64,000 nucleotides of DNA from Terriglobales bacterium (GTDB lineage: Bacteria; Acidobacteriota; Terriglobia; Terriglobales; Acidobacteriaceae), in assembly GCA_025936825.1 (NCBI GenBank), contig JAICSO010000014.1, forward strand, positions 1 through 64,000, in the 5' to 3' direction. Shown one piece after another: positions 1 through 64,000 of this stretch. The notes beneath the pieces are model-generated. The model was not told the origin of the DNA. It saw only the letters and a program-made list of their open reading frames with translations, and searched no databases. The translations under genes were made by a program, and so were the position numbers. Position 1 is the first letter of the stretch. Each line of letters starts with the position of its first letter.

Positions 1-1445
1 CCGGTGTACGTGTCTCGAACGTTGATGCGCGCTCCGCTCGACTTAGAGTACTGTGCGGTGACGCCGCCGAAGCCTTGGCGCGTGCCGAAGGCGGTGAACC
101 GTCCATTACCCCCGACCGCGACGGCTGCCGCGACCGTGCCGCTGCTGGACTGATACACATTGCCAATCGTGACGGTATCGCCAGCCGTGGCGGCTATGAA
201 GTTGGTCGGTGCCGTCGTGAAATCGTTGATATAGACACCGTTCATTTCGACAAAGTAGTAGCCGTTATTTTGAACCCATGCCGCTGTCTGTGCGGCCTGC
301 GGGTTCTCATGGTGACAATTGACAAGCTGGCACCAGCAACCGCTGCCAAGATTGTTTGATAGGACGAGGTGTGACTGATCAAATGAGCACGCTTCAAAAG
401 TTAGACCGCCAGGACCGACCAACGTTACATCTGACGATGTCCCGCCGTTGCCAGAAAAGACGCAATGCAAAAAGGTGATGTTCTCACCAGAATTTGTTAG
501 ACCTGACGGGAAGTTGACCGCCGTTCCGTTGCCGTAGATGCGACAGTCGCGGAACATCAGAACGTAGGCGCTATTTCCGAAACTGACTCCGGTCCCGAAA
601 CTTTCAATGCGTAAACCGTCGAAGACGTGATGAGCCGCCCCGTTCGTGCCACCGACGAGAATGCCGGTTGTCGAACCGCCAGAGCCCGGTCCGACAATGC
701 TTAGGTTCTGCATACCGCCCGCGCCTTGATCGCAATTGAAGGTGAAAGCCGCGCCGGTGCCTGAATAGTTCAGGACGGTACTACCAGCGACCGAGCCAGC
801 TACGAGCACAGGCTTAGAGGCCGTAGCAAAGTTAACCGCCGTGGACATTGACTGTGATCCGGCGGGCAATACGATCTTGCCGCCCGTGCTCGGTAGGGCG
901 GTGTGGGCCGCATTGATTTTTGCACCGATGTCCGCACCGCTAAAATTTTCAGCAAAGAGGACGGTGTTCAGGGAGCGGGCCTGTATATTCCAAGGGGCCG
1001 CCGTGCTGCCTAGGGCTTGTGTGGAGTTGCCGCTGGCAGGCAAAATATCGCCAACGGTAACGGATTGGTTGCCGGTCGGTGCCAGCACTACCGCGCCAGA
1101 GTAGCTAACACTGCTAGTTGCCGGCGTGACGGTGCTCAAGTCAATCGGCCCGGCTCCGGTCAATGACCACGTCTCCGGCCCATAAACAATCCCGCCGCCA
1201 ACGTCGAACACGAGGGCGTTATAAGTCGTACCGGACGGTGTCAAGTTGTCATTGCCCCAGATTGCGGTTGAGGCCGCGTTACCGCTGCTGTCTAGATCGA
1301 TCGTAATTGGATTTGCCCGAACAACCTGAGCCGTTCCAGATACGTTAGCGTTCTGAGAAAGGGTTAGTACAAGGTGGCCACTGGCAACGGGATTTCCCGC
1401 CGCATCCTGGAACTGGCCGCCCGAGATTGAAATTTTTGAAGGCAT
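1..1445 (-). CDS. Phage tail-type parallel beta-helix protein (3' end outside window)
   Basis: An uninterrupted reading frame runs from ATG at 1445 to the window edge, 481 codons with no stop, so the C-terminus is missing. The start has a GGAAAG ribosome site about 9 bases upstream. Residues 1-150 are Ser/Thr/Gly-rich. From about residue 180 the text is that of pectate-lyase-like tail proteins (GADIGAKINAA, then GGKIVLPAG), followed by short Gly/Asn/Ser/Val-rich strands typical of a right-handed beta helix. Such proteins are usually tail fibres or tailspikes that bind or degrade surface polysaccharide. It is the last gene visible in the leftward phage operon, 87 bases after the 1533-3017 gene. 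The fold is well supported; the receptor or enzymatic role is inferred from the phage context. Confidence 0.7.
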   Translation of the reverse strand, partial: MPSKISISGGQFQDAAGNPVASGHLVLTLSQNANVSGTAQVVRANPITIDLDSSGNAASTAIWGNDNLTPSGTTYNALVFDVGGGIVYGPETWSLTGAGPIDLSTVTPATSSVSYSGAVVLAPTGNQSVTVGDILPASGNSTQALGSTAAPWNIQARSLNTVLFAENFSGADIGAKINAAHTALPSTGGKIVLPAGSQSMSTAVNFATASKPVLVAGSVAGSTVLNYSGTGAAFTFNCDQGAGGMQNLSIVGPGSGGSTTGILVGGTNGAAHHVFDGLRIESFGTGVSFGNSAYVLMFRDCRIYGNGTAVNFPSGLTNSGENITFLHCVFSGNGGTSSDVTLVGPGGLTFEACSFDQSHLVLSNNLGSGCWCQLVNCHHENPQAAQTAAWVQNNGYYFVEMNGVYINDFTTAPTNFIAATAGDTVTIGNVYQSSSGTVAAAVAVGGNGRFTAFGTRQGFGGVTAQYSKSSGARINVRDTYT

Positions 1446-1532
1446 GATTTTGGTTCTTTCCGAAAAGAATTTGAGAAGGGTGTTCGCCCGCGGATGTGCT
1501 GGCGGTAGGGCGGTGTGAGCCGCCCCGCTGGT

Positions 1533-3017
1533 TTATTTGTGGCCTAGGATTTCCTTGACGCCGTGAGCGATTGCACTACCGCCGAGGGCCGTGCCGCCTG
1601 CGATGGTTCCTGTCCGTATAGCTACGGATTTAATGACGCGCTGCTTTGCCCTCTGAGCGTTCAGTGCATCAGCAATAGAAACGAGCTTTTGCTGTGCGCT
1701 GCCCGCATGGTCTAACAGGGCGTGAGCACCGTCATTACCCAAGGCCGTTTGCAAAATTCCCTTATCGTAGAGGGCGTTCAATTTTGCGGCTAACTGTTTT
1801 GGGTTGACCGCCTCGGTTGGCTGGGCTGCTTGTGATGCGGCTGCTATCTCGGGTCTCGTTCCTGACACCGACTTTTGAATCGCATCACTGACATCGGAAA
1901 GGGCGTTATACCTTTTCCACGATTGTTTGGCGGTGTCCAGTGCACTAGGATCCATACGGTCTTTTACGCTGTCAAAGACATCCTGTTGCCGCTGCATCGC
2001 GTCGGCAAACTTCTCTTTACCGACGGAATCGAGTGAGCCCCTGTAACGGGCCGCCTCGGCTTGGGCGTCACTGAATTTTCCATTTGATAGTTCGTCTATC
2101 TGCTGGAAAATCGGCTGCGATTTCTGCTTGACCGAATCCGCCAGGTCCGCAACCACGTCACGAATTGACGTGCTTGACGGTGCCGATACGCCTGCGTCGG
2201 CGGCAACTTTACTTGCCACGTCACGGATTGCAGGCTGGAGGGTTGTCTGCACGGCCTCGGCGGTCTCAAGCGGACGGTATATGTCTCGGATTGCTCCGAG
2301 GCCTTTACCAAGACCGCTCAACGCCGTGCCAGCCGCCGCTCCAGTAATGGCAGCTTCAGCCCCTTCGGTCGGGCTGCCAGTCTTGGCGGTCGTTTCGAGG
2401 CCTGCGACCGCGCCTTGACGGGTGCCGCTGAATACTGCATCCATCGCAGCCTTGGCGAATCCGCTTGCTTTCTCGTACCGTTCCGCCAGCTTGGCGGCCT
2501 TCAAAGCACGATCGGCAACCGAGAGACCTTTTAGTGCCTCGTCACCCGCCACAAACTCGGCAATATCTTCCGCCGTCTTCCCGACTTGCTGGGCGGTGCC
2601 AGCATCAGGCGTTGCGATGTTCTGAAGTGCGTTCTGTCCGGTTTGAGGAATCAGTTTGTCGCCCAACTTTGCCGACGGTGTGCCCGGTGGCAGGTAAGCG
2701 TCTCCCAGCGCGTTTACGCCCTTGCGGATTAGCTCGCCGGTGCCGTGAACTGTCTGCAATGCGCCTTCGCCGAATCCTTGTAGCAAGTCGGTGGTTGCGC
2801 CTTTCACGGCTGCTGTTAGCCCGCCGTTGCCGGGCTTCAGTGTTTCGAGCACGCCAGAGAGGGAAGCCGGTTGGTTTGCAATCGGCACCTCGGGGGCTGG
2901 CTTTGAAGCCATGAGTTGTTCGAGCGGTGACGGTGTCGAGGAAGGCGCGGGGGCATTGTTGGCCCCCGTTCCCATCAATTGTTCGAGCGGGCTGAGGTTG
3001 GTCGGTGTAGTAGACAT
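1533..3017 (-). CDS. Large Ala-rich phage protein, probable virion component
   Basis: This 494-residue protein is not recognised by family. The N-terminus carries two copies of SPLEQLM about 21 residues apart within a Pro/Ala/Ser-rich linker. The middle is Ala-rich and helical, with long charged stretches suggesting coiled coils. The C-terminus has a Gly/Ala-rich segment (about 465-485) like a glycine-zipper or short membrane segment. Its ATG overlaps the TAA of the upstream gene by one base (TAATG), so translation is probably coupled. Position between another large helical protein and the tail beta-helix gene suggests a virion structural or DNA-ejection protein. That role is inferred from size, composition and order only. 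Confidence 0.55.
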   Translation of the reverse strand: MSTTPTNLSPLEQLMGTGANNAPAPSSTPSPLEQLMASKPAPEVPIANQPASLSGVLETLKPGNGGLTAAVKGATTDLLQGFGEGALQTVHGTGELIRKGVNALGDAYLPPGTPSAKLGDKLIPQTGQNALQNIATPDAGTAQQVGKTAEDIAEFVAGDEALKGLSVADRALKAAKLAERYEKASGFAKAAMDAVFSGTRQGAVAGLETTAKTGSPTEGAEAAITGAAAGTALSGLGKGLGAIRDIYRPLETAEAVQTTLQPAIRDVASKVAADAGVSAPSSTSIRDVVADLADSVKQKSQPIFQQIDELSNGKFSDAQAEAARYRGSLDSVGKEKFADAMQRQQDVFDSVKDRMDPSALDTAKQSWKRYNALSDVSDAIQKSVSGTRPEIAAASQAAQPTEAVNPKQLAAKLNALYDKGILQTALGNDGAHALLDHAGSAQQKLVSIADALNAQRAKQRVIKSVAIRTGTIAGGTALGGSAIAHGVKEILGHK

Positions 3018-4483
3018 TACCGCACCGCCATCCCGCGAAGTGCCCCGCCCCGCTTTGAGTGCGTCTTGTAGGTGTCGGGTCTCGCGTTATCGACGAACGT
3101 CTGTACGCTGCTGGCACTTGCGGCCAGCGCTCCCGCTACTGCCTTCGGGCCGTTCTTGAAGTTGTTCAGCATGACATTCTCAAAACTCTGAACGCCTTCC
3201 TGTGAACGGAATCCATGCACGCCACTGTTAGCCATAGCAATGTTATGGATGTGGGTTGCGAGTGCAGAAATGTCGGGGTCATTGTTCCCAACCATCTGCT
3301 CTATTGAGGTGAACCGACCAGCGACAGCGCCAACGATGTCGGGACGCTTCAACAAAATGCTTGCGACATCGTTTGCATTGCTGGCGATATTTTCCGCGAG
3401 TTCCGCTTTCTTCTTCTCGTCGGCACTAACTTTCGGAACCCAGTTTGAAGCCAGGTCACTCTCGCGTTTGGCTGCCGCTTCGGCTGCGCTCTTGGCGGCT
3501 TGCTCACGGGCAGCAAACTGCACTTTGTGGTTGTCGAAATCTTTTTGCGCGGATTGGAGCATTCCAAGATTCCGTTGAAGGGCTGCCGAGATGTCCGGGT
3601 CTTGCAAATGACTCGGTTGCATCCCGTAGGTCTGAATGCGGAATTTCTGCTCGGCAATCTGACTATCAATCTTCGACGGATCGGGCACGATGGAAGTGAC
3701 ACCGAGCGAATCGTTAATCAGTTTCGTTTTATCGGCGGTTGGGAGCTGGGACCATTGCGCGGGTGACAAAGCCGGACGGCCGAGAACCCGCCCGTATTTA
3801 TTGACGGTGTCAAGGATTCGCCCGCTATCGTCGTCCGCAATGTGGCTCAAGTCAAACGCGACGGTCTGATTCCCGACATGTAATGCGAACAAGGGCGGTA
3901 CGCTGCCGTGGGATTGCGTCAGAGCCGACAGTGCAGCGCCGGCCTGATCGTGGTCACCGACCGCGGCAACCGGATTGTAGCCCATTGATTGCAATTCCTT
4001 CATTGTCGAAATTGCATTCGCGTTATGGGTGTCTTGAATCTGCTGTGGAAGGGCATTCAGTTTGAAGGCATCGACGGCGGCCTGATTTACCAACTGGGCC
4101 GATTGTGCATCTCGGAACCGGATCACGCTCTGTTGGTTTTGTGAGGCCAGGGCGTCGAGCTTCTGCTGGCGAGCCTGTTCAAGTTCGGCGGCAGCGCCAC
4201 CGGCCAGACCGGCGCCGAAAGACCTTGCGCCAGCAGAACCAGCGAGACCAGAAAGCGCGCCCGTCACAAGCGCGCGCCAAGCACCGCCTTTTGCGGGCTG
4301 AGGGCTCGAGGGTGCAGCATCGGGAGTCGGAGCGGGAGGAGTTGGGCCGCCTGCAAGTACGTTCTGAACGGTTGGACTGAGAGTCTGAACCGCTGCGGCG
4401 GCGTTGTCGGCAACGCTGGTCGGTGCCGGTGAAGGCGTTGAAGATGGATCGGATGGAGCGGGAATACCGTTGGTGATGTCCAC
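3017..4483 (-). CDS. Large Ala/Gln-rich phage protein, probable virion or ejection protein
   Basis: This is a 488-residue protein of unrecognised family. Residues 1-70 are Pro/Ser/Thr-rich and disordered-looking. Residues 70-100 are Gly/Ala-rich (TGALSGLAGSAGARSFGAG), resembling a membrane-active glycine-rich segment. A long helical Gln/Ala region follows, with a strongly charged coiled-coil-like stretch around 320-360. It overlaps the next gene by one base. Two adjacent long helical proteins with glycine-rich segments, just before a tail protein, resemble internal core or ejection proteins of short-tailed phages. This is inference; no catalytic motif was seen. Confidence 0.55.
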   Translation of the reverse strand: MDITNGIPAPSDPSSTPSPAPTSVADNAAAAVQTLSPTVQNVLAGGPTPPAPTPDAAPSSPQPAKGGAWRALVTGALSGLAGSAGARSFGAGLAGGAAAELEQARQQKLDALASQNQQSVIRFRDAQSAQLVNQAAVDAFKLNALPQQIQDTHNANAISTMKELQSMGYNPVAAVGDHDQAGAALSALTQSHGSVPPLFALHVGNQTVAFDLSHIADDDSGRILDTVNKYGRVLGRPALSPAQWSQLPTADKTKLINDSLGVTSIVPDPSKIDSQIAEQKFRIQTYGMQPSHLQDPDISAALQRNLGMLQSAQKDFDNHKVQFAAREQAAKSAAEAAAKRESDLASNWVPKVSADEKKKAELAENIASNANDVASILLKRPDIVGAVAGRFTSIEQMVGNNDPDISALATHIHNIAMANSGVHGFRSQEGVQSFENVMLNNFKNGPKAVAGALAASASSVQTFVDNARPDTYKTHSKRGGALRGMAVR

Positions 4484-4568
4484 GGTTGAAATCCTTAATT
4501 GTTGAATTGGGGAATATTGGCGCCTGCCGGGATGGCTGGCTGGTGAAGGTGATTGTTTTTGGGTTTAG

Positions 4569-4823
4569 TTATTTTGTACGCCGAGTGGCGTACACGATAG
4601 AGCGAAGTTCGCGGTGGGCGGAAACGTAACTGCGGGCTCCGATTGCTTCATCATTGATGTAACCCAAAACCGCCGCGCTTGCTTCACCCTTCGAGTCCGC
4701 GAAGGTGAATAAGGTGCGGGCACCGTTCAGAGCGGTACTAAGAAGGCGACAGCCACGAGCCGAGCACATGGCGGCTGCGTACAAGTCATCTACGACAAGG
4801 TTTTTAATTTCGTCAGTGGTCAT
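4569..4823 (-). CDS. DUF5659-like small phage protein
   Basis: This 84-residue protein has the layout I associate with DUF5659: an N-terminal 'DLYAAA' helix, a 'G(C)RLLS' strand, a 'TLFTFAD' strand, and a C-terminal helix ending in 'ELRSIVYA'. The family is small, found in phage and mobile DNA, and of unknown function. It sits in the leftward phage operon between two larger unknown genes. The family match is from memory of the pattern and should be confirmed by profile search. Confidence 0.6.
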   Translation of the reverse strand: MTTDEIKNLVVDDLYAAAMCSARGCRLLSTALNGARTLFTFADSKGEASAAVLGYINDEAIGARSYVSAHRELRSIVYATRRTK

Positions 4824-4918
4824 GATTTCCTCGATTTCTTACTATGTTTGTAGGTGCGGCGTTTTCGAGCTGCACGCCAGAGACGGCGACGGGCTCTACA
4901 GTTGGCTTTTCGCATCGG

Positions 4919-5473
4919 CTAAAAAATTCCTTTCCGGTGCATTTCTTCAATTGCAAGCCGCGCGTCTTCTACCGGCATCGCTCGCAATTCCGCCTCGCTG
5001 TAAATTCGCGTCGGTGTCATCGGAACCGGATTCAGTTCGAGTTTTCCGGCGGTCTTCAGGTCGTTGAAGATTTCGACCAGGTCCAGGACGGTGCCGGGCA
5101 GGTTGCGCCGTTTCAACTCCGCGGCCATCACTTCCGCATTCGCTGGACAAAATTTATATTCCGGCGTCATCGAGACAAAGGTTGTGGCATTCTGGGATTG
5201 CCTTGCGCCGAGGGCTTCGGCGGCTTGCGCCTTGAGTTGCTCGTCGGCCTTCATCCGTAGCTCGTCGATCGGCATGGTATACGCCGGGTCGGTCTGCTCG
5301 AACTCCTCAGGCTTCTCGGTTTGCCAGCGTTCGCGGATTTCCTGAGCGGTGAGCTTGCTCAAGGGCTTGTTGCTGAAGTGCTTTTTCTCGGGCTCGGTGG
5401 GAACGGGGCCGAACCTTTCTTCCATTGCGGATTGCCAGCCGCTACCGCCGAGATATTCCATTTCTTTTGACAT
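4919..5473 (-). CDS. Hypothetical phage protein, charged and helical
   Basis: The protein is 184 residues when read from ATG at 5473. The frame is open 18 codons further upstream, but the ATG is preferred because GGAG lies 8-9 bases before it. It is rich in Glu, Lys and Met, with no signal peptide or membrane segment. The C-terminal half contains two short helical modules around 'VMAAELKRRNLPGTVLDLV' and 'SEAELRAMPVEDARLAIEE'. No family recognised. Its place in the operon upstream of presumed virion genes would fit a scaffold, assembly or small structural protein, but nothing in the sequence proves this. Confidence 0.6.
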   Translation of the reverse strand: MSKEMEYLGGSGWQSAMEERFGPVPTEPEKKHFSNKPLSKLTAQEIRERWQTEKPEEFEQTDPAYTMPIDELRMKADEQLKAQAAEALGARQSQNATTFVSMTPEYKFCPANAEVMAAELKRRNLPGTVLDLVEIFNDLKTAGKLELNPVPMTPTRIYSEAELRAMPVEDARLAIEEMHRKGIF

Positions 5474-5539
5474 GATTTTTCTCCGTGGGGGATTTGGTGT
5501 TGGGAAAAGGATGGGCGGATTTTTCACCGCCCGAGGTAA

Positions 5540-5713
5540 CTAGGTGGTGATACGTGCGAGCGTCAGACCGATGCTGCGCTGCTCGTAGATGCCGCATTCG
5601 GTCAGCAGTTCGCTAACAACTTTCGCGGCGACCAAATGATCGTCGTTCGAGAACGGGCCGTTGACCTTCGGGAACTTTGCGATAATCGCTGCTACTTTTT
5701 CGGGGTTTGACAT
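5540..5713 (-). CDS. Very small phage protein (57 aa)
   Basis: A 57-codon frame begins MSNPEKVAAIIAKFPKVNGP and ends IGLTLARITT. It is supported by an ideal AGGAG ribosome site 6-7 bases before the ATG and by tight packing between the flanking genes on the same strand. The protein is soluble, mixed alpha/beta in appearance, with one Cys. Family and function are unknown. Confidence 0.65.
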   Translation of the reverse strand: MSNPEKVAAIIAKFPKVNGPFSNDDHLVAAKVVSELLTECGIYEQRSIGLTLARITT

Positions 5714-5777
5714 TGTTACTCCTTTTGGGGGTTTGGTGCGTGGTACAGAACTTTCAGGCGACAGAAGTCTCCAAAAC

Positions 5778-6236
5778 TTATGCGTCTTGCGTGACGTGCT
5801 TCCACGTTTGGTTTTGCAGAATGAATGAGACGGTGCCCTGAGCGACTTGGAACCGCGCGGCCAGGGCTCGCTGAGTCCAACCGCCTTCGGAATACAACCG
5901 CCGAATTTCTCGAACCTCGTCCTCGGTCAGGCGGTGGTTGCCGTTGCGCTCGCCGGGGTTTGATTTCAGGGCGGGGTCAATCAGGCCAATATTGCGTTTT
6001 CGCGGTGGGTATGCCGGGCATTCGACGCCGAACGATTTGAGAACTAATTGCCGGTCGGTCGTATAACAACGGCGGCCTTCTTGGTTCAGGCAGTGAACCC
6101 GGAACCCGTCGTGCAGGGTTCCTTTGAGCACCTTGAATTCGGGAACGCGGCGTTTCTTGTCGGTACTTCGGCGCCGGACGGTTCCAAGGATGTTGACTTG
6201 GTAGCGGTCGAAGCCGGGGATTGGCCGGAAGGTCAT
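5778..6236 (-). CDS. NUMOD4 / helix-turn-helix DNA-binding protein without nuclease domain
   Basis: The 152-residue protein begins with a NUMOD4-like segment (residues 3-24: 'RPIPGFDRYQVNILGTVRRR'), the DNA-contact module often attached to HNH and GIY-YIG homing endonucleases. The C-terminal third (about 100-150) is a helix-turn-helix: 'LTEDEVREIRRLYSEGGWTQ' then 'RALAARFQVAQGTVSFILQN'. No HNH motif separates them. It could be a stand-alone regulator or a homing-type protein that lost its catalytic part. It overlaps the upstream gene by four bases (ATGA), indicating coupled translation. Confidence 0.65.
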   Translation of the reverse strand: MTFRPIPGFDRYQVNILGTVRRRSTDKKRRVPEFKVLKGTLHDGFRVHCLNQEGRRCYTTDRQLVLKSFGVECPAYPPRKRNIGLIDPALKSNPGERNGNHRLTEDEVREIRRLYSEGGWTQRALAARFQVAQGTVSFILQNQTWKHVTQDA

Positions 6237-6562
6237 TTGGCACCGTCCGACCGGTGGGGTAGCAGGGCGGTCTCGCCCTCAGAATTGACAATCCGAATGT
6301 TCTCGCCTTCCGCCCAAACGGCAACATGGTCCTTAGGCGGTGCCTGCCCGAGCCCAAGGGCACGAAGGTCGGTCACTCGCATTACCTTTGCGGGCTGGGG
6401 CTGTGGCGTCTGGGCGGCCTGTGCCATGCTGACAAGCTGGGCGTGCAGTTCATGGATAGCCGCGGTGGTCTCTCGGAGGGCGGTGGTCAAGTCGGTCAGG
6501 ATCCTGGGCTTGGGGTTGCCGGAAAGGGCGGTTTTGAGGGCTGCCTTGGGGGTGTGGGTCAT
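6233..6562 (-). CDS. Hypothetical small phage protein
   Basis: The 109-residue product has a helical N-terminal half (about 25-55, 'LTTALRETTAAIHELHAQLV'), a Pro/Gln linker, and a C-terminal part with 'VTDLRALGLGQAPPKDHVAV' and short strands. It overlaps both neighbours by ATGA-type junctions (6233-6236 and 6559-6562), so three small genes form a translationally coupled string. No family recognised. Confidence 0.55.
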   Translation of the reverse strand: MTHTPKAALKTALSGNPKPRILTDLTTALRETTAAIHELHAQLVSMAQAAQTPQPQPAKVMRVTDLRALGLGQAPPKDHVAVWAEGENIRIVNSEGETALLPHRSDGAK

Positions 6563-6654
6563 CGGGTCACCGCCAGGGCGGCCAGAACGGCTGCGTAGGA
6601 AATGAAAATCAAGAGGGCTGCGTGCTCGATCAGTGGAAATTTGAGTGTTTTCAT
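6559..6654 (-). CDS. Tiny single-span membrane protein (31 aa)
   Basis: A 31-codon frame starts MKTLKFPLIEHAALLIFISY and ends with a hydrophobic run, giving one transmembrane span at about residues 9-28. Its TGA overlaps the ATG of the next gene. The ribosome site is weak (AGGA about 14 bases upstream). Small single-span proteins of phages can be holins or spanin-type lysis proteins, but no lysin gene is adjacent. The main support is the ATGA coupling and the clear hydrophobic segment. Confidence 0.45.
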   Translation of the reverse strand: MKTLKFPLIEHAALLIFISYAAVLAALAVTR

Positions 6655-7009
6655 GGGGGTTTTGTTCCTATTCGGAGGGTGTTCAGAAGTGTTAAGTTAT
6701 TGTTTATTAAGGGTGTTCGCCAATCCTGTGCTGGGCTGGCTTAGGGCGTTTGGGGCGTGCTGCGGGTCGGTTTCTTACCACCAACCGCTTAAAACGCAAC
6801 AGAACGCAATTGCGGGGCTTAAAACGTAAGTTTTTGTCCTATCGGCTGAGAGGCTAGACGGTCCCACTACATACCAGCCCGCCTCAAGCGGGGCTGAGTA
6901 TGTATATATGTATGCATACATACCCTACTGGAGACCGTCTGTAAGTGGCTTATTTTGCAACACGATTTTCTCTAGTGGGGCTATATCACACTAGACGCGC
7001 TATATCACA
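6655..7009 (-). promoter_or_regulatory. Structured non-coding phage region (candidate control or replication site)
   Basis: No credible gene lies here. It holds an 8-bp inverted repeat AGACGGTC (6856-6863) / GACCGTCT (6933-6940). These arms enclose a smaller imperfect hairpin around 6874-6896 (CAGCCCGC...GCGGGGCTG) and an AT-rich stretch with a perfect 16-bp palindrome at 6907-6922 (TATGTATGCATACATA). Further on is a 16-bp direct repeat GCTATATCACACTAGA at 6980-6995 and 6999-7014, 19 bases apart. The region would precede the leftward structural genes, so operators, a promoter or a replication-related site are all possible. Confidence 0.5.
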
Positions 7010-7762
7010 CTAGAGAGATTTGCTGTGTTTCATCCATGTGGGGCGGGACAGGAAGCCGGCGTCAATCATGAGCTTGGCAATGTCCCGTTCACAGCGGGTG
7101 CCGTCACGGTCCTTGATAACCACCGACGATGTGCCCATGCCTTTGTACCAGCGATACCGTGGCTTGAGCCAATCATCCGGGCGGGCGCGGTCAAGCGACC
7201 TAACGCGGCCGTGGCTGCTTACCTCATAGGTCGGGTAGTTCTTCAGAACGCGCCAAGTCTCCGGCGCTCGGGAGACGCGGCGAGCTTGCTTGAATACTCC
7301 CTTGCGTTTCTTGGCCGTCGGGGCGGGCTTTTCTTCCTCGTCTTCGAGGTGGTCATAAGCGCCTGCTTCCACCAATGCCATATGCCAAGCCATACCACCA
7401 AATTCAGCTCTGTATTTGTCAGCAAGGGCTCGGGCGGCTTCTGGGTCCGTCGCTTCAAGTTCAAGACACTTTTTGGCTGCTTCGGTGCTTCGTTGCTGTC
7501 GTTCTCTTTCCTCTTTCTGCTGTTGCTTCAACTTGAAATCACTTAGCTTTGCTCTGATGTGCGATTGGATACCGTCGTCGTCAATCCAAAATTGAAATAG
7601 CAGAGGATCGGCATCCGGGGCTTCAACAATCGGTCCCAGCTTAGCGGCGATCGTTTTGGGGTCTTCGTCCCCAGCTGCGATCAATTCTTCGGCGGCACGG
7701 AGCATTGGAACTAGGCAGGATTTGTAACTGCGGTTGGGGTCTAGATATTGGTCGGGGGTCAT
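7010..7762 (-). CDS. Phage protein with C-terminal NUMOD4 motif
   Basis: The 250-residue protein has a helical N-terminal region, a charged coiled-coil-like stretch (about 75-125), a Lys-rich linker, and from about 167 a NUMOD4 signature: 'ETWRVLKNYPTYEVSSHGRV'. NUMOD4 is a DNA-contact module of phage homing endonucleases. After it come basic residues and 'KDRDGTRCERDIAKLMIDAG', which resembles the trailing helix of NUMOD-type proteins. No HNH or GIY-YIG motif is present. The start overlaps the upstream gene's TGA by four bases. It may act in phage DNA replication or regulation; the exact function is unknown. Confidence 0.6.
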   Translation of the reverse strand: MTPDQYLDPNRSYKSCLVPMLRAAEELIAAGDEDPKTIAAKLGPIVEAPDADPLLFQFWIDDDGIQSHIRAKLSDFKLKQQQKEERERQQRSTEAAKKCLELEATDPEAARALADKYRAEFGGMAWHMALVEAGAYDHLEDEEEKPAPTAKKRKGVFKQARRVSRAPETWRVLKNYPTYEVSSHGRVRSLDRARPDDWLKPRYRWYKGMGTSSVVIKDRDGTRCERDIAKLMIDAGFLSRPTWMKHSKSL

Positions 7763-7956
7763 CGCGCCTCCGTCTCACCGCTAAGGGCGCGGCCCGCTTT
7801 CAAATTCGCGGTCACTAATTCGAGCACGGCAACGGTTTCTTCAGTCGTCAGGTGCCGGAGAAGCTCGGCTTGTGACTTGACGGTCTTAACGCCTGATTCG
7901 TGGGAGTACTGCTGGAGGATACTGATCTTGCGGGCTAGTTCTTGAAGGTGGTTCAT
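7759..7956 (-). CDS. Small helical phage protein (65 aa)
   Basis: The 65-residue protein is almost wholly helical (MNHLQELARKISILQQYSHE, then a second helix around 30-55). No family was recognised. It overlaps the next gene by ATGA (7759-7762), supporting coupled expression. Confidence 0.5.
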   Translation of the reverse strand: MNHLQELARKISILQQYSHESGVKTVKSQAELLRHLTTEETVAVLELVTANLKAGRALSGETEAR

Positions 7957-8045
7957 TCTGATTCTCTCTTCTCGCTCACATCGGAGCGGGCTGGTTATGG
8001 ACCGTTTTCTTCCGCAACGGTCCCTTAACGCGGTTTTTTTTGGGT

Positions 8046-8432
8046 TTAGTCTTCGTAGTAATCTGGCTCCCAGTTTTCTGAAGCCAAAAAGGTGATCTGT
8101 GTTTCGGTCATGGGCGGTTGGTCGGGCAGATAGCCCAACGACGTTTTAAGCTGGTGACAGTTCGCGCAAAGAATTTGGAGTTTCTCGGCGGCTTGTTCGG
8201 GATGCTGATTAACCCAGCGGTACGTGCGCATTCCGCCACCGGTACCGCCTTGCCCTTGGCTCTTTCGGTGTTCCCAGCCATCACCGTTCTTGTGGTCGAG
8301 GTGAAGTGCGTCGAACACGTCATACCCGCAGTGGGAGCAAGCGATTCTGCCTGCTCCCACGATGCTGAAGGCTTCCCGTTTAGTGAACCAATCTTTAGAG
8401 AGGGGTTGTCGAGACGGAAAGTAGGCTTTCAC
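8046..8432 (-). CDS. HNH endonuclease-like protein
   Basis: This 128-residue protein shows the HNH framework: a zinc-knuckle CSHCGY around residue 33, the core 'LHLDHKNGDGWEHR' around 43-56 (the DH pair supplies the general base), and 'LCANCHQLK' around 88-96, giving C-x2-C pairs on both sides. HNH proteins next to phage operons are either homing nucleases or packaging-associated nicking enzymes; the latter usually sit by terminase genes, which are not in view. The N-terminal 'WFTKREAFSIVGAG' resembles small stand-alone HNH proteins. It overlaps the upstream gene by four bases. Confidence 0.75.
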   Translation of the reverse strand: MKAYFPSRQPLSKDWFTKREAFSIVGAGRIACSHCGYDVFDALHLDHKNGDGWEHRKSQGQGGTGGGMRTYRWVNQHPEQAAEKLQILCANCHQLKTSLGYLPDQPPMTETQITFLASENWEPDYYED

Positions 8433-8854
8433 AGCTCCAGCGCCTCACGTCCTTCCCGGTACGTGCTGCCCTGTGGTAAATCGACGTAGTCGCAAAGCTC
8501 TGACGGCATGATGTCTCGGTCCTTCGCTCTGGTACCCGTTGAGGACTTGCCCCCGATTCGAACTTCCTCCAACTCATCGAACTCGTTCTGATACTCGTCG
8601 ATCATGATCTTCCAGAGTTGATCTGCGGAAAGCGGCTCGGTGCTTATCACGTATGTAGTCCTACCTTCTTCATGGAACAGTCTTTCGACAATGCGATTTG
8701 CGAACGCGCACCCGTGTTCAACGTCTGACAAGGAGTACCAGTACGAGGGCAGGCGGTCCTCAGTGTTCGCCATGATGACATCTCGCAATTCGAAAGTGTC
8801 GTAGCGAGACTTGCTTTCACGAACGATGACCTGTGGTTGTGTTGAGGTAGTCAT
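8429..8854 (-). CDS. Hypothetical phage protein, first gene of the leftward operon
   Basis: The 141-residue protein is read from ATG at 8854, which has GGGGAG eight bases upstream. A longer frame from TTG at 8875 is open but lacks a ribosome site. The protein is acidic with many aromatic residues ('LPSYWYSLSDVEHGCAFANR') and has no recognised domain. It stands first after the hairpin at 8921-8974, so it is probably the first translated gene of the leftward transcript, and it overlaps the HNH gene by four bases. Confidence 0.6.
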   Translation of the reverse strand: MTTSTQPQVIVRESKSRYDTFELRDVIMANTEDRLPSYWYSLSDVEHGCAFANRIVERLFHEEGRTTYVISTEPLSADQLWKIMIDEYQNEFDELEEVRIGGKSSTGTRAKDRDIMPSELCDYVDLPQGSTYREGREALEL

Positions 8855-8920
8855 GGTTTTCTCCCCTTTGTTCAATGGGCACCGTCAAGCTCATCCGCCG
8901 GTGCGTTACGCGGAAAAATG

Positions 8921-8974
8921 AAAAAAGCCGGACAGTCCATTACGGGCGGCACCCCGTAATAGACTTCCGGCTTT
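8921..8974 (-). terminator. Strong hairpin with U-run ahead of the leftward phage operon
   Basis: Arms 8924-8946 and 8953-8974 pair over about 23 bp with one bulge (8933) and one mismatch (8938/8961), closed by a six-base loop. On the minus strand the stem is followed by six Ts (8921-8926), then more T-rich sequence: the form of an intrinsic terminator. It lies 67 bases before the first leftward gene rather than after a gene, so an attenuator or antitermination target is more likely than a plain 3' terminator. Confidence 0.65.
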
Positions 8975-9162
8975 GGCTCCCTGGAAAGGGAATGTCGTAT
9001 AGATCGCCGTGCCGGGCGAGCGTTTGCGGCCTGTGCCGGGCCGATACATCGAAACTTTGGCGGTTGACCGCCGTTCCTATCTACCTGTGTCAAAAATGGA
9101 CAGCGGGTCGTGAAAAGTGCCCGTCTCCAATAGCAGACAGCCTAAGTTGCTGAATCTTATCG

Positions 9163-9179
9163 GTGACACTTTTTGTCAC
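9163..9179. promoter_or_regulatory. Candidate operator in the divergent phage control region
   Basis: The inverted repeat GTGACA-N5-TGTCAC lies between the leftward operon and the first rightward frame, five bases before its ATG. Position and symmetry suggest a repressor site. No repressor gene was recognised in the window. Confidence 0.45.
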
Positions 9180-9183
9180 TAAA

Positions 9184-9369
9184 ATGGCTGTAACTGCCTC
9201 TCATTCTTCTACGGAAAAAAGCGTGCAGGATTACCAACGTTTTATTGACAGGGCGGAAAAATACGCGCAGAATCGGCTTACCCATGGCTATAGCCATCCG
9301 AATAACCGCCGAACCACGGCCCTCCATACTCTCTATGGTAGAAAGCGCGTGGATTCAGCAGTGCCTTGA
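9184..9369 (+). CDS. Possible small phage protein (61 aa)
   Basis: The frame begins MAVTASHSSTEKSVQDYQRF and continues with a basic, His/Asn/Arg-rich C-terminus. There is no good ribosome site, and the frame overlaps the start of the next rightward gene in another phase, so one of the two starts must be wrong. It is kept because the operator-like repeat at 9163-9179 lies just ahead of it. Function unknown. Confidence 0.3.
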   Translation: MAVTASHSSTEKSVQDYQRFIDRAEKYAQNRLTHGYSHPNNRRTTALHTLYGRKRVDSAVP

Positions 9370-10885
9370 CTACATCGAATCCTACCCAGCCTTCAGGACC
9401 CGGAGACCGCCCGAGCGGTGCCCACACGGTCTGTTGCTCACCGACCGTTGCACCGTCTGTGTTCCTCTGATGATTCCCGATCTGGCGAAGGTCGAAACCC
9501 GGTTCTTGGGGGAGATTGTCGGCCTTGGGCGGGTTTGGATAATCAAGACTGCCGAGAACCTAAAAGCATTTGAGGGCCGAAACGTCAACGCTCGCCCCCT
9601 CGATCTTTCGCTTTGGAGTTGGAAGAACGAAAACGCCAACACAACAACGGACTGGAACAAGCTCAAGAACCTGCCGACTGGCGACCACTACATCAGCCCT
9701 TATGAGGACTACCAGCGGGCGCGGCGGCATGAATTTGCTGGGGGCTATCGCATCGCGGGAAAGAAGAATTACGACGACGGTGTCGCAGTACGAGCGCGGC
9801 TTGGTTTCGGCGCTGGCGAGAGTGAGGCGTCCCCTATCAATTACAAAGGCGCGTCTCGGGGCGGTGGTTTCGATCTGGACGACTTTGAAGTGCCACACGG
9901 CCATTCCAATTCTGGACCTCAAGAGGTCGATGCAGGCGGGGATAGCGGTGAGACTAGGGACTCGGCTTTACGTTCTCGCGGCCTCGTCACCAGTGACCCC
10001 TCTAATCGGATGTCGCCAGATTCACAGCCCATCCCTTCTACCGATTTTCTAATCAGCCGCCCACGCCTGATTGAGTTCTACCGTCCCAAACTGAATGTTG
10101 TTTTTCGTTCGGTGATGCCAGAAGGCTATCGGACGGTGACATTCGTCAATGACAAAACGCAAGCGAAAACGCCAGAGCCGAAAAGAGACCGTTCCTATCC
10201 AACCTCGGCAACCGAGAATCCGATACAACAGCGGTCTTCCGGTTTCTACAGTGACACGTACCAGACCCGGCAAGAACGACACGAGGAGTTCTTGGCGCTG
10301 GCTCGGGGGGTGCAGACGGGCTTCAAACGCACAGCGGAAATTGAGCCGCCGAAACGGTCAAAGTATCCGAAGATGGTTGGCCCGCCGGGCAGTGTGCTGC
10401 CTGCTGATTGCCGCGATGCTGAATGCTGGTGTAAGAGGCCGGTGCGTGAGGTTCGCGGTCCTGCCGTTTGTGAGTGCTGCGGCACGTTCAAACCCGAGAC
10501 AATTCGTTGCTGGTACTTCTCTCAGCAAGTCGGCTCCCGTATCTGGATTGAATATGAGAAGCGGTTCCGCGATTGGCCGAAGAACTGGCGCACGGCTTGG
10601 GATGAGAACGGCGCACCGCTCACCGAACGCGACATTATCAACCTGAACGCGCGGTTGAAGCTGTACCGCTACGGCGATCACCACTGGACGGTTGCCGAGA
10701 TGGAGCAAACGACCGCCGAGCGGTTGCAAGCGGCCATTCGCGCCTTGCCGGTACCGCCTCGCTACTACTGGCCGGAGCAATCGAAGGATGGTTTCATACC
10801 GTGGCATTGGTTGAGACCGACCTCCCCGCCCGAGCCGCGAGACTATACCGTGCCCTCGCCGATAGGGCCAGCAAGAATCCGTTGA
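9284..10885 (+). CDS. Large hypothetical phage protein with Cys clusters
   Basis: The reading frame is open from TTG at 9245. ATG codons at 9284 and 9332 are alternatives, and no start has a clear ribosome site; 9284 gives 533 residues. Early residues include a zinc-knuckle-like C-P-H...C-x2-C cluster ('RCPHGLLLTDRCTVC'). A second cluster lies about three quarters along ('CRDAECWCK' and 'CECCGTF'). The middle is Gly/Ser/Asp-rich and low in structure. No known domain was seen. Its 3' end overlaps by 43 bases the 3' end of the gene on the other strand. It could be a phage early protein; the role is unknown. Confidence 0.5.
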   Translation: MAIAIRITAEPRPSILSMVESAWIQQCLDYIESYPAFRTRRPPERCPHGLLLTDRCTVCVPLMIPDLAKVETRFLGEIVGLGRVWIIKTAENLKAFEGRNVNARPLDLSLWSWKNENANTTTDWNKLKNLPTGDHYISPYEDYQRARRHEFAGGYRIAGKKNYDDGVAVRARLGFGAGESEASPINYKGASRGGGFDLDDFEVPHGHSNSGPQEVDAGGDSGETRDSALRSRGLVTSDPSNRMSPDSQPIPSTDFLISRPRLIEFYRPKLNVVFRSVMPEGYRTVTFVNDKTQAKTPEPKRDRSYPTSATENPIQQRSSGFYSDTYQTRQERHEEFLALARGVQTGFKRTAEIEPPKRSKYPKMVGPPGSVLPADCRDAECWCKRPVREVRGPAVCECCGTFKPETIRCWYFSQQVGSRIWIEYEKRFRDWPKNWRTAWDENGAPLTERDIINLNARLKLYRYGDHHWTVAEMEQTTAERLQAAIRALPVPPRYYWPEQSKDGFIPWHWLRPTSPPEPRDYTVPSPIGPARIR

Positions 10886-11664
10886 GCTAACGCCCGAGAC
10901 GCCGCGCTGGGCGCCTGAGTAGCCAGCACCGCCGGGCTCGGGAAGTTGTCGGGAAGGACCGCCTTGTATGGCCGGACTCGGGAAATCCCGTGGGCCGGTT
11001 GCGGCGGGGCACTGACCGATGGGCCGTGAGAATCGCAATAGTGCTCCCAGCGTCCGGGCACGAGGGGGTTCTCAATCTCCTGTGTGGCTGGCCGGCGGCC
11101 GCAATGACTGCAGAGGAAGGCAGGCGGTTGGGTCTTTGGACGGTACAGACCGGCAAGGTGGCGGGTGCAGCAGTCATCACAGAAGAACTGGGTCTTCGGG
11201 TCGTTCTCGTCGCTGGACCCTTGCGCGACGGTGGCAGGCTTGTGGCACCTACAGAACTTTCCCGCCGGTGCTTTGAACAGGTCGGTGCGGGGCTGCCAGT
11301 CCGGGTCGAGCGTTTTCATAATGGCGACGTAATCAACTTCACCGTCGGCTGTCCTGGGCTGCCCGTCGGTCTGAGCCGGGCTGCCCGCCTCGTCGGCCCA
11401 TCCCCTCTCGGCGGCATACTTCCGCGCCTCGGCAGACATCAACCGACTGGCGCATGCCTTCGCCTTCTTCCGCCATTCCGCGTCGGTCTGGCATAGTTCG
11501 AACAGGGTTGAGGCCTTGGATAAGGCGCCGTTCTTGATTTCGTTGCGGGTCGGTTCCGGCCCTTCCAGCAGTTCAGCCGCGACTGCCTTCCAAACGTTGT
11601 AGGGGATCCTACGACCGCCGATTCTGAGGTTCTTGACCGCCGTGCGTGATTTTGTACGTGCCAT
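10843..11664 (-). CDS. Hypothetical phage protein with paired zinc-ribbon motifs
   Basis: A 273-residue protein with AGGAG about 11 bases before the ATG. The N-terminal 90 residues are basic and helical ('RRIPYNVWKAVAAELLEG'), like a DNA-binding region. Residues 135-215 hold two zinc-ribbon-like clusters: 'FCRCHKP'...'FFCDDCC' and 'LCSHCGRRPA'...'YCDSH'. The C-terminus is Pro/Ala-rich. No enzyme motif is visible; a nucleic-acid-binding role is inferred. The three 13-bp iterons at 11680-11718 sit directly upstream of its ribosome site, so its expression is probably controlled there. Its 3' end runs into the rightward gene. Confidence 0.55.
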   Translation of the reverse strand: MARTKSRTAVKNLRIGGRRIPYNVWKAVAAELLEGPEPTRNEIKNGALSKASTLFELCQTDAEWRKKAKACASRLMSAEARKYAAERGWADEAGSPAQTDGQPRTADGEVDYVAIMKTLDPDWQPRTDLFKAPAGKFCRCHKPATVAQGSSDENDPKTQFFCDDCCTRHLAGLYRPKTQPPAFLCSHCGRRPATQEIENPLVPGRWEHYCDSHGPSVSAPPQPAHGISRVRPYKAVLPDNFPSPAVLATQAPSAASRALAQRILAGPIGEGTV

Positions 11665-11679
11665 TGTTGTTGTTCTCCT

Positions 11680-11718
11680 TGAATTGTCGTACTGAATTGT
11701 GGTGCTGAATTGCCGTAA
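11680..11718. repeat. Three tandem 13-bp iterons
   Basis: Three in-phase units follow each other without spacing: TGAATTGTCGTAC (11680-11692), TGAATTGTGGTGC (11693-11705), TGAATTGCCGTAA (11706-11718). A fourth partial match, CAATTGTCGTACC, lies at about 11739-11751. They end against the ribosome site of the 10843-11664 gene, so they lie in its promoter or leader. Iterated sites of this kind bind repressors, replication initiators or, in RNA, translational regulators. Confidence 0.6.
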
Positions 11719-11751
11719 AAATGGGGGGTTTGCCGTGCCAATTGTCGTACC

Positions 11752-12205
11752 GATTTTCTACATCAGGCCCTGCCGCCAGGAAGGCCGGCCTCGGGTGACA
11801 CCACCCCGCCTCAAAGTTATAGAAAAAGAATGACTTAGGCCGGTTTTCGGCTGCCGCGGCTGGGATGCTGGGCTTTCTGCCCCGTTCAGACCGAAAAGTG
11901 GTAATCGACCGCTCGGAACGGGGGATGAAACAGGCAATGCGGCCTTTTCAGGGTTCAAACGGAACCTTTAACTACCGGCATAACACATTGATAACGCAGG
12001 CGGAACTGCAAAACGTGCTAGAAATACTGTGCTAGACGCCGTTGTGCCGTGGTTTTGACGGCTGTCGGCGTGCCGGGCGGTGGGAAAACAGGCCGTTATA
12101 GGCGGTGAAAGTGGGAAAGTGTACGATTTGACGCGATTTCGACGGTAACGAGTGGGTTTTCAGCCGCCTAGACATTAGCAATCGCCATATCTAAAACGAT
12201 TTAGA
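11752..12205. other. Non-coding stretch between zinc-ribbon gene and integrase
   Basis: No convincing gene was found. A 66-codon frame at 11758-11958 (minus) has poor codon texture and no ribosome site. A short AT-rich patch (12180-12206, containing AAAACGATTTAGATTA) lies right after the integrase stop. Excision or attachment functions are possible but not shown. Confidence 0.3.
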
Positions 12206-13333
12206 TTACCACGTTCTCGTCGGTATCTTCGCAAGCCGTTCCTCCATGCGAGCCGACGCCAGTTTCGCATAATGTTTCTCAACGATGGCAACTGTATCTC
12301 CCAGCATTGCTGCTACTTCGTTCATCGAGCAGCCAGCCCCGAGCCAGTAATCGACCGCGGTGTCCCGAAACCGGTGTGATGAGTTGCCAGGGATGTAGAC
12401 CTTCGCGTCCTCCATAAGCTGCCGAACGTCTTGAAGCCATCGGACCACGGTGGTCCTCATATCGCTCGTCCCGTTCCAGAAGATGTAACGCGGGTTGCTA
12501 TTGGCGACAGCTAACAGTTTGTCCCTCAATGTACCGTCGAGTTTCTGCATTACTGCCTTGCCCGTCTTCTGTCGGTTGATCTTCAACCAACCGCCGCGTA
12601 GGCTCTCGCGTTCCAGCATTACGGTGTCGGTGATCGCCAGCCCGGTGCTTACCATCGTGTGAACCAGCGCGGTAACCTTGGCGGCCTTGCTCGGGTTGGT
12701 GAATGTCTTCGGGATCGTGGCCAACAGATGCTTCAACTCTTTTTCGGTGAACGGCTGGGGTTCCAGTCTCGCCTTGTCGGCCTTCGTCAGTTTGATGGGC
12801 TTCAGGGCTTCGAGCAGTTCACGCAGATTGTCGGTGCAGCACGTTTTTAGAAATCCACGCAACCCGGCCTGTGCTTTCTGCTTTGTAACGCTCGACTCCC
12901 AGGTGCCCCAAGTAGCACGGTATTCAATCACATCCTTGGCGGTGATCTGCGAAGGGAAGAACTTCGACCGCGCGGCCATGAACTTCTCGAACCGTCCAAG
13001 CTGGCTCTTTACCTTCGTAATCGTGCCCTTGCTGATGTTCTCAGATACTTTGGCAGTGATGAACGTTTCAATTGCCGCCGCGATGGTCGCCTTCTTCGTT
13101 TCGGGCGCGACCTTGATATTGAGTTCACCGCCCAGCAGCTTTCTCTGTATTTCCTTTGCCAGTTCCTCGGCGGTGCCCCAGCTTCGCGTTCGTGCGTTCT
13201 GGCGGATTTGTTTGCCGTTCAGCGAATATCGCAACCACTTTCGACAGGTACATCTGGCCGTCGATTCGCCTTCGTCTGCGAACTTGCAACTGTCCTTGTG
13301 CCGAACGAAAACGACAACAGAAGGTAAGTTCAT
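12206..13333 (-). CDS. Tyrosine recombinase / phage integrase
   Basis: The 375-residue protein integrates or excises the element by site-specific recombination. The N-terminus has a small Cys/His cluster ('RHKDSCKF', then 'RCTCRKWLRY'), a core-binding helical domain spans about 80-190, and the catalytic domain spans about 195-360. Seen catalytic elements are the beta-strand Lys in 'RQKTGK', the H-x-x-R box 'SHRFRDT' and the nucleophile Tyr in 'EKHYAK'. The first Arg box, normally TGLR, reads 'TGLAIT', and the later His/Trp position is Asp ('LGDT'). I recall similar boxes in other acidobacterial integrases, so this is probably a subfamily trait rather than inactivation. It sits at the right end of the phage DNA. 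Confidence 0.85.
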   Translation of the reverse strand: MNLPSVVVFVRHKDSCKFADEGESTARCTCRKWLRYSLNGKQIRQNARTRSWGTAEELAKEIQRKLLGGELNIKVAPETKKATIAAAIETFITAKVSENISKGTITKVKSQLGRFEKFMAARSKFFPSQITAKDVIEYRATWGTWESSVTKQKAQAGLRGFLKTCCTDNLRELLEALKPIKLTKADKARLEPQPFTEKELKHLLATIPKTFTNPSKAAKVTALVHTMVSTGLAITDTVMLERESLRGGWLKINRQKTGKAVMQKLDGTLRDKLLAVANSNPRYIFWNGTSDMRTTVVRWLQDVRQLMEDAKVYIPGNSSHRFRDTAVDYWLGAGCSMNEVAAMLGDTVAIVEKHYAKLASARMEERLAKIPTRTW

Positions 13334-13551
13334 GCTCTCTGGACAGTAACACAGATTCCAACACAGAACAATAGTTATGTTTAAAATCTCCAGTGTTTAT
13401 GCGGGTCTAAGCGAAAGTAATATGTTACCAACGAACCTTTCTCCACAACCTTCGTGTCCCGCAAACTTACGCGGCGGGTTTAGAATCCAAATGCTTTCGG
13501 AACCTACTGCAACGCCGTGAGTTGAATCGAAGGAAGAGTGTGCGGCATCAA
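13334..13551. other. Probable right boundary of the integrated element
   Basis: The 218 bases between the integrase start and the lon operator contain no gene and no tRNA. The attachment site should be here, because the integrase starts at 13333 and host lon control begins at 13552. Short repeated ACACAGA units occur at 13350-13368. The left boundary is outside the window, so a direct repeat cannot be paired. Confidence 0.4.
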
Positions 13552-13574
13552 ACTTGAGTACGATACACTCAAGT
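13552..13574. promoter_or_regulatory. HspR-type heat-shock operator (HAIR) upstream of lon
   Basis: The sequence holds CTTGAGT (13553-13559), seven bases, then ACTCAAG (13567-13573). With the flanking A and T the arms are 8 bp. This is a perfect match to the HAIR inverted repeat bound by the heat-shock repressor HspR in actinobacteria, where dnaK, clpB and lon are targets. It overlaps the predicted lon promoter, as expected for repression. Confidence 0.75.
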
Positions 13575-13583
13575 CGCAATAAT
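13554..13583 (+). promoter_or_regulatory. Predicted lon promoter
   Basis: A -35-like TTGAGT (13554-13559) and a -10-like AATAAT (13578-13583) are 18 bp apart; the -35 lies inside the HAIR operator. The start of transcription would be near 13590, which excludes the TTG at 13583 as start codon and supports ATG 13625. Confidence 0.5.
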
Positions 13584-13624
13584 TGACGAATAGAAGCAGC
13601 CTTGTTGCTGCAAGTGAGACCAAA

Positions 13625-16015
<2,391 letters not shown>

Positions 16016-16474
16016 AGCGGGAAGCACGGGCTGCGAGCGGTTCGTAAGCGAGCGCAAACCGAAATCACCAGAGCTTCGCCGGATGCCCAATTACTCATTG
16101 CAGGGACAGTTTTGGAGACCGTCTCTCGCCATCTGGAAACACAAATCTGGATGATGTTTTTCCCAGCTTCACCGGTGGGCCAGGTAGCTATCTCTCTACT
16201 CGGCTGAGAGACTTCAAAACGAGTACCCTTGAGGAGCGTTCTCTTGGGGCACCGCAGCGTCTAGAGCCATTTCCCAAAGGCAATCGTCGGTACTAGCACC
16301 TCCTCCGTGCCTTGTCTGCTAATACCGTAGAAGCATTGGTTTCTCAGGGACTTACGCCTAGGTTACCCTCCAGAACTGATTACATCCTTGACCGTATGGA
16401 ACTTGTCGTCGGCCGCTGTGTTTAATGAGGATGAGAACAGTTTCAGCGGCGGAGTTGCCGCAAAGGAAACGACC
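16016..16474. other. Non-coding leader region before the FecR/DUF6600 gene
   Basis: About 460 bases without a credible gene. The part at 16110-16390 has several short complementary runs (for example CTCTCT...GAGAG near 16192-16210) and may form a structured leader, but no known riboswitch class could be supported. The frame upstream of ATG 16475 stays open to GTG 16388, but that extension hides a signal peptide and is rejected. Confidence 0.35.
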
Positions 16475-18895
16475 ATGAAAAAGCGCTCAGGATTCGTACT
16501 TACCGCTGCAATCTTGATGCTGTTATTCGCGATGCCGTCTGTCGCGCAGGACCGCGACGATGATCAGGATCCGCCTGCTCGCGCTGGCCGCGTGAGCTAC
16601 ACCAGCGGTTCGGTGTCATTTCAGCCCGGCGGACAAGGCGATTGGCTGGATGCCGTTCCAAATCGTCCACTGACGACTGGTGACAACCTGTGGGCGGACC
16701 GCAACTCGCGCGCCGAAATGCAGATTGGCTCAACTTCCATCCGCCTTGATTCCGAGACCAGTGTCACGGTTTCCGATCTGGAGAACGATGTCACCCAATT
16801 GCGCCTCTCGATGGGCTCGCTTTTCTTTCGCGTTCGTCATGTTGGCAGCGACGACACCTTTGAGGTGGATACACCAAACATGGCATTCAATGTGACCGAG
16901 CCTGGCGAATATCGCATTGATGTGAACGAAAATGGAGACCAGACCACCGCGACCGTGTGGCACGGCTCTGCTGAAATTACCGGCGGTGGAAGTTCTTACC
17001 GCTTGAGTGAAGGCCAGCAGGGAACATTCTCTGGTGTGGATCAATTGAGCTACGACGTCGGCGAAATCGGCCGAGACGACGATTTCTCGCGCTGGTGCCT
17101 GGACCGTGATCAGAAATATGACCGCGTGCGCAGCGCTGAATATGTATCGCCCGAGGTCACCGGCTACGAAGATCTGGACGAGTACGGGCGTTGGTATGAC
17201 GAGCCTGGATATGGTCACGTTTGGGCTCCTGTGGGCGTAGCTTATGATTGGGCGCCCTATCGTTATGGACACTGGGTCTATGTATCCCCATGGGGATGGA
17301 CTTGGGTTGAAGACGAGCCTTGGGGTTTCGCTCCCTTCCACTACGGTCGTTGGGCGTACTTGCAGCGCGGTTGGTGCTGGGTACCCGGACCTATTGCAGT
17401 TGCTCCCGTGTACTCGCCCGCTTTGGTAGCTTTCGTTGGTGGTGGCGGGTTCCACGTCGGTGTTGGCGTGGGCGTGGGATGGTTCCCGCTTGCGCCGGGT
17501 GAAGTTTATGTTCCCTGGTATCGCACCAGCCCGCGTTATGTGCAGAACGTGAACATCACTAATACGCGGGTGACGAACGTTCAGGTCACGAATGTCTACA
17601 ACAACGTGACCGTGAATAAAGTCACGAATGTCACTTACATCAACCAGCGCCAGGGGCGCGGCATCACCGTGGTCAATCAGCAGACCTTCGTGAATGCGAG
17701 ACCGGTCCACAACAACATCATTCGCGTCGACGCTCGTGAGGTTCAACGTGCGCCGGTGACACACGAAGTAGTGCGGGACATCCGGCCCGATCGCCAGAGC
17801 GTAATCGGTACAGCGCGAACGGTAAGGTACGCACCTCCACAAAAAGTGATGACCCGTCCGGTTATCGCCACGAGACAGCCGGTGGTAATTAATCGCTCGG
17901 CGCCCGTGCAGGGAGGAGTGCGCTATACACCGGCAACGCCTCCGCCAGTCAGAACCGTGCAAGCGGCTCCTCGGGGCAATGCACAGGTGCTGCAGCGCGG
18001 CGCTCGTGGATCAACCCCAGGCTTCCGCAACGCTCCGATTCAGGCAGAACGTCCGCAGGGCCCGAACAATGGCCCGAACACCACCAATCGCGGAGCAGTT
18101 CCACCCATGAATGGCGTGAACCGTGGCGGCAATCCGGATACGACGAATCGCGGTGGCAATCCGAACGCTGATCGTGGCAATACTGAGATGAATCGCGGTG
18201 GTAATCCGAACGCGAACCGTCCGAACGTTCCGAGGCCAGGGGCGCCAGAGGGCAATGGATCGGAAGGTGCAATACACCAGAACAGTCGCGGTGTGTACGA
18301 GGGGAACGGTACCGCGCGTGGAGACCAGAACACTCCGGCGAACCGCCCGAATACGCCGAACAATGCTCCTGTTGCGCGGCCAAATGCGCCGGACATGAAT
18401 CGTCCGGCACAGGACAACAACCGTCCAAACATGCCGAACGACAATCGCGGAATGCGCAATGTGCCGCGTCCGTCGGCGGGTGGCGAGCAACCTCAGTCGC
18501 GGCCGAATCAGCCGGAGACGCGTCCGCAGCAGCCACAGGTGAATACGCAACCGGAGCAGCCGCGGTCAAATGCCCCCTACGCACGTCCGCAGCAGCCGGA
18601 CAACAACAATAACCGAAACACTCCGGAGCCACGTCCGAACTACCGAAATTCTCCGGACAACGTCCGGCAAGATTCCGCACCGGCGCAGGCCAGACCTCAG
18701 GCCCCTCCGCCGCAGCGCGATGTAAGACCGCAACCCACGCCGCGATCGCAGGAAAGCCGTCCCGAGCCGCAAATGCGGAGAGAATCTTCGCCTCCGCCGC
18801 AGCGGGAGTCGCGTCCTGCAGAATCGCGCCAGGAAAAGGGTGGGTCTTCCGACAAAGGACGTGGGAACGACAAAGAACCGCCAAAAGGCCGCTAA
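16475..18895 (+). CDS. Exported FecR-domain / DUF6600 protein with Asn-Pro-rich tail
   Basis: The 806-residue protein starts at ATG 16475 with a classic signal peptide (Lys-rich N-terminus, hydrophobic core, cleavage near 'PSVAQD'). GGAA lies about 8 bases upstream. A FecR-like beta domain covers about 35-185. From about 233 to 306 is the aromatic DUF6600 region, with repeated 'YGRW', 'YGHW', 'WGWTW' and 'YGRWAY' elements. From about 520 to the end it is low-complexity, rich in Asn, Pro, Arg, Gly and Gln, with repeats of 'NRGGNPN'. It is probably an envelope or surface protein; its partner is unknown. It is monocistronic, with its own terminator 16 bases after the stop. Confidence 0.8.
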   Translation: MKKRSGFVLTAAILMLLFAMPSVAQDRDDDQDPPARAGRVSYTSGSVSFQPGGQGDWLDAVPNRPLTTGDNLWADRNSRAEMQIGSTSIRLDSETSVTVSDLENDVTQLRLSMGSLFFRVRHVGSDDTFEVDTPNMAFNVTEPGEYRIDVNENGDQTTATVWHGSAEITGGGSSYRLSEGQQGTFSGVDQLSYDVGEIGRDDDFSRWCLDRDQKYDRVRSAEYVSPEVTGYEDLDEYGRWYDEPGYGHVWAPVGVAYDWAPYRYGHWVYVSPWGWTWVEDEPWGFAPFHYGRWAYLQRGWCWVPGPIAVAPVYSPALVAFVGGGGFHVGVGVGVGWFPLAPGEVYVPWYRTSPRYVQNVNITNTRVTNVQVTNVYNNVTVNKVTNVTYINQRQGRGITVVNQQTFVNARPVHNNIIRVDAREVQRAPVTHEVVRDIRPDRQSVIGTARTVRYAPPQKVMTRPVIATRQPVVINRSAPVQGGVRYTPATPPPVRTVQAAPRGNAQVLQRGARGSTPGFRNAPIQAERPQGPNNGPNTTNRGAVPPMNGVNRGGNPDTTNRGGNPNADRGNTEMNRGGNPNANRPNVPRPGAPEGNGSEGAIHQNSRGVYEGNGTARGDQNTPANRPNTPNNAPVARPNAPDMNRPAQDNNRPNMPNDNRGMRNVPRPSAGGEQPQSRPNQPETRPQQPQVNTQPEQPRSNAPYARPQQPDNNNNRNTPEPRPNYRNSPDNVRQDSAPAQARPQAPPPQRDVRPQPTPRSQESRPEPQMRRESSPPPQRESRPAESRQEKGGSSDKGRGNDKEPPKGR

Positions 18896-18911
18896 AACAA
18901 AGCTGAATCAA

Positions 18912-18944
18912 GGCTCGAGCTAATTGCTCGAGCCTTTTCTTTTT
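18912..18944 (+). terminator. Intrinsic terminator of the DUF6600 gene
   Basis: The 9-bp stem GGCTCGAGC (18912-18920) / GCTCGAGCC (18926-18934) has a five-base loop and is followed by TTTTCTTTTT. It ends the rightward transcript just before the convergent oxidase gene. Confidence 0.9.
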
Positions 18945-18946
18945 GA

Positions 18947-20029
18947 TCAGAACCGGGTCGCAGAAAACGGGCTGAGATCGAAGGATGGATTTTTTCCCGT
19001 CACCGCATCCGACATTAGCGCAGCCGTGACTGGTGCCAGCAGAATGCCATCGCGATAGTGCCCTGCGGCAATGAAGTACCCAGAAATTGCGGTTGCACCA
19101 AGGATGGGCAATTCATCGGGAGTACCTGGGCGCAATCCCGCCCAGGCTTCGTGACGCCGTGATTTCGCAATCCCGGGAACCAGTTCGACCGCAGCCTCGA
19201 AGAGGCGCTGTAGCGTGTTGACATCGGTTTGCTTGTTGTAGCCAACGTCTTCCAGCGTAGAACCGATGACTAACCGCCCGTCGCCACGCGGCACTAGATA
19301 AACCTTTTCAGAACGAATTACGTGCTGCAGTCGAGGTGCCTCTACCACGGCAAGCATTTGCCCCTTGACAGGCTTCACTGGAACCTCAAACGGCGGGATT
19401 ACGCCCGCCCAAGCTCCGGCGCAGTTCACGACAGTCTGCGCGGTGTATTTGGCCTTATCGGTTTGCACACCAATCGTGCGCCCGCCCTCCACGAGCAGAG
19501 ATTTCACCTCAGCTCCTGATGAAATATCCACCTGGCGATGACGCGCAGCTTTCAGTGCCGCGGCCACCAGTTCCCGCGGATCCACAGATCGCTCGTGCAG
19601 GTATCCGGCACAAATCTCCGAAGGTGCCCTATTTTCGCCTGCTGTTAGCAGAAGGGAGGATGCTTCGATGCTCGGCTCCAAAGATTTCAGCCGCTGCGTT
19701 GAGACCGGCTCGGCACCTTCGGGAAACTCACCGTGACATGATAGGACAATCGTGCCGTGCTCGCGCAGATCAACCTTCCCGCCGGATTCATCTTCGATCT
19801 CATGCACAAACTCGGGATACATCCGCGCGCTTGCGTGGGCGAGTGGCACGAGTGGGGCAGGAAATTCGTCTCCAGCGTCAGCTAGCATCCCGGCGGCCGC
19901 ATGGGAGGCTTCGCGCCCAGGTTCGTCCCGTTCCACAATGAGTACGCTCACGCCTTTCTTGCGCAACTCAATCGCAAGCGACAAACCGATGATGCCAGCG
20001 CCGATGATGATGACGTCAGAAGACTTCAT
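18947..20029 (-). CDS. thiO: FAD-dependent glycine/D-amino-acid oxidase, ThiO-like
   Basis: This 360-residue flavoprotein oxidises glycine or a related amine; in thiamine synthesis ThiO makes iminoglycine for the thiazole ring. It has the FAD-binding Rossmann motif at 6-35 ('VIIIGAGIIGLSLAIELRKK', with Glu ending the second strand) and the ThiO/DAO family elements 'REASHAAAGMLA' and 'PVKGQMLAV'. The C-terminal motif 'AAGHYRDGILLAP' binds the flavin pyrophosphate. No thiamine gene is adjacent, so a broader amine oxidase role is possible. The stop is three bases after the neighbouring terminator, on the convergent strand. Confidence 0.8.
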   Translation of the reverse strand: MKSSDVIIIGAGIIGLSLAIELRKKGVSVLIVERDEPGREASHAAAGMLADAGDEFPAPLVPLAHASARMYPEFVHEIEDESGGKVDLREHGTIVLSCHGEFPEGAEPVSTQRLKSLEPSIEASSLLLTAGENRAPSEICAGYLHERSVDPRELVAAALKAARHRQVDISSGAEVKSLLVEGGRTIGVQTDKAKYTAQTVVNCAGAWAGVIPPFEVPVKPVKGQMLAVVEAPRLQHVIRSEKVYLVPRGDGRLVIGSTLEDVGYNKQTDVNTLQRLFEAAVELVPGIAKSRRHEAWAGLRPGTPDELPILGATAISGYFIAAGHYRDGILLAPVTAALMSDAVTGKNPSFDLSPFSATRF

Positions 20030-20091
20030 GGACGAGTGGCCAGTGGTCAGTGATTACTGGCTCGTATAACAAGAATTTCAATAGGCGGCCT

Positions 20092-20607
20092 TTACAGCCG
20101 GCTCAAGTATTCCATCATCTCCGGCTGGGTAAAATTCACGGCGCCGATCAGCTTGCGGCGAACCATGCCATTACGATCGATGATGTAGGTTTCGGGAAAT
20201 TGATATGTGCCGTACTTCGCCGAGACTTCAGCGATGACCTCGGACTTGGTTTGGCGGCCCGGATCTCGTACCGTCAGGAAGTTGACGTTGTGATCCTTCA
20301 AAAATTTCTCATAGTCTCCGGCGTCGGCGTCGACACTGATGCCCAGGACCACAACACCCTTGCTCTGCAATTCCGTCTGCATTCGCATTAGCGACGGTAA
20401 CTCTTCCACGCACGGTGGACACCAGCTCGCCCAGAAGTTGAGCACAACCACTTTGCCTTTGAATTGATCGAGGCTGAGGGTGCGGTCGGAATCCTGCACC
20501 TTGAAGTCAGGTGCGGGGCGGTCGATCGCGCTCGGCTTGGAGCCGTGATAGCACGCCGACGCTCCCACGATTAAGAACAGTAGTAGAGCGAGGCTATAAA
20601 AACGCAC
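20092..20607 (-). CDS. TlpA-family thiol-disulfide lipoprotein
   Basis: The likely start is GTG at 20607, giving a 171-residue lipoprotein: short Arg-containing N-terminus, hydrophobic stretch, and lipobox ending 'VGASAC'. Frames further upstream would overlap the divergent glycosyltransferase gene. The mature protein is an AhpC/TSA-TlpA thioredoxin fold with active site W-C-P-P-C in 'FWASWCPPCVEEL' and the cis-Pro segment 'QFPETYIID'. Such proteins reduce or isomerise disulfides outside the cytoplasm, for example in cytochrome c maturation. No cytochrome gene is near, so the partner is unknown. It ends 62 bases upstream of the ThiO-like gene on the same strand. Confidence 0.8.
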   Translation of the reverse strand: MRFYSLALLLFLIVGASACYHGSKPSAIDRPAPDFKVQDSDRTLSLDQFKGKVVVLNFWASWCPPCVEELPSLMRMQTELQSKGVVVLGISVDADAGDYEKFLKDHNVNFLTVRDPGRQTKSEVIAEVSAKYGTYQFPETYIIDRNGMVRRKLIGAVNFTQPEMMEYLSRL

Positions 20608-20662
20608 GTAGATATAATAAACAACCCGAACTCTGATTTCAGATTGCTCCAGATTACTCGGC

Positions 20663-21856
20663 TTGGCCAGCACTGAACCTATCGTCGTTTCCGTCATTGT
20701 TCCCGCGCGGAATGAAGAAGCCTGTCTTGCTCTTTGCCTTGAATCTCTGGCGACGCAAACTGGAATTCCCTTCGAAATCATTGTGGTTGATGACGGGTCT
20801 GCCGATCACACTGCGGAGATAGCCCGATCATTCGCAAACCGGGGCACAGTCGGGGCTGAACTACCAGATCTTCACAGTGTCACCGTCATCTCTGCTCCTC
20901 CGCTTCCTGACAACTGGACAGGCAAGAACAACGCCATGTCCGCCGGTGCGAAGATCGCAAAAGGGAAGTGGCTGCTATTTACCGACGCGGATACGGTTCA
21001 TAAACCCGGTTCCCTGGCACGTGCCATCGCCGAAGCGGACGAGCACGAGGGGGTCGCGCTGCTCTCCTATTCTCCAGAGCAGGAAGTGCGCACATTTTTG
21101 GAACGAGCCGTCATGCCAGTCATCTTCGCCGAACTGGCTGTAACCTATCCGCCGTCAAGCGTCCGCGATCCCAATTCGCCCATTGCGGCCGCCAACGGGC
21201 AGTATCTGATGATGTCGCGCGAAGCCTACGACGCAGTCGGAGGCCATACGCGCATTGCCGGCGATCTGCTTGAAGACGTTGCCATGGCGCGCCTGGTGAA
21301 GTCCTCTGGACGCAAAATCTGGTTCCGCTACGGCGGCGACGCGGTCCACACGCGCATGTATCGCAACTGGTCGCAAATGAAAGAGGGCTGGACGAAGAAC
21401 CTGACATTGTTGTTCTCATCAAGCTGGGGGCTTGCGTGTTGGCGCCTGTCGGAATTTCTCTTGATTATTTCACTGATCTGCGGGGCAATAGAGATTCGCC
21501 TGATTACCGGCCTGATTGGCCCGTTCATTTTTCAGTTGCTGCTTGCTTGTGTGGTTTTGTTCTTCTTTTTGCATCGGGTGCGAAGCGCTCGTTTTAAATT
21601 CTTGACCAGTTTTGTTTCGATCGTGGGATTGCCGGTGTTCGCTTATTTGCTTTTCAGATCCGCCAGGCTGCAGAGGAGCGGTGCCGTTGCGTGGAAGGGA
21701 CGGGCATACCCAACATCGGAGGCTGGCGCCACTACAGGGAAGAGCGACACATTTTCGGCCACTTTGGCGTTGGTCTTGACCGCTCTAATACCTCTGTTCC
21801 TGATAGCCGTTTTGGTTGCAACAGTGTACGGTCGCGGCATCTTCTATCGCCACTGA
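20663..21856 (+). CDS. Family 2 glycosyltransferase with membrane C-terminus
   Basis: The 397-residue protein starts at TTG 20663, the only start that preserves the N-terminal strand. The GT-A domain shows 'VSVIVPARNEEACL' (about 8-21), 'VVDDGSADHT', and the metal-binding DAD near 108-110. From about 260 there are three or four transmembrane helices, then 'WKGRAYP' near 351-357. That layout matches membrane glycosyltransferases acting on carotenoids or other lipids (CrtQ/CruC-like). No carotenoid gene is beside it. It is divergent from the TlpA-like gene with a 55-base shared promoter region. Confidence 0.75.
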   Translation: MASTEPIVVSVIVPARNEEACLALCLESLATQTGIPFEIIVVDDGSADHTAEIARSFANRGTVGAELPDLHSVTVISAPPLPDNWTGKNNAMSAGAKIAKGKWLLFTDADTVHKPGSLARAIAEADEHEGVALLSYSPEQEVRTFLERAVMPVIFAELAVTYPPSSVRDPNSPIAAANGQYLMMSREAYDAVGGHTRIAGDLLEDVAMARLVKSSGRKIWFRYGGDAVHTRMYRNWSQMKEGWTKNLTLLFSSSWGLACWRLSEFLLIISLICGAIEIRLITGLIGPFIFQLLLACVVLFFFLHRVRSARFKFLTSFVSIVGLPVFAYLLFRSARLQRSGAVAWKGRAYPTSEAGATTGKSDTFSATLALVLTALIPLFLIAVLVATVYGRGIFYRH

Positions 21857-21936
21857 CCACTCTGCTGAGTGCGACAAAGATGTTATTTAACCCTTTCCAA
21901 TTACAATTGTCATGAGCGTCGGAGAAAGGATCAGAT

Positions 21937-22347
21937 TTGCTTTACCTTACCCGCAAAGTTGAGTTTGCCGCGTCGCACTACTATCACAACCCGGAGCTGT
22001 CGCCGGAGGAGAACCGGCGGTTATTTGGGAAGTGCAACAACCCGAATGGACACGGGCACAACTACGTTCTTGAAGTCACGGTGAAGGGCGAAGTTGACCC
22101 GCGGTCAGGGTTCGTTGTCGACCTCAAGCGACTTAAGGAAATAATGAACCGAGAGGTGTTGGACGCGATGGACCATCGCTTTCTGAACAAAGAAGTCCCG
22201 GAATTTGCCACACGAGTCCCGACGACGGAGAACCTGGCGATTGCGATCTGGCAGCGGCTCGCGCCCACGCTGACCAATGCCAAATTGCATCGGGTGCGGG
22301 TGTACGAGAACCATGATCTGTTTGCGGACTTTTACGGGGAGGAATGA
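21937..22347 (+). CDS. 6-pyruvoyl-tetrahydropterin synthase family, first copy
   Basis: A 136-residue member of the PTPS/QueD family. TTG 21937 is the likely start, with a strong GGAGAAAGGA site ending six bases before it. The zinc-binding His residues are H14, H39 and H41 (motif 'CNNPNGHGH', a C-x5-HGH spacing typical of eukaryote-type PTPS; QueD usually has C-x3-HGH). The catalytic triad Cys33, Asp79 ('MDHRFLN') and His80 is complete, and the Glu of 'RVYENHD' is present. It should convert dihydroneopterin triphosphate to 6-pyruvoyl-tetrahydropterin. The neighbours (second copy, folE, SDR) support a biopterin-like pathway. Confidence 0.85.
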   Translation: MLYLTRKVEFAASHYYHNPELSPEENRRLFGKCNNPNGHGHNYVLEVTVKGEVDPRSGFVVDLKRLKEIMNREVLDAMDHRFLNKEVPEFATRVPTTENLAIAIWQRLAPTLTNAKLHRVRVYENHDLFADFYGEE

Positions 22348-22350
22348 AGA

Positions 22351-22445
22351 ATTGAATCATTGAATCAGCGGAGGATTGAATCATTGTCGCACCATGCGCA
22401 TATGGGTTTTCAATGACTCAATCCTCCGATGATTCAATGATTCAG
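22351..22445. repeat. Long inverted repeat between the two PTPS genes
   Basis: Arms of about 34 bases at 22352-22385 and 22410-22443 pair with only a few mismatches around a 24-base centre. Each arm is built from TGAATCATTGAATC units and CGGAGGATTGA. It is a large hairpin in the transcript, related to repeats at 22876-22972 and 23579-23650. Confidence 0.75.
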
Positions 22446-22468
22446 TCTCACAAAACATCAGTAGCTGC

Positions 22469-22888
22469 ATGAAAGCCTATTTGAATCGTCGCTACCGCTT
22501 CTCGGCGTCCCATCGGCTGCATAGCGAGCAAATGTCAGACGACGAGAACCGTGCTACCTACGGGAAGTGCAATAATCCGCACGGGCACGGGCATAATTAC
22601 GTCCTCGAAGTTACGGTCAGCGGCCAGGTGGATCAGAACGGCATGGTCTGCAACCTGGTTGACCTTGACGATTGCGTTCAGCAGAACGTTGTAACCAGAT
22701 TCGACCTGGAAAATCTAAACTATAGGCAGGAATTTGCGTCGGCGGTCCCAACGACGGAAAATCTATGCACCGTGATTTACGACATTTTGAAGCGTGAGTT
22801 CCGCCAGGCGCATCTGGAAAGGGTGAGACTGGAAGAGACGTTGTTCAACTCCTTTGAATACGCGAGAACCGAGGGATTGAATCATTGA
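22469..22888 (+). CDS. 6-pyruvoyl-tetrahydropterin synthase family, second copy with altered triad
   Basis: A 139-residue paralogue of the preceding gene. It keeps the zinc ligands H15, H40 and H42, Cys34 in 'CNNPHGHGH', and the C-terminal Glu in 'RLEETLF'. At the Asp-His pair of the triad the first copy reads 'DHRFLN' and this one 'DLENLN': Asp79 is kept, but His80 is Leu. PTPS needs this His for proton transfer, so the protein may have a different reaction, reduced activity, or act in a hetero-oligomer with the first copy. No ribosome site is obvious; it is probably co-transcribed through the hairpin. Confidence 0.8.
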   Translation: MKAYLNRRYRFSASHRLHSEQMSDDENRATYGKCNNPHGHGHNYVLEVTVSGQVDQNGMVCNLVDLDDCVQQNVVTRFDLENLNYRQEFASAVPTTENLCTVIYDILKREFRQAHLERVRLEETLFNSFEYARTEGLNH

Positions 22889-22972
22889 ATGATCAGATCA
22901 TTGAATCATTGACGAACCGTGTCCACGTGGGTTTTTCAATGATTCAATCCCACGGATGATTCAATTGAGCCA
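22876..22972. repeat. Inverted repeat between second PTPS gene and folE
   Basis: Left arm units (TTGAATCATTGAATGATCAG, 22876-22895, and further TCATTGAATCATTGA) face right-arm units TCAATGATTCAATCC and GATGATTCAATTGAG up to 22972. It is the same TGAATCATTGAA-type element as at 22351-22445, with a different centre. The left end overlaps the last codons of the PTPS gene. Confidence 0.7.
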
Positions 22973-22975
22973 CTG

Positions 22976-23575
22976 ATGAAGCAGACCTTGGAAAACACGA
23001 CTTTAACCTCTGCCAGCTTTGAAGAGCTGATGAAAGAAATTCTTGTGCGCCTAGGGGAGGACCCGGGCCGGGAAGGGCTAGTCAATACGCCGAGCCGTGT
23101 TCACAAGGCGTATCAATTTCTGACCAAGGGCTACAACGAGGATCCCGAAGCACTGCTGAAAAACGCGCTGTTCACGGTGACGTATGACGAGATGGTGATC
23201 GTGAAAGATGTGGAGGTGTTCAGCCTATGCGAACACCACATGCTGCCATTTTTCGGCAAGGTGCATGTTGCCTACATTCCGAACGGCAAGGTCATCGGCT
23301 TGAGCAAGATTCCGCGGTTGATCGAGACTTTTTCGCGGCGGCTTCAGATTCAAGAGCGCTTGACCACGCAGATTGCAGAAACCATTCAGAAGGTGATTCA
23401 GCCGCAAGGCGTGGGCGTCGTAATTGAGGCGAGACACCTGTGCATGATGATGCGCGGCGTCGAGAAACAGCATTCTTCAGCGGTGACATCTTCGATGCTC
23501 GGCTGCTTCCGCGATGAAGAAGAAACGCGGCAGGAATTCCTCTCGCTCATCCGGCAGAGGCCGAATGGGGTGTAG
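22976..23575 (+). CDS. folE: GTP cyclohydrolase I
   Basis: FolE converts GTP to dihydroneopterin triphosphate, the first step to folate and biopterin. The 199-residue protein has the usual length and signatures: '[13 protein letters not shown]', zinc ligands C85 and H88 in '[12 protein letters not shown]', the third ligand C156 in '[11 protein letters not shown]', and '[20 protein letters not shown]'. The product is the substrate of the adjacent PTPS enzymes, so the cluster forms a short pterin pathway. It follows the second PTPS gene after an inverted repeat and may share its transcript. Confidence 0.95.
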
Positions 23576-23578
23576 GGA

Positions 23579-23650
23579 ATTGAATCATTGAAGAATTGAA
23601 TCACTGAATCATTGAAAAGCGGCCGCAGACGATTCACTGCTCAGTGATTC
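23579..23650. repeat. Third TGAATCATTGAA-type intergenic repeat
   Basis: After folE come ATTGAATCATTGAAGAATTG and GAATCACTGAATCATTGAA, facing CAGTGATTCGATCATC on the right. It is a less perfect member of the repeat family in this cluster. Confidence 0.6.
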
Positions 23651-23690
23651 GATCATCTACAATCATCTTTCGGTCTCCTCGACAAACGCC

Positions 23691-24479
23691 GTGAAGAAAT
23701 CCCGTGCAAGAAAATCGGCTCAGAAAAGTCGCTCAGTTCAACCTAGGAATGGTCAATCGAATTCGCCTTTGCTCAACGGCAGAGTCGCGCTGATCACGGG
23801 CGCGACGCAAGGGATTGGGCTGGCGACCGCGCGGGCGCTGGCAGACGAAGGATGCAACCTGATCCTCTGCGGACGGGACCGGAAACGGCTCGCCGCCGCA
23901 GAAGCAGAACTCTGCAACAAAGGAATCCGCGCAGTCGCAATTTCCTGCGATGTTCGCGATGAGAAAAGCGTCGCCGCAATGTTCGCTAAGCTGCAGAAGA
24001 GCTTTCCCCGCATCGACATTCTGATCAATAGCGCGGGAATCGCGAATGCCTTTCGTTCAGTGGCGCAACTGGATACGGGTGAGTGGAATGATGTCCTTGC
24101 CACGAATTTGACGGGGACGTTTCTGATCACACGCGCGGCGTTGCCGCTGATGTCGCGCGGAGGCTCGATTGTGAATGTGCTATCGATGTCGTCGAAGCGG
24201 GCCTTTCCCAACCTGGCGGCCTACAATGCCTCCAAGTTCGGCGCGCTTGGCTTCACGAATACGTTGCGCGAGGAGGTGCGGTCGGAGGGTATTCGGGTAG
24301 TGGCGGTTCTGCCCGGGGCAACTGATACCCCGATTTGGGGGACGCTCTGGCCCGAAGCTCCCCGCCACAAAATGATGCGATCCGAAAGCGTGGCGCAGGC
24401 CATCGTCGCGGCCCTCAAGCTTCCCCCGGAGAGTACGGTCGAAGAACTTGACCTTATGCCAACAGGCGGCCCTCTCTAA
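23691..24479 (+). CDS. SDR-family NAD(P)H oxidoreductase, possible sepiapterin-type reductase
   Basis: The 262-residue protein starts at GTG 23691 with a basic tail of about 30 residues before the Rossmann fold. Classical SDR motifs are present: cofactor-binding T-G-x3-G-I-G in 'TGATQGIGLA' (about 37-46), 'NSAG' at about 113, the catalytic Ser in 'VLSMSSKR', and Y-x3-K in 'YNASK'. Cofactor choice is probably NADPH, from 'CGRDRKRL' after strand two. SDRs reduce many carbonyls. Next to GTP cyclohydrolase I and PTPS, reduction of pyruvoyl-tetrahydropterin or sepiapterin is attractive, but this rests on context only. Confidence 0.75.
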   Translation: MKKSRARKSAQKSRSVQPRNGQSNSPLLNGRVALITGATQGIGLATARALADEGCNLILCGRDRKRLAAAEAELCNKGIRAVAISCDVRDEKSVAAMFAKLQKSFPRIDILINSAGIANAFRSVAQLDTGEWNDVLATNLTGTFLITRAALPLMSRGGSIVNVLSMSSKRAFPNLAAYNASKFGALGFTNTLREEVRSEGIRVVAVLPGATDTPIWGTLWPEAPRHKMMRSESVAQAIVAALKLPPESTVEELDLMPTGGPL

Positions 24480-24577
24480 GACTTTCTGCTTAGTACCCGA
24501 AATTCATCTTGCCTTCCCGGGTTTCCTGGAGTAACTTGCTTGCCAACTCTGTTCTTCCCTAAAGGCTGGAGCAAACC

Positions 24578-25579
24578 ATGGGGCTCCGTTTTTGTCTGTT
24601 GGCGTACTGCCTGAGCGCATCACTCTGCTTTTCTCAAACGCTTTCTGCCGCACCTAATGCAACGGTTCCGGAGACGGCAACGACTTCGAAGGTGATCACC
24701 ACGCACGACCATGGTCTTCACGACATTGGTGCCATTGGTACGCGCGATCTTGGCTGTGGACGCGGATTTGGCAACTGGTACAGCCTTGACCGTCAGATGA
24801 CAATGGGGAAGCAGTACGCCGCAGAAATCGAATCGACGTCGCGGCTGGTTAAAGACCCGGCCATTGTGGAGTACGTGAATCGCGTCGGGCAGAACCTTGT
24901 GCGCAACTCGGATTCCCAAGTACCGTTCACCATCAAGGTAATCGAGTCCGATGACGTGAACGCCTTTGCATTGCCAGGTGGGTATTTTTACGTGGACACG
25001 GGGCTTATCCTCGCTGCCGACAACGAAGCCGAACTCGCGGGCGTGATGGCGCACGAGATTGCGCACGTCGCGGCATGTCATGCGGCGCGAAGCCGCACGC
25101 GCGGACAGTTGATGAACATGGCATCGCTTCCGCTCATGCTGGTGGGCGGCCCGGTGGGTTATGCCGCGTATGAAGGGCTGGCGATAGCAACTCCACTGAC
25201 GTTTTTCAAATTCTCGCGCAAATTCGAGGCCGAAGCCGATTTCCTCGGCGTGCAATACATGTACAAGGCCGGGTATGATCCGCAGGCGCTGATGTCGTTC
25301 TTCGAGAAGGTAAGGGCGATGGAAAAGCGCCACGAGAGCCCGGTCGCGAAAGCGTTTCGCACGCATCCGCAAACTCCGGATCGGATTGCCAAGACGCAGC
25401 ACGAGATTGCGACGCTGCTTCCGCCGGAAGCCGAATACAAGCTGGATTCGTCCGAGTTCGAGGAAACCAAAGACCGACTGAACAGGCTTGAAGGTGGTTT
25501 GCAGATTCACAATGCAAACCGTCCCACCCTGAAGCGGCGCCCGAGCCTCGATATTCCTCACGACCGCCAACCCGACTGA
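24578..25579 (+). CDS. M48-family zinc metalloprotease, exported
   Basis: This 333-residue protein has an N-terminal signal peptide (residues 1-20). The catalytic motif is H159-E-I-A-H163, with the third zinc ligand in 'EAEADFLG' (about 217-224). A second hydrophobic segment occurs near 180-205. This is the BepA/LoiP-like group of periplasmic proteases that clear misfolded outer-membrane proteins. The C-terminus has 'AFRTHPQTPDRI', a common trailing motif of the family. It is monocistronic and convergent with the small Cys-rich gene. Confidence 0.85.
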   Translation: MGLRFCLLAYCLSASLCFSQTLSAAPNATVPETATTSKVITTHDHGLHDIGAIGTRDLGCGRGFGNWYSLDRQMTMGKQYAAEIESTSRLVKDPAIVEYVNRVGQNLVRNSDSQVPFTIKVIESDDVNAFALPGGYFYVDTGLILAADNEAELAGVMAHEIAHVAACHAARSRTRGQLMNMASLPLMLVGGPVGYAAYEGLAIATPLTFFKFSRKFEAEADFLGVQYMYKAGYDPQALMSFFEKVRAMEKRHESPVAKAFRTHPQTPDRIAKTQHEIATLLPPEAEYKLDSSEFEETKDRLNRLEGGLQIHNANRPTLKRRPSLDIPHDRQPD

Positions 25580-25614
25580 CTTTGCTTTGGCGATTCAGGT
25601 CAACGTAACAAACG

Positions 25615-25875
25615 TCATTTCGCGAGCGCGTCCCGATTCTGTTTTGCCCAGTCACTGTCGGCCGGCACTTCCTTCATGGGCGGGCCGCCTTCCGTCCCAC
25701 AGGCGCAAGGGCCTTGCATCTTGGCCTCGGTCATGCAGGCGCAGGACTTGTCTTTCAAACAGGCACAAACGTAGACCGTCTTTTTTGACTTGCTCGAAGA
25801 TCCGGCGTCTGCAGGCACCAAAGCTAGGACAAGCAGCAGCAGCGACACATAACCCATCCGAGCGCGATTTCGCAT
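25615..25875 (-). CDS. Small exported Cys-rich protein
   Basis: The start is ATG 25875, with AGGAGAG nine bases upstream; longer upstream frames lack this. The 86-residue product has a signal peptide ('MGYVSLLLLVLALVPADAG'), then three paired-Cys motifs: C-A-C, C-A-C and C-A-C in 'VYVCACLKD', 'KSCACMTEA' and 'GPCACGTEG'. The spacing resembles small metal-binding or disulfide-rich secreted proteins, but no family is known to me. A role in binding copper, zinc or another soft metal outside the cytoplasm is only a guess from the Cys content. Confidence 0.65.
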   Translation of the reverse strand: MRNRARMGYVSLLLLVLALVPADAGSSSKSKKTVYVCACLKDKSCACMTEAKMQGPCACGTEGGPPMKEVPADSDWAKQNRDALAK

Positions 25876-26206
25876 AACGTCTACTCTCCTGTGACTTGTT
25901 GGTTTCAACATGGCAGGCAAAACGCCCGAAAGAAATACCCATTTAGCCTGTAAACTGCATGACCATTTAGCGTCAGTCGTGCGGAAGAACCGGTGGAGGG
26001 CCGCAGCGGTAAATTGATCTGCCGCCAATTCAAAGGTATTCTCGACTACAATTTCAAAACTGCGTGTAATTGTTCTGGCGCTTGCTTTGCGCATCGCTCA
26101 ACCTAGCCGTTTGCCAGCAAATCAGTAGATAGTACCTATCGGGCGCGCTCATAAGCCGCTCAAGGTGGCGAAATCTGTCGGAACGAAGGGAGCAGCGCTA
26201 CTCGAG

Positions 26207-26989
26207 ATGGAAGCTATTGTATTCAGGATCCTGATCGGCTTGGTCGTAGGCACGCTCATCGGCCTCACCGGTTTGGGAGGCGGCGTACTGCTGCTGCCAA
26301 TCTTGATTTTTGGTTTGCATGTGCCGGCAATCAAGGCGGTCGGATCGGACGCCCTGTTCAACTTCATTACCAAGATTCCGTCGAGCATTGTGCATCTGGG
26401 CCGAGGAACGGTGCGCCGCAAGGTGGTCATCGCACTGGCGGCAGGAAGTGTTCCGGGATCCATACTGGGCATCCGCTTTCTGATGCATCTCCGGGTGCTG
26501 TATGGCGCGGGAGTCAATGATTTCATTAAATCGGCGGTTGGGATCCTGCTGGTCGTGGTTTCCACTTTGCTCCTGCTGCAGCGACAACTAGAAGAAGGCA
26601 TGGCGAATCGTCGGCCGACGGCAAAGTCATTTGCTGGAATGGCAGTGATTGGGCTGGTTGCAGGCTTCCTTGTAGGAATGACCTCGGTGGGTTCCGGCAG
26701 CATGATCATGATGCTCCTGCTGCTGTTTTATAGCTATCCGCCGAAAGTCATGGTAGGAACGGACATCGTTCATGCGGTCGTGCTGACCGGCGTGGCCAGT
26801 ATGCTCCATTTTCATTTGGGTAATGTCGACCCTTCGCTGGTTGCATACTTGCTCGTTGGCTCCATCCCTGGCGGCCTGATCGGCTCCTATCTGAGCACAC
26901 GAGTTCCGGTGCTTTGGTTAAGACGCATTCTTTGCGTGGTTTTATTGACCACTGGTGTCCGAATGCTAATCGCGCCGCCTGTGCACTGA
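26207..26989 (+). CDS. TauE/SafE-family membrane transporter
   Basis: A polytopic membrane protein with about eight predicted helices. The family signature 'GLTGLGGGVLLLPIL' near the N-terminus is repeated in the second half as 'GMTSVGSGSMIMMLLL', showing the usual internal duplication. TauE/SafE permeases export sulfite, sulfoacetate or other organic anions; the substrate cannot be read from sequence. ATG 26207 is preferred, with GGGAG 12 bases upstream. GTG 26165 is in frame but without spacing for a ribosome site. Confidence 0.8.
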   Translation: MEAIVFRILIGLVVGTLIGLTGLGGGVLLLPILIFGLHVPAIKAVGSDALFNFITKIPSSIVHLGRGTVRRKVVIALAAGSVPGSILGIRFLMHLRVLYGAGVNDFIKSAVGILLVVVSTLLLLQRQLEEGMANRRPTAKSFAGMAVIGLVAGFLVGMTSVGSGSMIMMLLLLFYSYPPKVMVGTDIVHAVVLTGVASMLHFHLGNVDPSLVAYLLVGSIPGGLIGSYLSTRVPVLWLRRILCVVLLTTGVRMLIAPPVH

Positions 26990-27012
26990 TCAGTGCCGGA
27001 AGAAATGGGAGC

Positions 27013-27186
27013 TTAGCGGACTGGCTTTTCAGTTCTGATACCGCGCTGGCAGCCGGGAGGCCTCACGCCGGAGTTGGTCTCGGAGACCAGCAACAGCGCG
27101 AAAACGGCCGCCCCGACTGCCAGCCCTCCCCAAAAGACCACGGAAGTGAAGGTCCCCAGCGCGGAATGCACGACGAAGTGTTCCAT
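27013..27186 (-). CDS. Possible small membrane protein (57 aa)
   Basis: The frame begins MEHFVVHSALGTFTSVVFWG and has one clear hydrophobic span (about 10-33), then a basic tail. No ribosome site is evident. It lies alone in the 339-base gap between the TauE-like gene and the nucleotidyltransferase gene. It is kept at low confidence because the hydrophobic pattern is regular. Confidence 0.3.
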   Translation of the reverse strand: MEHFVVHSALGTFTSVVFWGGLAVGAAVFALLLVSETNSGVRPPGCQRGIRTEKPVR

Positions 27187-27328
27187 AAGTGACGCGCAAC
27201 GGAGCGTAGGTTGCGATCGGAATGATGAACGGCGGGGATCCGTGGGTGCAGCTAGATTCGCACGCGCTAGGTTCAGCGGCAAATTACGCGGGTACTGGCC
27301 GCCTGGTTACGTGTGTGCCATGTGCGAA

Positions 27329-28084
27329 TCAGCTGAGAACAAGAGCGCCGTTAGCGACGTCGGCGGCAGCTTGCGCCAAGTGTTCGGGGCGGCCGAGGTC
27401 GCGCCAGTAATACTGGTCGGCAGGGAACGAGCGAATCTTCTCGCCTGCACCTGCGAGACGCAAGTAAACGTCGATGATCGAGAACACGCCTTGCTCCGTC
27501 ATCAGTTTGAGCAGTCGGGGCGAGATCACGTGAATGCCGCAAAAGGCAAGAGGATGAGGGTGCGGGCAGGCGCGCACCATTTCGGTGACAGTTTTGTCGT
27601 CCTTCGTAATCTGGCGGCCGCACAGTTCTGACTGCGAATTGAAAAGCAGCAAGCGGGAACTCTTGCGATCGCGCATCGCCAGCGTGACCAGCGCATCGTG
27701 CTTGCGGTGAAGGGCGACCATCTCGTGCAGATCAATACTGCTGAGCACGTCGACGTTGTGCAAGATGAACGGTGTGTCCCCTGAGTCACGCAGGAAGAAC
27801 TTCGCCGCTTTCTTCAGACCGCCGCCGGTGTCGAGCAGAAGATCGTCTTCACGCGAAATCTCGATGTGCATTCCGAAATTCTGATGGTCTGCGAGATAGT
27901 GGGCGAGCACGTCGGCGCAATGGTGACTATTGATGATGACGTCCTGAACGCCGAAGCGGCGGAGTCGTGCGAGGGCGATCTCAAGAAGCGTACGGCCGTT
28001 GATCTCGACGAGGGCTTTCGGACGGTCATTGGTGAGCGGACGAAGCCGCGTGCCTAGCCCTGCCGCCAGCACCATGGCCTTCAC
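27329..28084 (-). CDS. MurU-like sugar-1-phosphate nucleotidyltransferase
   Basis: The 251-residue enzyme has the nucleotidyltransferase signature at residues 5-25 ('VLAAGLGTRLRPLTNDRPKA') and the RmlA/MurU fold features 'DTGGGLKKA' and 'HNVDVLSS', with metal-binding Asp. MurU makes UDP-MurNAc from MurNAc-1-phosphate in cell-wall recycling. The partner kinase AmgK makes that phosphate, and the upstream gene here is AmgK-like and overlaps by four bases (ATGA), so MurU is the preferred assignment over mannose-1-phosphate guanylyltransferase. The substrate is not proven by sequence. Confidence 0.75.
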   Translation of the reverse strand: MKAMVLAAGLGTRLRPLTNDRPKALVEINGRTLLEIALARLRRFGVQDVIINSHHCADVLAHYLADHQNFGMHIEISREDDLLLDTGGGLKKAAKFFLRDSGDTPFILHNVDVLSSIDLHEMVALHRKHDALVTLAMRDRKSSRLLLFNSQSELCGRQITKDDKTVTEMVRACPHPHPLAFCGIHVISPRLLKLMTEQGVFSIIDVYLRLAGAGEKIRSFPADQYYWRDLGRPEHLAQAAADVANGALVLS

Positions 28085-29538
28085 TTGCCCATCTTCTCCA
28101 GTTCGGTGTGCCGGACTACAACCTGGACGCCGTTTTTGGAGCGCAGATGTTTCGCCAATTGCTCGGCAAGATAAACCGAGCGATGCTGGCCGCCGGTACA
28201 GCCGAACGAAACCATCAGGTTGTCAAATCCACGGCGCTTGTACTCGCGCACGCTGTTGTCGACCAGCGACGACACGTGAGCGAAGTATTGCTGCACGCTG
28301 TCCTGCTGGTTGAGATAATCGGCGACAGGAGCGTCTTTGCCGGTGAGCTGCTTAAAACGCTCTTCGCGGCCAGGATTTGGCAAGCTGCGGCCGTCGAAAA
28401 CGAAACCCCCGCCGTTGCCGCTATCGTCTTTGGGAACTCCTCCGCGATGAAAGGAGAAGCTGAAGATGCGCACGGTGAGCGGAGACGGCTCATTGGCGGG
28501 TTTTACATCTTCTGCTTCTGTGGAGATGTGCTGCAGTTTCTCCGAGCCGAGCATGGCGCGGAAGGCGTCTATTAACGTGGGAAGCGCGACTGGCAGTTCC
28601 ACGTTGTGCAGCAACCAGCGGATGTTCTTCAGGGCATAGGGAACACTTTGCAGAAAGTGCGGTTTTCGCTCGTAAAATCCGCGAAAGCCATATGCGCCGA
28701 GCGCCTGCATGATGCGCACGTAAACGTACGCGTAGTAGTGATGCAGGAAAGCATTGCGATCTAAGTCGAGATAGTCGCCCAGCGAAGCGAGGTAGTGATC
28801 GAGCAGTTGTTGCCGCAAAGACGGCGGCAGGTCGGCCTTAGCGTCGTAGAGCAGGGAAGCCACGTCGTACTGCAGGGCGCCTTTGCGTCCGCCCTGGTAA
28901 TCCACGAAGTATGGCTCACCTTCAACCAGCATGATGTTGCGCGACTGGAAATCGCGATACAGAAAATAGTCGTGCGGCACGCTGAGAAGAAATTTGGTCA
29001 GGCGCGTGAAGTCCTGCTCAAGCGCCTGCTCGTTGAAAGGGATTCCGGCAAGACGCAGAAAGTAGTACTTGAAGTAGTTCAGGTCCCACGCGATCGATTG
29101 CCGATCGAAACTGGAGCGCGGATAGCAAACTTTGTAATTCAAATCGCGCCCGGCTTCAACCTGGAAACGTGGAAGAATGGCGAGGGCCTTGCGATAGGCA
29201 TCGATTACGGGAGCGGCGATGTTGTCGCCATGGCGGTTCTCCGACAAAAACTGAAAGAGCGTGGTGTCGCCGAGGTCTTGCTCGAGATAAGCGTCGTGAG
29301 CGAGATCGTCGGCGTAGATCTCGGGAACAGGAAGGCCGTGCCGGCGGAAGTGGCGCGAAAACTCGAGGAAGGCGACGTTCTCCTCGCGGACGTTGTAGAG
29401 AATTCCAATGGCGCGTGCCTTCTCCCCAAATAGGCGGATGATGCGGCGCCCGGAGCCGCCGAGTTCACCCTGCAGCGGCTGAATGCGGACCACCGGAACA
29501 TGAAAATGTTGCTCGAAAAGTTGTTGCAGAACGTCCAT
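28081..29538 (-). CDS. AmgK-like sugar kinase fused to a RapZ C-terminal domain
   Basis: Read from ATG 29538 the protein has 485 residues; the frame further upstream runs into repeat DNA and is rejected. Residues 1-330 are an aminoglycoside-phosphotransferase-type kinase: catalytic loop 'YRDFQSRNIML' with D196 and N201 (the usual His of H-x-D is Tyr), then metal-binding D in 'FVDYQGG'. AmgK-type enzymes phosphorylate MurNAc/GlcNAc at the anomeric carbon. Residues from about 357 match the RapZ C-terminal domain: 'FVFDGRSLPNPGR', 'LTGKD', and 'SFGCTGGQHRSVYLAEQLA'. The RapZ N-terminal P-loop domain is absent. In E. coli that C-terminal domain binds glucosamine-6-phosphate and small RNAs. The downstream MurU-like gene overlaps by four bases. 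Confidence 0.85.
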   Translation of the reverse strand: MDVLQQLFEQHFHVPVVRIQPLQGELGGSGRRIIRLFGEKARAIGILYNVREENVAFLEFSRHFRRHGLPVPEIYADDLAHDAYLEQDLGDTTLFQFLSENRHGDNIAAPVIDAYRKALAILPRFQVEAGRDLNYKVCYPRSSFDRQSIAWDLNYFKYYFLRLAGIPFNEQALEQDFTRLTKFLLSVPHDYFLYRDFQSRNIMLVEGEPYFVDYQGGRKGALQYDVASLLYDAKADLPPSLRQQLLDHYLASLGDYLDLDRNAFLHHYYAYVYVRIMQALGAYGFRGFYERKPHFLQSVPYALKNIRWLLHNVELPVALPTLIDAFRAMLGSEKLQHISTEAEDVKPANEPSPLTVRIFSFSFHRGGVPKDDSGNGGGFVFDGRSLPNPGREERFKQLTGKDAPVADYLNQQDSVQQYFAHVSSLVDNSVREYKRRGFDNLMVSFGCTGGQHRSVYLAEQLAKHLRSKNGVQVVVRHTELEKMGK

Positions 29539-29590
29539 GAGCGTAAGGACTAAAGATATCACTGGGGGGTGGGAGAGGGTTACGAGGAAC

Positions 29591-30085
29591 GCCAAGGGAA
29601 AACCTTCACCACAGAGGGCACGAAGGTACACAGAGGAAAACCACAGAGGAAATCGTCGAAAAACAACACCGAAGAAACGAAAGAGGGGAATGCCAAGTGA
29701 AAACCTTCACCACAGAGGGCACGAAGGTACACAAAGGAAAACCACAGAGGAAACCGCGGAAAGAACTACCGAAGAAACGAAAGAGCGGAATGCCAAGTGA
29801 AAACCTTCACCACAGAGGACGCGAAGGTACACAAAGGAAAACCACAGAGGAAACCGCGGAAAAAACTACCGAAGAAACGAAAGAGCGGAATGCCGAGTGA
29901 AAACCTTCACCACAGAGGACAAGAAGGTACACAAAGGAAAACCACAGAGGAAACGGTTGAAAAAACACTGAGGAAACGAAAGAGCGGAATGCCAAGTGAA
30001 AACCTTCACCACAGAGGGCACGAAGGTACACAGAGGAAAACCACAGAGTTAAGCGTCGAAAAAAAATATCGAAGAACCAAAGAGG
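29591..30085. repeat. Five-copy 100-bp tandem array
   Basis: The motif AACCTTCACCACAGAGG begins at 29601, 29702, 29802, 29902 and 30001, giving periods of 101, 100, 100 and 99 bp. Units carry 'CACAGAGG...GAAGGTACACA', 'AACCACAGAGGAAA' and 'GAAACGAAAGAG'. The copies differ by a few bases, more at the ends. The array begins about 50 bases upstream of the kinase-RapZ start, so it lies in that gene's 5' region. Translatable plus-strand frames across it are repeat artefacts. The rest of the 29539-30406 gap holds no gene. Confidence 0.9.
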
Positions 30086-30333
30086 AGTTCTGGTAACCTG
30101 CTTTCGTCTCAAATCGAACTTTCGGAGCGGTATGGTCGAGAGTGCGGAGTTCTCCCACGCCGAATGTTTGATGTGCTTTTCCTGACGGCTGATGATGGCT
30201 GATGGCTTAGGGTTCCCAACTTCATACCCTCGCGTGACCCCGCGCACTGAACCGGAGGGTCCGTTTCAGCGCAACGACCGTAACTCTTCGCGCTCCGGTG
30301 AGGGTTGCGAGATTGCCGGCAGCATCGCGTGTT

Positions 30334-30395
30334 TCTCTCCTCCTCTGTGGCGTTCCTTTGTGTACCTTCGTGCCCTCTGTGGTAAAGGTTTTGCT
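30334..30395. repeat. Inverted copy of the CACAGAGG element
   Basis: The plus strand reads CCTCTGTGGCGTTCCTTTGT, then GTACCTTCGTGCCCTCTGTGG. It is the reverse complement of the array unit about 300 bases away, so it could pair with it in RNA. Confidence 0.75.
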
Positions 30396-30406
30396 TTTCT
30401 CCGCAG

Positions 30407-30769
30407 TTAGAGTCTCGCAACAGTCGCGAGTAAAGACCGAAGGGCGTCGATCGCGAGTTGCGCGGCGTGAGTCGAGGCGGGCGGAACGCCACCTACACTC
30501 GCTAGAACATCTTCGACTCTTAATGACGCGGCGACCGCCATGGTCTTCCCACTAGCAAGTTGGGTCAGCGCCGATCCGCACGCCATGGATGGGACACAGC
30601 CCTTAGCTTGAAAACGGATTTCGGCGATGACGTCGCCCTGCAGCGAAGCAGTAAGCTTCAACACATCACCGCAAACGGGATTCTCGACCTGAACGGAGGC
30701 TTGCGCTTCCGGCAACACCCCTGCGTTTCGCGGGTGCTCGAAATGGTCGAGAAGTTGGGGCGAGTACAC
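30407..30769 (-). CDS. IscU/NifU-like iron-sulfur scaffold, third Cys missing
   Basis: A 120-residue scaffold-type protein with GTG start at 30769. It has the family opening 'DHFEHPRNAG', Cys33 in 'NPVCGD', and Cys58 and Cys64 in 'KGCVPSMACGSALTQLASGK'. The third cluster ligand, normally the Cys of 'HCS' near the C-terminus, is Ala102/103 ('HAAQLA'). IscU proteins assemble 2Fe-2S or 4Fe-4S clusters for transfer to apoproteins. Without the third Cys it may use another ligand, or serve as a specialised or inactive relative. No IscS or other iscR-type gene is adjacent. Confidence 0.75.
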   Translation of the reverse strand: MYSPQLLDHFEHPRNAGVLPEAQASVQVENPVCGDVLKLTASLQGDVIAEIRFQAKGCVPSMACGSALTQLASGKTMAVAASLRVEDVLASVGGVPPASTHAAQLAIDALRSLLATVARL

Positions 30770-30924
30770 GAGAGTATTGTAGCCGTCCGAGTTTGCGCAC
30801 TTCGCGTTCCTTGCGGCTTTACACTTCGTGAATCTTAAACCGCAAAGGACGCAAAGAGCGCAAAGGAAACAGCATGCGTGGGTCGTCTTCTTGGAGGGTA
30901 CATGGTTCCTGTCATACTGATGGA

Positions 30925-31734
30925 ATGCCCCCGGTCACGCGTGTAAGCCGGATCATCTCGCTTCAGCCCAGCGTCACGTTGACTTTGCAGGAGTTGGGGA
31001 AACTCGATCTGCTGGTGGCGTGCACGAAGTACTGTGCGGACATCTGTCCCGAGGTCAAGGAGCGAGGTCTCACGATCGTTGCCGATTCGTGGACTGCGCA
31101 CGCAGAGCAGATCCGAAGTGTTAAACCGGATTTCGTTATTGCCTCAGTTCCGTACCAGCAAGCGTCGCTCGCGGAGGTGCTCAAGGCTGGCGTCCCGTTC
31201 CTCGCACTGTCACCCAAGAAACTGGCCGACATCTACGCCGATATCGCAATTATTGCGAGACTCGTGGATGCAGAAAAACGGGGCGCGCACGTCATCGGCT
31301 GCATGCAGGAGCAGATGGAAGCTGTTCGCGAGAAAACTCGGAGCTTGCCGCGTCCGCGGGTGTTTTGCGAGGAATGGGGCAAACCGTTGATCGCGTCACA
31401 ACCATGGGTGGCAGAACTCGTTGAGGCTGCCGGTGGAGAATTCGTTGGGGTTCCCGGCGCTCAGATTGAGTTCGCGACTGTTGCCAGGGAGGATCCGGAC
31501 ATTCTGATCGCCGCGTGGTGTGGCGCTGGAGATCGAGTGCCGCTCGAAAAGATCGTTCAGTCCCGCGGATGGCAGAATCTGCCGGCAGCGCGAACCTCGC
31601 GGGTTTATTCCATACGCGACGAGTTTCTGAACACGCCCGCGACAACGCTAGTCCGCGGGCTCCACGCGCTTGCGGCGGCAATCCATCCTGAGCACTTTCC
31701 ACAGCCAGAAGGACTACGATGCATTAGGGATTGA
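30925..31734 (+). CDS. BtuF-like cobalamin/metal-binding protein without signal peptide
   Basis: The 269-residue protein from ATG 30925 has the two-lobed type III periplasmic-binding fold: 'RIISLQPSVTLTLQELGKLD' at the start, 'RSVKPDFVIAS', and 'VAREDPDILIAAWCG' in the second lobe, with 'RVYSIRDEF' towards the end. These features match the helical-backbone-type BtuF/FepB superfamily that delivers cobalamin or siderophores to ABC importers. No signal peptide or lipobox was seen, and no permease or ATPase is adjacent, so it may act in the cytoplasm or be an orphan. The upstream start at 30874 is possible but adds an unlikely Ser/Trp-rich tail. Confidence 0.7.
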   Translation: MPPVTRVSRIISLQPSVTLTLQELGKLDLLVACTKYCADICPEVKERGLTIVADSWTAHAEQIRSVKPDFVIASVPYQQASLAEVLKAGVPFLALSPKKLADIYADIAIIARLVDAEKRGAHVIGCMQEQMEAVREKTRSLPRPRVFCEEWGKPLIASQPWVAELVEAAGGEFVGVPGAQIEFATVAREDPDILIAAWCGAGDRVPLEKIVQSRGWQNLPAARTSRVYSIRDEFLNTPATTLVRGLHALAAAIHPEHFPQPEGLRCIRD

Positions 31735-31831
31735 GTAATTTTGCAGTTTGTCAATTGAGTAATTTGAAATACATGTACGGCTCATTCATTTTCATCAGCA
31801 AATTACAAAATTTCTATTTACCAAGTCTCCT

Positions 31832-32224
31832 ATGAAACGTGTGGTGGCGGCACTTATCTGGCGAGAGGGCACAATTCTGATCTGTCAGCGCACTCGACAT
31901 CAACCGATGCCGCTGAAATGGGAGTTCCCCGGCGGAAAAATTGAAGAAGGGGAGCAGCCGCGCGATGCGCTTCGCCGCGAACTCGATGAGGAACTTGGAA
32001 TTGCGGCCGTCATCGGCAACGAGGTGGTTCGCATCCAGCACAAGTACCCTGGAGGCAATTCAGTTGAACTCCGTTTTTTCGACGTGCGCGAGTTTGCGGG
32101 AGAACTGGAGAACCGGATTTTCCGCGAAATCGTGTGGGCGGACCCAAAAACTCTGCCTGCCTACGATTTCCTCGAAGCTGATCTCACGCTGGTGAGAGAC
32201 TTGGCTTCAGGAAAGATTTCTTGA
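31832..32224 (+). CDS. MutT-like Nudix hydrolase
   Basis: The 130-residue enzyme contains the full Nudix box G-x5-E-x7-REU-x-EE-x-GU in 'GGKIEEGEQPRDALRRELDE' plus 'ELGI' (about 34-57), preceded by 'PLKWEFPGG'. The closeness to MutT (short length, 'WEFPGGK') indicates hydrolysis of oxidised nucleoside triphosphates such as 8-oxo-dGTP, to keep them out of DNA. It is flanked by short AT-rich gaps and probably transcribed alone. The ATG at 31832 follows a weak purine-poor leader, with no closer alternative. Confidence 0.85.
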   Translation: MKRVVAALIWREGTILICQRTRHQPMPLKWEFPGGKIEEGEQPRDALRRELDEELGIAAVIGNEVVRIQHKYPGGNSVELRFFDVREFAGELENRIFREIVWADPKTLPAYDFLEADLTLVRDLASGKIS

Positions 32225-32326
32225 GTGTTAGCTCTGAACTTTTCATAGCTGTAAATCCCATTTCCCAAATCTCCCATCTATAGCACTGTTCATCAGCCCC
32301 CCCGAACTTCACTGCAAGGGAAAAGC

Positions 32327-33349
32327 ATGCCAAGCACGATGAAAGCCGTCCAAGTTCCGCGTCCCGGAGGTAATTTCGAAGTTGTTGAGCGACCGATTCC
32401 TGAGCCTGCTCGCGGACAGGTACGCATCAAGGTCGAGGCCTGTGGGATCTGTCACAGTGACGCGATTGTCAAAGAAGGGCATTGGCCCCTGGGGGGATTG
32501 GAGTATCCGCGTTCGCCAGGGCACGAGGTTGCGGGGCGTATAGACGCTGTGGGCGAAGATGTCTCCCTGTGGAAACGTGGCGATCGCGTGGGGGTAGGCT
32601 GGCACGGCGGGCATTGCTTTGTGTGTGACCCGTGCCGCCGCGGGGATTTCATCAACTGCCGCAATTCGAAAGTCACGGCTATCCATTTCGATGGCGGATA
32701 TCAGGAGTACATGCTTGCGCGCGAGGAAGCAGTGGCTGGCATTCCCGACGATCTTGCCGCCGAAGATGCTGCACCGCTGCTTTGTGCGGGAATTACCGTC
32801 TACAACGCACTGCGCAATTCGGGCGCGCGGGCAGGAGATACGGTCGCAGTGCAGGGAATTGGAGGTCTGGGACATTTAGGCCTGCAATACGCGCGAAAGA
32901 TGGGATTTCGCACGATTGCTATTGGACGAGGAACGGACAAAGCTGCGCTGGCGGACAAACTCGGAGCACATCATTATGTGGATACGAACTCCGGCTCTCC
33001 GGCAGAGTCATTGCAGAAACTTGGTGGCGCGGCGGTGATTTTGGCAACTGCGCCGGATGCAAAATCGATGTCGTTGCTTTTCGATGGTCTCGCCCCGAAC
33101 GGCAAGCTCATGATTGTGGGTGCCAGTATCGAGCCGCTGGCCATTTCTCCGATGCAGACCATCGGCGGCCGCCGCTCGGTGCAGGGGTGGGCTTCGGGCA
33201 CAGCCAAAGACTCCGAAGACACCATGCAGTTCAGCGCGCTGAGCGGAGTTCGACCGATGATCGAGAAATATCCGCTGGTGAAAGCGGCGGACGCTTACGA
33301 GCAGATGATCAGCGGGCGAGCCAGATTTCGAGTGGTTTTGATGCCTTAG
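32327..33349 (+). CDS. Zinc-dependent alcohol dehydrogenase (MDR family)
   Basis: A 340-residue medium-chain dehydrogenase. Catalytic zinc ligands are in 'CGICHSD' (Cys about 39) and 'GHEVAGR' (His). The structural zinc cluster is C-x2-C-x2-C-x7-C in 'CFVCDPCRRGDFINC'. The Rossmann motif is 'GIGGLGHLG' near 180. The layout resembles AdhA/AdhP-type primary alcohol dehydrogenases using NAD(P)H. The alcohol or aldehyde substrate is not predictable. It lies alone on the plus strand between Nudix and a membrane-anchored unknown. Confidence 0.85.
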   Translation: MPSTMKAVQVPRPGGNFEVVERPIPEPARGQVRIKVEACGICHSDAIVKEGHWPLGGLEYPRSPGHEVAGRIDAVGEDVSLWKRGDRVGVGWHGGHCFVCDPCRRGDFINCRNSKVTAIHFDGGYQEYMLAREEAVAGIPDDLAAEDAAPLLCAGITVYNALRNSGARAGDTVAVQGIGGLGHLGLQYARKMGFRTIAIGRGTDKAALADKLGAHHYVDTNSGSPAESLQKLGGAAVILATAPDAKSMSLLFDGLAPNGKLMIVGASIEPLAISPMQTIGGRRSVQGWASGTAKDSEDTMQFSALSGVRPMIEKYPLVKAADAYEQMISGRARFRVVLMP

Positions 33350-33441
33350 GGTCCAAAAACTTGTGGGACAGGAATGTCAGACCCACAGCTGCTCCAAAAA
33401 GATAAACGAATTGAAAGCCGTTTCGCGCTACAATCCCGCGC

Positions 33442-34146
33442 ATGGAAATCAAACGGCTAGCCGAAAAGTACGTGTACCGGATCGAGGCGAAACCGGAAGG
33501 CGGATTTATTGCCCGCGCTACGGATCCCAACATTCCTCCGATTGAGGCTGCGACCCGCGATGAATTGCGACAGAAGATCCAGTCTACTGTTCTTGCAGGG
33601 CTAGGCCTCGACTTTCCCGGCCTGAAGCTTCCGTCTGGATCGGGGGAAATGAAATTCTCCTTTCATGTCGAGAAGCAGTCCGACGGGAGTTTCGATGTCC
33701 ACTCCTCTGATGGGGCGGCGGCTCCGCTGAATGCGGCCAGTCACGATCAGGTGGAAAGCCATTTCGCCGAGAAGTTGATTGAATTCGTCGGTAAACACAT
33801 GCTGCAGAACGCGCCTGAGGCGCTGCGCGCGCAAATGGCCTCGGGCGACATCAAGGTCTTCATCAAGAAGAGTTCAGGATTTACGGTTACCACGACACGA
33901 TCGAACGATGAGACGCTGCAGTTGGGTTCGGCCTCTACAGTGGAGGGAGGCGATGCAAGTTCTGCGGTCCCGCCCGGCGCGGTGATTTCGAACCGCTCAT
34001 CCGGCGTGGTACTTGGAAGTTCGGGTACCCCCATCGACTCTTCGCCGATCACGCCGGGCAATGAAGGAAGCGGGAAGTTCCTTCGCGTCATTCTTATTCT
34101 GCTGGCGTTAGCTGCCGTGGCTTTCTTCCTTTTAAAGTACCGCTGA
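33442..34146 (+). CDS. Hypothetical C-terminally anchored protein
   Basis: The 234-residue protein begins with a small domain like HicB or a predicted RNase-fold antitoxin: 'YRIEAKPEGGFIARATDPN' is similar to the 'GgyvA.cPdlPG' pattern, but no partner is present. The middle is Ser/Gly/Asp-rich. Residues about 212-230 form a single C-terminal transmembrane helix followed by a basic tail, so most of the protein faces one side as a tail-anchored type. Function unknown. Confidence 0.55.
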   Translation: MEIKRLAEKYVYRIEAKPEGGFIARATDPNIPPIEAATRDELRQKIQSTVLAGLGLDFPGLKLPSGSGEMKFSFHVEKQSDGSFDVHSSDGAAAPLNAASHDQVESHFAEKLIEFVGKHMLQNAPEALRAQMASGDIKVFIKKSSGFTVTTTRSNDETLQLGSASTVEGGDASSAVPPGAVISNRSSGVVLGSSGTPIDSSPITPGNEGSGKFLRVILILLALAAVAFFLLKYR

Positions 34147-34237
34147 ACGTATGGGGCGCACATTCCTGTCCGCCACGGCCCTCGGCGTTCATCTGTGTTT
34201 CCACCATTCTTCTTTTTCTAAAAATTCGCTTGCAATG

Positions 34238-34255
34238 CTACTACATATGTAGTAG
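34238..34255. promoter_or_regulatory. BlaI-type operator (perfect 18-bp palindrome)
   Basis: CTACTACATATGTAGTAG reads the same on both strands and contains the TACA-N2-TGTA core of BlaI/MecI operators. It lies 26 bases before the start of the BlaI-like gene, so it should mediate autoregulation and control of the following M56 gene. Confidence 0.8.
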
Positions 34256-34281
34256 TAATACCTACGTGCATAGGAGATGAC

Positions 34282-34662
34282 ATGGGGAACCCGAAGTTAA
34301 GCCGTCTGGAAATGCAGATCATGGAAGCGCTGTGGAACTGCGGCAGCGCCTCAATTCGCGAAATCCAGGAGAGCTTTCCGGAGAAGAAGCGACCTGCATA
34401 CACCACAATACAGACCACGGTGTACCGACTGGAGGCCAAGAAGGCGGTGCGCCGCGTGAAGAAGGTCGGAAATTTCCATGTCTTTGAAGCTGCGGTGAGT
34501 CGTGACATTGCGCAACGCAAGCTGATTGACGACCTGCTGGCGCTCTTCGGAGGCCGCACGCAACCGGTGATGGCTCACCTGATCGAGTCCGGAAAAGTCA
34601 CGCTGGCAGATATCAAAGAAGCTGAGAAGACGCTACGACACCTTGAGCGAGAGGAGAAGTGA
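34282..34662 (+). CDS. BlaI/MecI-family repressor
   Basis: A 126-residue repressor with an N-terminal winged helix: 'LSRLEMQIMEALWNCGSASI', then 'AYTTIQTTVYRLEAKKAVRR', the canonical BlaI motif. A C-terminal dimerisation helix follows. BlaI proteins bind TACA/TGTA palindromes and are removed by proteolysis when the paired BlaR1/MecR1 membrane protease senses its signal. The perfect palindrome upstream and the M56 gene three bases after its stop complete this pattern. No beta-lactamase gene is near, so the signal need not be a beta-lactam. Confidence 0.9.
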   Translation: MGNPKLSRLEMQIMEALWNCGSASIREIQESFPEKKRPAYTTIQTTVYRLEAKKAVRRVKKVGNFHVFEAAVSRDIAQRKLIDDLLALFGGRTQPVMAHLIESGKVTLADIKEAEKTLRHLEREEK

Positions 34663-34664
34663 GT

Positions 34665-36494
34665 ATGTTGCTGCCATTCGTGGGCGTTACCTGGAAAGCA
34701 ATTGCACCGGCGCTGGCCAATCATCTATGGCAATCAACGCTCTTTGCGGCCGCCGCGGCGTTGCTCACGCTTGCATTGCGGAAGAATTCGGCGCGAGTTC
34801 GATACGCGATCTGGCTCGTGGCGTCGCTGAAGTTTCTGGTCCCGTTCTCGTTGCTGGTCGCCGTCGGAAGTCTCTTCTCGTGGCGCCATGTTCCAGTGTC
34901 AACGACCTCGGGTATGTACATGGTTGAGGTCGTTGGCCAGCCCTTCACGAAGCCTTTGACGGTGAACACAGTGGTTCCCGCACCGATCGCATCGGGATCG
35001 GTTATGCAACTGCTTCCCCCGCTTCTATGCGTCTGGTTGATTGGGGTGGTCGCAGTTCTGTGTGTCTGGGTCGTACGGTGGTGGCGTGTCGCGAACTCGC
35101 TTCGCAAGGCGCGTCCACTGACGGAGGGCCGTGAATATTCAACTCTGCGTCGGCTAGAGGAGCGGCATCCTGCACCTGCGCCGGTCAAACTCATGCTCTC
35201 CGAGTTCTCGCTGGAACCGGGCATCTTCGGTATCGTGCGGCCCACGCTCTTGTGGCCCCGGTCAGTTTCCGATCATCTCGACGACACTCACCTTGAAAGC
35301 ATCATCGCGCACGAACTTTGCCATGTGCGGCGTCGCGACAATCTTGCCGCCGTTGTGCACATGCTGGTCGAGGCGGTGTTCTGGTTTCATCCGTTGGTGT
35401 GGTGGATTGGCTCGCAGCTTATCGCCGAGCGCGAGCGGGCGTGCGATGAAGCGGTAATCGAGCTCGGCAGCCATCGGCATACGTACGCCGAAAGCATTCT
35501 GAAAGTGTGCGAGTTCTGCTTGAGTTCTCCTCTGACCTGCGTGTCAGGCGTTACGGGCGCTGATCTGAAGAAAAGGATGGTTCAAATTATGACCGATCGC
35601 GTAGTTCGCAAACTTAATTTCGCTAGAAAACTTCTGTTGTGGATGGCCGCATGCCTCGCCATCGCGTTGCCCATTGCGCTCGGACTCTTCAATGTCACTC
35701 CCACGCGCGCGGAGTCACCGCGCAGCAGCGTTCCCAAGTTCGCGAGTGTTTTCATCAAGCCTCATCCTGCTGAAAATCAAGGATTCATGATGCAAAAAAT
35801 GATGATGGCACCGGTTAGAGACGGTGGTGGATTCACCGCACGCGGCATTTCGCTGCACTCTCTGCTTCGAGGCGCCTACATGGTTCAGGACACTCAAATC
35901 GTAGGGGAGCCAGACTGGGCGAAGAGCGAAAAATACGATATTGATGCAAAGGCCGACCCCTCCGTTGCGGAGCAGACGCGCAATCTCGGCGATCAACAGG
36001 ACCGTCTGAGGGCTCAGCAGATGTTGCAGCAATTGGTGACCGATTATTTCAAGGTAAGTTTGCACCAAGAAGTGCAAGATCAGACAGTGTATGAACTAGT
36101 AGTGGGGGAGGGCGGATCAAGACTGCAGCGTGCGCCAGAATCGAAAAAGATGGCCATGATGCGAATGGGAATCGGAGAACTGAACTCCGAAGGAACTCCT
36201 TTGGATTTGCTCGTTGCGCAGCTATCACAGCGGTTGGGGCGAACCGTAGTGGACAAGACTGGGCTGAAAGGCAATTACGTCTTCAATCTTCACTGGACGC
36301 CTGACGCAGATGAGCAAGCGCGAATTCGCGCAGCGGCACCGGGACTTCCGGAACCTGGAGTTGACAACCCCAGTGCGTCCGGGCCGCCGCTCATGACCGC
36401 TGTAGAAGAGCAGCTTGGCTTAAAGCTGCAGCCGACGACTGAGCGCGTGCCCGTCCTGATCATCGATCACGCGGAACAGCCGGCACAAAACTAA
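34665..36494 (+). CDS. BlaR1-like M56 membrane metalloprotease with C-terminal TIGR03435 domain
   Basis: Read from ATG 34665 (GAGGAG nine bases upstream), 609 residues. The N-terminal half has four or so membrane helices and the M56 catalytic motif H216-E-L-C-H220 in 'IIAHELCHVRRRD', which is cytosolic in BlaR1. The extracytoplasmic part, from about residue 360, is not a penicillin-binding sensor but a TIGR03435 domain ('FASVFIKPHPAENQ', 'DYFKVSLHQE', 'LVAQLSQRLGRTVVDKTGLK'). That domain is abundant in Acidobacteria and of unknown function. The gene should sense an external signal and inactivate the adjacent BlaI. It may share the BlaI transcript. Confidence 0.85.
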   Translation: MLLPFVGVTWKAIAPALANHLWQSTLFAAAAALLTLALRKNSARVRYAIWLVASLKFLVPFSLLVAVGSLFSWRHVPVSTTSGMYMVEVVGQPFTKPLTVNTVVPAPIASGSVMQLLPPLLCVWLIGVVAVLCVWVVRWWRVANSLRKARPLTEGREYSTLRRLEERHPAPAPVKLMLSEFSLEPGIFGIVRPTLLWPRSVSDHLDDTHLESIIAHELCHVRRRDNLAAVVHMLVEAVFWFHPLVWWIGSQLIAERERACDEAVIELGSHRHTYAESILKVCEFCLSSPLTCVSGVTGADLKKRMVQIMTDRVVRKLNFARKLLLWMAACLAIALPIALGLFNVTPTRAESPRSSVPKFASVFIKPHPAENQGFMMQKMMMAPVRDGGGFTARGISLHSLLRGAYMVQDTQIVGEPDWAKSEKYDIDAKADPSVAEQTRNLGDQQDRLRAQQMLQQLVTDYFKVSLHQEVQDQTVYELVVGEGGSRLQRAPESKKMAMMRMGIGELNSEGTPLDLLVAQLSQRLGRTVVDKTGLKGNYVFNLHWTPDADEQARIRAAAPGLPEPGVDNPSASGPPLMTAVEEQLGLKLQPTTERVPVLIIDHAEQPAQN

Positions 36495-36513
36495 ATGTGA
36501 TTCCGACCGAAGT

Positions 36514-36540
36514 GGGATCATTCGTATTGCGAATGATCCC
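36514..36540 (+). terminator. Hairpin after the M56 gene
   Basis: Stem GGGATCATTCG (36514-36524) / CGAATGATCCC (36530-36540), five-base loop. No U-run follows directly, so the function as terminator is probable but not certain. Confidence 0.5.
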
Positions 36541-36671
36541 GCTGAGTGGAGGAACTGGCTTTTTCCGCAGCGTTTAACGTTGCTGGTACTTTGCGCTTAG
36601 CGAATCTTCTTTGTTGACCTTCCCGCCTCCGGTGCGTCTAACCGAGCATCTTGCGCATACCGGAGAATCCG

Positions 36672-37715
36672 ATGAGAACTCTGTGCAGGTTTGCAGCCCT
36701 CTCCCTTTGTGTCGGTGCTTTTACCCTGGCGGCAGTCGGACAATGCAAGAACAATCGCGGCACCTGGACCGCCGAACTCGCCGACGACCAATCGGGCAAG
36801 CTTCAGTTCCGCATGACCTGTTCTCAAGATGTCGGCTCGATGGGCCATCCTCTGAGCCTGACAGAACTGCAGGGACTGGATCCCGCTGCTATCCACGGGC
36901 AACACGTGCCAGTGAAGTTTACCCTGGCGCGCGAAGCGGGATCCCTGCAGTTTGAAGGTACATTCAATGCGGGTGTCGGCTACGGCGAATTCACGTTCAC
37001 GCCGAACCAGGAGTTCCTCTCCGCGATGAAGCAGATGGGCTATCCCGATGCTGCCGATAAGGCGTTCACGCTTGCCTGTATCGATGTGACTCGCGCTTAC
37101 GTGGAAGAGCTGCGTTCCCTAGGATTTCATCCTGATCTCGACAAGGTCATCGAGGCGCGCATCTTTAACGTGAATCGCGAACAGGTGAACGGACTCAAAG
37201 CTGTGGGTATCACCGCGCTTGAGCTCGACAATCTCGTGCAGTACCGCATCTTCAACGTCACGCCAGAGTACGTTCAGCAAATGCGTGCGGCCTTTCCGGG
37301 AATCTCGTTCGAGAAGATGACGCAGATGCGCATCTTTCATGTGACTCCGGAGTTCGCGGCAGACATGTCGCGCCTGGGATATTCAGGCCTGAGCGTCGAT
37401 CAACTCATTGCATTCAGAATTCATAAGGTGACGCCGGAATTCATTGCGGAGATGGATAAGCTTGGCTTCAAAAAGGTCGACGCCGATCAACTGGTGCAGT
37501 TCCGCATCTTCAACGTGAATGCCAGCCAAGTGGAGGACCTTGCCAGAGAAGGGTACACAGGATTGTCGGCACAGGACCTAGTGAACTTCCGGATCCATCA
37601 CATTGATTCGGGATTCATCGAGACGGTGAAGAAAGCAGGCTACCCTCATCCCTCGAAAGATGAACTGGTGGAGTTCAGAATCATGGGAATTCGCCACCGC
37701 ACCGCAGGGCTTTAA
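36672..37715 (+). CDS. Secreted repeat protein near the BlaI/M56 locus
   Basis: From ATG 36672 (347 residues) the protein has a signal peptide ending near 'AAVGQC'. An N-terminal beta-type region (about 25-110) is followed by about seven tandem units of 27-29 residues with consensus 'L-x-x-hR-I-F-x-V-T-P-E-F-(I/V)-x-x-(M/L)-x-x-L-G'. Examples are 'QYRIFNVTPEYVQQM', 'AFRIHKVTPEFIAEM' and 'NFRIHHIDSGFIETV'. The repeats look helical with alternating hydrophobic residues, like a solenoid. I recall such repeats as C-terminal extensions of acidobacterial M56 proteins. Here they are on a separate secreted protein just after the M56 gene, so a partner or modulator of that sensor is possible. Not proven. 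Confidence 0.7.
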   Translation: MRTLCRFAALSLCVGAFTLAAVGQCKNNRGTWTAELADDQSGKLQFRMTCSQDVGSMGHPLSLTELQGLDPAAIHGQHVPVKFTLAREAGSLQFEGTFNAGVGYGEFTFTPNQEFLSAMKQMGYPDAADKAFTLACIDVTRAYVEELRSLGFHPDLDKVIEARIFNVNREQVNGLKAVGITALELDNLVQYRIFNVTPEYVQQMRAAFPGISFEKMTQMRIFHVTPEFAADMSRLGYSGLSVDQLIAFRIHKVTPEFIAEMDKLGFKKVDADQLVQFRIFNVNASQVEDLAREGYTGLSAQDLVNFRIHHIDSGFIETVKKAGYPHPSKDELVEFRIMGIRHRTAGL

Positions 37716-37747
37716 GGGACTGGGCTGGCCGAGATTTGAGGAGTGCG

Positions 37748-37778
37748 CCCACTCAAGCCATGCTTTGACTTGAGTGGG
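37748..37778. terminator. Bidirectional hairpin between convergent genes
   Basis: Stem CCCACTCAAG (37748-37757) / CTTGAGTGGG (37769-37778) with an 11-base loop, in the 75-base gap between convergent genes. No long T-run, so it acts at most as a weak terminator. Confidence 0.5.
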
Positions 37779-37790
37779 AACTTGCACCCT

Positions 37791-38312
37791 CTATCGATTC
37801 ACATCAATTTGATTGACGACTTGCTGTACATTCGGAATCTTCGAAGCAAGCTGTTCCGCCTCAGCCTTTTGCTGCGCCGTTTTCACATTGCCTTTGAGCG
37901 TAAGCACGCCGTTCTTGGCGTCGTAGTGAATTGATTGCTTGTTCAAACGGCTGGCAACCAGTGCAGCTTTGTAGTTGCTCTCAATTCCATCGTCCAGGTT
38001 GGACTGCACAGACTTCGCTTGAGACTCGTCGCCTACCGGTTGAACGCTGATCTCATTCGCGATTGTGCGATCGGGTGCAGCTGACTTGGCCACTTCGCCG
38101 GCGCGATTCTTGGCGTCTTCGGAATGAAGCGTGCCGCCGAGCGTCACGGTGTTCTTGTCGGCATCATCGGAAACAGTCACGTCTTTCAGATCAGCCTGTT
38201 GCAATGCCTGTTTGACGGCATCTGCTTGGGATTTCTTGGCGCTTTCATTGCACGCGGCGGTGACCAAAAATAGCGCCGCCAATACTGTCATCAACAAAGC
38301 TTTGATTGTCAT
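37791..38312 (-). CDS. BON-domain lipoprotein
   Basis: A 173-residue protein with GAGG about eight bases before ATG 38312. The signal peptide ends in a lipobox, 'FLVTAACNES', so it is likely lipidated at Cys21. Two BON domains follow (about 30-95 and 105-172), each with the 'V-x-G-x-V-x-(S/T)-x-x-(Q/A)K-x-x-A-x-x-(L/V)A' pattern: 'TVTLGGTLHSEDAKNRAGEV' and 'VLTLKGNVKTAQQKAEAEQL'. BON domains, as in OsmY, bind phospholipid and help stabilise envelopes under stress. It is monocistronic. Confidence 0.8.
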   Translation of the reverse strand: MTIKALLMTVLAALFLVTAACNESAKKSQADAVKQALQQADLKDVTVSDDADKNTVTLGGTLHSEDAKNRAGEVAKSAAPDRTIANEISVQPVGDESQAKSVQSNLDDGIESNYKAALVASRLNKQSIHYDAKNGVLTLKGNVKTAQQKAEAEQLASKIPNVQQVVNQIDVNR

Positions 38313-38519
38313 ATTTTGCTCCTCGGCAGTGAACGTTAGGGGGAGGCATTCGTTCCAGCCTCGCCCAGAAAACCACGGCTACGATGAACCGCACCTCACC
38401 TCAGGATGCCGTTCTTAGGCGCACTCCCTGTACGCAGATGCACTTTTAAGGGATTTTCCGGGACAGAGCGGGTGAAAACAGGAGGGTGATTCGAGCACTG
38501 CTGATCACGACGTTGCGTG

Positions 38520-39587
38520 CTATTTCTTCGGCGTGGGTGTAGTCAACAGGTCGACGAACATTTTGTAGAACTTCTCGTGATCGAGATCGTCCTGGATTTG
38601 GACCTGCCGTAGGACAATGCTGGGCTTGTCATTTTCGGTCCAAGTGAGCGTGTTGCCGTAACCGGCGCCGCGGTCGAGGTCCACATCCATGTAGCGGGTT
38701 TCGGTTTTGGTGATCACGGTGGGATCGAGCCATGCGATCGCTGCGAGTTCATCCCAAAGGTAGTCGAAACCGCGTAGCTTGGTGTGGGTGCCTACGTACT
38801 TTGCTGCAGGAGCGTTGCTGTTCTTAAGCTGATTCAACATTTCAGCGGTCAGCTTCGTTTTCAGCGAGATGTCGACGGGCGTGCAGACGATCTTTTTCCA
38901 CGGAGCAGTCAGCACCATGTGCGCGGCCTCGGGATCGAACCAGAGGTTGAATTCGTGACGCGGCGTGTTGGCGAACTCTGGGTCCGTGGTCTGCGGATTG
39001 AGTGAACCGCCCATGAAGATCAGTTCCTTGGCCAGGGCAGGGAATTCGGGATCGATGGCGATGGCGAGAGCAAGATTCGTCATTGGCCCGCCTTCGTAAA
39101 TCGTGATCTCGTGCGGATACTGGCGCGCCATGCGAACGAGGAAGTGGGCCGCGTCTTCGTTGGCGGGCTTTGTCGTCGGCCTGCCTTCAGGGAAGTCGCC
39201 GAGTCGGTCTGCGGGATGATAACGGCCCGGAGTCCACGCACCCAGCCATGTGAACGATCCGTATTGCTTCTCCCAAAGCTCGGTCGCTTCTTTTCGGCGG
39301 ATTAGCGGATATTCGGCCCCGGGAACGACCGGGATGTCAGTTCGTCCAATGATTTCGAGCGTACGGAGCGTGTGCGCGACTTCTTCCTCCAACCAGGAGT
39401 CGCCGGTCACAACAGTGATGCCGAGAACTTCCGTTTGCGGCGATTGAATCAACAGCAAGATCGCCTGCTGATCCGTTCCGCCGGGCCCAGCCCCATCCTG
39501 ATCGATAATAATTTTGCGCCTTTGCTGCGCAGCAGAAGGAATGGTTAACGCGCAAAGCATGGCTAGAAAACAGACCCGCTGTTTCAT
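38520..39587 (-). CDS. Exported nucleoside hydrolase-like protein (IunH family)
   Basis: A 355-residue protein with a signal peptide ending 'PSAAQ'. The nucleoside hydrolase fold is seen in 'KIIIDQDGAGPGGTDQQAIL' near the start, 'VTGDSWLEEEVAHTLRTLEI', and 'EGGPMTNLALAIAIDPEFP'. The metal-binding box normally reads D-x-D-x-G-x-D-D; here it is D-x-D-G-A-G-P-G-G-T-D-Q, a longer version lacking the last Asp. It may bind calcium differently or act on an unusual ribosyl substrate. Export suggests use of external nucleosides. No neighbours share the pathway. Confidence 0.75.
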   Translation of the reverse strand: MKQRVCFLAMLCALTIPSAAQQRRKIIIDQDGAGPGGTDQQAILLLIQSPQTEVLGITVVTGDSWLEEEVAHTLRTLEIIGRTDIPVVPGAEYPLIRRKEATELWEKQYGSFTWLGAWTPGRYHPADRLGDFPEGRPTTKPANEDAAHFLVRMARQYPHEITIYEGGPMTNLALAIAIDPEFPALAKELIFMGGSLNPQTTDPEFANTPRHEFNLWFDPEAAHMVLTAPWKKIVCTPVDISLKTKLTAEMLNQLKNSNAPAAKYVGTHTKLRGFDYLWDELAAIAWLDPTVITKTETRYMDVDLDRGAGYGNTLTWTENDKPSIVLRQVQIQDDLDHEKFYKMFVDLLTTPTPKK

Positions 39588-39672
39588 GACCGAACCTTTC
39601 GTAGGGGAGGATTGTAATAGGAACCGGTACTAAGAAGACGCTTTGCAACTCAAATGCGGATCAACCAAGTAG

Positions 39673-39816
39673 AGGGGTGCCCCACTTCTCGCGCTTTTCG
39701 AGAAGTGGGAAGAGTGAGGTTAGAGCTGAATTTATGAACCGCGACGTCAGATCTTTTTGTGTTGCACGAGTTCCTGGTCCCCATGTCTCGAAAATCGCGA
39801 GACATGGGGCACCCCT
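39673..39816. repeat. Composite palindromic element with two hairpins
   Basis: The ends AGGGGTGCCCCA and TGGGGCACCCCT (39673-39684 and 39805-39816) are reverse complements. Each is joined to a hairpin: arms 39681-39691/39699-39709 and 39779-39790/39798-39809, both with seven-base loops containing four As or Ts. The rest of the 39588-40231 gap holds no gene; at 40105-40135 are short GTCGCACGTCG direct repeats. Confidence 0.75.
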
Positions 39817-40231
39817 TTCGTCTATATGCCAAAAATTACACCGCGCGCCGGATCAGATGGGGTTCTTTCTCCGGGCCGGAGGTGCAATAAAGATGCCGGT
39901 CATTGAACCCCCGACCTGGCTTGAATGGAATCTTTACTGAGCCCGTGCCCAACCGGTCGGTTCCGGCACAATCCTCAATTTTTCAATCAGTTACCAAGGT
40001 TTGCATGCTCCACCCGCTGCGGGTTTCTCCCGCTCAATGCCAAATTTTGACAGTTTATTGACTTAAGGCTGCGCTACCCACGAAGGCTCAATAGGATAGG
40101 GATGTAGGATTGCGTCGCACGTCGTCCGTCGCACGTCGCGCGCAGAACCCAGGCTCAGTCCCCATGGGGTTCTCCGCACGACGTGGGACGCTCGACGCCG
40201 ACGACTTTCGCAGCGGAAAGGCTCATGATTC

Positions 40232-42412
40232 ATGCACAAGCCAGTTAAGTATGTAGAGAAGGCGGTCACGATGGCCGCGTCGGGCGCATGGTTCGTTCTG
40301 GAACGTTTCAACCGCATCAAGCCCAATCCCTCTCCCACACCCAAGTGGTCGGACAAACCGCTGCTCAAGTCGTACCAGAAGTCGAAGCCGCCGCTCGGCT
40401 GGCCGCGCACCACGGACTCGCTCTGTCCGAAATGCGTGCCGGAAATTCGTCAGCAGATTCTGGACGGCCATTTGCCGACCGAAATCCTGCTCAATGAAAA
40501 AGTGGGCGAGATCAAGGCCACAATCGTCGAACGCGACGGCAAGATCATGATGATCAAGGATTGCCCGAAGCACGGTCACTTCGAGGACGTGATGTCGATC
40601 GACACCGAGTTCTCGCAGCACCTGGAAGAGGTGTTCCCGGGCCGCGACATCCGCGCGCATAACGACGAGAAGCTGCACAACCACGGCTCCTCGACCGTGA
40701 AGTATGGCCGCGGATCGGTGCTGACCATCGACCTCACCAACCGCTGCAACATGATGTGCGACCCCTGCTTTATGGACGCGAACCAGGTCGGCTTCGTGCA
40801 TGAGCTGACGTGGGAAGAAATCAAGCAGATGCTTGATAACGCGATCACCATCAAGCCGCGTCGCCAGATGAGCGTGCAGTTTTCCGGCGGCGAGCCGACG
40901 TTGTCACCATATTTCTTGGACGCAGTTCGTTATGCACGCAAGGTTGGATACAACTCGGTGCAGGCTGCAACCAATGGCATCGAGTTCGCGAAGAGCTTTG
41001 AGTTTGCTCAGCAAGCCGCTGAAGCCGGCATGCGTTATGCGTACCTGCAGTTCGACGGCATTGGCAACGCTGCCAACGCACACCGCAAGGTCGGCAACCT
41101 GTTCGATGTGAAGTTGAAGGCTATCGACAACCTGCATCGCGCTGGCGTCGAAATCGTGCCGGTCGTGACCATCGTCAACGGCATCAACAACGAGCAGGTC
41201 GGACGCATCATTCAGTTCGCGCTCGACAATCCCAAGCGCATCGGGTTCCTGTCGTTCCAGCCGGTCAGCTTTACCGGCCGCGACGAGGAGATCACCGACG
41301 ATCGCCGTCACGCGCAACGCTACACGCTGTCGCACCTGGCGCACGACGTAAAGAACCAAACAGGCCTCGGCGAGCCCGCTCGCGACTGGTTCCCCATCAG
41401 CTTCATGTCAACCTTCAGCGACTGGGCTGACCTGATGCACTCCAACGATCTTAAGAACGACTGGGGCCAATTATCTTGCGGCTGCCACCCGAACTGCGGA
41501 ACGGGCATGGCCGTGATGATCGACAAGGAGACCAAGGAAGCGGTTCCGGTCACGGCGTTCCTGCACGGGGACCAACTCGCGAAGGACATCGCGAAGATCA
41601 ACGACGCGGCGCGCGGCAAGTTCCTCAGCGGACTTGGCATGGCGCTGGTGCTGGCGAAGAACTACGATCCGTTCAAGACCCCGCGGCACTTTCGCTTATG
41701 GGACCTGTGGAAGAAGTTTGACAAAAACTACAACGTGACGGGCAAGAACTACGGCAAGGTTGGCCCGGATCGCACCATCGAAGACGTGATGAAGCGGCGC
41801 CAGGACCGCTGGAATTTCCTGTTCATCGCAGGAATGTGGTTCCAGGACCTGTTCAACTACGATTTCCGCCGCACCGAGCAGTGCATAATCCCGTACGCGA
41901 CGCAGGAAGGCGAGATTTCGTTCTGCGCTTACAACACGGGCGTGGGCTGGCGGAACATCATCGAGAAGATGCACATGACGGCCACGCTCACCAAGTGGTA
42001 CGAGGAGCACGGACGGCATGAGATCTTCGCCGGCGGCAAGAACGTTGCGATGGAAACCAAGGAGCACTCGCTCTATCTGCGCGACGGCATCGTGACGCAG
42101 GAAGAGCAGCGCGATCTCGATAAACTTGGCATCGCTAAGAACGCCCGCGAAGAGAAGATTCGCGCGCGTGACGCGAAGGCGAAGGAAACCGAGGCGCGTG
42201 GCCCGAAGAAGAACGACGCGGCTTACGATGCGCGCATGGCTGCTCTGTATCGCGAAGTCGTGCTGAAGGAGAAGCCGGCGCAGTCGGAGAATGGATTCCT
42301 TCCCATTAACGCACTGCTGAAGTCCAACGGTAACGGCAACGGCCACAACGGCAACGGCTCGCATGCTCCGGAGGTCAAGCCGGAAGTGGAAGAGCCAGTG
42401 TCGGGAGACTAG
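40232..42412 (+). CDS. Radical SAM enzyme of the Tes/MSS type (candidate membrane-spanning lipid synthase)
   Basis: A 726-residue radical SAM protein. The cluster-binding C-x3-C-x2-C is C172/C176/C179 in 'TNRCNMMCDPCFMDAN'. Ahead of it is a metal-site domain with C65/C68 ('SLCPKC') and C111 ('KDCPKHGHFED'), the pattern that marks the MJ0619/Tes group. Further Cys lie at C416, C418 and C422 ('CGCHPNCG'), another likely cluster. In archaea Tes joins two lipid tails to make tetraethers; bacterial relatives (MSS) make membrane-spanning diabolic acids, and Acidobacteria are known for iso-diabolic acid. The C-terminal 100 residues are Lys/Glu-rich then Gly/Asn-rich and probably non-catalytic. Substrate assignment is inferred. 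It is monocistronic with a strong terminator. Confidence 0.8.
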   Translation: MHKPVKYVEKAVTMAASGAWFVLERFNRIKPNPSPTPKWSDKPLLKSYQKSKPPLGWPRTTDSLCPKCVPEIRQQILDGHLPTEILLNEKVGEIKATIVERDGKIMMIKDCPKHGHFEDVMSIDTEFSQHLEEVFPGRDIRAHNDEKLHNHGSSTVKYGRGSVLTIDLTNRCNMMCDPCFMDANQVGFVHELTWEEIKQMLDNAITIKPRRQMSVQFSGGEPTLSPYFLDAVRYARKVGYNSVQAATNGIEFAKSFEFAQQAAEAGMRYAYLQFDGIGNAANAHRKVGNLFDVKLKAIDNLHRAGVEIVPVVTIVNGINNEQVGRIIQFALDNPKRIGFLSFQPVSFTGRDEEITDDRRHAQRYTLSHLAHDVKNQTGLGEPARDWFPISFMSTFSDWADLMHSNDLKNDWGQLSCGCHPNCGTGMAVMIDKETKEAVPVTAFLHGDQLAKDIAKINDAARGKFLSGLGMALVLAKNYDPFKTPRHFRLWDLWKKFDKNYNVTGKNYGKVGPDRTIEDVMKRRQDRWNFLFIAGMWFQDLFNYDFRRTEQCIIPYATQEGEISFCAYNTGVGWRNIIEKMHMTATLTKWYEEHGRHEIFAGGKNVAMETKEHSLYLRDGIVTQEEQRDLDKLGIAKNAREEKIRARDAKAKETEARGPKKNDAAYDARMAALYREVVLKEKPAQSENGFLPINALLKSNGNGNGHNGNGSHAPEVKPEVEEPVSGD

Positions 42413-42455
42413 GCAAGTAGCTAGTTGCTAGTGACTAGTGGCTAGAAAAACCAAG

Positions 42456-42486
42456 AGGCCGCCGCAAGGCGGCCTTTGTATTTTTG
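42456..42486 (+). terminator. Intrinsic terminator after the radical SAM gene
   Basis: Stem AGGCCGCC (42456-42463) / GGCGGCCT (42468-42475), GCAA loop, then TTGTATTTTT. The following 42487-42823 stretch contains no recognised gene and presumably holds the promoter of the next one. Confidence 0.9.
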
Positions 42487-42823
42487 CTGCAACTTGAGAG
42501 AAGTGTCAGATTCGGAACTTCTTAGCGTTACAAACCTTTTACATACACAGATAAGTCAATTGCCGTCAGCAGGTTTCCGAAGCATTTGCTCCGGACAGTG
42601 ACTCGAGTCACCGACTTAGTCCATTCTTCCCGTTATTTCTCGCTACGCTTCGCTTCTTCAGTAGAACTTCCTTCTGCAAGTAGTGCCGACTCCTGAAGCG
42701 AAACACTTCCAGGGACAACAGAGAAGAACGTTTTCTCGAGCGATCGCCGCTCGTGTCGCAGTTCGACCTCATTTCATGAGGCCAGGCGCGCGAGAGACGG
42801 CGCCAGCGGCTTAAGGAGATTTG

Positions 42824-44029
42824 ATGCCAATCAAGACTGCGTTACTGCTGATCACGATGTTCATTTCAACCGCAATAGCGAATGCCAACGCTACTTGTAA
42901 TTCTTCGTACGTAAACGTCAACGGCGCGACGATCACAGTTCTGCCGACTGGTGCTGATGACACCGCAAACCTGAAATGTGCCTTCGATCTGGGTGTCGGA
43001 ATCCCCGGCGTGGTCGTGCAGTTGGCGAACGGGACCTACATAACCGACAGAATTGTTGTCGATGGTTTTGTAGGTACTCTGCGCGGAGCGGGCATGGACG
43101 AGACGATCATACGGAATCCGGAGTATCCGGTTTATGTCACCCCCGACGATTGCGAGCTTGTCCCCCCTACATCATTATCGTACGCACCACCATATTTGTT
43201 CGTATTCCTCGGTGGCGATTACACCGTGACGGAGCTTACCGTTTCCATTGTTGGGGAAGAGCCCGCAACCGACTGGTCGATCTTTGGGATCAGAGACTGG
43301 CTGGGGCACGGTTTGCACGCTATGGGGCAGTTCACGATTTTAGGGTCCGCGGGTGGTGCAGGGTATCCCGAAGCCAATGCAACATTCGACAGGGTAAAGA
43401 TAAACGGACAAATAACGAGCGACCCAATCTTCGGATCGAATGTAAACAACGCGATCATCTACCAGGGATTTACAGCACCCGACTTTCTACCGATAAAGGG
43501 CAAGTTCACGATCAAGGACTCTCTTTTTGAAGCGGTCGCTTCGGCAAATCCTCCGGTTAACGTTCGAGATTCGCGCGTCAGCATTTCAGGAAACAGATAC
43601 CGGGATGTTCAGTTCGGAGCAGAAGTCGGGGATCTGACGAACACTGTTTACGAATTCAGTCACAATCAATTCTCCGGCTATGAGGGGCTCCACAGCATCG
43701 ACAACTGCCTCGGTGCGGCATCCAATTGCGGTTTTAGCTCCGCTTCCCTAGTTATTAAGAACAATATCTTTCGAGGTACCCACGGAATTGTTCTGGATGG
43801 CACTTTTGCGAACGGCACCGAGGCGCTGGTCTTGGGAAATAATGTTGCCGGGGTCAGCGATGAAGCCGTGCATCTGGGATCAGGCACCAATCATTGCACA
43901 GTAGTTGGAGCAGGCAGCGGTCTTGTCATCGATGATGGCAGCAACAACTCAATTACCGGAATGAGCAAAGTCGCTGGTGCGCAGGGGCTACGAATCAAGT
44001 CGTTCCTTCAACTGTTGAAACGGCCGTAA
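42824..44029 (+). CDS. Secreted parallel beta-helix protein
   Basis: Start ATG 42824, with AAGGAG six bases upstream. The 401-residue protein has a signal peptide ending near 'AIANA'. It then shows the pectin-lyase-like build: 'GADDTANLKCAFDLG' and 'VQLANGTYITDRIVV', later repeated short strands with Asn/Gly turns ('SISGNRYRDVQFG', 'LVIKNNIFRGTHGIVL', 'HLGSGTNHCTVVG'). Such proteins act as polysaccharide lyases, epimerases or adhesins; no catalytic triad could be assigned. It has its own terminator. Confidence 0.7.
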   Translation: MPIKTALLLITMFISTAIANANATCNSSYVNVNGATITVLPTGADDTANLKCAFDLGVGIPGVVVQLANGTYITDRIVVDGFVGTLRGAGMDETIIRNPEYPVYVTPDDCELVPPTSLSYAPPYLFVFLGGDYTVTELTVSIVGEEPATDWSIFGIRDWLGHGLHAMGQFTILGSAGGAGYPEANATFDRVKINGQITSDPIFGSNVNNAIIYQGFTAPDFLPIKGKFTIKDSLFEAVASANPPVNVRDSRVSISGNRYRDVQFGAEVGDLTNTVYEFSHNQFSGYEGLHSIDNCLGAASNCGFSSASLVIKNNIFRGTHGIVLDGTFANGTEALVLGNNVAGVSDEAVHLGSGTNHCTVVGAGSGLVIDDGSNNSITGMSKVAGAQGLRIKSFLQLLKRP

Positions 44030-44058
44030 ATGGGCTACTAGTGAGAGCGATATGCCAC

Positions 44059-44090
44059 AAAGACCGCCTTGCGGCGGTCTTTTTTTTTTC
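44059..44090 (+). terminator. Intrinsic terminator of the beta-helix gene
   Basis: Stem AGACCGCC (44061-44068) / GGCGGTCT (44073-44080), TTGC loop, followed by ten Ts. It may also serve the convergent PEP-CTERM gene. Confidence 0.9.
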
Positions 44091-44115
44091 AGAATCGAGT
44101 TAGGGGATCTTGACG

Positions 44116-44784
44116 TTAAGACTTTCTTCTACGAATGAATCGCCCAATCACCGCTACTGCGCCTGTGCCCAGAAGCAACATGCTGGTTGGCTCAGGTGCT
44201 GAGTTGATCGTGTAGGTGCCTGAAGTAAGTTTCCAGATCGTAGTGTTGTTGATGTTGAAGCCACTAAACGTCAAGATTGCTGTACCCGTGCCGTTTACGT
44301 TGTACAACGCGAAAGGCTCAATTCCGGGACCGGGACAGGTGACTTCGACGCCGATATTACAGACGCTGAAAGTTCCGGAAAATGAGACCGGAAAAGAGAT
44401 TGTGAAGCTTGAGAGGGACGCGCCGTCCGGGAACGTGAATGGCGCCGCCGTGACGTTCACCAGCTGGCCATAAACCACCAGTCCGCTCACTCCATTGACA
44501 TGTCCAGTCGCACCACCCGGTGTATCGAAACCAACACCGAATGACGCCGACGCATTGCAGCTTGTTCCCCCACTCCCCTCCGTTAGACAGAGACTGGGGA
44601 GTTGAATAAAGCCATTGAGGCTCGCACCACCAGGGCCAGTGAACGAAAACGAATAGTTCACCACCCCCAGCGTCGAGAAAGTGGAAACCACGGAGCCTTG
44701 GTTGAGATCGTAAACAGGAATGTTGTCGGCCCTGGCGGTAACCATGAAGGACGCCAACAGTACAAAGATGGCAAGAATACGCAT
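44116..44784 (-). CDS. PEP-CTERM-anchored exported protein
   Basis: Start ATG 44784, with GAGG six bases upstream; 222 residues. A signal peptide ends near 'VTARAD'. The body is Ser/Thr/Gly/Phe-rich beta sequence. The C-terminus is a PEP-CTERM sorting signal: 'SAPEPTSMLLLGTGAVAVIG' then 'RFIRRRKS' (PEP box, hydrophobic helix, basic tail). Exosortase would cleave and process it for surface or exopolysaccharide attachment; no exosortase gene is in the window. Confidence 0.85.
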   Translation of the reverse strand: MRILAIFVLLASFMVTARADNIPVYDLNQGSVVSTFSTLGVVNYSFSFTGPGGASLNGFIQLPSLCLTEGSGGTSCNASASFGVGFDTPGGATGHVNGVSGLVVYGQLVNVTAAPFTFPDGASLSSFTISFPVSFSGTFSVCNIGVEVTCPGPGIEPFALYNVNGTGTAILTFSGFNINNTTIWKLTSGTYTINSAPEPTSMLLLGTGAVAVIGRFIRRRKS

Positions 44785-45117
44785 AAAAAACCTCAACAAC
44801 TGGCTTGCAGAATGTGGTTCAAGCGTTTGCATCAACAACACGCAACAGAGCTACGCAATCTTGCAATCCGACTAGAATCCAGTCAATTTCCAGCAGTGGT
44901 CATCGAAGACATCACCTTGACCCACTGCTTCAGATCGGTGGAGGAATTCGTGTCGATTGGTCTCAGAAGAACGGGAGCTTGTCCCAAGGAATTACTTCAT
45001 CCTTGAGCAGCTTGCATTCGTCCTGTATCTTGGGCCGGCTTACCAGGTCAAGGTCGGACCGGCCGTTCGAGAGCCGCTTGCGCATTGCCAGGAATAGTTG
45101 CTCTGAGGAGGCACAAT

Positions 45118-45702
45118 ATGAGGAAGTTCTTTGTATCACTGCTGCTCATTTTGGGGATGGCGGGAACCACCACGGCCCAGTCAACAGATTCCAGCGCTCC
45201 CAGCTACGACCTGAAGGCGCAGGCATTGCTGGACCTGGAGGGAGTGCAGAAAAAATTTGTTGACCTCGCGAACGCGGTACCTGCCGATAAATTTGCGTGG
45301 AAGCCGTCCGAGGACACGCGATCCTTTGCCGAAGTGCTGATGCACGTGGCTGGCGAGCGATATCAGATATTGCGACTCATGGGCGCCACGCCACCAGCGG
45401 ATTTCAACGGAAAAATCTTCGAAAAGTCGACGACAGACAAAGCACAGGTCATCGCAGAACTCGACAAGACTTGGGCTTTCGCAAAACAAACGATTGGCGG
45501 GATGAGGAATGCCGATTTTGCGAAGCTGCTGCCAAAACTTGGTCCGCAGGCGAATGCCGGCGACGTGGTTTACATCCTGGTTGCCGATGCTCATGAGCAT
45601 TTGGGACAGGCGATCACTTATGCACGCGTGAACGGAGTCGTGCCCCCGTGGACGGTGGAGGCGCAGAAGAAAGCAGCGGAAAAGAAAGCGCAACAGAAGT
45701 AA
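45118..45702 (+). CDS. Exported DinB-like four-helix protein
   Basis: Start ATG 45118, GAGGAG eight bases upstream, 194 residues. A signal peptide ends at 'TTTAQ'. The remainder follows the DinB/YfiT fold: 'LDLEGVQKKFVDLANAVPAD', 'FAWKPSEDTRSFAEVLMHVA', and the third helix ending 'DAHEHLGQAITYARVNGVVP'. The His in 'LMHVAGE' and 'HEHLGQ' can bind a metal. The family includes thiol transferases and damage-induced proteins; the reaction here is unknown. Export is unusual for DinB but common in Acidobacteria, from memory. Confidence 0.75.
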   Translation: MRKFFVSLLLILGMAGTTTAQSTDSSAPSYDLKAQALLDLEGVQKKFVDLANAVPADKFAWKPSEDTRSFAEVLMHVAGERYQILRLMGATPPADFNGKIFEKSTTDKAQVIAELDKTWAFAKQTIGGMRNADFAKLLPKLGPQANAGDVVYILVADAHEHLGQAITYARVNGVVPPWTVEAQKKAAEKKAQQK

Positions 45703-45775
45703 ACCCGCGCCGCATCTTGTGAAGTGGAAGGTGGGGCAGTTCACCTCTGATATTGTTCCAATCGACCCCGCGTCA

Positions 45776-46315
45776 TCAATGCGGAGCGGTGAAGCCGCAT
45801 TCTTTCCAGAGCTTTTCCCACATCCAGATTTCGTGGCCGGCTTTGATTGGATAGCCCAGTTGGTGGGCTAACATGCAGACCTGCCCGCGGTGATGGACGT
45901 CGTGCATGATCATGTAGGCGAACATGGATGCGCCGGTGGGCCAGCGCCGCGACCAGCCATCGCGGTGAAAGTGCGTGATCCGGCCTTCTCCAGAGAGCCC
46001 GTCGGCAAGCATTTCGCAGCAACGTTTCGCGCTTTGTGCGAGGGCGAGCTTAGCTTGGCGAGGAGTACAGCGCGTGCGGTCGAGTTCGGCAGGCAGCTTG
46101 ATATGCGGCGCTGAAAGCCTGAGCCATTTGCGGCGGGCATGATGCATATGAGCAAAGATCGCGGCGATCGTGCGAACTTTGCCCGGGGACTTGGCGCGCC
46201 AGACGAGAGGATTGAGGCGGTCAATGATGATCTGGTTCATGCGGTCGTTGACTGCATAGGTCTCGAGCATCGACGCGAGAAAATCTGGTGCCGGTAGGGC
46301 GGCGGTGCGAGGCAT
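45776..46315 (-). CDS. DinB-family protein
   Basis: A 179-residue cytoplasmic DinB-type protein, with AGGA a few bases before ATG 46315. Metal-ligand His residues are in 'IFAHMHHARRKW' and 'MIMHDVHHRGQVCMLAHQLG', matching the DinB His triad. It is convergent with the exported DinB gene, 73 bases apart; the two belong to the same fold but are not close copies. The C-terminus 'WEKLWKECGF' resembles the DinB form that ends in a Trp-rich tail. Function unknown; bacillithiol or mycothiol S-transferase relatives are known in other groups. Confidence 0.8.
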   Translation of the reverse strand: MPRTAALPAPDFLASMLETYAVNDRMNQIIIDRLNPLVWRAKSPGKVRTIAAIFAHMHHARRKWLRLSAPHIKLPAELDRTRCTPRQAKLALAQSAKRCCEMLADGLSGEGRITHFHRDGWSRRWPTGASMFAYMIMHDVHHRGQVCMLAHQLGYPIKAGHEIWMWEKLWKECGFTAPH

Positions 46316-46419
46316 GGGAGTTCCTCGTTGAACAGCTGAGTTATCAAGCAGGAATTGTACCCGAGCTACTGTCGGTGGACGCTCTTACCGCAAGAAGACT
46401 TTGACAGTCTGAGTTTGCA

Positions 46420-46495
46420 GGAGAACAGCAGGTTTCTCGACTCGCTGAATCATTCGCGAACGAATGTTCCAGCTTCGCTCGGAATGGCGGTAATT
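46420..46495. repeat. ACAGCAGGTT-type dispersed repeat
   Basis: The stretch reads AACAGCAGGTTTCTCGACTC, then CATTCGCGAACGAATGTTCC and GCTTCGCTCGGAATGG. Related copies start with ACAGCAGGTTCC at 51690-51797 and at 47552-47565. The inner CATTCGCGAACGAATG is a palindrome-like hairpin. Confidence 0.65.
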
Positions 46496-46510
46496 TGTTA
46501 GATACTCTGT

Positions 46511-47503
46511 TCAGTGCGGGATCAGCCGCGCAATTTTGCCGTTTGCGCCGACTGCGTAGGTCACGCCATCGCTGGTTGCCAGTGCGTTGAAACCATCGAC
46601 AGAGAACCATTTCCAAGCGTGTAAGTTGTCTTCGGTAGAGCCGCTTGACGAGGCCCCGACCACGACCATGCTCCCATCGTCCACATAAGAAATTGCCGAA
46701 AAGAACTTCTGCGGATGGATGTTGGCAAGCTTCCAGGTCTTGCTGCCGTCGTCGGTTGTGGCGAGGTGGGCGCCGGTCTGGTCGGTATGTGCATAATCGC
46801 CGCCCGCGATTGCTCCGTGAAGCGGGTCGCGGAAGGCGACAGAAAAACTGCCTTGCGAGGGCGAACCGTGAGTGATGGGAGTATCGGTCACCGTCCAGGT
46901 TTCGCCACCGTCGGCGGAGTGAAAGACACGCGCTGCAGGGCCGCCAGTGGCGAACCAGACGTTGGCTCCCATGGTTGCTATACAGGAGTTGCTGGCGGCG
47001 AACGCACCCTCGCCGTCGAGAGCTGGCGGAAGCTTTTGCGGGTCGACGTACTGCCAGCTTCGTCCGCCATCGCGGGTGCGGAGGACCTGGAATTTTCCGT
47101 TCACGGGATCGCCTACGACGAAGCCATGCCTGGCATCCGAGAAAGCCATGCAGTCGAAGAAGCGCTTGGACTCATGGTTGGTGAACTGGAGTTCCCAGTC
47201 GTGACCCTTGCGCTGGTGATAGATGCGGGACTTGTCGCCGGGGCCGGCAGCGAGGAGAAATACCTCGTCGGGAAAGGCCTTGACGCCGCGAAAGTCGAGA
47301 TCTTCGCCGCGGGGGACGTGATTGACGGTCCAGGTTTTCCCGCCATCTTGTGTGACGAGATATGTACCGTGGGTACCGCTCGCCCAGATTTCGTTGTGAT
47401 CGACGATGCTGACGCCGCGCAGAGAATCGGTGCTGTGGCTCTGTTGCGGTTGCCATTGGGCGAAGGCGGGGATGGCGAGCAGGAAGATGAGCACTAGGCG
47501 CAT
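46511..47503 (-). CDS. Exported BNR/YCF48-type beta-propeller protein
   Basis: The chosen start, ATG 47503, gives 330 residues; ATG 47515 is in frame too. A signal peptide ends at 'PAFAQ'. The rest repeats Asp-box/BNR blades: 'VTQDGGKTWTV', 'RTRDGGRSWQY', 'HSADGGETWTV' and 'TTDDGSKTWKL', each about 55-65 residues apart. The repeats match sialidase-type and photosystem-assembly-type propellers. No catalytic residues for sialidase were seen. Likely a binding or scaffold protein in the envelope. Confidence 0.8.
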   Translation of the reverse strand: MRLVLIFLLAIPAFAQWQPQQSHSTDSLRGVSIVDHNEIWASGTHGTYLVTQDGGKTWTVNHVPRGEDLDFRGVKAFPDEVFLLAAGPGDKSRIYHQRKGHDWELQFTNHESKRFFDCMAFSDARHGFVVGDPVNGKFQVLRTRDGGRSWQYVDPQKLPPALDGEGAFAASNSCIATMGANVWFATGGPAARVFHSADGGETWTVTDTPITHGSPSQGSFSVAFRDPLHGAIAGGDYAHTDQTGAHLATTDDGSKTWKLANIHPQKFFSAISYVDDGSMVVVGASSSGSTEDNLHAWKWFSVDGFNALATSDGVTYAVGANGKIARLIPH

Positions 47504-47605
47504 AGCAATGAGCATACCTTGCGCAGCACAACGCGGACGGAAGAAGTCACGACAACAGCAGGTTCCAAGTGGCTGTTGACGATACCCTTGACCGGGCAGA
47601 AGTCA

Positions 47606-47640
47606 AGCACGTAAAATAGTGCTGCACGTAATTATGTGCT
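47606..47640. promoter_or_regulatory. Tandem operator ahead of the toxin-antitoxin pair
   Basis: Two adjacent inverted repeats, AGCAC-N8-GTGCT (47606-47623) and GCAC-N8-GTGC (47624-47639), sit 25 bases before the antitoxin start. Ribbon-helix-helix antitoxins typically bind such paired sites for autoregulation. Confidence 0.55.
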
Positions 47641-47664
47641 AAGCGTGCAATTGGGAGTCCCTCA

Positions 47665-47898
47665 ATGAAATCCAATATTACTCTCAAACTCGAACGCGAC
47701 CTTTTGCGAAAGGTGCGGGTATTAGCCGCAGAACGGGACACCTCGGTGAGCGCTCTGCTGGCGGAACAACTGGAAAAGGCAGTACGCGATAGCGAAGGTT
47801 ATGAGAAGGCCAAGCGACGTGCCTTAGCTCGACTGAAGCGCGGATACAACTTGGGATTCACGCCTCCTGCCTCTCGGGATGAACTGTATGAACGGTAA
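47665..47898 (+). CDS. Ribbon-helix-helix antitoxin (VapB-like)
   Basis: A 77-residue protein with an N-terminal RHH strand and helices: 'NITLKLERDLLRKVRVLAAE' then 'RDTSVSALLAEQLEKAV'. The C-terminus, 'RLKRGYNLGFTPPASRDELY', is flexible and likely the toxin-binding part. It overlaps the toxin gene by 11 bases. Tandem operators lie upstream. RHH antitoxins repress their own operon with the toxin as co-repressor. Confidence 0.85.
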   Translation: MKSNITLKLERDLLRKVRVLAAERDTSVSALLAEQLEKAVRDSEGYEKAKRRALARLKRGYNLGFTPPASRDELYER

Positions 47899-48310
47899 GT
47901 GTTTCGTCGATACAAATATTCTTGTCTATGCGCACGACCAGACCGCCGGTCTCAAACATCAGCGGGCACAGCTTCTGACGCAAAATCTTTGGAATTCGAT
48001 GGACGGAGTCCTCAGCACGCAAGTGCTGCAAGAACTTTACGTGAGTTTGCGCCGCCGATTGAGATCGCCACTACCGACGTCCGAAGTTGAGCGGATACTG
48101 CTCGACTATTTCGAGTGGGAAGTCATGGTCAACGATCGTGCATCGCTCGTTCGAGCCATTGAACTAGAAACCCGGTATCAGATTTCCTTTTGGGATGGCT
48201 TGATGCTGCAAGCGGCAGAGCGGTCAGGCGCCGGCACCGTATACACCGAGGACTTGAATCATGGACAGCGCTACGCGGGGGTTAAGGTGGTGAATCCGTT
48301 TGTGCAGTAG
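47888..48310 (+). CDS. PIN-domain ribonuclease toxin (VapC-like)
   Basis: The start ATG 47888 overlaps the antitoxin's end; 140 residues. The PIN acidic residues are visible: Asp in 'FVDTNILVYAHD', Glu in 'STQVLQELYV', Asp in 'ISFWDGLMLQAAERSG' and Asp in 'VYTEDLNHG'. VapC toxins cut tRNA or rRNA in a metal-dependent way until inhibited by VapB. Target unknown. The frame above also opens at 47879 (three codons longer), but the ATG 47888 matches the family's usual MxxxxFVDTN opening. Confidence 0.88.
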   Translation: MNGKCFVDTNILVYAHDQTAGLKHQRAQLLTQNLWNSMDGVLSTQVLQELYVSLRRRLRSPLPTSEVERILLDYFEWEVMVNDRASLVRAIELETRYQISFWDGLMLQAAERSGAGTVYTEDLNHGQRYAGVKVVNPFVQ

Positions 48311-48363
48311 TTCTGGAAGAACCAGCACGGGCGAGGGCGCACGTGCCTCCAAAAAACACTGAA

Positions 48364-49698
48364 CTACGGCAGCCGCGAGCCGATGGCCTTGACGATGTCG
48401 TTGTAGATGACCACCGCTGCGAACAGCACGAGGAACGCGAATGCAGCCTGGTAAATCCGTTCCTTGATGGGCAGGCTTATGTCGCGCCGCATCAGGCTCT
48501 CGATGAACAGCAGCAGGATCACGCCGCCATCCATGATCGGAATTGGGAGAAGATTGAAAATGCCGAGGTTCAGGCTTACAGCGGCCGTGAGCTCAAGGAA
48601 CGGCATCCATCCTTGCTGCGCTGCGATGCCCGCTTGCTGCGCGATGCCGATCGGGCCAGAGACTGCTTTCAACGAGGCCTTCCGTTGAACCAGGCGTCCC
48701 ACTAACTCAAGAATCAGCTTCGAGAGTTTGCGGTTTGTCGCGAGCGAGTGATCCAATGCTTCCGGCAGTGACAACTTCGTTACCGCGATTTGGTACGTAT
48801 TTCGGAAACCGAGGCGGTAATGCTTCTGCGTACCCGGGGTATCCGCCAGAACTGGAATGACGTTAACCGTCATCTCTTTCCCATTGCGCTCGACCACCAC
48901 CTGCAGCGGCTTGTCCTTGGTGCGCTGCAGGCTGTCGATCATCGCCTGAATGGAGGTGAGCGGCTGGCCGTCGATCGAAACAATTTTGTCCCCTTCCTGC
49001 AATCCAGCTTTGGCGGCAGGCATTCCTGGTTCGATGTCGCCAATCATCACCGGCACTTTCGGAATCCAGCCGGCGGAAGGTGGCTCGTCGGGGCTGTCAG
49101 AAGCCGGAACTACGGAACCCTGAATCGTCTGGCCGTTTCGTTCTGCAACGAACGGGAGCGGCTGGTTGGCGCTGATTAGCTGCTTCATTTCGACCTGTTC
49201 CCAGGTCGGGTTGTGAACGCCGTCAATTTGAGTAAGCCGATCCCCTGGCTGGATCCCAGCCTTGCCAGCGGACGAATTAGGATCAACGTAGCCGACGATT
49301 GCGGGTTGGTCCAGATAGCCAGGGTGCTCGTAATGCACCATGTACACGCCGGTGAGCAGCACGATCGCAAGAGCAATGTTCATGCTCGGCCCAGCGATGG
49401 CGATCAGAAAACGATGCCAACGGGAGTGGTTCATGAACTCGCCGGGATCCTCAGTGTGGCGGTCCATCGGATTCTCGCCGCTCATCTTGACGTATCCACC
49501 CAGCGGGATGGCATTAATGCGGTAGTCGGTTTCGCCTTTGCGGAAGCCGAACAGGCGCTTGCCGAAACCGATGGCGAACTGCTCCACGCGCACGCCCAGC
49601 AGCTTGGCCACGGCATAGTGGCCAAACTCGTGGATCAGGATCATGAAGCCAAGGATTACCGCAACCGCGACGAGTGAGATGAGCACTGAATTCAACAT
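48364..49698 (-). CDS. rseP: Site-2 membrane metalloprotease RseP
   Basis: A 444-residue intramembrane protease. The zinc motif is H23-E-F-G-H27 in 'FMILIHEFGHYAVAK'. Two PDZ domains occupy the periplasmic loop: about 120-200 ('SSAGKAGIQPGDRLTQIDGV') and about 215-300 ('MPAAKAGLQEGDKIVSIDGQ'). The second catalytic segment 'NLLPIPIMDGG' is near the C-terminus. It cleaves anti-sigma factors and signal-peptide remnants in the inner membrane. It follows dxr after six bases and should be co-transcribed, as in many bacteria. Confidence 0.93.
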   Translation of the reverse strand: MLNSVLISLVAVAVILGFMILIHEFGHYAVAKLLGVRVEQFAIGFGKRLFGFRKGETDYRINAIPLGGYVKMSGENPMDRHTEDPGEFMNHSRWHRFLIAIAGPSMNIALAIVLLTGVYMVHYEHPGYLDQPAIVGYVDPNSSAGKAGIQPGDRLTQIDGVHNPTWEQVEMKQLISANQPLPFVAERNGQTIQGSVVPASDSPDEPPSAGWIPKVPVMIGDIEPGMPAAKAGLQEGDKIVSIDGQPLTSIQAMIDSLQRTKDKPLQVVVERNGKEMTVNVIPVLADTPGTQKHYRLGFRNTYQIAVTKLSLPEALDHSLATNRKLSKLILELVGRLVQRKASLKAVSGPIGIAQQAGIAAQQGWMPFLELTAAVSLNLGIFNLLPIPIMDGGVILLLFIESLMRRDISLPIKERIYQAAFAFLVLFAAVVIYNDIVKAIGSRLP

Positions 49699-49704
49699 TG
49701 GAGA

Positions 49705-50895
49705 CTAGTTTTGACGTGCCGCCACAGGCACACCGGCCAGGCGAGCAACCCTTTCGCGAGCGCTGGCGCGGGCTTGCTGGTCCACACGCAGCACTTCCTT
49801 TATAGATTCCATTTTGCCCGCCGACGTTTCAGAAACGACCTCTTCGATCAGCACGGGAATGTCCATAAAGCGGATGTTCCCGTCGAGGAAGGCCGAAACT
49901 GCGACCTCGTCGGCTGCATTTAGGGCGACGGTCTTGCCGCCACCGGCTGCGGCCGCCTCGTAGGCCAGACGCAGGCAAGGAAATTTTTCCATGTCGGGAG
50001 GGCAGAAATCGAGGTGCCTTAAGTCACTGAGACTAAAGTTCAAATCGCTCGGGATGCGGTCGGGATAGGTGAGCGCATACAAAATTGGCAGGCGCATGTC
50101 AGTGACCGAAAGCTGGGCCAGGATACTCCCGTCCACGTACTCGACTAGCGAATGGACGGTGGACTGCGGGTGAACGATTACCGCGGCCTGCTCGGGCGGT
50201 AAGTTGAACAAACGACAGGCTTCTATGACCTCGAAACCTTTGTTCATCAGGGTGGCGGAATCGATGGTAATACGGTTGCCCATCTTCCACGTGGGATGGT
50301 TCAGCGCTTGCTCGACCGTAATGTCGGCGAACTTCGATTTCGGTGTGTTCAGAAATGGGCCGCCTGATGCTGTTAGCCAGATGCGGCGGACCTCGTTCAT
50401 CTTGCCTCCGCGGAGGCACTGATGCACGGCGTTGTGCTCGCTGTCGATGGGCAGCAGCGGCTTGCCCTGACGGCGGGCCTCCGCGGTGATGAGCTCTCCC
50501 GCGGCGACCAGGCACTCCTTGTTGGCGAGGCCGACAGACTTGCCGGCTCTTACGGCTTCGTAAGTGGCTTCGAGCCCGGCAACGCCAACAATTGCGCTGA
50601 CTACAAAGTCGGCTTCCGGATGCGTGGCCACGCGAACGGTTCCGGTGGCGCCGTGGGTGATTTCGATGTCGGTGATTCCGGAATCATTCAGGCGAACGCG
50701 TAGGTTGTTGGCGTGGGACTCAGCGGCAACGGAAATTACGCGCGGACGCCAGCGCTTGGCTTGCTCGAAGGCGAGATCGAGGTTGCGTCCGGCAGCGAGG
50801 GTGACGACCTGAAAGCGGTCGGGGAAGGACTCAACCACACACAGGGTGCTGCGGCCGATCGAACCGGTCGAGCCCAGGATCGCGATGCGCTTCAT
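49705..50895 (-). CDS. dxr: 1-deoxy-D-xylulose 5-phosphate reductoisomerase
   Basis: Dxr makes 2-C-methyl-D-erythritol 4-phosphate in the non-mevalonate isoprenoid pathway, using NADPH and a divalent metal. The 396-residue protein has the NADPH motif 'ILGSTGSIGRSTL' (6-18), the metal site with Asp and Glu in 'LLPIDSEHNAVHQ', 'LTASGGPF', 'NHPTWKMGNRITIDSATLMN', and a His/Asn-rich lid. The pathway is expected in Acidobacteria. ATG 50895 is the only start. It leads the dxr-rseP pair. Confidence 0.96.
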   Translation of the reverse strand: MKRIAILGSTGSIGRSTLCVVESFPDRFQVVTLAAGRNLDLAFEQAKRWRPRVISVAAESHANNLRVRLNDSGITDIEITHGATGTVRVATHPEADFVVSAIVGVAGLEATYEAVRAGKSVGLANKECLVAAGELITAEARRQGKPLLPIDSEHNAVHQCLRGGKMNEVRRIWLTASGGPFLNTPKSKFADITVEQALNHPTWKMGNRITIDSATLMNKGFEVIEACRLFNLPPEQAAVIVHPQSTVHSLVEYVDGSILAQLSVTDMRLPILYALTYPDRIPSDLNFSLSDLRHLDFCPPDMEKFPCLRLAYEAAAAGGGKTVALNAADEVAVSAFLDGNIRFMDIPVLIEEVVSETSAGKMESIKEVLRVDQQARASARERVARLAGVPVAARQN

Positions 50896-50951
50896 GGATA
50901 TAGGTATGTTACTAGAAGCTCGAGAAGGAAGGGCATTGGTATAATCCGCGC

Positions 50952-51436
50952 GTGGAAATTCACTTCACGCCGTCAAAAGAGGATGTCTTCAACGCCCTGC
51001 AGGCAGCTCCCAGATCCACCTGGAACAGCTTTATATTCGTCCTTTTCATCGGGACTCTCTTCGTTATTGGCATCTACCTTGTAGACCATGATTTTTCGTT
51101 GATAGGTTATTCATGGCTAGCCATGTCTTTGTTGCTCACTTTCGCAATGTATGAAATTCCTCGGTTCAGAGCGCAACGTGATCTGGCGCGAAATCCTTCG
51201 GCCCAGGGCGAGGTTACCTACTGTTTTAAGAAGATGGAGTTACCGTCACTCACCCCACCGGAACCTCTCGATTGCAGTGGGGTGCGTTCACAAAATTCAG
51301 CGAGACTCAGACACTCTTCATGTTGTTCGTTTCTGGATCCAGCAGCAGATTCCTACCCAAGCGTGTGATGTCTCCCGAGCAGGTCGCAGAGCTGCGCAGG
51401 ATTTTCGAACAGCGAATCGCGAGTGGGCCTCATTGA
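50952..51436 (+). pseudogene. Frameshifted YcxB-like membrane protein
   Basis: The first frame (GTG 50952) encodes an N-terminus with two membrane helices ('FIFVLFIGTLFVIGIYLV', 'SLIGYSWLAMSLLLTFAM') then a conserved-looking 'GEVTYCFK'. After that it runs into nonsense ending at 51368. In the -1/+2 frame from 51230 the expected continuation appears: 'EDGVTVTHPTGTSRLQWGAF' then 'TKFSETQTLFMLFVSGSSSR', 'FLPKRVMSPEQVAELRRIFE' and a stop at 51434-51436. That is the YcxB C-terminal pattern. A single base seems missing near 51227-51232 (TTTTAAGAAGATGG). It is either a real mutation or a sequence error. Confidence 0.75.
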
Positions 51437-51462
51437 AAGCGGCGCGCTTGGCCAGTCTCTGA

Positions 51463-51655
51463 TACTAGCCGCGAAGCGGCGGAATAAGAACGCCCGGCGT
51501 GGAAACGCCGGGTTCGGGTGTCGGTTTTGATCGAGTCTCGAAGGGACGGAATAGGGGCCAGGTGGCGTCCCTTCGGGACTCGCTGTTTGTTTCTCCACCG
51601 CTGACCCGGCACTTCCGTGCCGGGCTTTCTTATTCCGCCACTTCGTGGCTGAGTT
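51463..51655. repeat. Nested inverted repeats with three hairpins
   Basis: An outer inverted repeat (GGCGGAATAAGAA near 51478-51490, TTCTTATTCCGCC near 51627-51639) encloses three hairpins. These are CCCGGCGT/ACGCCGGG (51493-51512), a 16-bp stem GAGTCTCGAAGGGACG-type (about 51533-51585), and CCCGGCAC/GTGCCGGG (51605-51624). The tip sequences differ but the structure is regular, like REP/BIME elements. Confidence 0.7.
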
Positions 51656-51689
51656 TGATTGCGACGCGAATGCTGGTAAAGCAAGGAAA

Positions 51690-51800
51690 CAGCAGGTTCC
51701 ATTCGATCCTTCCGCTCCGCGTCAGCCCCTCAGGGCCGGTTCCTTTACTCCGCAACATCATTCGCCAGCGAATCATGTTGCTTCGCTCGGAATGACATTT
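51690..51800. repeat. ACAGCAGGTTCC dispersed repeat, second copy
   Basis: Starts with ACAGCAGGTTCC and ends with GCTTCGCTCGGAATGACA; contains CATTCGCCAGCGAATCATG. It matches the pattern at 46420-46495 at both ends but has a longer middle. No gene lies between 51437 and 51900. Confidence 0.6.
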
Positions 51801-51900
51801 GCGGAGTGACATTTGTTGAAATGACGTGTGTTTGAGGGCCAGCGAAAAACCCGCTATTCGTCTTGATGGTAAGATTCTCTCCGCAAATTCGTGGGCCTCT

Positions 51901-52863
51901 ATGACCTCTTCTTTTTCTCGTAGGACATTCCTCTCTTCTGTTGGTATGGTGGCGGCCGGGTGCGCGTTTCCGCAGGCATTGGGAGCCACCGTCGCTAGTT
52001 CACCGTTTCGTGTGGCAGTCATCAACGATGAAATCAGCCAGGATTTCGAGCGCGCGTGCCAGGTTGCGTCCGGATTCGGAATGAAATGGGTCGAGTTGAG
52101 AGGGATGTGGAATAAGAACATTCTCGACCTCGATGCGAACCAGGTGACAGAATCCCTGCGCCTGCTGAAGAAATACGACCTGCGCGTCACCGACATTGGA
52201 AGTCCGCTATTCAAGGTGGGCTTTCCGGGCGCGCCGAAATCGAAGTTCAGCCCCAAGCACGACGAGTTCAATGCGCACTTCGGGTCCACACAGCAGGATG
52301 CGGTGATCGAAAAATGCATCGAGATGGCAAAAAAGTTTTCGACAGATCGCGTTCGCTGCTTTGATTTCTGGAGGCTGGATGATCCCAAGCCCTACCGCGC
52401 CGAAATCAACGAGACGCTGCGCAAGGCGGCGGAGAAGGTTGGGAAACAAGGGCTGGTGCTCGTGCTGGAAAACGAGATGTCCTGCAACACAGGAACCGGT
52501 AAAGAATCCGCCGAGGTGCTGGCGGCGGTGAAGACGCCGGCGTTCATGCTGAATTGGGATCCGGGGAATGCGGCTACGCTGGGAGAGGTTCCGTATCCGA
52601 ATGGGTATGATTTGCTGCCGAAAAACCGCATTGGGCACTGCCACTGCAAGGACGCAACAAAGAATGGGGACAAATACGACTGGGCAGCGATGGGGAAGGG
52701 AATTATCGACTGGGTTGGACAGTTCCGGGCGCTGAAAAAAGATGGGTATCACTACGCGGTCAGTTTGGAGACCCATTGGCGTGGCGCCGGAACGCCGGAG
52801 GAATCCACGAAGCAGAGCTGGGCGGGGATGAAGGACGAATTGCAGAAAGCAGGAGCGATTTAG
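51901..52863 (+). CDS. Tat-exported TIM-barrel sugar isomerase/epimerase-like protein
   Basis: From ATG 51901 the protein has 320 residues. The N-terminus is a twin-arginine signal, 'SFSRRTFLSSVGMVAAGCAF'. The mature part is the AP-endonuclease-2/xylose-isomerase-like TIM barrel, with 'AVINDEISQDFERACQVA', 'VLVLENEMSC', 'NWDPGNAATLGE' and 'GHCHCKDA', giving Glu/Asp/His metal ligands. The family acts on sugars such as inositol or ketoses. The next gene, a Tat-exported Gfo/Idh-like oxidoreductase, often pairs with it, so the two probably work on the same imported or cell-wall sugar. The substrate is unknown. Confidence 0.8.
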   Translation: MTSSFSRRTFLSSVGMVAAGCAFPQALGATVASSPFRVAVINDEISQDFERACQVASGFGMKWVELRGMWNKNILDLDANQVTESLRLLKKYDLRVTDIGSPLFKVGFPGAPKSKFSPKHDEFNAHFGSTQQDAVIEKCIEMAKKFSTDRVRCFDFWRLDDPKPYRAEINETLRKAAEKVGKQGLVLVLENEMSCNTGTGKESAEVLAAVKTPAFMLNWDPGNAATLGEVPYPNGYDLLPKNRIGHCHCKDATKNGDKYDWAAMGKGIIDWVGQFRALKKDGYHYAVSLETHWRGAGTPEESTKQSWAGMKDELQKAGAI

Positions 52864-52906
52864 CGGATCGGGTGATCTGGTGATCGGGTCATCTGGCGAT
52901 CTGAGA

Positions 52907-53160
52907 ACAATTTGACCGCAGAGAACGCCGAGATTGCACAGATTTACTGATCTGGCTTCGTTTGCGGGCTTTGCGACCTTCGCGGTTGAAGGATAAAACC
53001 TTGAACCGCGAAGGACGCAAGGGGCGCAAAGAAATTCAGAAGTTGTTTTCTCGGCGTACTCTGCGATCTCTGCGGTGAAAGGTTCGGAATCTCAACCCGG
53101 GTTGGGAAAGCAAAACCTTCACCACAGAGGACGCAGAGTTACACGGAGGAACGCACAGAG
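52907..53160. repeat. CACAGAGG-type repeats in both orientations
   Basis: TTGACCGCAGAGAACGCCGA lies near 52912, and GAACCGCGAAGGACGCAAGG near 53002. After TCTCTGCGGTGAAAGG near 53068 comes CTTCACCACAGAGGACGCAG near 53116. Copies face each other and could form a large hairpin. No gene in this 313-base gap. Confidence 0.7.
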
Positions 53161-53176
53161 GAGTACAGGTTTGAAT

Positions 53177-54415
53177 ATGGCGAATGACACGAGACGTGAG
53201 TTCATCAAGAAGACGGGAGTTGCTGCAGGTGCGGCGCTTCTGGCAACCACACCGGCACGTGTTCTGGGCGCGAATGATCGAGTTCGCATTGGAATGATTG
53301 GCGTGGGCGGGCGCGGGCAAGACTTGCTGAAGCAGGTATTGGCTGTGCCCAGTGCGCAGTTGGTCGCGATTGCAGACATCTATTCGCGGCGGCGAGACGA
53401 GGCGCAGAAACTCGCGCCCGGCATTCGCACGTTCGATGACCATCGCAAGCTGCTGGAAACGGAACTCGATGGAGTGATCGTCGCCAGCCCTCTGCATCTG
53501 CATGCGAAGCATTTTCTGGACACGGTTGCAGCTGGGAAGGATCTCTACTGCGAGAAGACGATGACGTGGTCCATCGCCGAGGCCGATGAGTGTCTCGCTG
53601 CAGCGAAAAAATCGGATCGGGTGATCCAGATTGGGTTGCAGCACGAAAGCTCCGGTGCGCTTGCGGACACGCGTCAATGGATCAAAGAAGGGCGGCTGGG
53701 CAAGATCACACACGTGGAATCCTGGATGAGCCGCAATACACCACATGGCGAGGGTCAATGGGTGAGGCCGGTTCCTCCGGACTGCGACGCGGCCCACACA
53801 AATTGGGCAGCGTTTCTCAATGGGCGTCCGGACCGGCCGTTCGATGGCTACAAATACATGAACTGGCGCCTATTCTGGGAGTTTTCCGGAGGGAACATCA
53901 CCGAGAATATGGTGCACCAGATCGCATGGATCATGTCGGCGCTCGATCTTCCGTTGCCAACTGCGGCGTACATGTCGGGCGGAGTGTTCTCCGAAAAAAA
54001 CGGCCGCGAGGTGCCGGACACGATTGCGGTCACGCTCGATTTCCCACAGGACCTGGTGGTCACATGGCAGTCCACGTTCAGCAACAGCCGCTATGGGCTC
54101 GGCGAACGCTTGCTCGGAAGCGATGGAACTGTCGAGCATGTTGCCGGCGCGACGGACATGGTCACTGGCCGCTCGCAGGAGGAGACGCGCTACTGGCCGG
54201 AACGGATCAACAACAAGAAGGACTCTGCCTTGACGTCGAGCACTCCCGATCAGAACCACATGGCGAATTGGATTGAGTGCATTCGCAGCCGCAAAACACC
54301 GAATGCATCGGTGGACATCGGCTATCGGTCTGCAGTGGCCGGCCACATGGCGAACCTTGCGTATCGCACGAAGCAGAGGGTCACGCTGGAGAAGGCAAGG
54401 GAGATGAAGGCGTAA
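53177..54415 (+). CDS. Tat-exported Gfo/Idh/MocA-family oxidoreductase
   Basis: The ATG at 53177 is the likely start (412 residues). The Tat signal is 'RREFIKKTGVAAGAALLATT'. The Rossmann motif follows as 'GMIGVGGRGQDLL', then 'DIYSRRRDEAQ', 'VIVASPLHLHAK', and the family's catalytic Lys in 'YCEKTMTW' (the E-K-P box reads E-K-T). The C-terminal domain is the usual beta-sheet with 'HQIAWIMSALDLPLPTAAYM'. These enzymes oxidise or reduce sugars with NAD(P); exported members in this phylum retain the cofactor during Tat transport. Its substrate is unknown; it is in line with the isomerase-like gene. Confidence 0.85.
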   Translation: MANDTRREFIKKTGVAAGAALLATTPARVLGANDRVRIGMIGVGGRGQDLLKQVLAVPSAQLVAIADIYSRRRDEAQKLAPGIRTFDDHRKLLETELDGVIVASPLHLHAKHFLDTVAAGKDLYCEKTMTWSIAEADECLAAAKKSDRVIQIGLQHESSGALADTRQWIKEGRLGKITHVESWMSRNTPHGEGQWVRPVPPDCDAAHTNWAAFLNGRPDRPFDGYKYMNWRLFWEFSGGNITENMVHQIAWIMSALDLPLPTAAYMSGGVFSEKNGREVPDTIAVTLDFPQDLVVTWQSTFSNSRYGLGERLLGSDGTVEHVAGATDMVTGRSQEETRYWPERINNKKDSALTSSTPDQNHMANWIECIRSRKTPNASVDIGYRSAVAGHMANLAYRTKQRVTLEKAREMKA

Positions 54416-54417
54416 TC

Positions 54418-54549
54418 TTATTCAGCCTGACCAACATCCCGCTTGATCGGAAGCAGGCGTATGCGGGTACGGTGTTCATCGATCGTGAGTAGCGCACCTT
54501 GGGTCAGTTCCGATTCAGTTTGCGTTAGAGCTAACGCAACTTTTCTGAC
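54418..54549 (-). pseudogene. Remnant of a DUF5615 toxin (C-terminal part)
   Basis: In the minus frame ending at TAA (54418-54420) the text reads 'VRKVALALTQTESELTQGAL' then 'LTIDEHRTRIRLLPIKR'. This matches the C-terminus of DUF5615 (PIN/Mut7-C-like) toxins, whose standard ending is 'GALVTVDxxRxRxRLLP'. The rest of the toxin is absent: upstream in frame there is a stop at 54550-54552. The overlapping DUF433 antitoxin frame ends inside it, so the locus has lost the DNA between. Confidence 0.65.
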
Positions 54550-54730
54550 CTACGGCTTGAATGCTGATGTCTTCGCGCTCCAGATAGGGGTACTCAGCCA
54601 GAAGTTCCTCAATCGTATGGCCGGCGCCGATCTGTCCAACTATCATTCCGACAGTGACACGCATCCCCCGAATGCAGGGTTTACCGCCCATCACCGCGGA
54701 GTCGTGAGTGATGCGATCAAAGGGAGTCAT
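54515..54730 (-). CDS. DUF433 antitoxin with altered C-terminus
   Basis: Start ATG 54730 (71 residues; another ATG is at 54736). The DUF433 signature is clear: 'DRITHDSAVMGGKPCIRGMR' and 'EELLAEYPYLEREDI'. After 'EREDI' the family normally continues with a helix ending 'ALxYAA'. Here it reads 'SIQAVGQKSCVSSNAN', unlike the family, and this part overlaps the DUF5615 remnant. DUF433 proteins are antitoxins to DUF5615 toxins. The pair probably collapsed by an internal deletion, leaving an antitoxin with no toxin. Confidence 0.65.
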   Translation of the reverse strand: MTPFDRITHDSAVMGGKPCIRGMRVTVGMIVGQIGAGHTIEELLAEYPYLEREDISIQAVGQKSCVSSNAN

Positions 54731-54814
54731 AAGCATCTCTAGCGACCGAGAATAACACCAAATGCGTAGCTTCAGAGAGTATTGGTGTGGGTGCGAAAAT
54801 GAAACAGACTAGCC

Positions 54815-55714
54815 TCACTGCATCATCGTATGCCACGCGGCCCAGGCCCATAACACAGGCGCGGCGAAGAGCAGGGCATCGATGCGGTCGAACATGCCTC
54901 CGTGGCCGGGAAGGATTGCGCCCGAGTCCTTTACCCCCGCACCACGCTTGATGAGGGATTCGACCAAATCTCCGAGTTGCGCGGCGATGTTCAGAATGAT
55001 CGAAAGGACAACCACATCGCTGAAGGAATCCGGATGGGTAAAGACACCGTCCCGCTGCGTGATTAACCCAACGTGCATCAGAGCGGTGCTGATGGGCTGC
55101 GCGTAGTGAAACATCACGATACCTACAGCAACACTTGCCGCGACCGAAGCGACTGCCCCCTCCCACGATTTCTTCGGGCTAACGCGCGGTGACATGCGAT
55201 GGCGGCCCAGGGGTTTGCCAACGAAATACGCGAAGATGTCTCCCGCCCAAACGAGCAATAGCAAATAAAGGAGGAGGAAAGCGCCGCGCCACTGCTCGCG
55301 CAGTTGGACGAGTGATGCCAATGGCAGCGCGATGTACACAACCGCGAATGTTGAGACGATGGCGGCGGGGAACCCATTCCGGAGTTCATCTCCCCGCATG
55401 GCGATCGAGAGGAACAGAAATGGCGCCAGCACTGCCGCACACATTCCGAAATAGACGAAACTTCCCGTCGAGAGCAGATCGGTCGCGCCGAGGTGTACCG
55501 CCATGATCAGAAAGAAAACTCCTACGAAAAGGTATGTGGGCAGCACCGGGGGCCGAATGCCGTAGCCCTCGGAAAGCTTCAGGAGTTCGCGAATGGCAAG
55601 CAAAGCAACGGCCCCGGCGAAAATGGCCAGCAAGGGGACCGGTGCGCGCAGCACGATCGCTAGAACGATCGGGATGAGTACAACGGCGGTAAGGACTCGC
55701 TTAACGAGTTCCAA
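54815..55714 (-). CDS. cdsA: Phosphatidate cytidylyltransferase
   Basis: CdsA makes CDP-diacylglycerol from phosphatidate and CTP for all phospholipids. The 299-residue protein has eight or so membrane helices and the signature near the C-terminus 'KRGAGVKDSGAILPGHGGMF' followed by 'DRIDALLF'. The start is TTG 55714, one base after the end of uppS, so the two are translationally coupled. It ends at 54815; dxr lies 3.9 kb further on, not directly after it. Confidence 0.93.
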   Translation of the reverse strand: MELVKRVLTAVVLIPIVLAIVLRAPVPLLAIFAGAVALLAIRELLKLSEGYGIRPPVLPTYLFVGVFFLIMAVHLGATDLLSTGSFVYFGMCAAVLAPFLFLSIAMRGDELRNGFPAAIVSTFAVVYIALPLASLVQLREQWRGAFLLLYLLLLVWAGDIFAYFVGKPLGRHRMSPRVSPKKSWEGAVASVAASVAVGIVMFHYAQPISTALMHVGLITQRDGVFTHPDSFSDVVVLSIILNIAAQLGDLVESLIKRGAGVKDSGAILPGHGGMFDRIDALLFAAPVLWAWAAWHTMMQ

Positions 55715-55715
55715 A

Positions 55716-56570
<855 letters not shown>

Positions 56571-56629
56571 AGGGTGAAGGGAGTTGCAATGAAGCAGGCT
56601 TCAGGTTTTAGGCTCTAGGCTCCAGGGAA

Positions 56630-56745
56630 AACAGTAACCACGAAGGGCACCCTTCGACCTCGCTCAGGGGAGGCTGCGGTACACAAAAGGAAAACGGACT
56701 TCGCATTCCTTCGTGCACCTTAGTGTCCTTCGTGGTGAACGGTTT
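56630..56745. repeat. CACGAAGGGCA-type inverted repeat pair
   Basis: Left: ACCACGAAGGGCACCCTTCG (56637-56656). Right: TCCTTCGTGCACCTTAGTGT and CCTTCGTGGTGAACGG. They face each other around an unrelated centre, as elsewhere in this family. It lies between uppS and the protease gene. Confidence 0.7.
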
Positions 56746-57768
56746 TTATTCCGTAGTCTCCTGCGGCACGATGGCGAGTTCCAGGCGCTCGGTGTGGCGT
56801 AGGACTGTGATCGCATTCTTAGCGCCGACTTTGGTATCGGTGAGCAGGCGGTGCAGATCGTCGATGCCGGCAACCGGCTGGCCAGCGAACGCGAGGATGA
56901 CGTCGCCTTCACGGAGTCCGGCGCGTTCAGCGGGACTGCCAGACGTGAGGCCCACAACCATGACTCCCGTTTCTTTGGCGAGCTCGTAGAAGCGGACCAC
57001 ACGGCGATGTAGTGGAACGGTTTGTGCCTCCACGCCAATGTACGCGCGCTGAATTCGGCCCTGCTGCAACAGTCGGCTGGCGACAAATTTTGCGGTATTG
57101 ATTCCGATAGCGAAGCACAGACCTTGTGCTCCCATGATGGTTGCTGTGTTAACGCCGATGACCTGGCCGTCAGACGAAACCAGCGGCCCGCCGGAGTTCC
57201 CCGGATTGAGCGCTGCGTCGGTTTGAATGACGTCGTCGATCATGCGTCCGGAGTATGAGCGCAGGGATCTGCCAAGCGCGCTGACGACTCCTGCTGTGAC
57301 CGTGTATTGAAAACCGTAAGGATTGCCGATGGCGATTGCCAGTTGTCCCACGCGCAGCTTTTGCGAGTCGCCGAGTTGGACGGCGGTAAGGTTCGGCGCG
57401 TCAACACGCACCACTGCGAGATCGGTGGCCGGATCTTCGCCGATCAGGTGAGCAGGGAAGCGGCGCCCGTCCGGCAACGACAGCTCGATCTTCGAGGCAT
57501 TGTGTACCACGTGGCTGTTGGTAAGAACCAGGCCATCGGGCGTGAAGACAAATCCGGAGCCTCCGCCGTGGCGCTCCCGGGATTCCCCATTGCGGTCCGT
57601 TGCCTTTTGCGTGACCTCGATCTTAGCGACCGAGGGGCTGACCTTCTCCGCTGCCGAGACCACCGCGTGCGAGTAGGCGTCGAGCACCGCGGAGTCCGAG
57701 TTCGGGGGAGAAGATTGTACAATCGTGCCGTTCTCAAATACTTCAGCAGAGGATAGGCTCTGTTGCAT
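56746..57768 (-). CDS. HtrA/DegP-type serine protease with PDZ domain
   Basis: A 340-residue trypsin-like protease with His86 ('LTNSHVV'), Asp116 ('ATDLAVV') and Ser192 ('NPGNSGGPL'). A single PDZ domain follows (about 240-335, 'GSPAERAGLREGDVILAFAG'). No signal peptide or membrane anchor is seen at the N-terminus, where residues 1-30 are Ser/Asn-rich. It may therefore be cytoplasmic, or the start may be wrong: the frame upstream would need another start. Such proteases degrade unfolded proteins. It is upstream of uppS on the same strand but separated by repeat DNA. Confidence 0.85.
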   Translation of the reverse strand: MQQSLSSAEVFENGTIVQSSPPNSDSAVLDAYSHAVVSAAEKVSPSVAKIEVTQKATDRNGESRERHGGGSGFVFTPDGLVLTNSHVVHNASKIELSLPDGRRFPAHLIGEDPATDLAVVRVDAPNLTAVQLGDSQKLRVGQLAIAIGNPYGFQYTVTAGVVSALGRSLRSYSGRMIDDVIQTDAALNPGNSGGPLVSSDGQVIGVNTATIMGAQGLCFAIGINTAKFVASRLLQQGRIQRAYIGVEAQTVPLHRRVVRFYELAKETGVMVVGLTSGSPAERAGLREGDVILAFAGQPVAGIDDLHRLLTDTKVGAKNAITVLRHTERLELAIVPQETTE

Positions 57769-57777
57769 GCCTGCTAG

Positions 57778-58371
57778 ATGACAGAATCAATTGGAAAGAT
57801 TCAGCGGCCAAACGTTCCCCAAAAGCTGCTCATTTTTGTTCTCGCTGTGGTCTCAGTCTCGCCGGTCGGCAGGACCCAGAATGCAAAATCTGAGCAAGTC
57901 AACAAGCCTAACCTGCAACTCAGCGTTCGCGCCGATCGTTCTTCCTATTCCCTGAAAGACAAACTGCACATGGAGGTGCAGTTAACGAATGTGGGAAACT
58001 CCGACATCTACGTTTGGGACTGGATTTTTTGCTGGGGTCAAGGGTCGGCGATTAGCATTCATGCCTTTGACGATAAAGGAAAGATGGTCCAGCCCGTATC
58101 AGGATTTCTTATAGACTGCGTGCCTCCTCCGCCTAAGGAACACGACACCACGCAATTCATTCGGCTGGAACCGGGCAGATTCTATGGTGTTTCAGAAGAC
58201 TTCGATATGCGTGACCTTGTTGACGGCCCCGGGAATCGCATCCTCACCATATCCATCGGCGGCGTACTGTCTCGCGATTTCCTGCATAAGTTTGGATACC
58301 CAGACCTTCCTTATTGGACCAGCGACGACAAGCCTCTTTCTGCCCGAATTTCGATCCGGGTCACGAAATAG
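57778..58371 (+). CDS. Hypothetical exported beta-type protein
   Basis: A 197-residue protein; a signal-like hydrophobic segment spans about 17-33 ('LLIFVLAVVSVSPVG'), although several residues precede it. The mature part resembles an intracellular proteinase inhibitor BsuPI-type or Ig-like beta domain: 'LQLSVRADRSSYSLKDKLHM' then 'EVQLTNVGNSDIYV', then 'FIRLEPGRFYGVSEDFDM'. This pattern of 'strand, N-G-D/N turn, strand' is common in small exported proteins in this phylum. Function unknown. The gene is divergent from the protease. Confidence 0.6.
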   Translation: MTESIGKIQRPNVPQKLLIFVLAVVSVSPVGRTQNAKSEQVNKPNLQLSVRADRSSYSLKDKLHMEVQLTNVGNSDIYVWDWIFCWGQGSAISIHAFDDKGKMVQPVSGFLIDCVPPPPKEHDTTQFIRLEPGRFYGVSEDFDMRDLVDGPGNRILTISIGGVLSRDFLHKFGYPDLPYWTSDDKPLSARISIRVTK

Positions 58372-58374
58372 ACG

Positions 58375-59613
58375 TTATGCGTCGGCGGCGGAAGAGCGGA
58401 ACTGGGTGTTGTCCAGGTCGCGGTCGCGCACGCCGATGAGATATAGCAGCGCGTCGAGTCCGAGGTGAGAAACGGAGTGGCTCGCGCTCTGGCGAACCAG
58501 CGGCTTGGCGTGGAAGGCGATGCCCATTCCGGCCAGGTTGAGCATCGGAAGATCGTTGGCGCCGTCTCCCACAGCAACGACCTGATCCACGGAAATATTC
58601 TCTTGATCCGCGAGCATCTTCAGCAACTCGGCTTTCTTTTTGCCGTCGACGATCTCCCCGACAACTCGACCGGTGACTGCGCCGTTCGCAGTCTCCAGTT
58701 CATTGGCATACACGTAGTCGATCCCCAGGCGATTCTGAAGATGGCGCCCGAAAAATGTGAAGCCGCCAGAAAGGACACCAGTTTTGTATCCCAGGGACTT
58801 GAGAGTTTGGATCAAGCGCTCCGCTCCGCCCGCCAACGGGATTGTTCGCACCACGTCCTCCAAGCGCGATTCCGGAAGTCCCGCGAGCAGCGCCACTCGT
58901 TTTGTAAAGCTCTGTTTGAAGTCCAACTCACCGCGCATGGCGGAGGCGGTAATCGCTGAAACCTTGTCACCCACGCCGTGGAGTTTCGCGAGTTCGTCAA
59001 TCACCTCGGCTTCGATCAGCGTTGAATCCATATCGAACACGAATAAACGCCGGTTGCGGCGAAAAATGCTTTCTCGCTGGATCGCAATATCAATCTCAAA
59101 CTGCTGAGTCAAGCCCATCAACTCGGCACGAAGCGCTGGAGAGGAATCGACTATTCCGCTGATTTCTAGTTCCACGCAGGCATTCGCGTTGTCGAGCCGC
59201 CCGGTGAGGGACAATCGCCCGGAAAGGCGTTCGATCAGATCGATGTTGAAGTTATTGCGCGAGACTGTGTCGGTGATGCGGGCAAACTGCTCAGCCGTAA
59301 TCTCGCGTCCCAGAACCGTGATGATGAAACGAAACTTGCCTTGCGCGCGTACCCACTGATCGAACGCTTCAGCACTCACCGGGCTGAACTTGATCTTGAG
59401 ATCGAGATCATGGGCGCGGACGAGCAGATCCTTTTTCAAGGGGGTGAAGTCTTGAGGAACCTCGATCAGCATGCCGAGGGCGAGCGCATCGTGAACGACG
59501 GCCTGGCCAATATCGAGAATGCGGACGTTGTAGCCGGCGAGGATCTTGGCCAGAGAACTGGTAAGTCCAGGGCGGTCATCGCCTGAAATGTTGATGAGGA
59601 TGATCTTGTTCAT
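58375..59613 (-). CDS. serB: Phosphoserine phosphatase with N-terminal ACT domains
   Basis: SerB removes phosphate from phosphoserine in the last step of serine synthesis. The 412-residue protein has two ACT-like regulatory domains at about 1-85 and 95-170 ('ILINISGDDRPGLTSSLAKI', later 'RFIITVLGREITAEQFARIT'). A HAD phosphatase domain follows with 'FDMDSTLIEAEVIDELA' (about 195-211, nucleophile Asp first) and 'GDGANDLPMLNLAGMGIAFH' (about 355-375). The ACT domains suggest allosteric control by serine or glycine. It is convergent with the neighbouring gene, three bases apart. Confidence 0.93.
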   Translation of the reverse strand: MNKIILINISGDDRPGLTSSLAKILAGYNVRILDIGQAVVHDALALGMLIEVPQDFTPLKKDLLVRAHDLDLKIKFSPVSAEAFDQWVRAQGKFRFIITVLGREITAEQFARITDTVSRNNFNIDLIERLSGRLSLTGRLDNANACVELEISGIVDSSPALRAELMGLTQQFEIDIAIQRESIFRRNRRLFVFDMDSTLIEAEVIDELAKLHGVGDKVSAITASAMRGELDFKQSFTKRVALLAGLPESRLEDVVRTIPLAGGAERLIQTLKSLGYKTGVLSGGFTFFGRHLQNRLGIDYVYANELETANGAVTGRVVGEIVDGKKKAELLKMLADQENISVDQVVAVGDGANDLPMLNLAGMGIAFHAKPLVRQSASHSVSHLGLDALLYLIGVRDRDLDNTQFRSSAADA

Positions 59614-59702
59614 GTCCTGAATTCAGATTACCAGCTACGCGGTTTCGGCATACAGCGCGCAACCCGCGGCGAGAGTGCGATCTCTAAGGGGCAGGAGGAA
59701 AA

Positions 59703-59924
59703 ATGCCAGCACGCAAGAAAAGTGGTCGCAAGTACGGAAAAGGGGCGAGCAAGAGTGTGGAGAGCGCAATGCGCCGCAAAAAGAGCGGAACACTGCGATC
59801 CGGAAAAGGTGGAAAAGGTGGCAAGGTGAAGAGCCGGAAACAGGCGATCGCCATCGGACTATCCGAGGCGCGCGAAAAAGGTGCGAAGGTCCCGCCGAAG
59901 AAATCGAGCAGAAAGAAGAAATAA
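59703..59924 (+). CDS. Small Lys/Arg-rich DUF6496-like protein
   Basis: A 73-residue very basic protein: 'ARKKSGRKYGKGASKSVESA', then 'KVKSRKQAIAIGLSEAREKG', then a Lys-rich end. The 'RKQAIAIGLSEAR' box is the DUF6496 hallmark as I remember it. The charge and lack of structure suggest nucleic-acid binding or chromosome compaction, like small histone-type or spore-type proteins; this is not shown. The gene is single and is preceded by an AGGAGGAA ribosome site (59693-59700), unusually strong, which suggests high expression. Confidence 0.7.
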   Translation: MPARKKSGRKYGKGASKSVESAMRRKKSGTLRSGKGGKGGKVKSRKQAIAIGLSEAREKGAKVPPKKSSRKKK

Positions 59925-59947
59925 GATTCGCCCAGCGATTTTGAGTT

Positions 59948-59988
59948 CCTCCCACTTCTGCCAAAAGCGCAGAAGTGGGGCACCCCAG
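59948..59988. repeat. Single REP-like hairpin with GGGGCACCCC end
   Basis: Arms CCCACTTCTGC (59951-59961) / GCAGAAGTGGG (59969-59979), seven-base loop CAAAAGC, then GGCACCCC. It is a half-element of the composite repeat at 39673-39816. The stem differs from the one there at compensating positions. Confidence 0.7.
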
Positions 59989-59995
59989 CGAATCT

Positions 59996-60925
59996 TTAGG
60001 AACCGGCAGCGGCAGCTGCCTTGTGCCCGATCATCACTGCGTCCTGCATCTGCTGGAACAGTTCTCCCATGGCCGCAGGGGAATGGGACATGAAGAGCGT
60101 ATTGGTCTTGTCGTTCGCGCCGATCTCTTTGATTGTGTCCAGATACTGCGTGACCAGGACGAGCATCATTACGTCTTTGGCTGAGGTGCCTTCAACTGCC
60201 GCGGCAAAGGCTTCCACCGATTGCTTGAGCCCTTCCACAATGGCCTTGCGCTGATTGGCGATGCCCTGGCCCTGTAACGCCTTGCTTTCGGCCTCAGCCT
60301 CAGCCTGTTTAACCTTGAGAATTTTTTCCGTCTCGCCGCGGGCACTGGCCGCCACCTGCTCGCGCTGCGCAGCGTTGATCTCGTTCATTGCAGCTTTCAC
60401 TTTCTCGTCGGGCTGAATGTCGGTGACCAGCGCTTGATCGATCGCATATCCGTAAGTCTGCATCACGTCATCGAGGCCCTGCTTGATCGCCACTGCAATG
60501 TCGGACTGTTGCAGGAAGGCGTCGTCGAGATTCATCTTCGGAACGTGGCCGAGAATCACGTTGAAGACATAAGACGAAATCTGCTGTTTCGGATTGGCGA
60601 GCTTGTAGAAAGCTTCGTACACCTTGTCGGGGATGACGTGGTACTGCACCGAGACAGGGATCTTCACGAAGACGTTGTCTTTCGTCTTGGTTTCGACATC
60701 CAGCGCGAGTTGTTGCACGCGCAGGTCGATGCGACCGGCAATCTGGTCGAGCCATGGGAGCTTGAAATTGATCCCCGCAGTGCCTACGCGCAGGAATTTT
60801 CCCATGCGCTGAACTACGACGGCCTCCGCCGTCCTGACCTGGTAGAACCCACTTAGAAGCGTGCCAACAACAAAGATAGCGGCGATGCCGTAAAAGATGA
60901 AAGCTATTGTCTGAGATGAGTCCAT
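59996..60925 (-). CDS. SPFH/stomatin-prohibitin membrane protein
   Basis: A 309-residue protein with AGGAGAT before the ATG. An N-terminal membrane helix ('FIFYGIAAIFVVGTLLSGFY') is followed by the SPFH/Band-7 domain (about 30-200; 'FLRVGTAGINFKLPWLDQIA'). A long coiled-coil with 'AASARGETEKILKVKQAEAE' and 'SKALQGQGIANQRKAIVEGL' follows. The C-terminus has 'MLVLVTQYLDTIKEIG'. Such proteins oligomerise at the inner membrane and organise lipid domains or modulate proteases. The partner FtsH or NfeD is not beside it. Confidence 0.9.
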   Translation of the reverse strand: MDSSQTIAFIFYGIAAIFVVGTLLSGFYQVRTAEAVVVQRMGKFLRVGTAGINFKLPWLDQIAGRIDLRVQQLALDVETKTKDNVFVKIPVSVQYHVIPDKVYEAFYKLANPKQQISSYVFNVILGHVPKMNLDDAFLQQSDIAVAIKQGLDDVMQTYGYAIDQALVTDIQPDEKVKAAMNEINAAQREQVAASARGETEKILKVKQAEAEAESKALQGQGIANQRKAIVEGLKQSVEAFAAAVEGTSAKDVMMLVLVTQYLDTIKEIGANDKTNTLFMSHSPAAMGELFQQMQDAVMIGHKAAAAAGS

Positions 60926-61017
60926 TTAGATCTCCTGTTTACGCGAGAGCGGAGGGATGCGGCATCATAGCGCGGAGCAGGCCAGAGCACAATGGTTTAG
61001 CGTGATACCGTCTCTGA

Positions 61018-61178
61018 AGAAAACCTCCACCACAGAGGGCACAGAGTTACAAAGCAAAACCACAGAGGAATACCACAGAGAAGTACTAACCCCAGTCATG
61101 ATCGAGAAATGGCGGAGCGCACGCTGCCCACCTCTGTGGCGTTCCTCTGTGTAAGTCTGTGTTCTCTGTGGTGAAGGT
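61018..61178. repeat. Facing CACAGAGG repeats
   Basis: Left copy ACCTCCACCACAGAGGGCAC (61022-61041). Right copy CACCTCTGTGGCGTTCCTCT and TCTCTGTGGTGAAGG at 61129-61173. They face each other like those at 52907-53160 and 56630-56745, and the pair can form a long stem between the SPFH gene and acetate kinase. Confidence 0.75.
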
Positions 61179-62396
61179 TCAGGTTTCTTTAGCGAGGAGT
61201 CTTATACAGGTTTGAGCGATGGACCAGTCTTCCTGCGCGCGAATGACAAGTACCCGCACGCGAGAATCACCCAAGGAAATTTCAGTGTCAGACCTGACGC
61301 CTGCGTTTTTACCCTGATTGAGACTGATACCAAGAAATCCTAATCGAGCGCAGGCGGCGGAACGGACTTCACTGGAGTTTTCTCCAATGCCAGCGGTAAA
61401 TACCAGGACATCAAGTCCCTGGAGTGACGCTGCCATGGCCGCAATACACGAGCAGAGCCGGTGAATGAAAATGTCGAAGGCCAACTTTGCTTTCTCATTT
61501 CCGTTCTTCATCGCCTGAACGATGTCGCGCATATCGCTGGAGAGGCCTGAAACCCCGAGCAAGCCGGACTGACGATTGAGGATGTTGTCCAGACCGTCCG
61601 CACTACTGCCGGTGCGGAGCAGGTGAACGAGGATCCCCGGATCCATTGAGCCTCCGCGAGTGCCCATGACAAGACCTTCGAGCGGAGTGAAGCCCATCGT
61701 CGTGTCAATGCTCTTACCGCCGTCAATCGCCGCGAGTGAGCAGCCATTGCCGAGGTGGCAGGTAACGATCTTCAGCGATGGTAGCTCGCGTCCCAACAGC
61801 TGAGCGGCACGGTGTGCGCAGTATTCGTGATTGATGCCATGGAATCCGTAGCGGCGGATGCCTTGCTCGTACCAGGAGTACGGGCCGGCGTAGATCTTCG
61901 CTTCGTCCGGCAAAGTGCGATGAAAGCCAGTGTCGAAGACGACAAACTGCGGAGTATTCGGAAACAATTTGGTGGCAAGGTCGATGCCTTGCAGGCCTAC
62001 CTGATTGTGCAATGGCGCGATGGAGGCTACGTCGGCGATGGCCTGGCGGACCTCGGTTGTTACCCGTGTAGGCTCGGTGAGTTTGGCACCGCCATGAACG
62101 ATGCGATGGCCAATTGCGTTTACCTCGGTTGCAGTCTTGACGATGGCGGTTGGTCCGGTCCAGAGGTGTTGAAGTAGTTTTTCTACCGACCCAGTGCGAT
62201 CGCCGGCGCCGAGTTCACCGTCAGTGCGAATCTTTTTTCCGGCGGAGTTCTTGACAACGAGGGTTTCTTTGTTGCCGTCCCATTCAAGCTTTCCTTCCCA
62301 GAGCGGCGGGATGGGATCGGGCGAGAGTTGGGGGCCGAGTTCAAACAGCGCGGATTTTTGAGTGCTGGAGCCGGAGTTGAGGACGAGGATCTTCAT
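61179..62396 (-). CDS. ackA: Acetate kinase
   Basis: AckA transfers phosphate between acetyl phosphate and ADP, making ATP and acetate. The 405-residue protein has the usual length and motifs: 'LVLNSGSSTQKSALFEL' (2-18), 'GHRIVHGGAKL', 'HFHRT'-type phosphate site ('VFDTGFHRTLPD'), 'TCHLGNGCSLAAIDGGKSID', and 'FTAGIGENSSEVR'. The neighbouring phosphoketolase gene, 242 bases away on the same strand, makes acetyl phosphate, so the two form a short route from pentose/fructose phosphates to ATP and acetate. Confidence 0.95.
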   Translation of the reverse strand: MKILVLNSGSSTQKSALFELGPQLSPDPIPPLWEGKLEWDGNKETLVVKNSAGKKIRTDGELGAGDRTGSVEKLLQHLWTGPTAIVKTATEVNAIGHRIVHGGAKLTEPTRVTTEVRQAIADVASIAPLHNQVGLQGIDLATKLFPNTPQFVVFDTGFHRTLPDEAKIYAGPYSWYEQGIRRYGFHGINHEYCAHRAAQLLGRELPSLKIVTCHLGNGCSLAAIDGGKSIDTTMGFTPLEGLVMGTRGGSMDPGILVHLLRTGSSADGLDNILNRQSGLLGVSGLSSDMRDIVQAMKNGNEKAKLAFDIFIHRLCSCIAAMAASLQGLDVLVFTAGIGENSSEVRSAACARLGFLGISLNQGKNAGVRSDTEISLGDSRVRVLVIRAQEDWSIAQTCIRLLAKET

Positions 62397-62549
62397 TCGT
62401 TAACGTCGGTCGTCGCTGCGGGACTTACTCATTCTTCTGCGATGCTACCCAGGACTGCCGTCCTGGGCTAAGCTGGGCCGTCCCTGTGGGACTACATCAT
62501 TGCTGCGGGAGTTGAGCGCAATGCCAATCTGTCACAACAAACATTCTTT

Positions 62550-62638
62550 CAAGTTGCGGTTCCTTTGTGCCCTTCGTGTCCTTGGTGGTTGATCACTGAA
62601 GGTAACCACGAAGGGCACAAAGGCACACGAAGGAAGAA
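62550..62638. repeat. Short inverted repeat pair before ackA
   Basis: CCTTTGTGCCCTTCGTGTCC near 62563 faces ACCACGAAGGGCACAAAGGC near 62605, with TTGGTGGTTGATCACTGAAG between. It is a compact hairpin of the same family, between phosphoketolase and acetate kinase. Confidence 0.7.
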
Positions 62639-64000
62639 CTAGTACGGCCACTTCCAGTTCAGGATTTCCGGCATGTCGATGCCGTGCTCGTAAATGTACT
62701 GCTTGTGCTCGACCAGTCGGTTCCGCAGGAACTGCTTGAAATGTCCGCCCACGTTCTTGAGTTTGGGCACTCGGTCAACGACATCGCCGGCAAGATGAAA
62801 GCGGTCAAGATCGTTCATTACGGTCATGTCGAACGGCGTGGTTGTCGTGCCTTCTTCTTTATAGCCGCGGACGTGCAGGTTGTCGTGATTGTGACGCCGA
62901 TACGTAAGCCGGTGAATCAGCCACGGATAGCCGTGGTAGGCGAAGATAGTCGGCTTGTTGATCGTGAACAGCGAATCGAAATCATTGTCCGACAACCCGT
63001 GCGGGTGCTCAGTTGAAGGCTGAATCGTCATGAGATCGACAATGTTGACGACGCGGATCTTCAGGTCGGGGAAGTGCTGGCGCAGAAGATCGACGGCTGC
63101 CAGCGTCTCCAGCGTTGGCACATCGCCGGCGCACGCCATCACGACATCAGGTTCCGAATTGTTATCGTTGCTGGCCCAGTCCCAGATGCCGATGCCGTTG
63201 GTGCAGTGTTCAATCGCGGACGGCATGTCGAGCCACTGCAGTTCGGGTTGCTTTCCCGCGACGATCACGTTCACGTAGTTGCGGCTGCGCAGGCAGTGAT
63301 CGGCGACGGACAGCAGGCAGTTCGCGTCGGGCGGCAAATAGACGCGCACCACGTCGGCTTTCTTGTTTACCACATGATCGATAAAACCGGGATCCTGGTG
63401 GGTGAATCCGTTGTGGTCCTGCCGCCAGACGTGGGACGTCAGTAGGTAGTTCAGCGATGCGATTGGCCGCCGCCACTCGATGTCGCGTGTGACCTTCAGC
63501 CATTTCGCATGCTGGTTGAACATCGAATCGATGATGTGGATGAACGCTTCATAGCACGAGAAGAAGCCATGACGTCCGGTGAGCAGGTAGCCCTCAAGCC
63601 ATCCCTGGCACATGTGCTCGCTCAGCATTTCGAGGACGCGGCCGTCGCGGGTGAGGAACTCATCGACCGGCAGAATCGGCTCGAGCCATTCTTTCCCGGT
63701 CGCGTGATAGATCGCCTCAAGGCGGTTTGACGCGGTTTCGTCGGGACCGAAGACGCGAAAATTCTTCGATTGGAGATTGAGCTTCATCACGTCGCTCAGA
63801 AAGACGCCGAGCACGCGTGTGGATTCGGCTTCGTTGTTGCCTGGCTTCTTGACTTCGACCGCGTACTTGCGGAAGTCGGGCATTACGAGATCACGCATCA
63901 GAACCCCGCCATTCGCATGCGGATTCGCACTCATGCGGCGATTGCCTTTTGGCGGAAGTTCGGCAAGATCAGCGACAAGTCGCCCGCTTTGGTCAAACAA
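62639..64000 (-). CDS. xfp: Phosphoketolase, C-terminal part (5' end outside window)
   Basis: An open frame from the window edge to 62639, 453 codons, lacking the N-terminal half (the full protein is about 790 residues). The text matches XFP: '[20 protein letters not shown]', '[18 protein letters not shown]'-type cofactor region ('[14 protein letters not shown]'), '[20 protein letters not shown]', and the ending 'EILNWKWPY'. Phosphoketolase uses thiamine diphosphate to split xylulose-5-phosphate or fructose-6-phosphate into acetyl phosphate plus a smaller sugar. The acetate kinase gene follows it. Confidence 0.93.

Follow-up and report, generated by a model that had tools for sequence, protein, structure and literature searches.

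The 64,000-nucleotide stretch analysed here (the window), from a Terriglobales bacterium, holds a gene in which a kinase resembling AmgK, known from cell-wall sugar salvage, is joined to the C-terminal domain of RapZ, and a MurU-like gene overlaps it. What does a RapZ domain do on such a kinase? The features that bear on this question are as follows.

28081..29538, minus strand: fused gene, AmgK-type kinase plus RapZ C-terminal domain, 485 aa, ATG start (Pfam, NCBIfam, aligned relatives)
28534..29538, minus strand: kinase part, APH fold, residues 1-335 (PF01636 at residues 53-254; AlphaFold2 model against 3csv)
28936..28959, minus strand: kinase catalytic motif YRDFQSRN, residues 194-201 (conservation over 117 distinct ORFs)
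28084..28482, minus strand: RapZ C-terminal domain, residues 353-485 (PF22740, 121.3 bits; stand-alone model against 5o5s)
28405..28428, minus strand: stretch DDSGNGGG, residues 371-378 (with an insert, 372-376, that canonical RapZ lacks)
28177..28203, minus strand: pocket loop GCTGGQHRS, residues 446-454, Cys-X5-Arg-Ser (conservation over 117 distinct ORFs; E. coli pocket)
27329..28084, minus strand: MurU-like sugar-1-phosphate nucleotidyltransferase, 251 aa, GTG start (PF00483; best NCBIfam models are MurU)
28081..28084, minus strand: GTGA, shared by the kinase stop and the MurU-like start (sequence; the four-base overlap recurs in other loci)

One reading frame, two domains

The first-pass annotation had described a kinase of the APH/AmgK type fused in one frame to a RapZ C-terminal domain, and this description held: PF01636 and PF22740 both match a single 485-aa ORF, which encodes one protein. 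The RapZ C-terminal signature that it had singled out, GCTGGQHRSVYLAEQLA, occupies residues 446-462; the RapZ P-loop domain is absent, the RapZ equivalog matching only from residue 343 on; and the MurU-like gene overlaps the fused gene by the four bases GTGA. The ATG at 29538 is kept in most aligned relatives. An alternative GTG start at 29631, giving 516 aa, was without support from these relatives.

Because 13 acidobacterial homologues align with the window protein over its full length (58-78% identity), and because both domains of the AlphaFold2 model match solved folds, the fusion is not a product of chance. The linker between kinase and RapZ domain measures 7-25 residues, most often 9, and the arrangement of the two domains is uncertain in the model (pTM 0.69). 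A sequence search of the PDB with the whole fused protein returned only RapZ and 3csv as relatives. The same genome carries a separate RapZ gene, with the P-loop GMSGSGKA, on another contig. A promoter scan of the fusion/MurU-like locus found none, and terminators there were near the shuffle mean.

The kinase and its MurU-like partner

Over residues 53-254 the kinase part matches APH (PF01636) at 41.5 bits, against a cut-off of 23.2, and its AlphaFold2 model superposes on 3csv with Z 28.7 and 2.8 Å over 309 residues. Residues D196, Q198 and N201 never vary in the 115 rows (of 117 distinct ORFs) that have letters there, and D213 is found in 115 of the 117 (one X, one gap); the catalytic Asp and Asn and the metal Asp of an AmgK-type enzyme are intact within an APH-type kinase fold. 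The only kinase equivalogs in NCBIfam to match the window protein were the AmgK models, at scores far below their cut-offs (NF045698, 50.8 versus 500; NF045759, 39.0 versus 550), and the same models, again far below the equivalog cut-offs, were the top kinase models in two Bacteroidota fusion members. Judged by these profiles the window kinase is AmgK-like and falls short of a certified AmgK. With AmgK of Pseudomonas it has in common the APH-type kinase, the catalytic residues and a MurU partner; the AmgK models, 324-360 positions long, are too short to include the RapZ domain that the window protein carries.

The partner matches PF00483 in Pfam. Its best NCBIfam models are those of MurU, NF045761 at 125.7 bits (cut-off 250) and NF045697 at 117.6 (370), both between a third and half of the curated cut-off. 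Its best PDB match is 4y7t, listed as a nucleotidyl transferase, which we take to be MurU of P. putida. The partner has in common with MurU, the MurNAc-1-phosphate uridylyltransferase of Pseudomonas (4y7t, 8hhd), the nucleotidyltransferase signature as well as the best curated models and PDB match.

The two genes also travel together. Of the genomes tested, 28 of the 30 carrying the fusion and 3 of the 28 lacking it had a MurU-like gene (Fisher p 8e-11, kinship ignored), comprising 14/14 versus 0/16 in Acidobacteriota and 14/16 versus 3/12 in Bacteroidota; the gene was found even when it lay on a different contig from the fusion (G435, G440, G444). Of the 92 non-duplicate loci that carry both genes in the same orientation, 54 showed the exact four-base overlap; with duplicates left in, both genes occurred in 102 of 128 loci and the overlap in 58. 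Overlap and co-occurrence bear out the earlier view of the kinase and the MurU-like gene as a unit. Among the best 80 of 580 confirmed stretches, 70 had a MurU neighbour. The neighbour scan took in loci L076-L119, with 52 of the 71 ORFs upstream and 62 of the 95 downstream, leaving aside nine loci where the choice of ORF missed the kinase (L049, L073, L079, L082, L084, L087, L113, L117 and L118). The nucleotidyltransferase was the only recurrent neighbour (21 of 62 downstream), no other family exceeding three, upstream or downstream, among the first 25 families listed. One ORF, L105:4441-5349, matched no NCBIfam model.

These findings suggest that the two genes form an anabolic salvage unit for peptidoglycan sugars, in which N-acetylmuramate, GlcNAc or both would receive a phosphate on C1 from the kinase part, and the partner would convert the resulting sugar-1-phosphate to UDP-MurNAc (or UDP-GlcNAc). 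We regard such a unit as likely, the assigned kinase substrate being putative. An alternative is a different sugar-1-kinase, acting for example on GlcNAc from chitin or on another hexose and feeding another nucleotide sugar. Kinase and partner score below the AmgK and MurU cut-offs, a mannose-1-phosphate guanylyltransferase model reaches 116.1 bits on the partner, almost level with MurU, the kinase has N-acetylhexosamine 1-kinase and glucosamine kinase among its structural neighbours (Z 19-20), and GH20 hexosaminidases were among the matches of 2 of the 52 upstream neighbours scanned. We nevertheless consider another sugar unlikely, given that only AmgK equivalogs match the window kinase, that the partner finds its best PDB match in 4y7t, and that in a Bacteroidota partner (L103) the MurU models lead clearly, 119 versus 84 bits.

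Spread and constancy of the fusion

The first-pass annotation had proposed looking for the same fusion in other genomes, and among the best 80 of 580 confirmed stretches it was found under nine phylum labels. These 80 came from a scan with two kinase peptides as queries, which diverged unfused kinases may escape. The RapZ domain was in frame in 78 of them, and the remaining two comprised one locus cut by a contig end and one frameshifted; a clean unfused member was not found among the 80. In Bacteroidales, 244 of 295 sampled genomes contained a homologue of the fused protein, with full-length coverage seen among the matches listed; the loci read were 30 of the 244, the best-scoring ones, plus three lower-scoring. 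In Acidobacteriota, presence was patchy (10 of 396 sampled genomes), which fits gene transfer or loss. In the tree, the window protein falls in a 10-row acidobacterial clade (support 100/100) that adjoins Elusimicrobiota, KSB1 and unlabelled rows. The fusion is therefore real and widespread and no local oddity.

Both halves are conserved to the same degree. Mean identity was 56% for the RapZ half and 57% for the kinase half, and their distances correlated at 0.68, the largest value in 1000 permutations being 0.13.

The fused RapZ domain and its candidate roles

The C-terminal domain is a RapZ domain by profile and by fold. PF22740 matches residues 355-480 at 121.3 bits versus a gathering cut-off of 27, and the full-length RapZ equivalog NF003828 scores 112.3 versus 244, its profile positions 149-277 corresponding to residues 343-479. 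In the AlphaFold2 model of the fusion, the domain superposes on E. coli RapZ (5o5s) with Z 20.1 and 1.5 Å over 123 residues; modelled alone (pLDDT 94.7), it does so with Z 20.5 and 1.4 Å over 122. Compared with RapZ of E. coli (YvcJ in Bacillus), the fusion has the C-terminal fold and the invariant pocket loop in common, and differs in having no P-loop N-terminal domain and no RNA tail, in a five-residue Gly-rich insert at residues 372-376, and in having NPG where RapZ has NPH/NPN (116 of the 117 ORFs); the diverged L197, read in addition, has NPH. None of the 13 canonical acidobacterial RapZ rows in the alignment has the insert, and D371 and G376-G378 are identical across the 117 ORFs.

C447 and R453 of the pocket loop are invariant in all 116 rows with letters; D371, D382, R384, N388, P389 and H477 are identical in every row with letters; and S454 and H452 are kept in all rows except one. 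The loop, GCTGGxHRS, is practically invariant across fusions and corresponds to the sulfate/malonate pocket described for E. coli RapZ, formed by T248, G249, H252 and R253 with C247 beside them (PMC5737377, PMC9841335). This constancy argues against a purely structural domain that would only dimerise or stabilise the kinase around a relic pocket. Such a role would suit the report that the isolated RapZ C-terminal domain can dimerise on its own (PMC7073468). One would expect a relic pocket to have varied across nine phylum labels, yet even the diverged L195, L196 and L197 retain the loop; we consider this explanation improbable.

The earlier suggestion that the fused domain couples recycling to RNA control was not supported. 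E. coli RapZ binds RNA through a tail, RxRxKNxQxRHRTxxKRK, of which the window protein has 3 of 12 positions and 52 fused proteins at most 5 (51 distinct rows in alignment A3, L039 and L080 being the same genome). In 25 of the 30 fused genomes tested outside Acidobacteriota, moreover, no RapZ domain other than the fused copy is present. Since the tail is missing, RNA control appears unlikely. A RapZ-like mode of action, with small RNAs bound by the domain and salvage tied to RNA regulation, would draw on reports that the E. coli C-terminal domain can bind RNA on its own (PMC7073468) and that the same pocket touches the GlmZ backbone (PMC9841335); the former source also describes the RNA-binding part of RapZ as restricted to Enterobacteriaceae, and we would be very surprised if such control proved real. 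The fusion instead suggests that the RapZ domain handles sugar phosphates directly, with no RNA needed, and it offers a clean system for studying that action: it lacks the RNA tail and, outside Acidobacteriota, is mostly the sole RapZ domain.

How, then, would it handle them? The domain may be a sensor: on binding GlcN6P (or UDP-GlcNAc or MurNAc-6P), which it would leave unconverted, it would act as an on/off switch for the kinase and match wall-sugar salvage to the precursor pool. This was the first option of the first-pass annotation. Its premise stands insofar as the RapZ pocket of the fusion retains an intact phosphate loop; sensing itself is one of two competing readings and a serious possibility. 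RapZ is reported to bind GlcN6P with an apparent KD of 186 nM (PMC7525490), and the C-terminal domain to bind it more tightly than whole RapZ (PMC7073468). The variable linker and uncertain domain arrangement would also suit an allosteric add-on. As a rule, some lineages lose a regulatory add-on. That no clean unfused member appeared among the best 80 loci fits poorly with an add-on, as do the conserved pocket Cys and Ser, neither of which phosphate binding alone should require, and the mixed letters among fusions at position 365, the equivalent of E. coli pocket residue H190. If sensing is correct, the RapZ domain is an allosteric switch on AmgK-MurU salvage.

The second reading takes the domain for one that handles phospho-amino sugars and does not bind RNA; its Cys-X5-Arg-Ser loop would bind the 6-phosphate and support slow, cysteine-dependent hydrolysis. 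The loop CTGGQHRS lies between a strand (440-447) and a helix (453-468) in the model of the fusion and likewise in that of the domain alone, as a Cys-X5-Arg-[Ser/Thr] loop should, a pattern that appeared by chance in 180 of 20,000 shuffles. Published work notes that the RapZ pocket resembles the phosphatase loop of enzymes that depend on a cysteine, and proposes hydrolysis of GlcN6P (PMC7199280); YvcJ is said to possess phosphatase activity (PMC7525490, citing Luciano 2009). A phosphatase fold search with the C-terminal model gave no significant likeness (best DUSP10, Foldseek rank 44, E 2.4), and structural matches listed after RapZ (PFK and others) had Z 6.9 or less; the likeness of the loop therefore appears to be local only. 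The pocket cysteine may also be structural, since the E. coli RapZ pocket variants tested lost RNA binding too (PMC9841335). A further point against hydrolysis is that reports on RapZ name GlcN6P as its metabolite rather than MurNAc-6P.

Given the Cys-X5-Arg-Ser loop, sugar-phosphate hydrolysis is as plausible as sensing. A 6-phosphatase beside a 1-kinase would fill the role of the unrelated HAD phosphatase MupP, which precedes AmgK in Pseudomonas. MupP, a MurNAc-6-phosphate phosphatase (PMC5371407), would share with the RapZ domain only this proposed role before AmgK and MurU; family and chemistry differ, MupP being a HAD enzyme helped by Mg. Sensing of the 6-phosphate only is almost as likely as its removal, and that the domain is a catalytic 6-phosphatase feeding the kinase is a tentative proposal, ligand binding and hydrolysis both being putative. 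The whole explanation, a salvage unit with a RapZ domain that hydrolyses the 6-phosphate, is the one we favour while putting it at somewhat under even odds; its kinase-MurU half is well supported and its RapZ half is inference. Put most specifically, a bifunctional enzyme may shift phosphate from C6 to C1 of wall amino sugars, the kinase being AmgK and the RapZ domain a cysteine-dependent counterpart of MupP that represents a new class of fold. This version is a real possibility, if a speculative one; were it true, the RapZ C-terminal domain would ancestrally serve sugar-phosphate chemistry, with RNA regulation arising later in enterobacteria. A catalytic domain would supply a missing step of AmgK-MurU salvage outside Proteobacteria. 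Either way, a common protein covered only in halves by the NCBIfam RapZ and AmgK models gains a testable role. Hydrolysis of GlcN6P by the RapZ C-terminal domain is treated as an open question in PMC7199280 and PMC9841335, and the literature library searched contains no publication dealing with both RapZ and AmgK.

Strong MurQ matches (E 2.1e-86 or better) occurred in 48 of 51 genomes irrespective of the fusion, indicating that the fusion does not replace the MurQ route; MurQ exceeded the curated cut-off in 42 and was weak only in G010, G435 and G450. AnmK, which makes MurNAc-6P, was a weak discriminator in Bacteroidales (21/36 fused versus 5/20 unfused, p 0.025, kinship ignored) and none in Acidobacteriota (12/14 versus 16/16), and was present in 20 of 21 fused genomes of other phyla. 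Its absence from 15 of the 36 fused Bacteroidales genomes, and from G040, G365 and G441, means that MurNAc-6P from AnmK is not always available. Among 80 of the 244 fused Bacteroidales, no genome lacked both MurA and MurB and so depended on the fusion; three lacked MurA, and since all three hold MurB, these absences are probably assembly gaps. AmgK and MurU of Tannerella forsythia are reported to work as enzymes when expressed in E. coli (PMC13041923). This species belongs to the same order, Bacteroidales, in which the fused protein is so frequent, and its AmgK and the fused protein are possibly of one family.

The kinase/RapZ-domain gene and its predicted fold

The first-pass annotation described an AmgK-like kinase and a RapZ C-terminal domain in one continuous frame, followed by a MurU-like gene overlapping by four bases. 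Both the frame and the overlap were confirmed.

28081-29538, minus strand: fused kinase/RapZ-domain gene (485 aa, ATG at 29538)
27329-28084, minus strand: MurU-like nucleotidyltransferase gene (GTG start, 4-base GTGA overlap with the kinase stop codon)

In profile searches the fused protein hit two families: APH phosphotransferases over residues 53-254 (41.5 bits against a cut-off of 23.2) and the RapZ C-terminal domain over residues 355-480 (121.3 bits against 27). AmgK models were the sole NCBIfam matches to the N-terminal part, scoring far under their cut-offs, while the C-terminal part matched RapZ only, and only its last half. The best models for the partner were those of MurU (125.7 and 117.6 bits, both under cut-off), with mannose-1-phosphate guanylyltransferase just behind (116.1 bits); its best PDB match was 4y7t.

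An AlphaFold2 model of the fused protein, built from 52 aligned rows, had a mean pLDDT of 91.3 and a pTM of 0.69, so that how the two domains sit relative to each other is uncertain. For the kinase the structural match was 3csv, annotated as a putative aminoglycoside phosphotransferase (Z 28.7, 2.8 A, 309 residues); for the C-terminal domain it was E. coli RapZ (Z 20.1, 1.5 A, 123 residues). Modelled by itself (pLDDT 94.7, pTM 0.90), the C-terminal domain matched RapZ 5o5s best (Z 20.5, 1.4 A, 122 residues), followed by phosphofructokinase (Z 6.9), a ranking consistent with the published structural comparison (PMC5737377).

The window's genome (6.54 Mb, 99.67% complete) carries a second, stand-alone RapZ gene on a different contig (C68, L001:1492-2460) with the P-loop GMSGSGKA. 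P-loops usually end in GKS or GKT; those of stand-alone acidobacterial RapZ (loci L001, L014, L015 and L024) read GMSGSGKA or G[ML]SGSGKG. Just upstream of the fused gene start lies a tandem array (29586-30084; five 100-base units, 89% matches) containing CACCACAGAGGGCACGAAGG; ORFs called within it on either strand are probably spurious.

Distribution of the fusion and its MurU-like partner

GTDB contigs were scanned with the kinase half alone, and the best 80 of 580 confirmed stretches were taken as loci. These were labelled Acidobacteria, Bacteroidota, Elusimicrobia, Calditrichota, Ignavibacteria, Marinimicrobia, Chlorobiota, KSB1, Deferribacteres and unlabelled bacteria. The GCTGGxHRS loop was in frame with the kinase in 78 of these 80, the exceptions being L045 (contig end) and L064 (frameshift within the loop). 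Likewise, 244 of 295 sampled Bacteroidales genomes matched at E 1e-60 or better, nearly the whole profile being covered among the matches listed, except for one at a contig edge. Thus, the search for the same fusion elsewhere, suggested at first pass, found it widely: as far as sampled, kinases of this family are normally fused, and the architecture is not peculiar to this locus. At L064:4935-6893 the frame changes inside the GCTGG loop and the kinase frame continues into the MurU-like gene, probably through an assembly error.

The fused protein was present in 10 of 396 genomes sampled across Acidobacteriota and is therefore patchy there. Of the 41 closely placed genomes examined, which include that of the window, 11 held a kinase-containing protein, 24 a RapZ domain only and 6 neither; three of the 11 carriers (G001, G003, G005) are cut by contig ends and one (G002) has an internal gap. 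In the tree of fused proteins, the window protein falls into an acidobacterial group of 10 rows (100/100), with Elusimicrobiota and KSB1 as neighbours.

A same-strand MurU-like ORF was found in the locus for 92 of 117 distinct kinase ORFs, and the overlap was exactly four bases in 54 of these 92 pairs. With duplicates included, both genes occurred at 102 of 128 loci and the 4-base overlap at 58 (47 ATG and 11 GTG starts); several loci lacking the ORF lie at a contig edge or have a flank of only about 1.5 kb. Genome-wide (E 1e-30 or better), the MurU-like family was present in 14/14 fused versus 0/16 unfused Acidobacteriota (Fisher p 7e-9, kinship ignored) and in 14/16 fused versus 3/12 unfused Bacteroidota (Fisher p 0.0015, kinship ignored). 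The three unfused exceptions (G487, G507, G556), all with AnmK matches, may be assembly gaps. The kinase thus goes together with the nucleotidyltransferase as a unit, in the way AmgK does with MurU. One KSB1 genome has a 303-aa gene without an NCBIfam match between the two (L105:4441-5349).

A literature search, with subscription journals mostly outside its reach, found no published account of a RapZ-domain/kinase fusion. AmgK and MurU of Tannerella forsythia, a member of the Bacteroidales, have been employed as functional enzymes in E. coli (PMC13041923), and a MurU route is attributed to this species (PMC13046382). If its AmgK carries the RapZ domain, the kinase activity of one family member is already known.

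RNA binding and the pocket loop

Coupling to RNA control had also been proposed. E. coli RapZ binds RNA through a C-terminal part described as Enterobacteriaceae-restricted (PMC7073468), and the motif of this part is reported as unconserved in YvcJ, the Bacillus RapZ (PMC7525490). The E. coli C-terminal domain can bind RNA by itself (PMC7073468), which would favor a link of the fused domain to RNase E and small RNAs. At most 5 of the motif's 12 positions were matched across 52 fused proteins (3 of 12 in the window protein). Moreover, the fused copy was the sole RapZ domain in 25 of 30 fused genomes tested outside Acidobacteriota, the other five being Elusimicrobia with an additional stand-alone RapZ (P-loop GMSGAGKS in 5/5). 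Since the motif is poorly matched and the fused copy is mostly the sole RapZ domain, the RNA link is unlikely. In Bacteroidales genomes that lack the fusion, no RapZ domain was found (12/12).

Cysteine-dependent phosphatases have a phosphate loop of the form Cys-X5-Arg-Ser, set between a strand and a helix, and the GCTGGxHRS loop shares this form. Among 117 distinct fused ORFs, C447, T448, G449, G450, R453 and H477 (window numbering) were identical in 116/116 rows with letters, H452 and S454 each had one deviating row, and D371, D382, R384, N388 and P389 were identical in 117/117. HpaP reportedly has ATPase and phosphatase activity, per the title of a referenced paper. The E. coli pocket comprises H190, T248, G249, H252 and R253, with C247 adjacent, and bound sulfate or malonate (PMC5737377, PMC9841335); H190 is not retained in the fusions, which have mixed letters at position 365. 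The RapZ loop has already been likened to cysteine-dependent phosphatases, with GlcN6P hydrolysis guessed (PMC7199280), and phosphatase activity is reported for YvcJ (PMC7525490, citing Luciano 2009). Either C247A or C247S abolishes RapZ activity, and density in crystals with GlcN6P is likely a transformed product (PMC9841335). We infer that substrate trapped in C247S would also account for lost RNA binding.

Compared with 13 canonical acidobacterial RapZ rows, the fused domains contain a five-residue Gly-rich insert (372-376), the G376-G378 run being invariant and immediately preceding the conserved FxFDxR stretch, and have NPG (116/117 ORFs) in place of NPH or NPN. Such sequence differences would be expected if the ligand of the fused domain differs from that of canonical RapZ.

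Candidate roles of the fused domain

In the Pseudomonas route, AnmK (yielding MurNAc-6P), MupP (MurNAc), AmgK (MurNAc-1P) and MurU (UDP-MurNAc) act in succession (PMC5371407). The fused RapZ domain could take a sugar 6-phosphate, acting as a phosphatase in the MupP position ahead of the kinase; the kinase would be the next step, joined by fusion, with the MurU-like partner downstream. The MupP position fits a sugar-6-phosphate domain fused to the kinase and coupled to MurU. Alternatively, the domain may be a sensor of its ligand. Mean identity was similar in the kinase (57%) and RapZ (56%) halves, and their distances correlated at 0.68 (maximum of 1000 permutations, 0.13). This equal conservation, together with the lack of clean unfused members, favors a catalytic partner over a dispensable sensor. 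In contrast, AnmK was absent from 15 of the 36 Bacteroidales genomes with the fusion and MurQ was nearly everywhere (48/51 genomes), which leaves the supply of MurNAc-6P variable, and structure comparison found only local phosphatase likeness; these points count against a phosphatase. On this balance, we hold the sugar-6-phosphate phosphatase as a tentative reading, somewhat short of probable, and consider sensing almost as likely.

Elsewhere in the window lies an apparent pterin cluster.

21937-24479, plus strand: in order, two 6-pyruvoyl-tetrahydropterin-synthase-like genes, GTP cyclohydrolase I (FolE) and a short-chain dehydrogenase

The two tandem synthase-like genes share 48% identity, and the cluster recalls a tetrahydrobiopterin pathway in which the second step is present twice.
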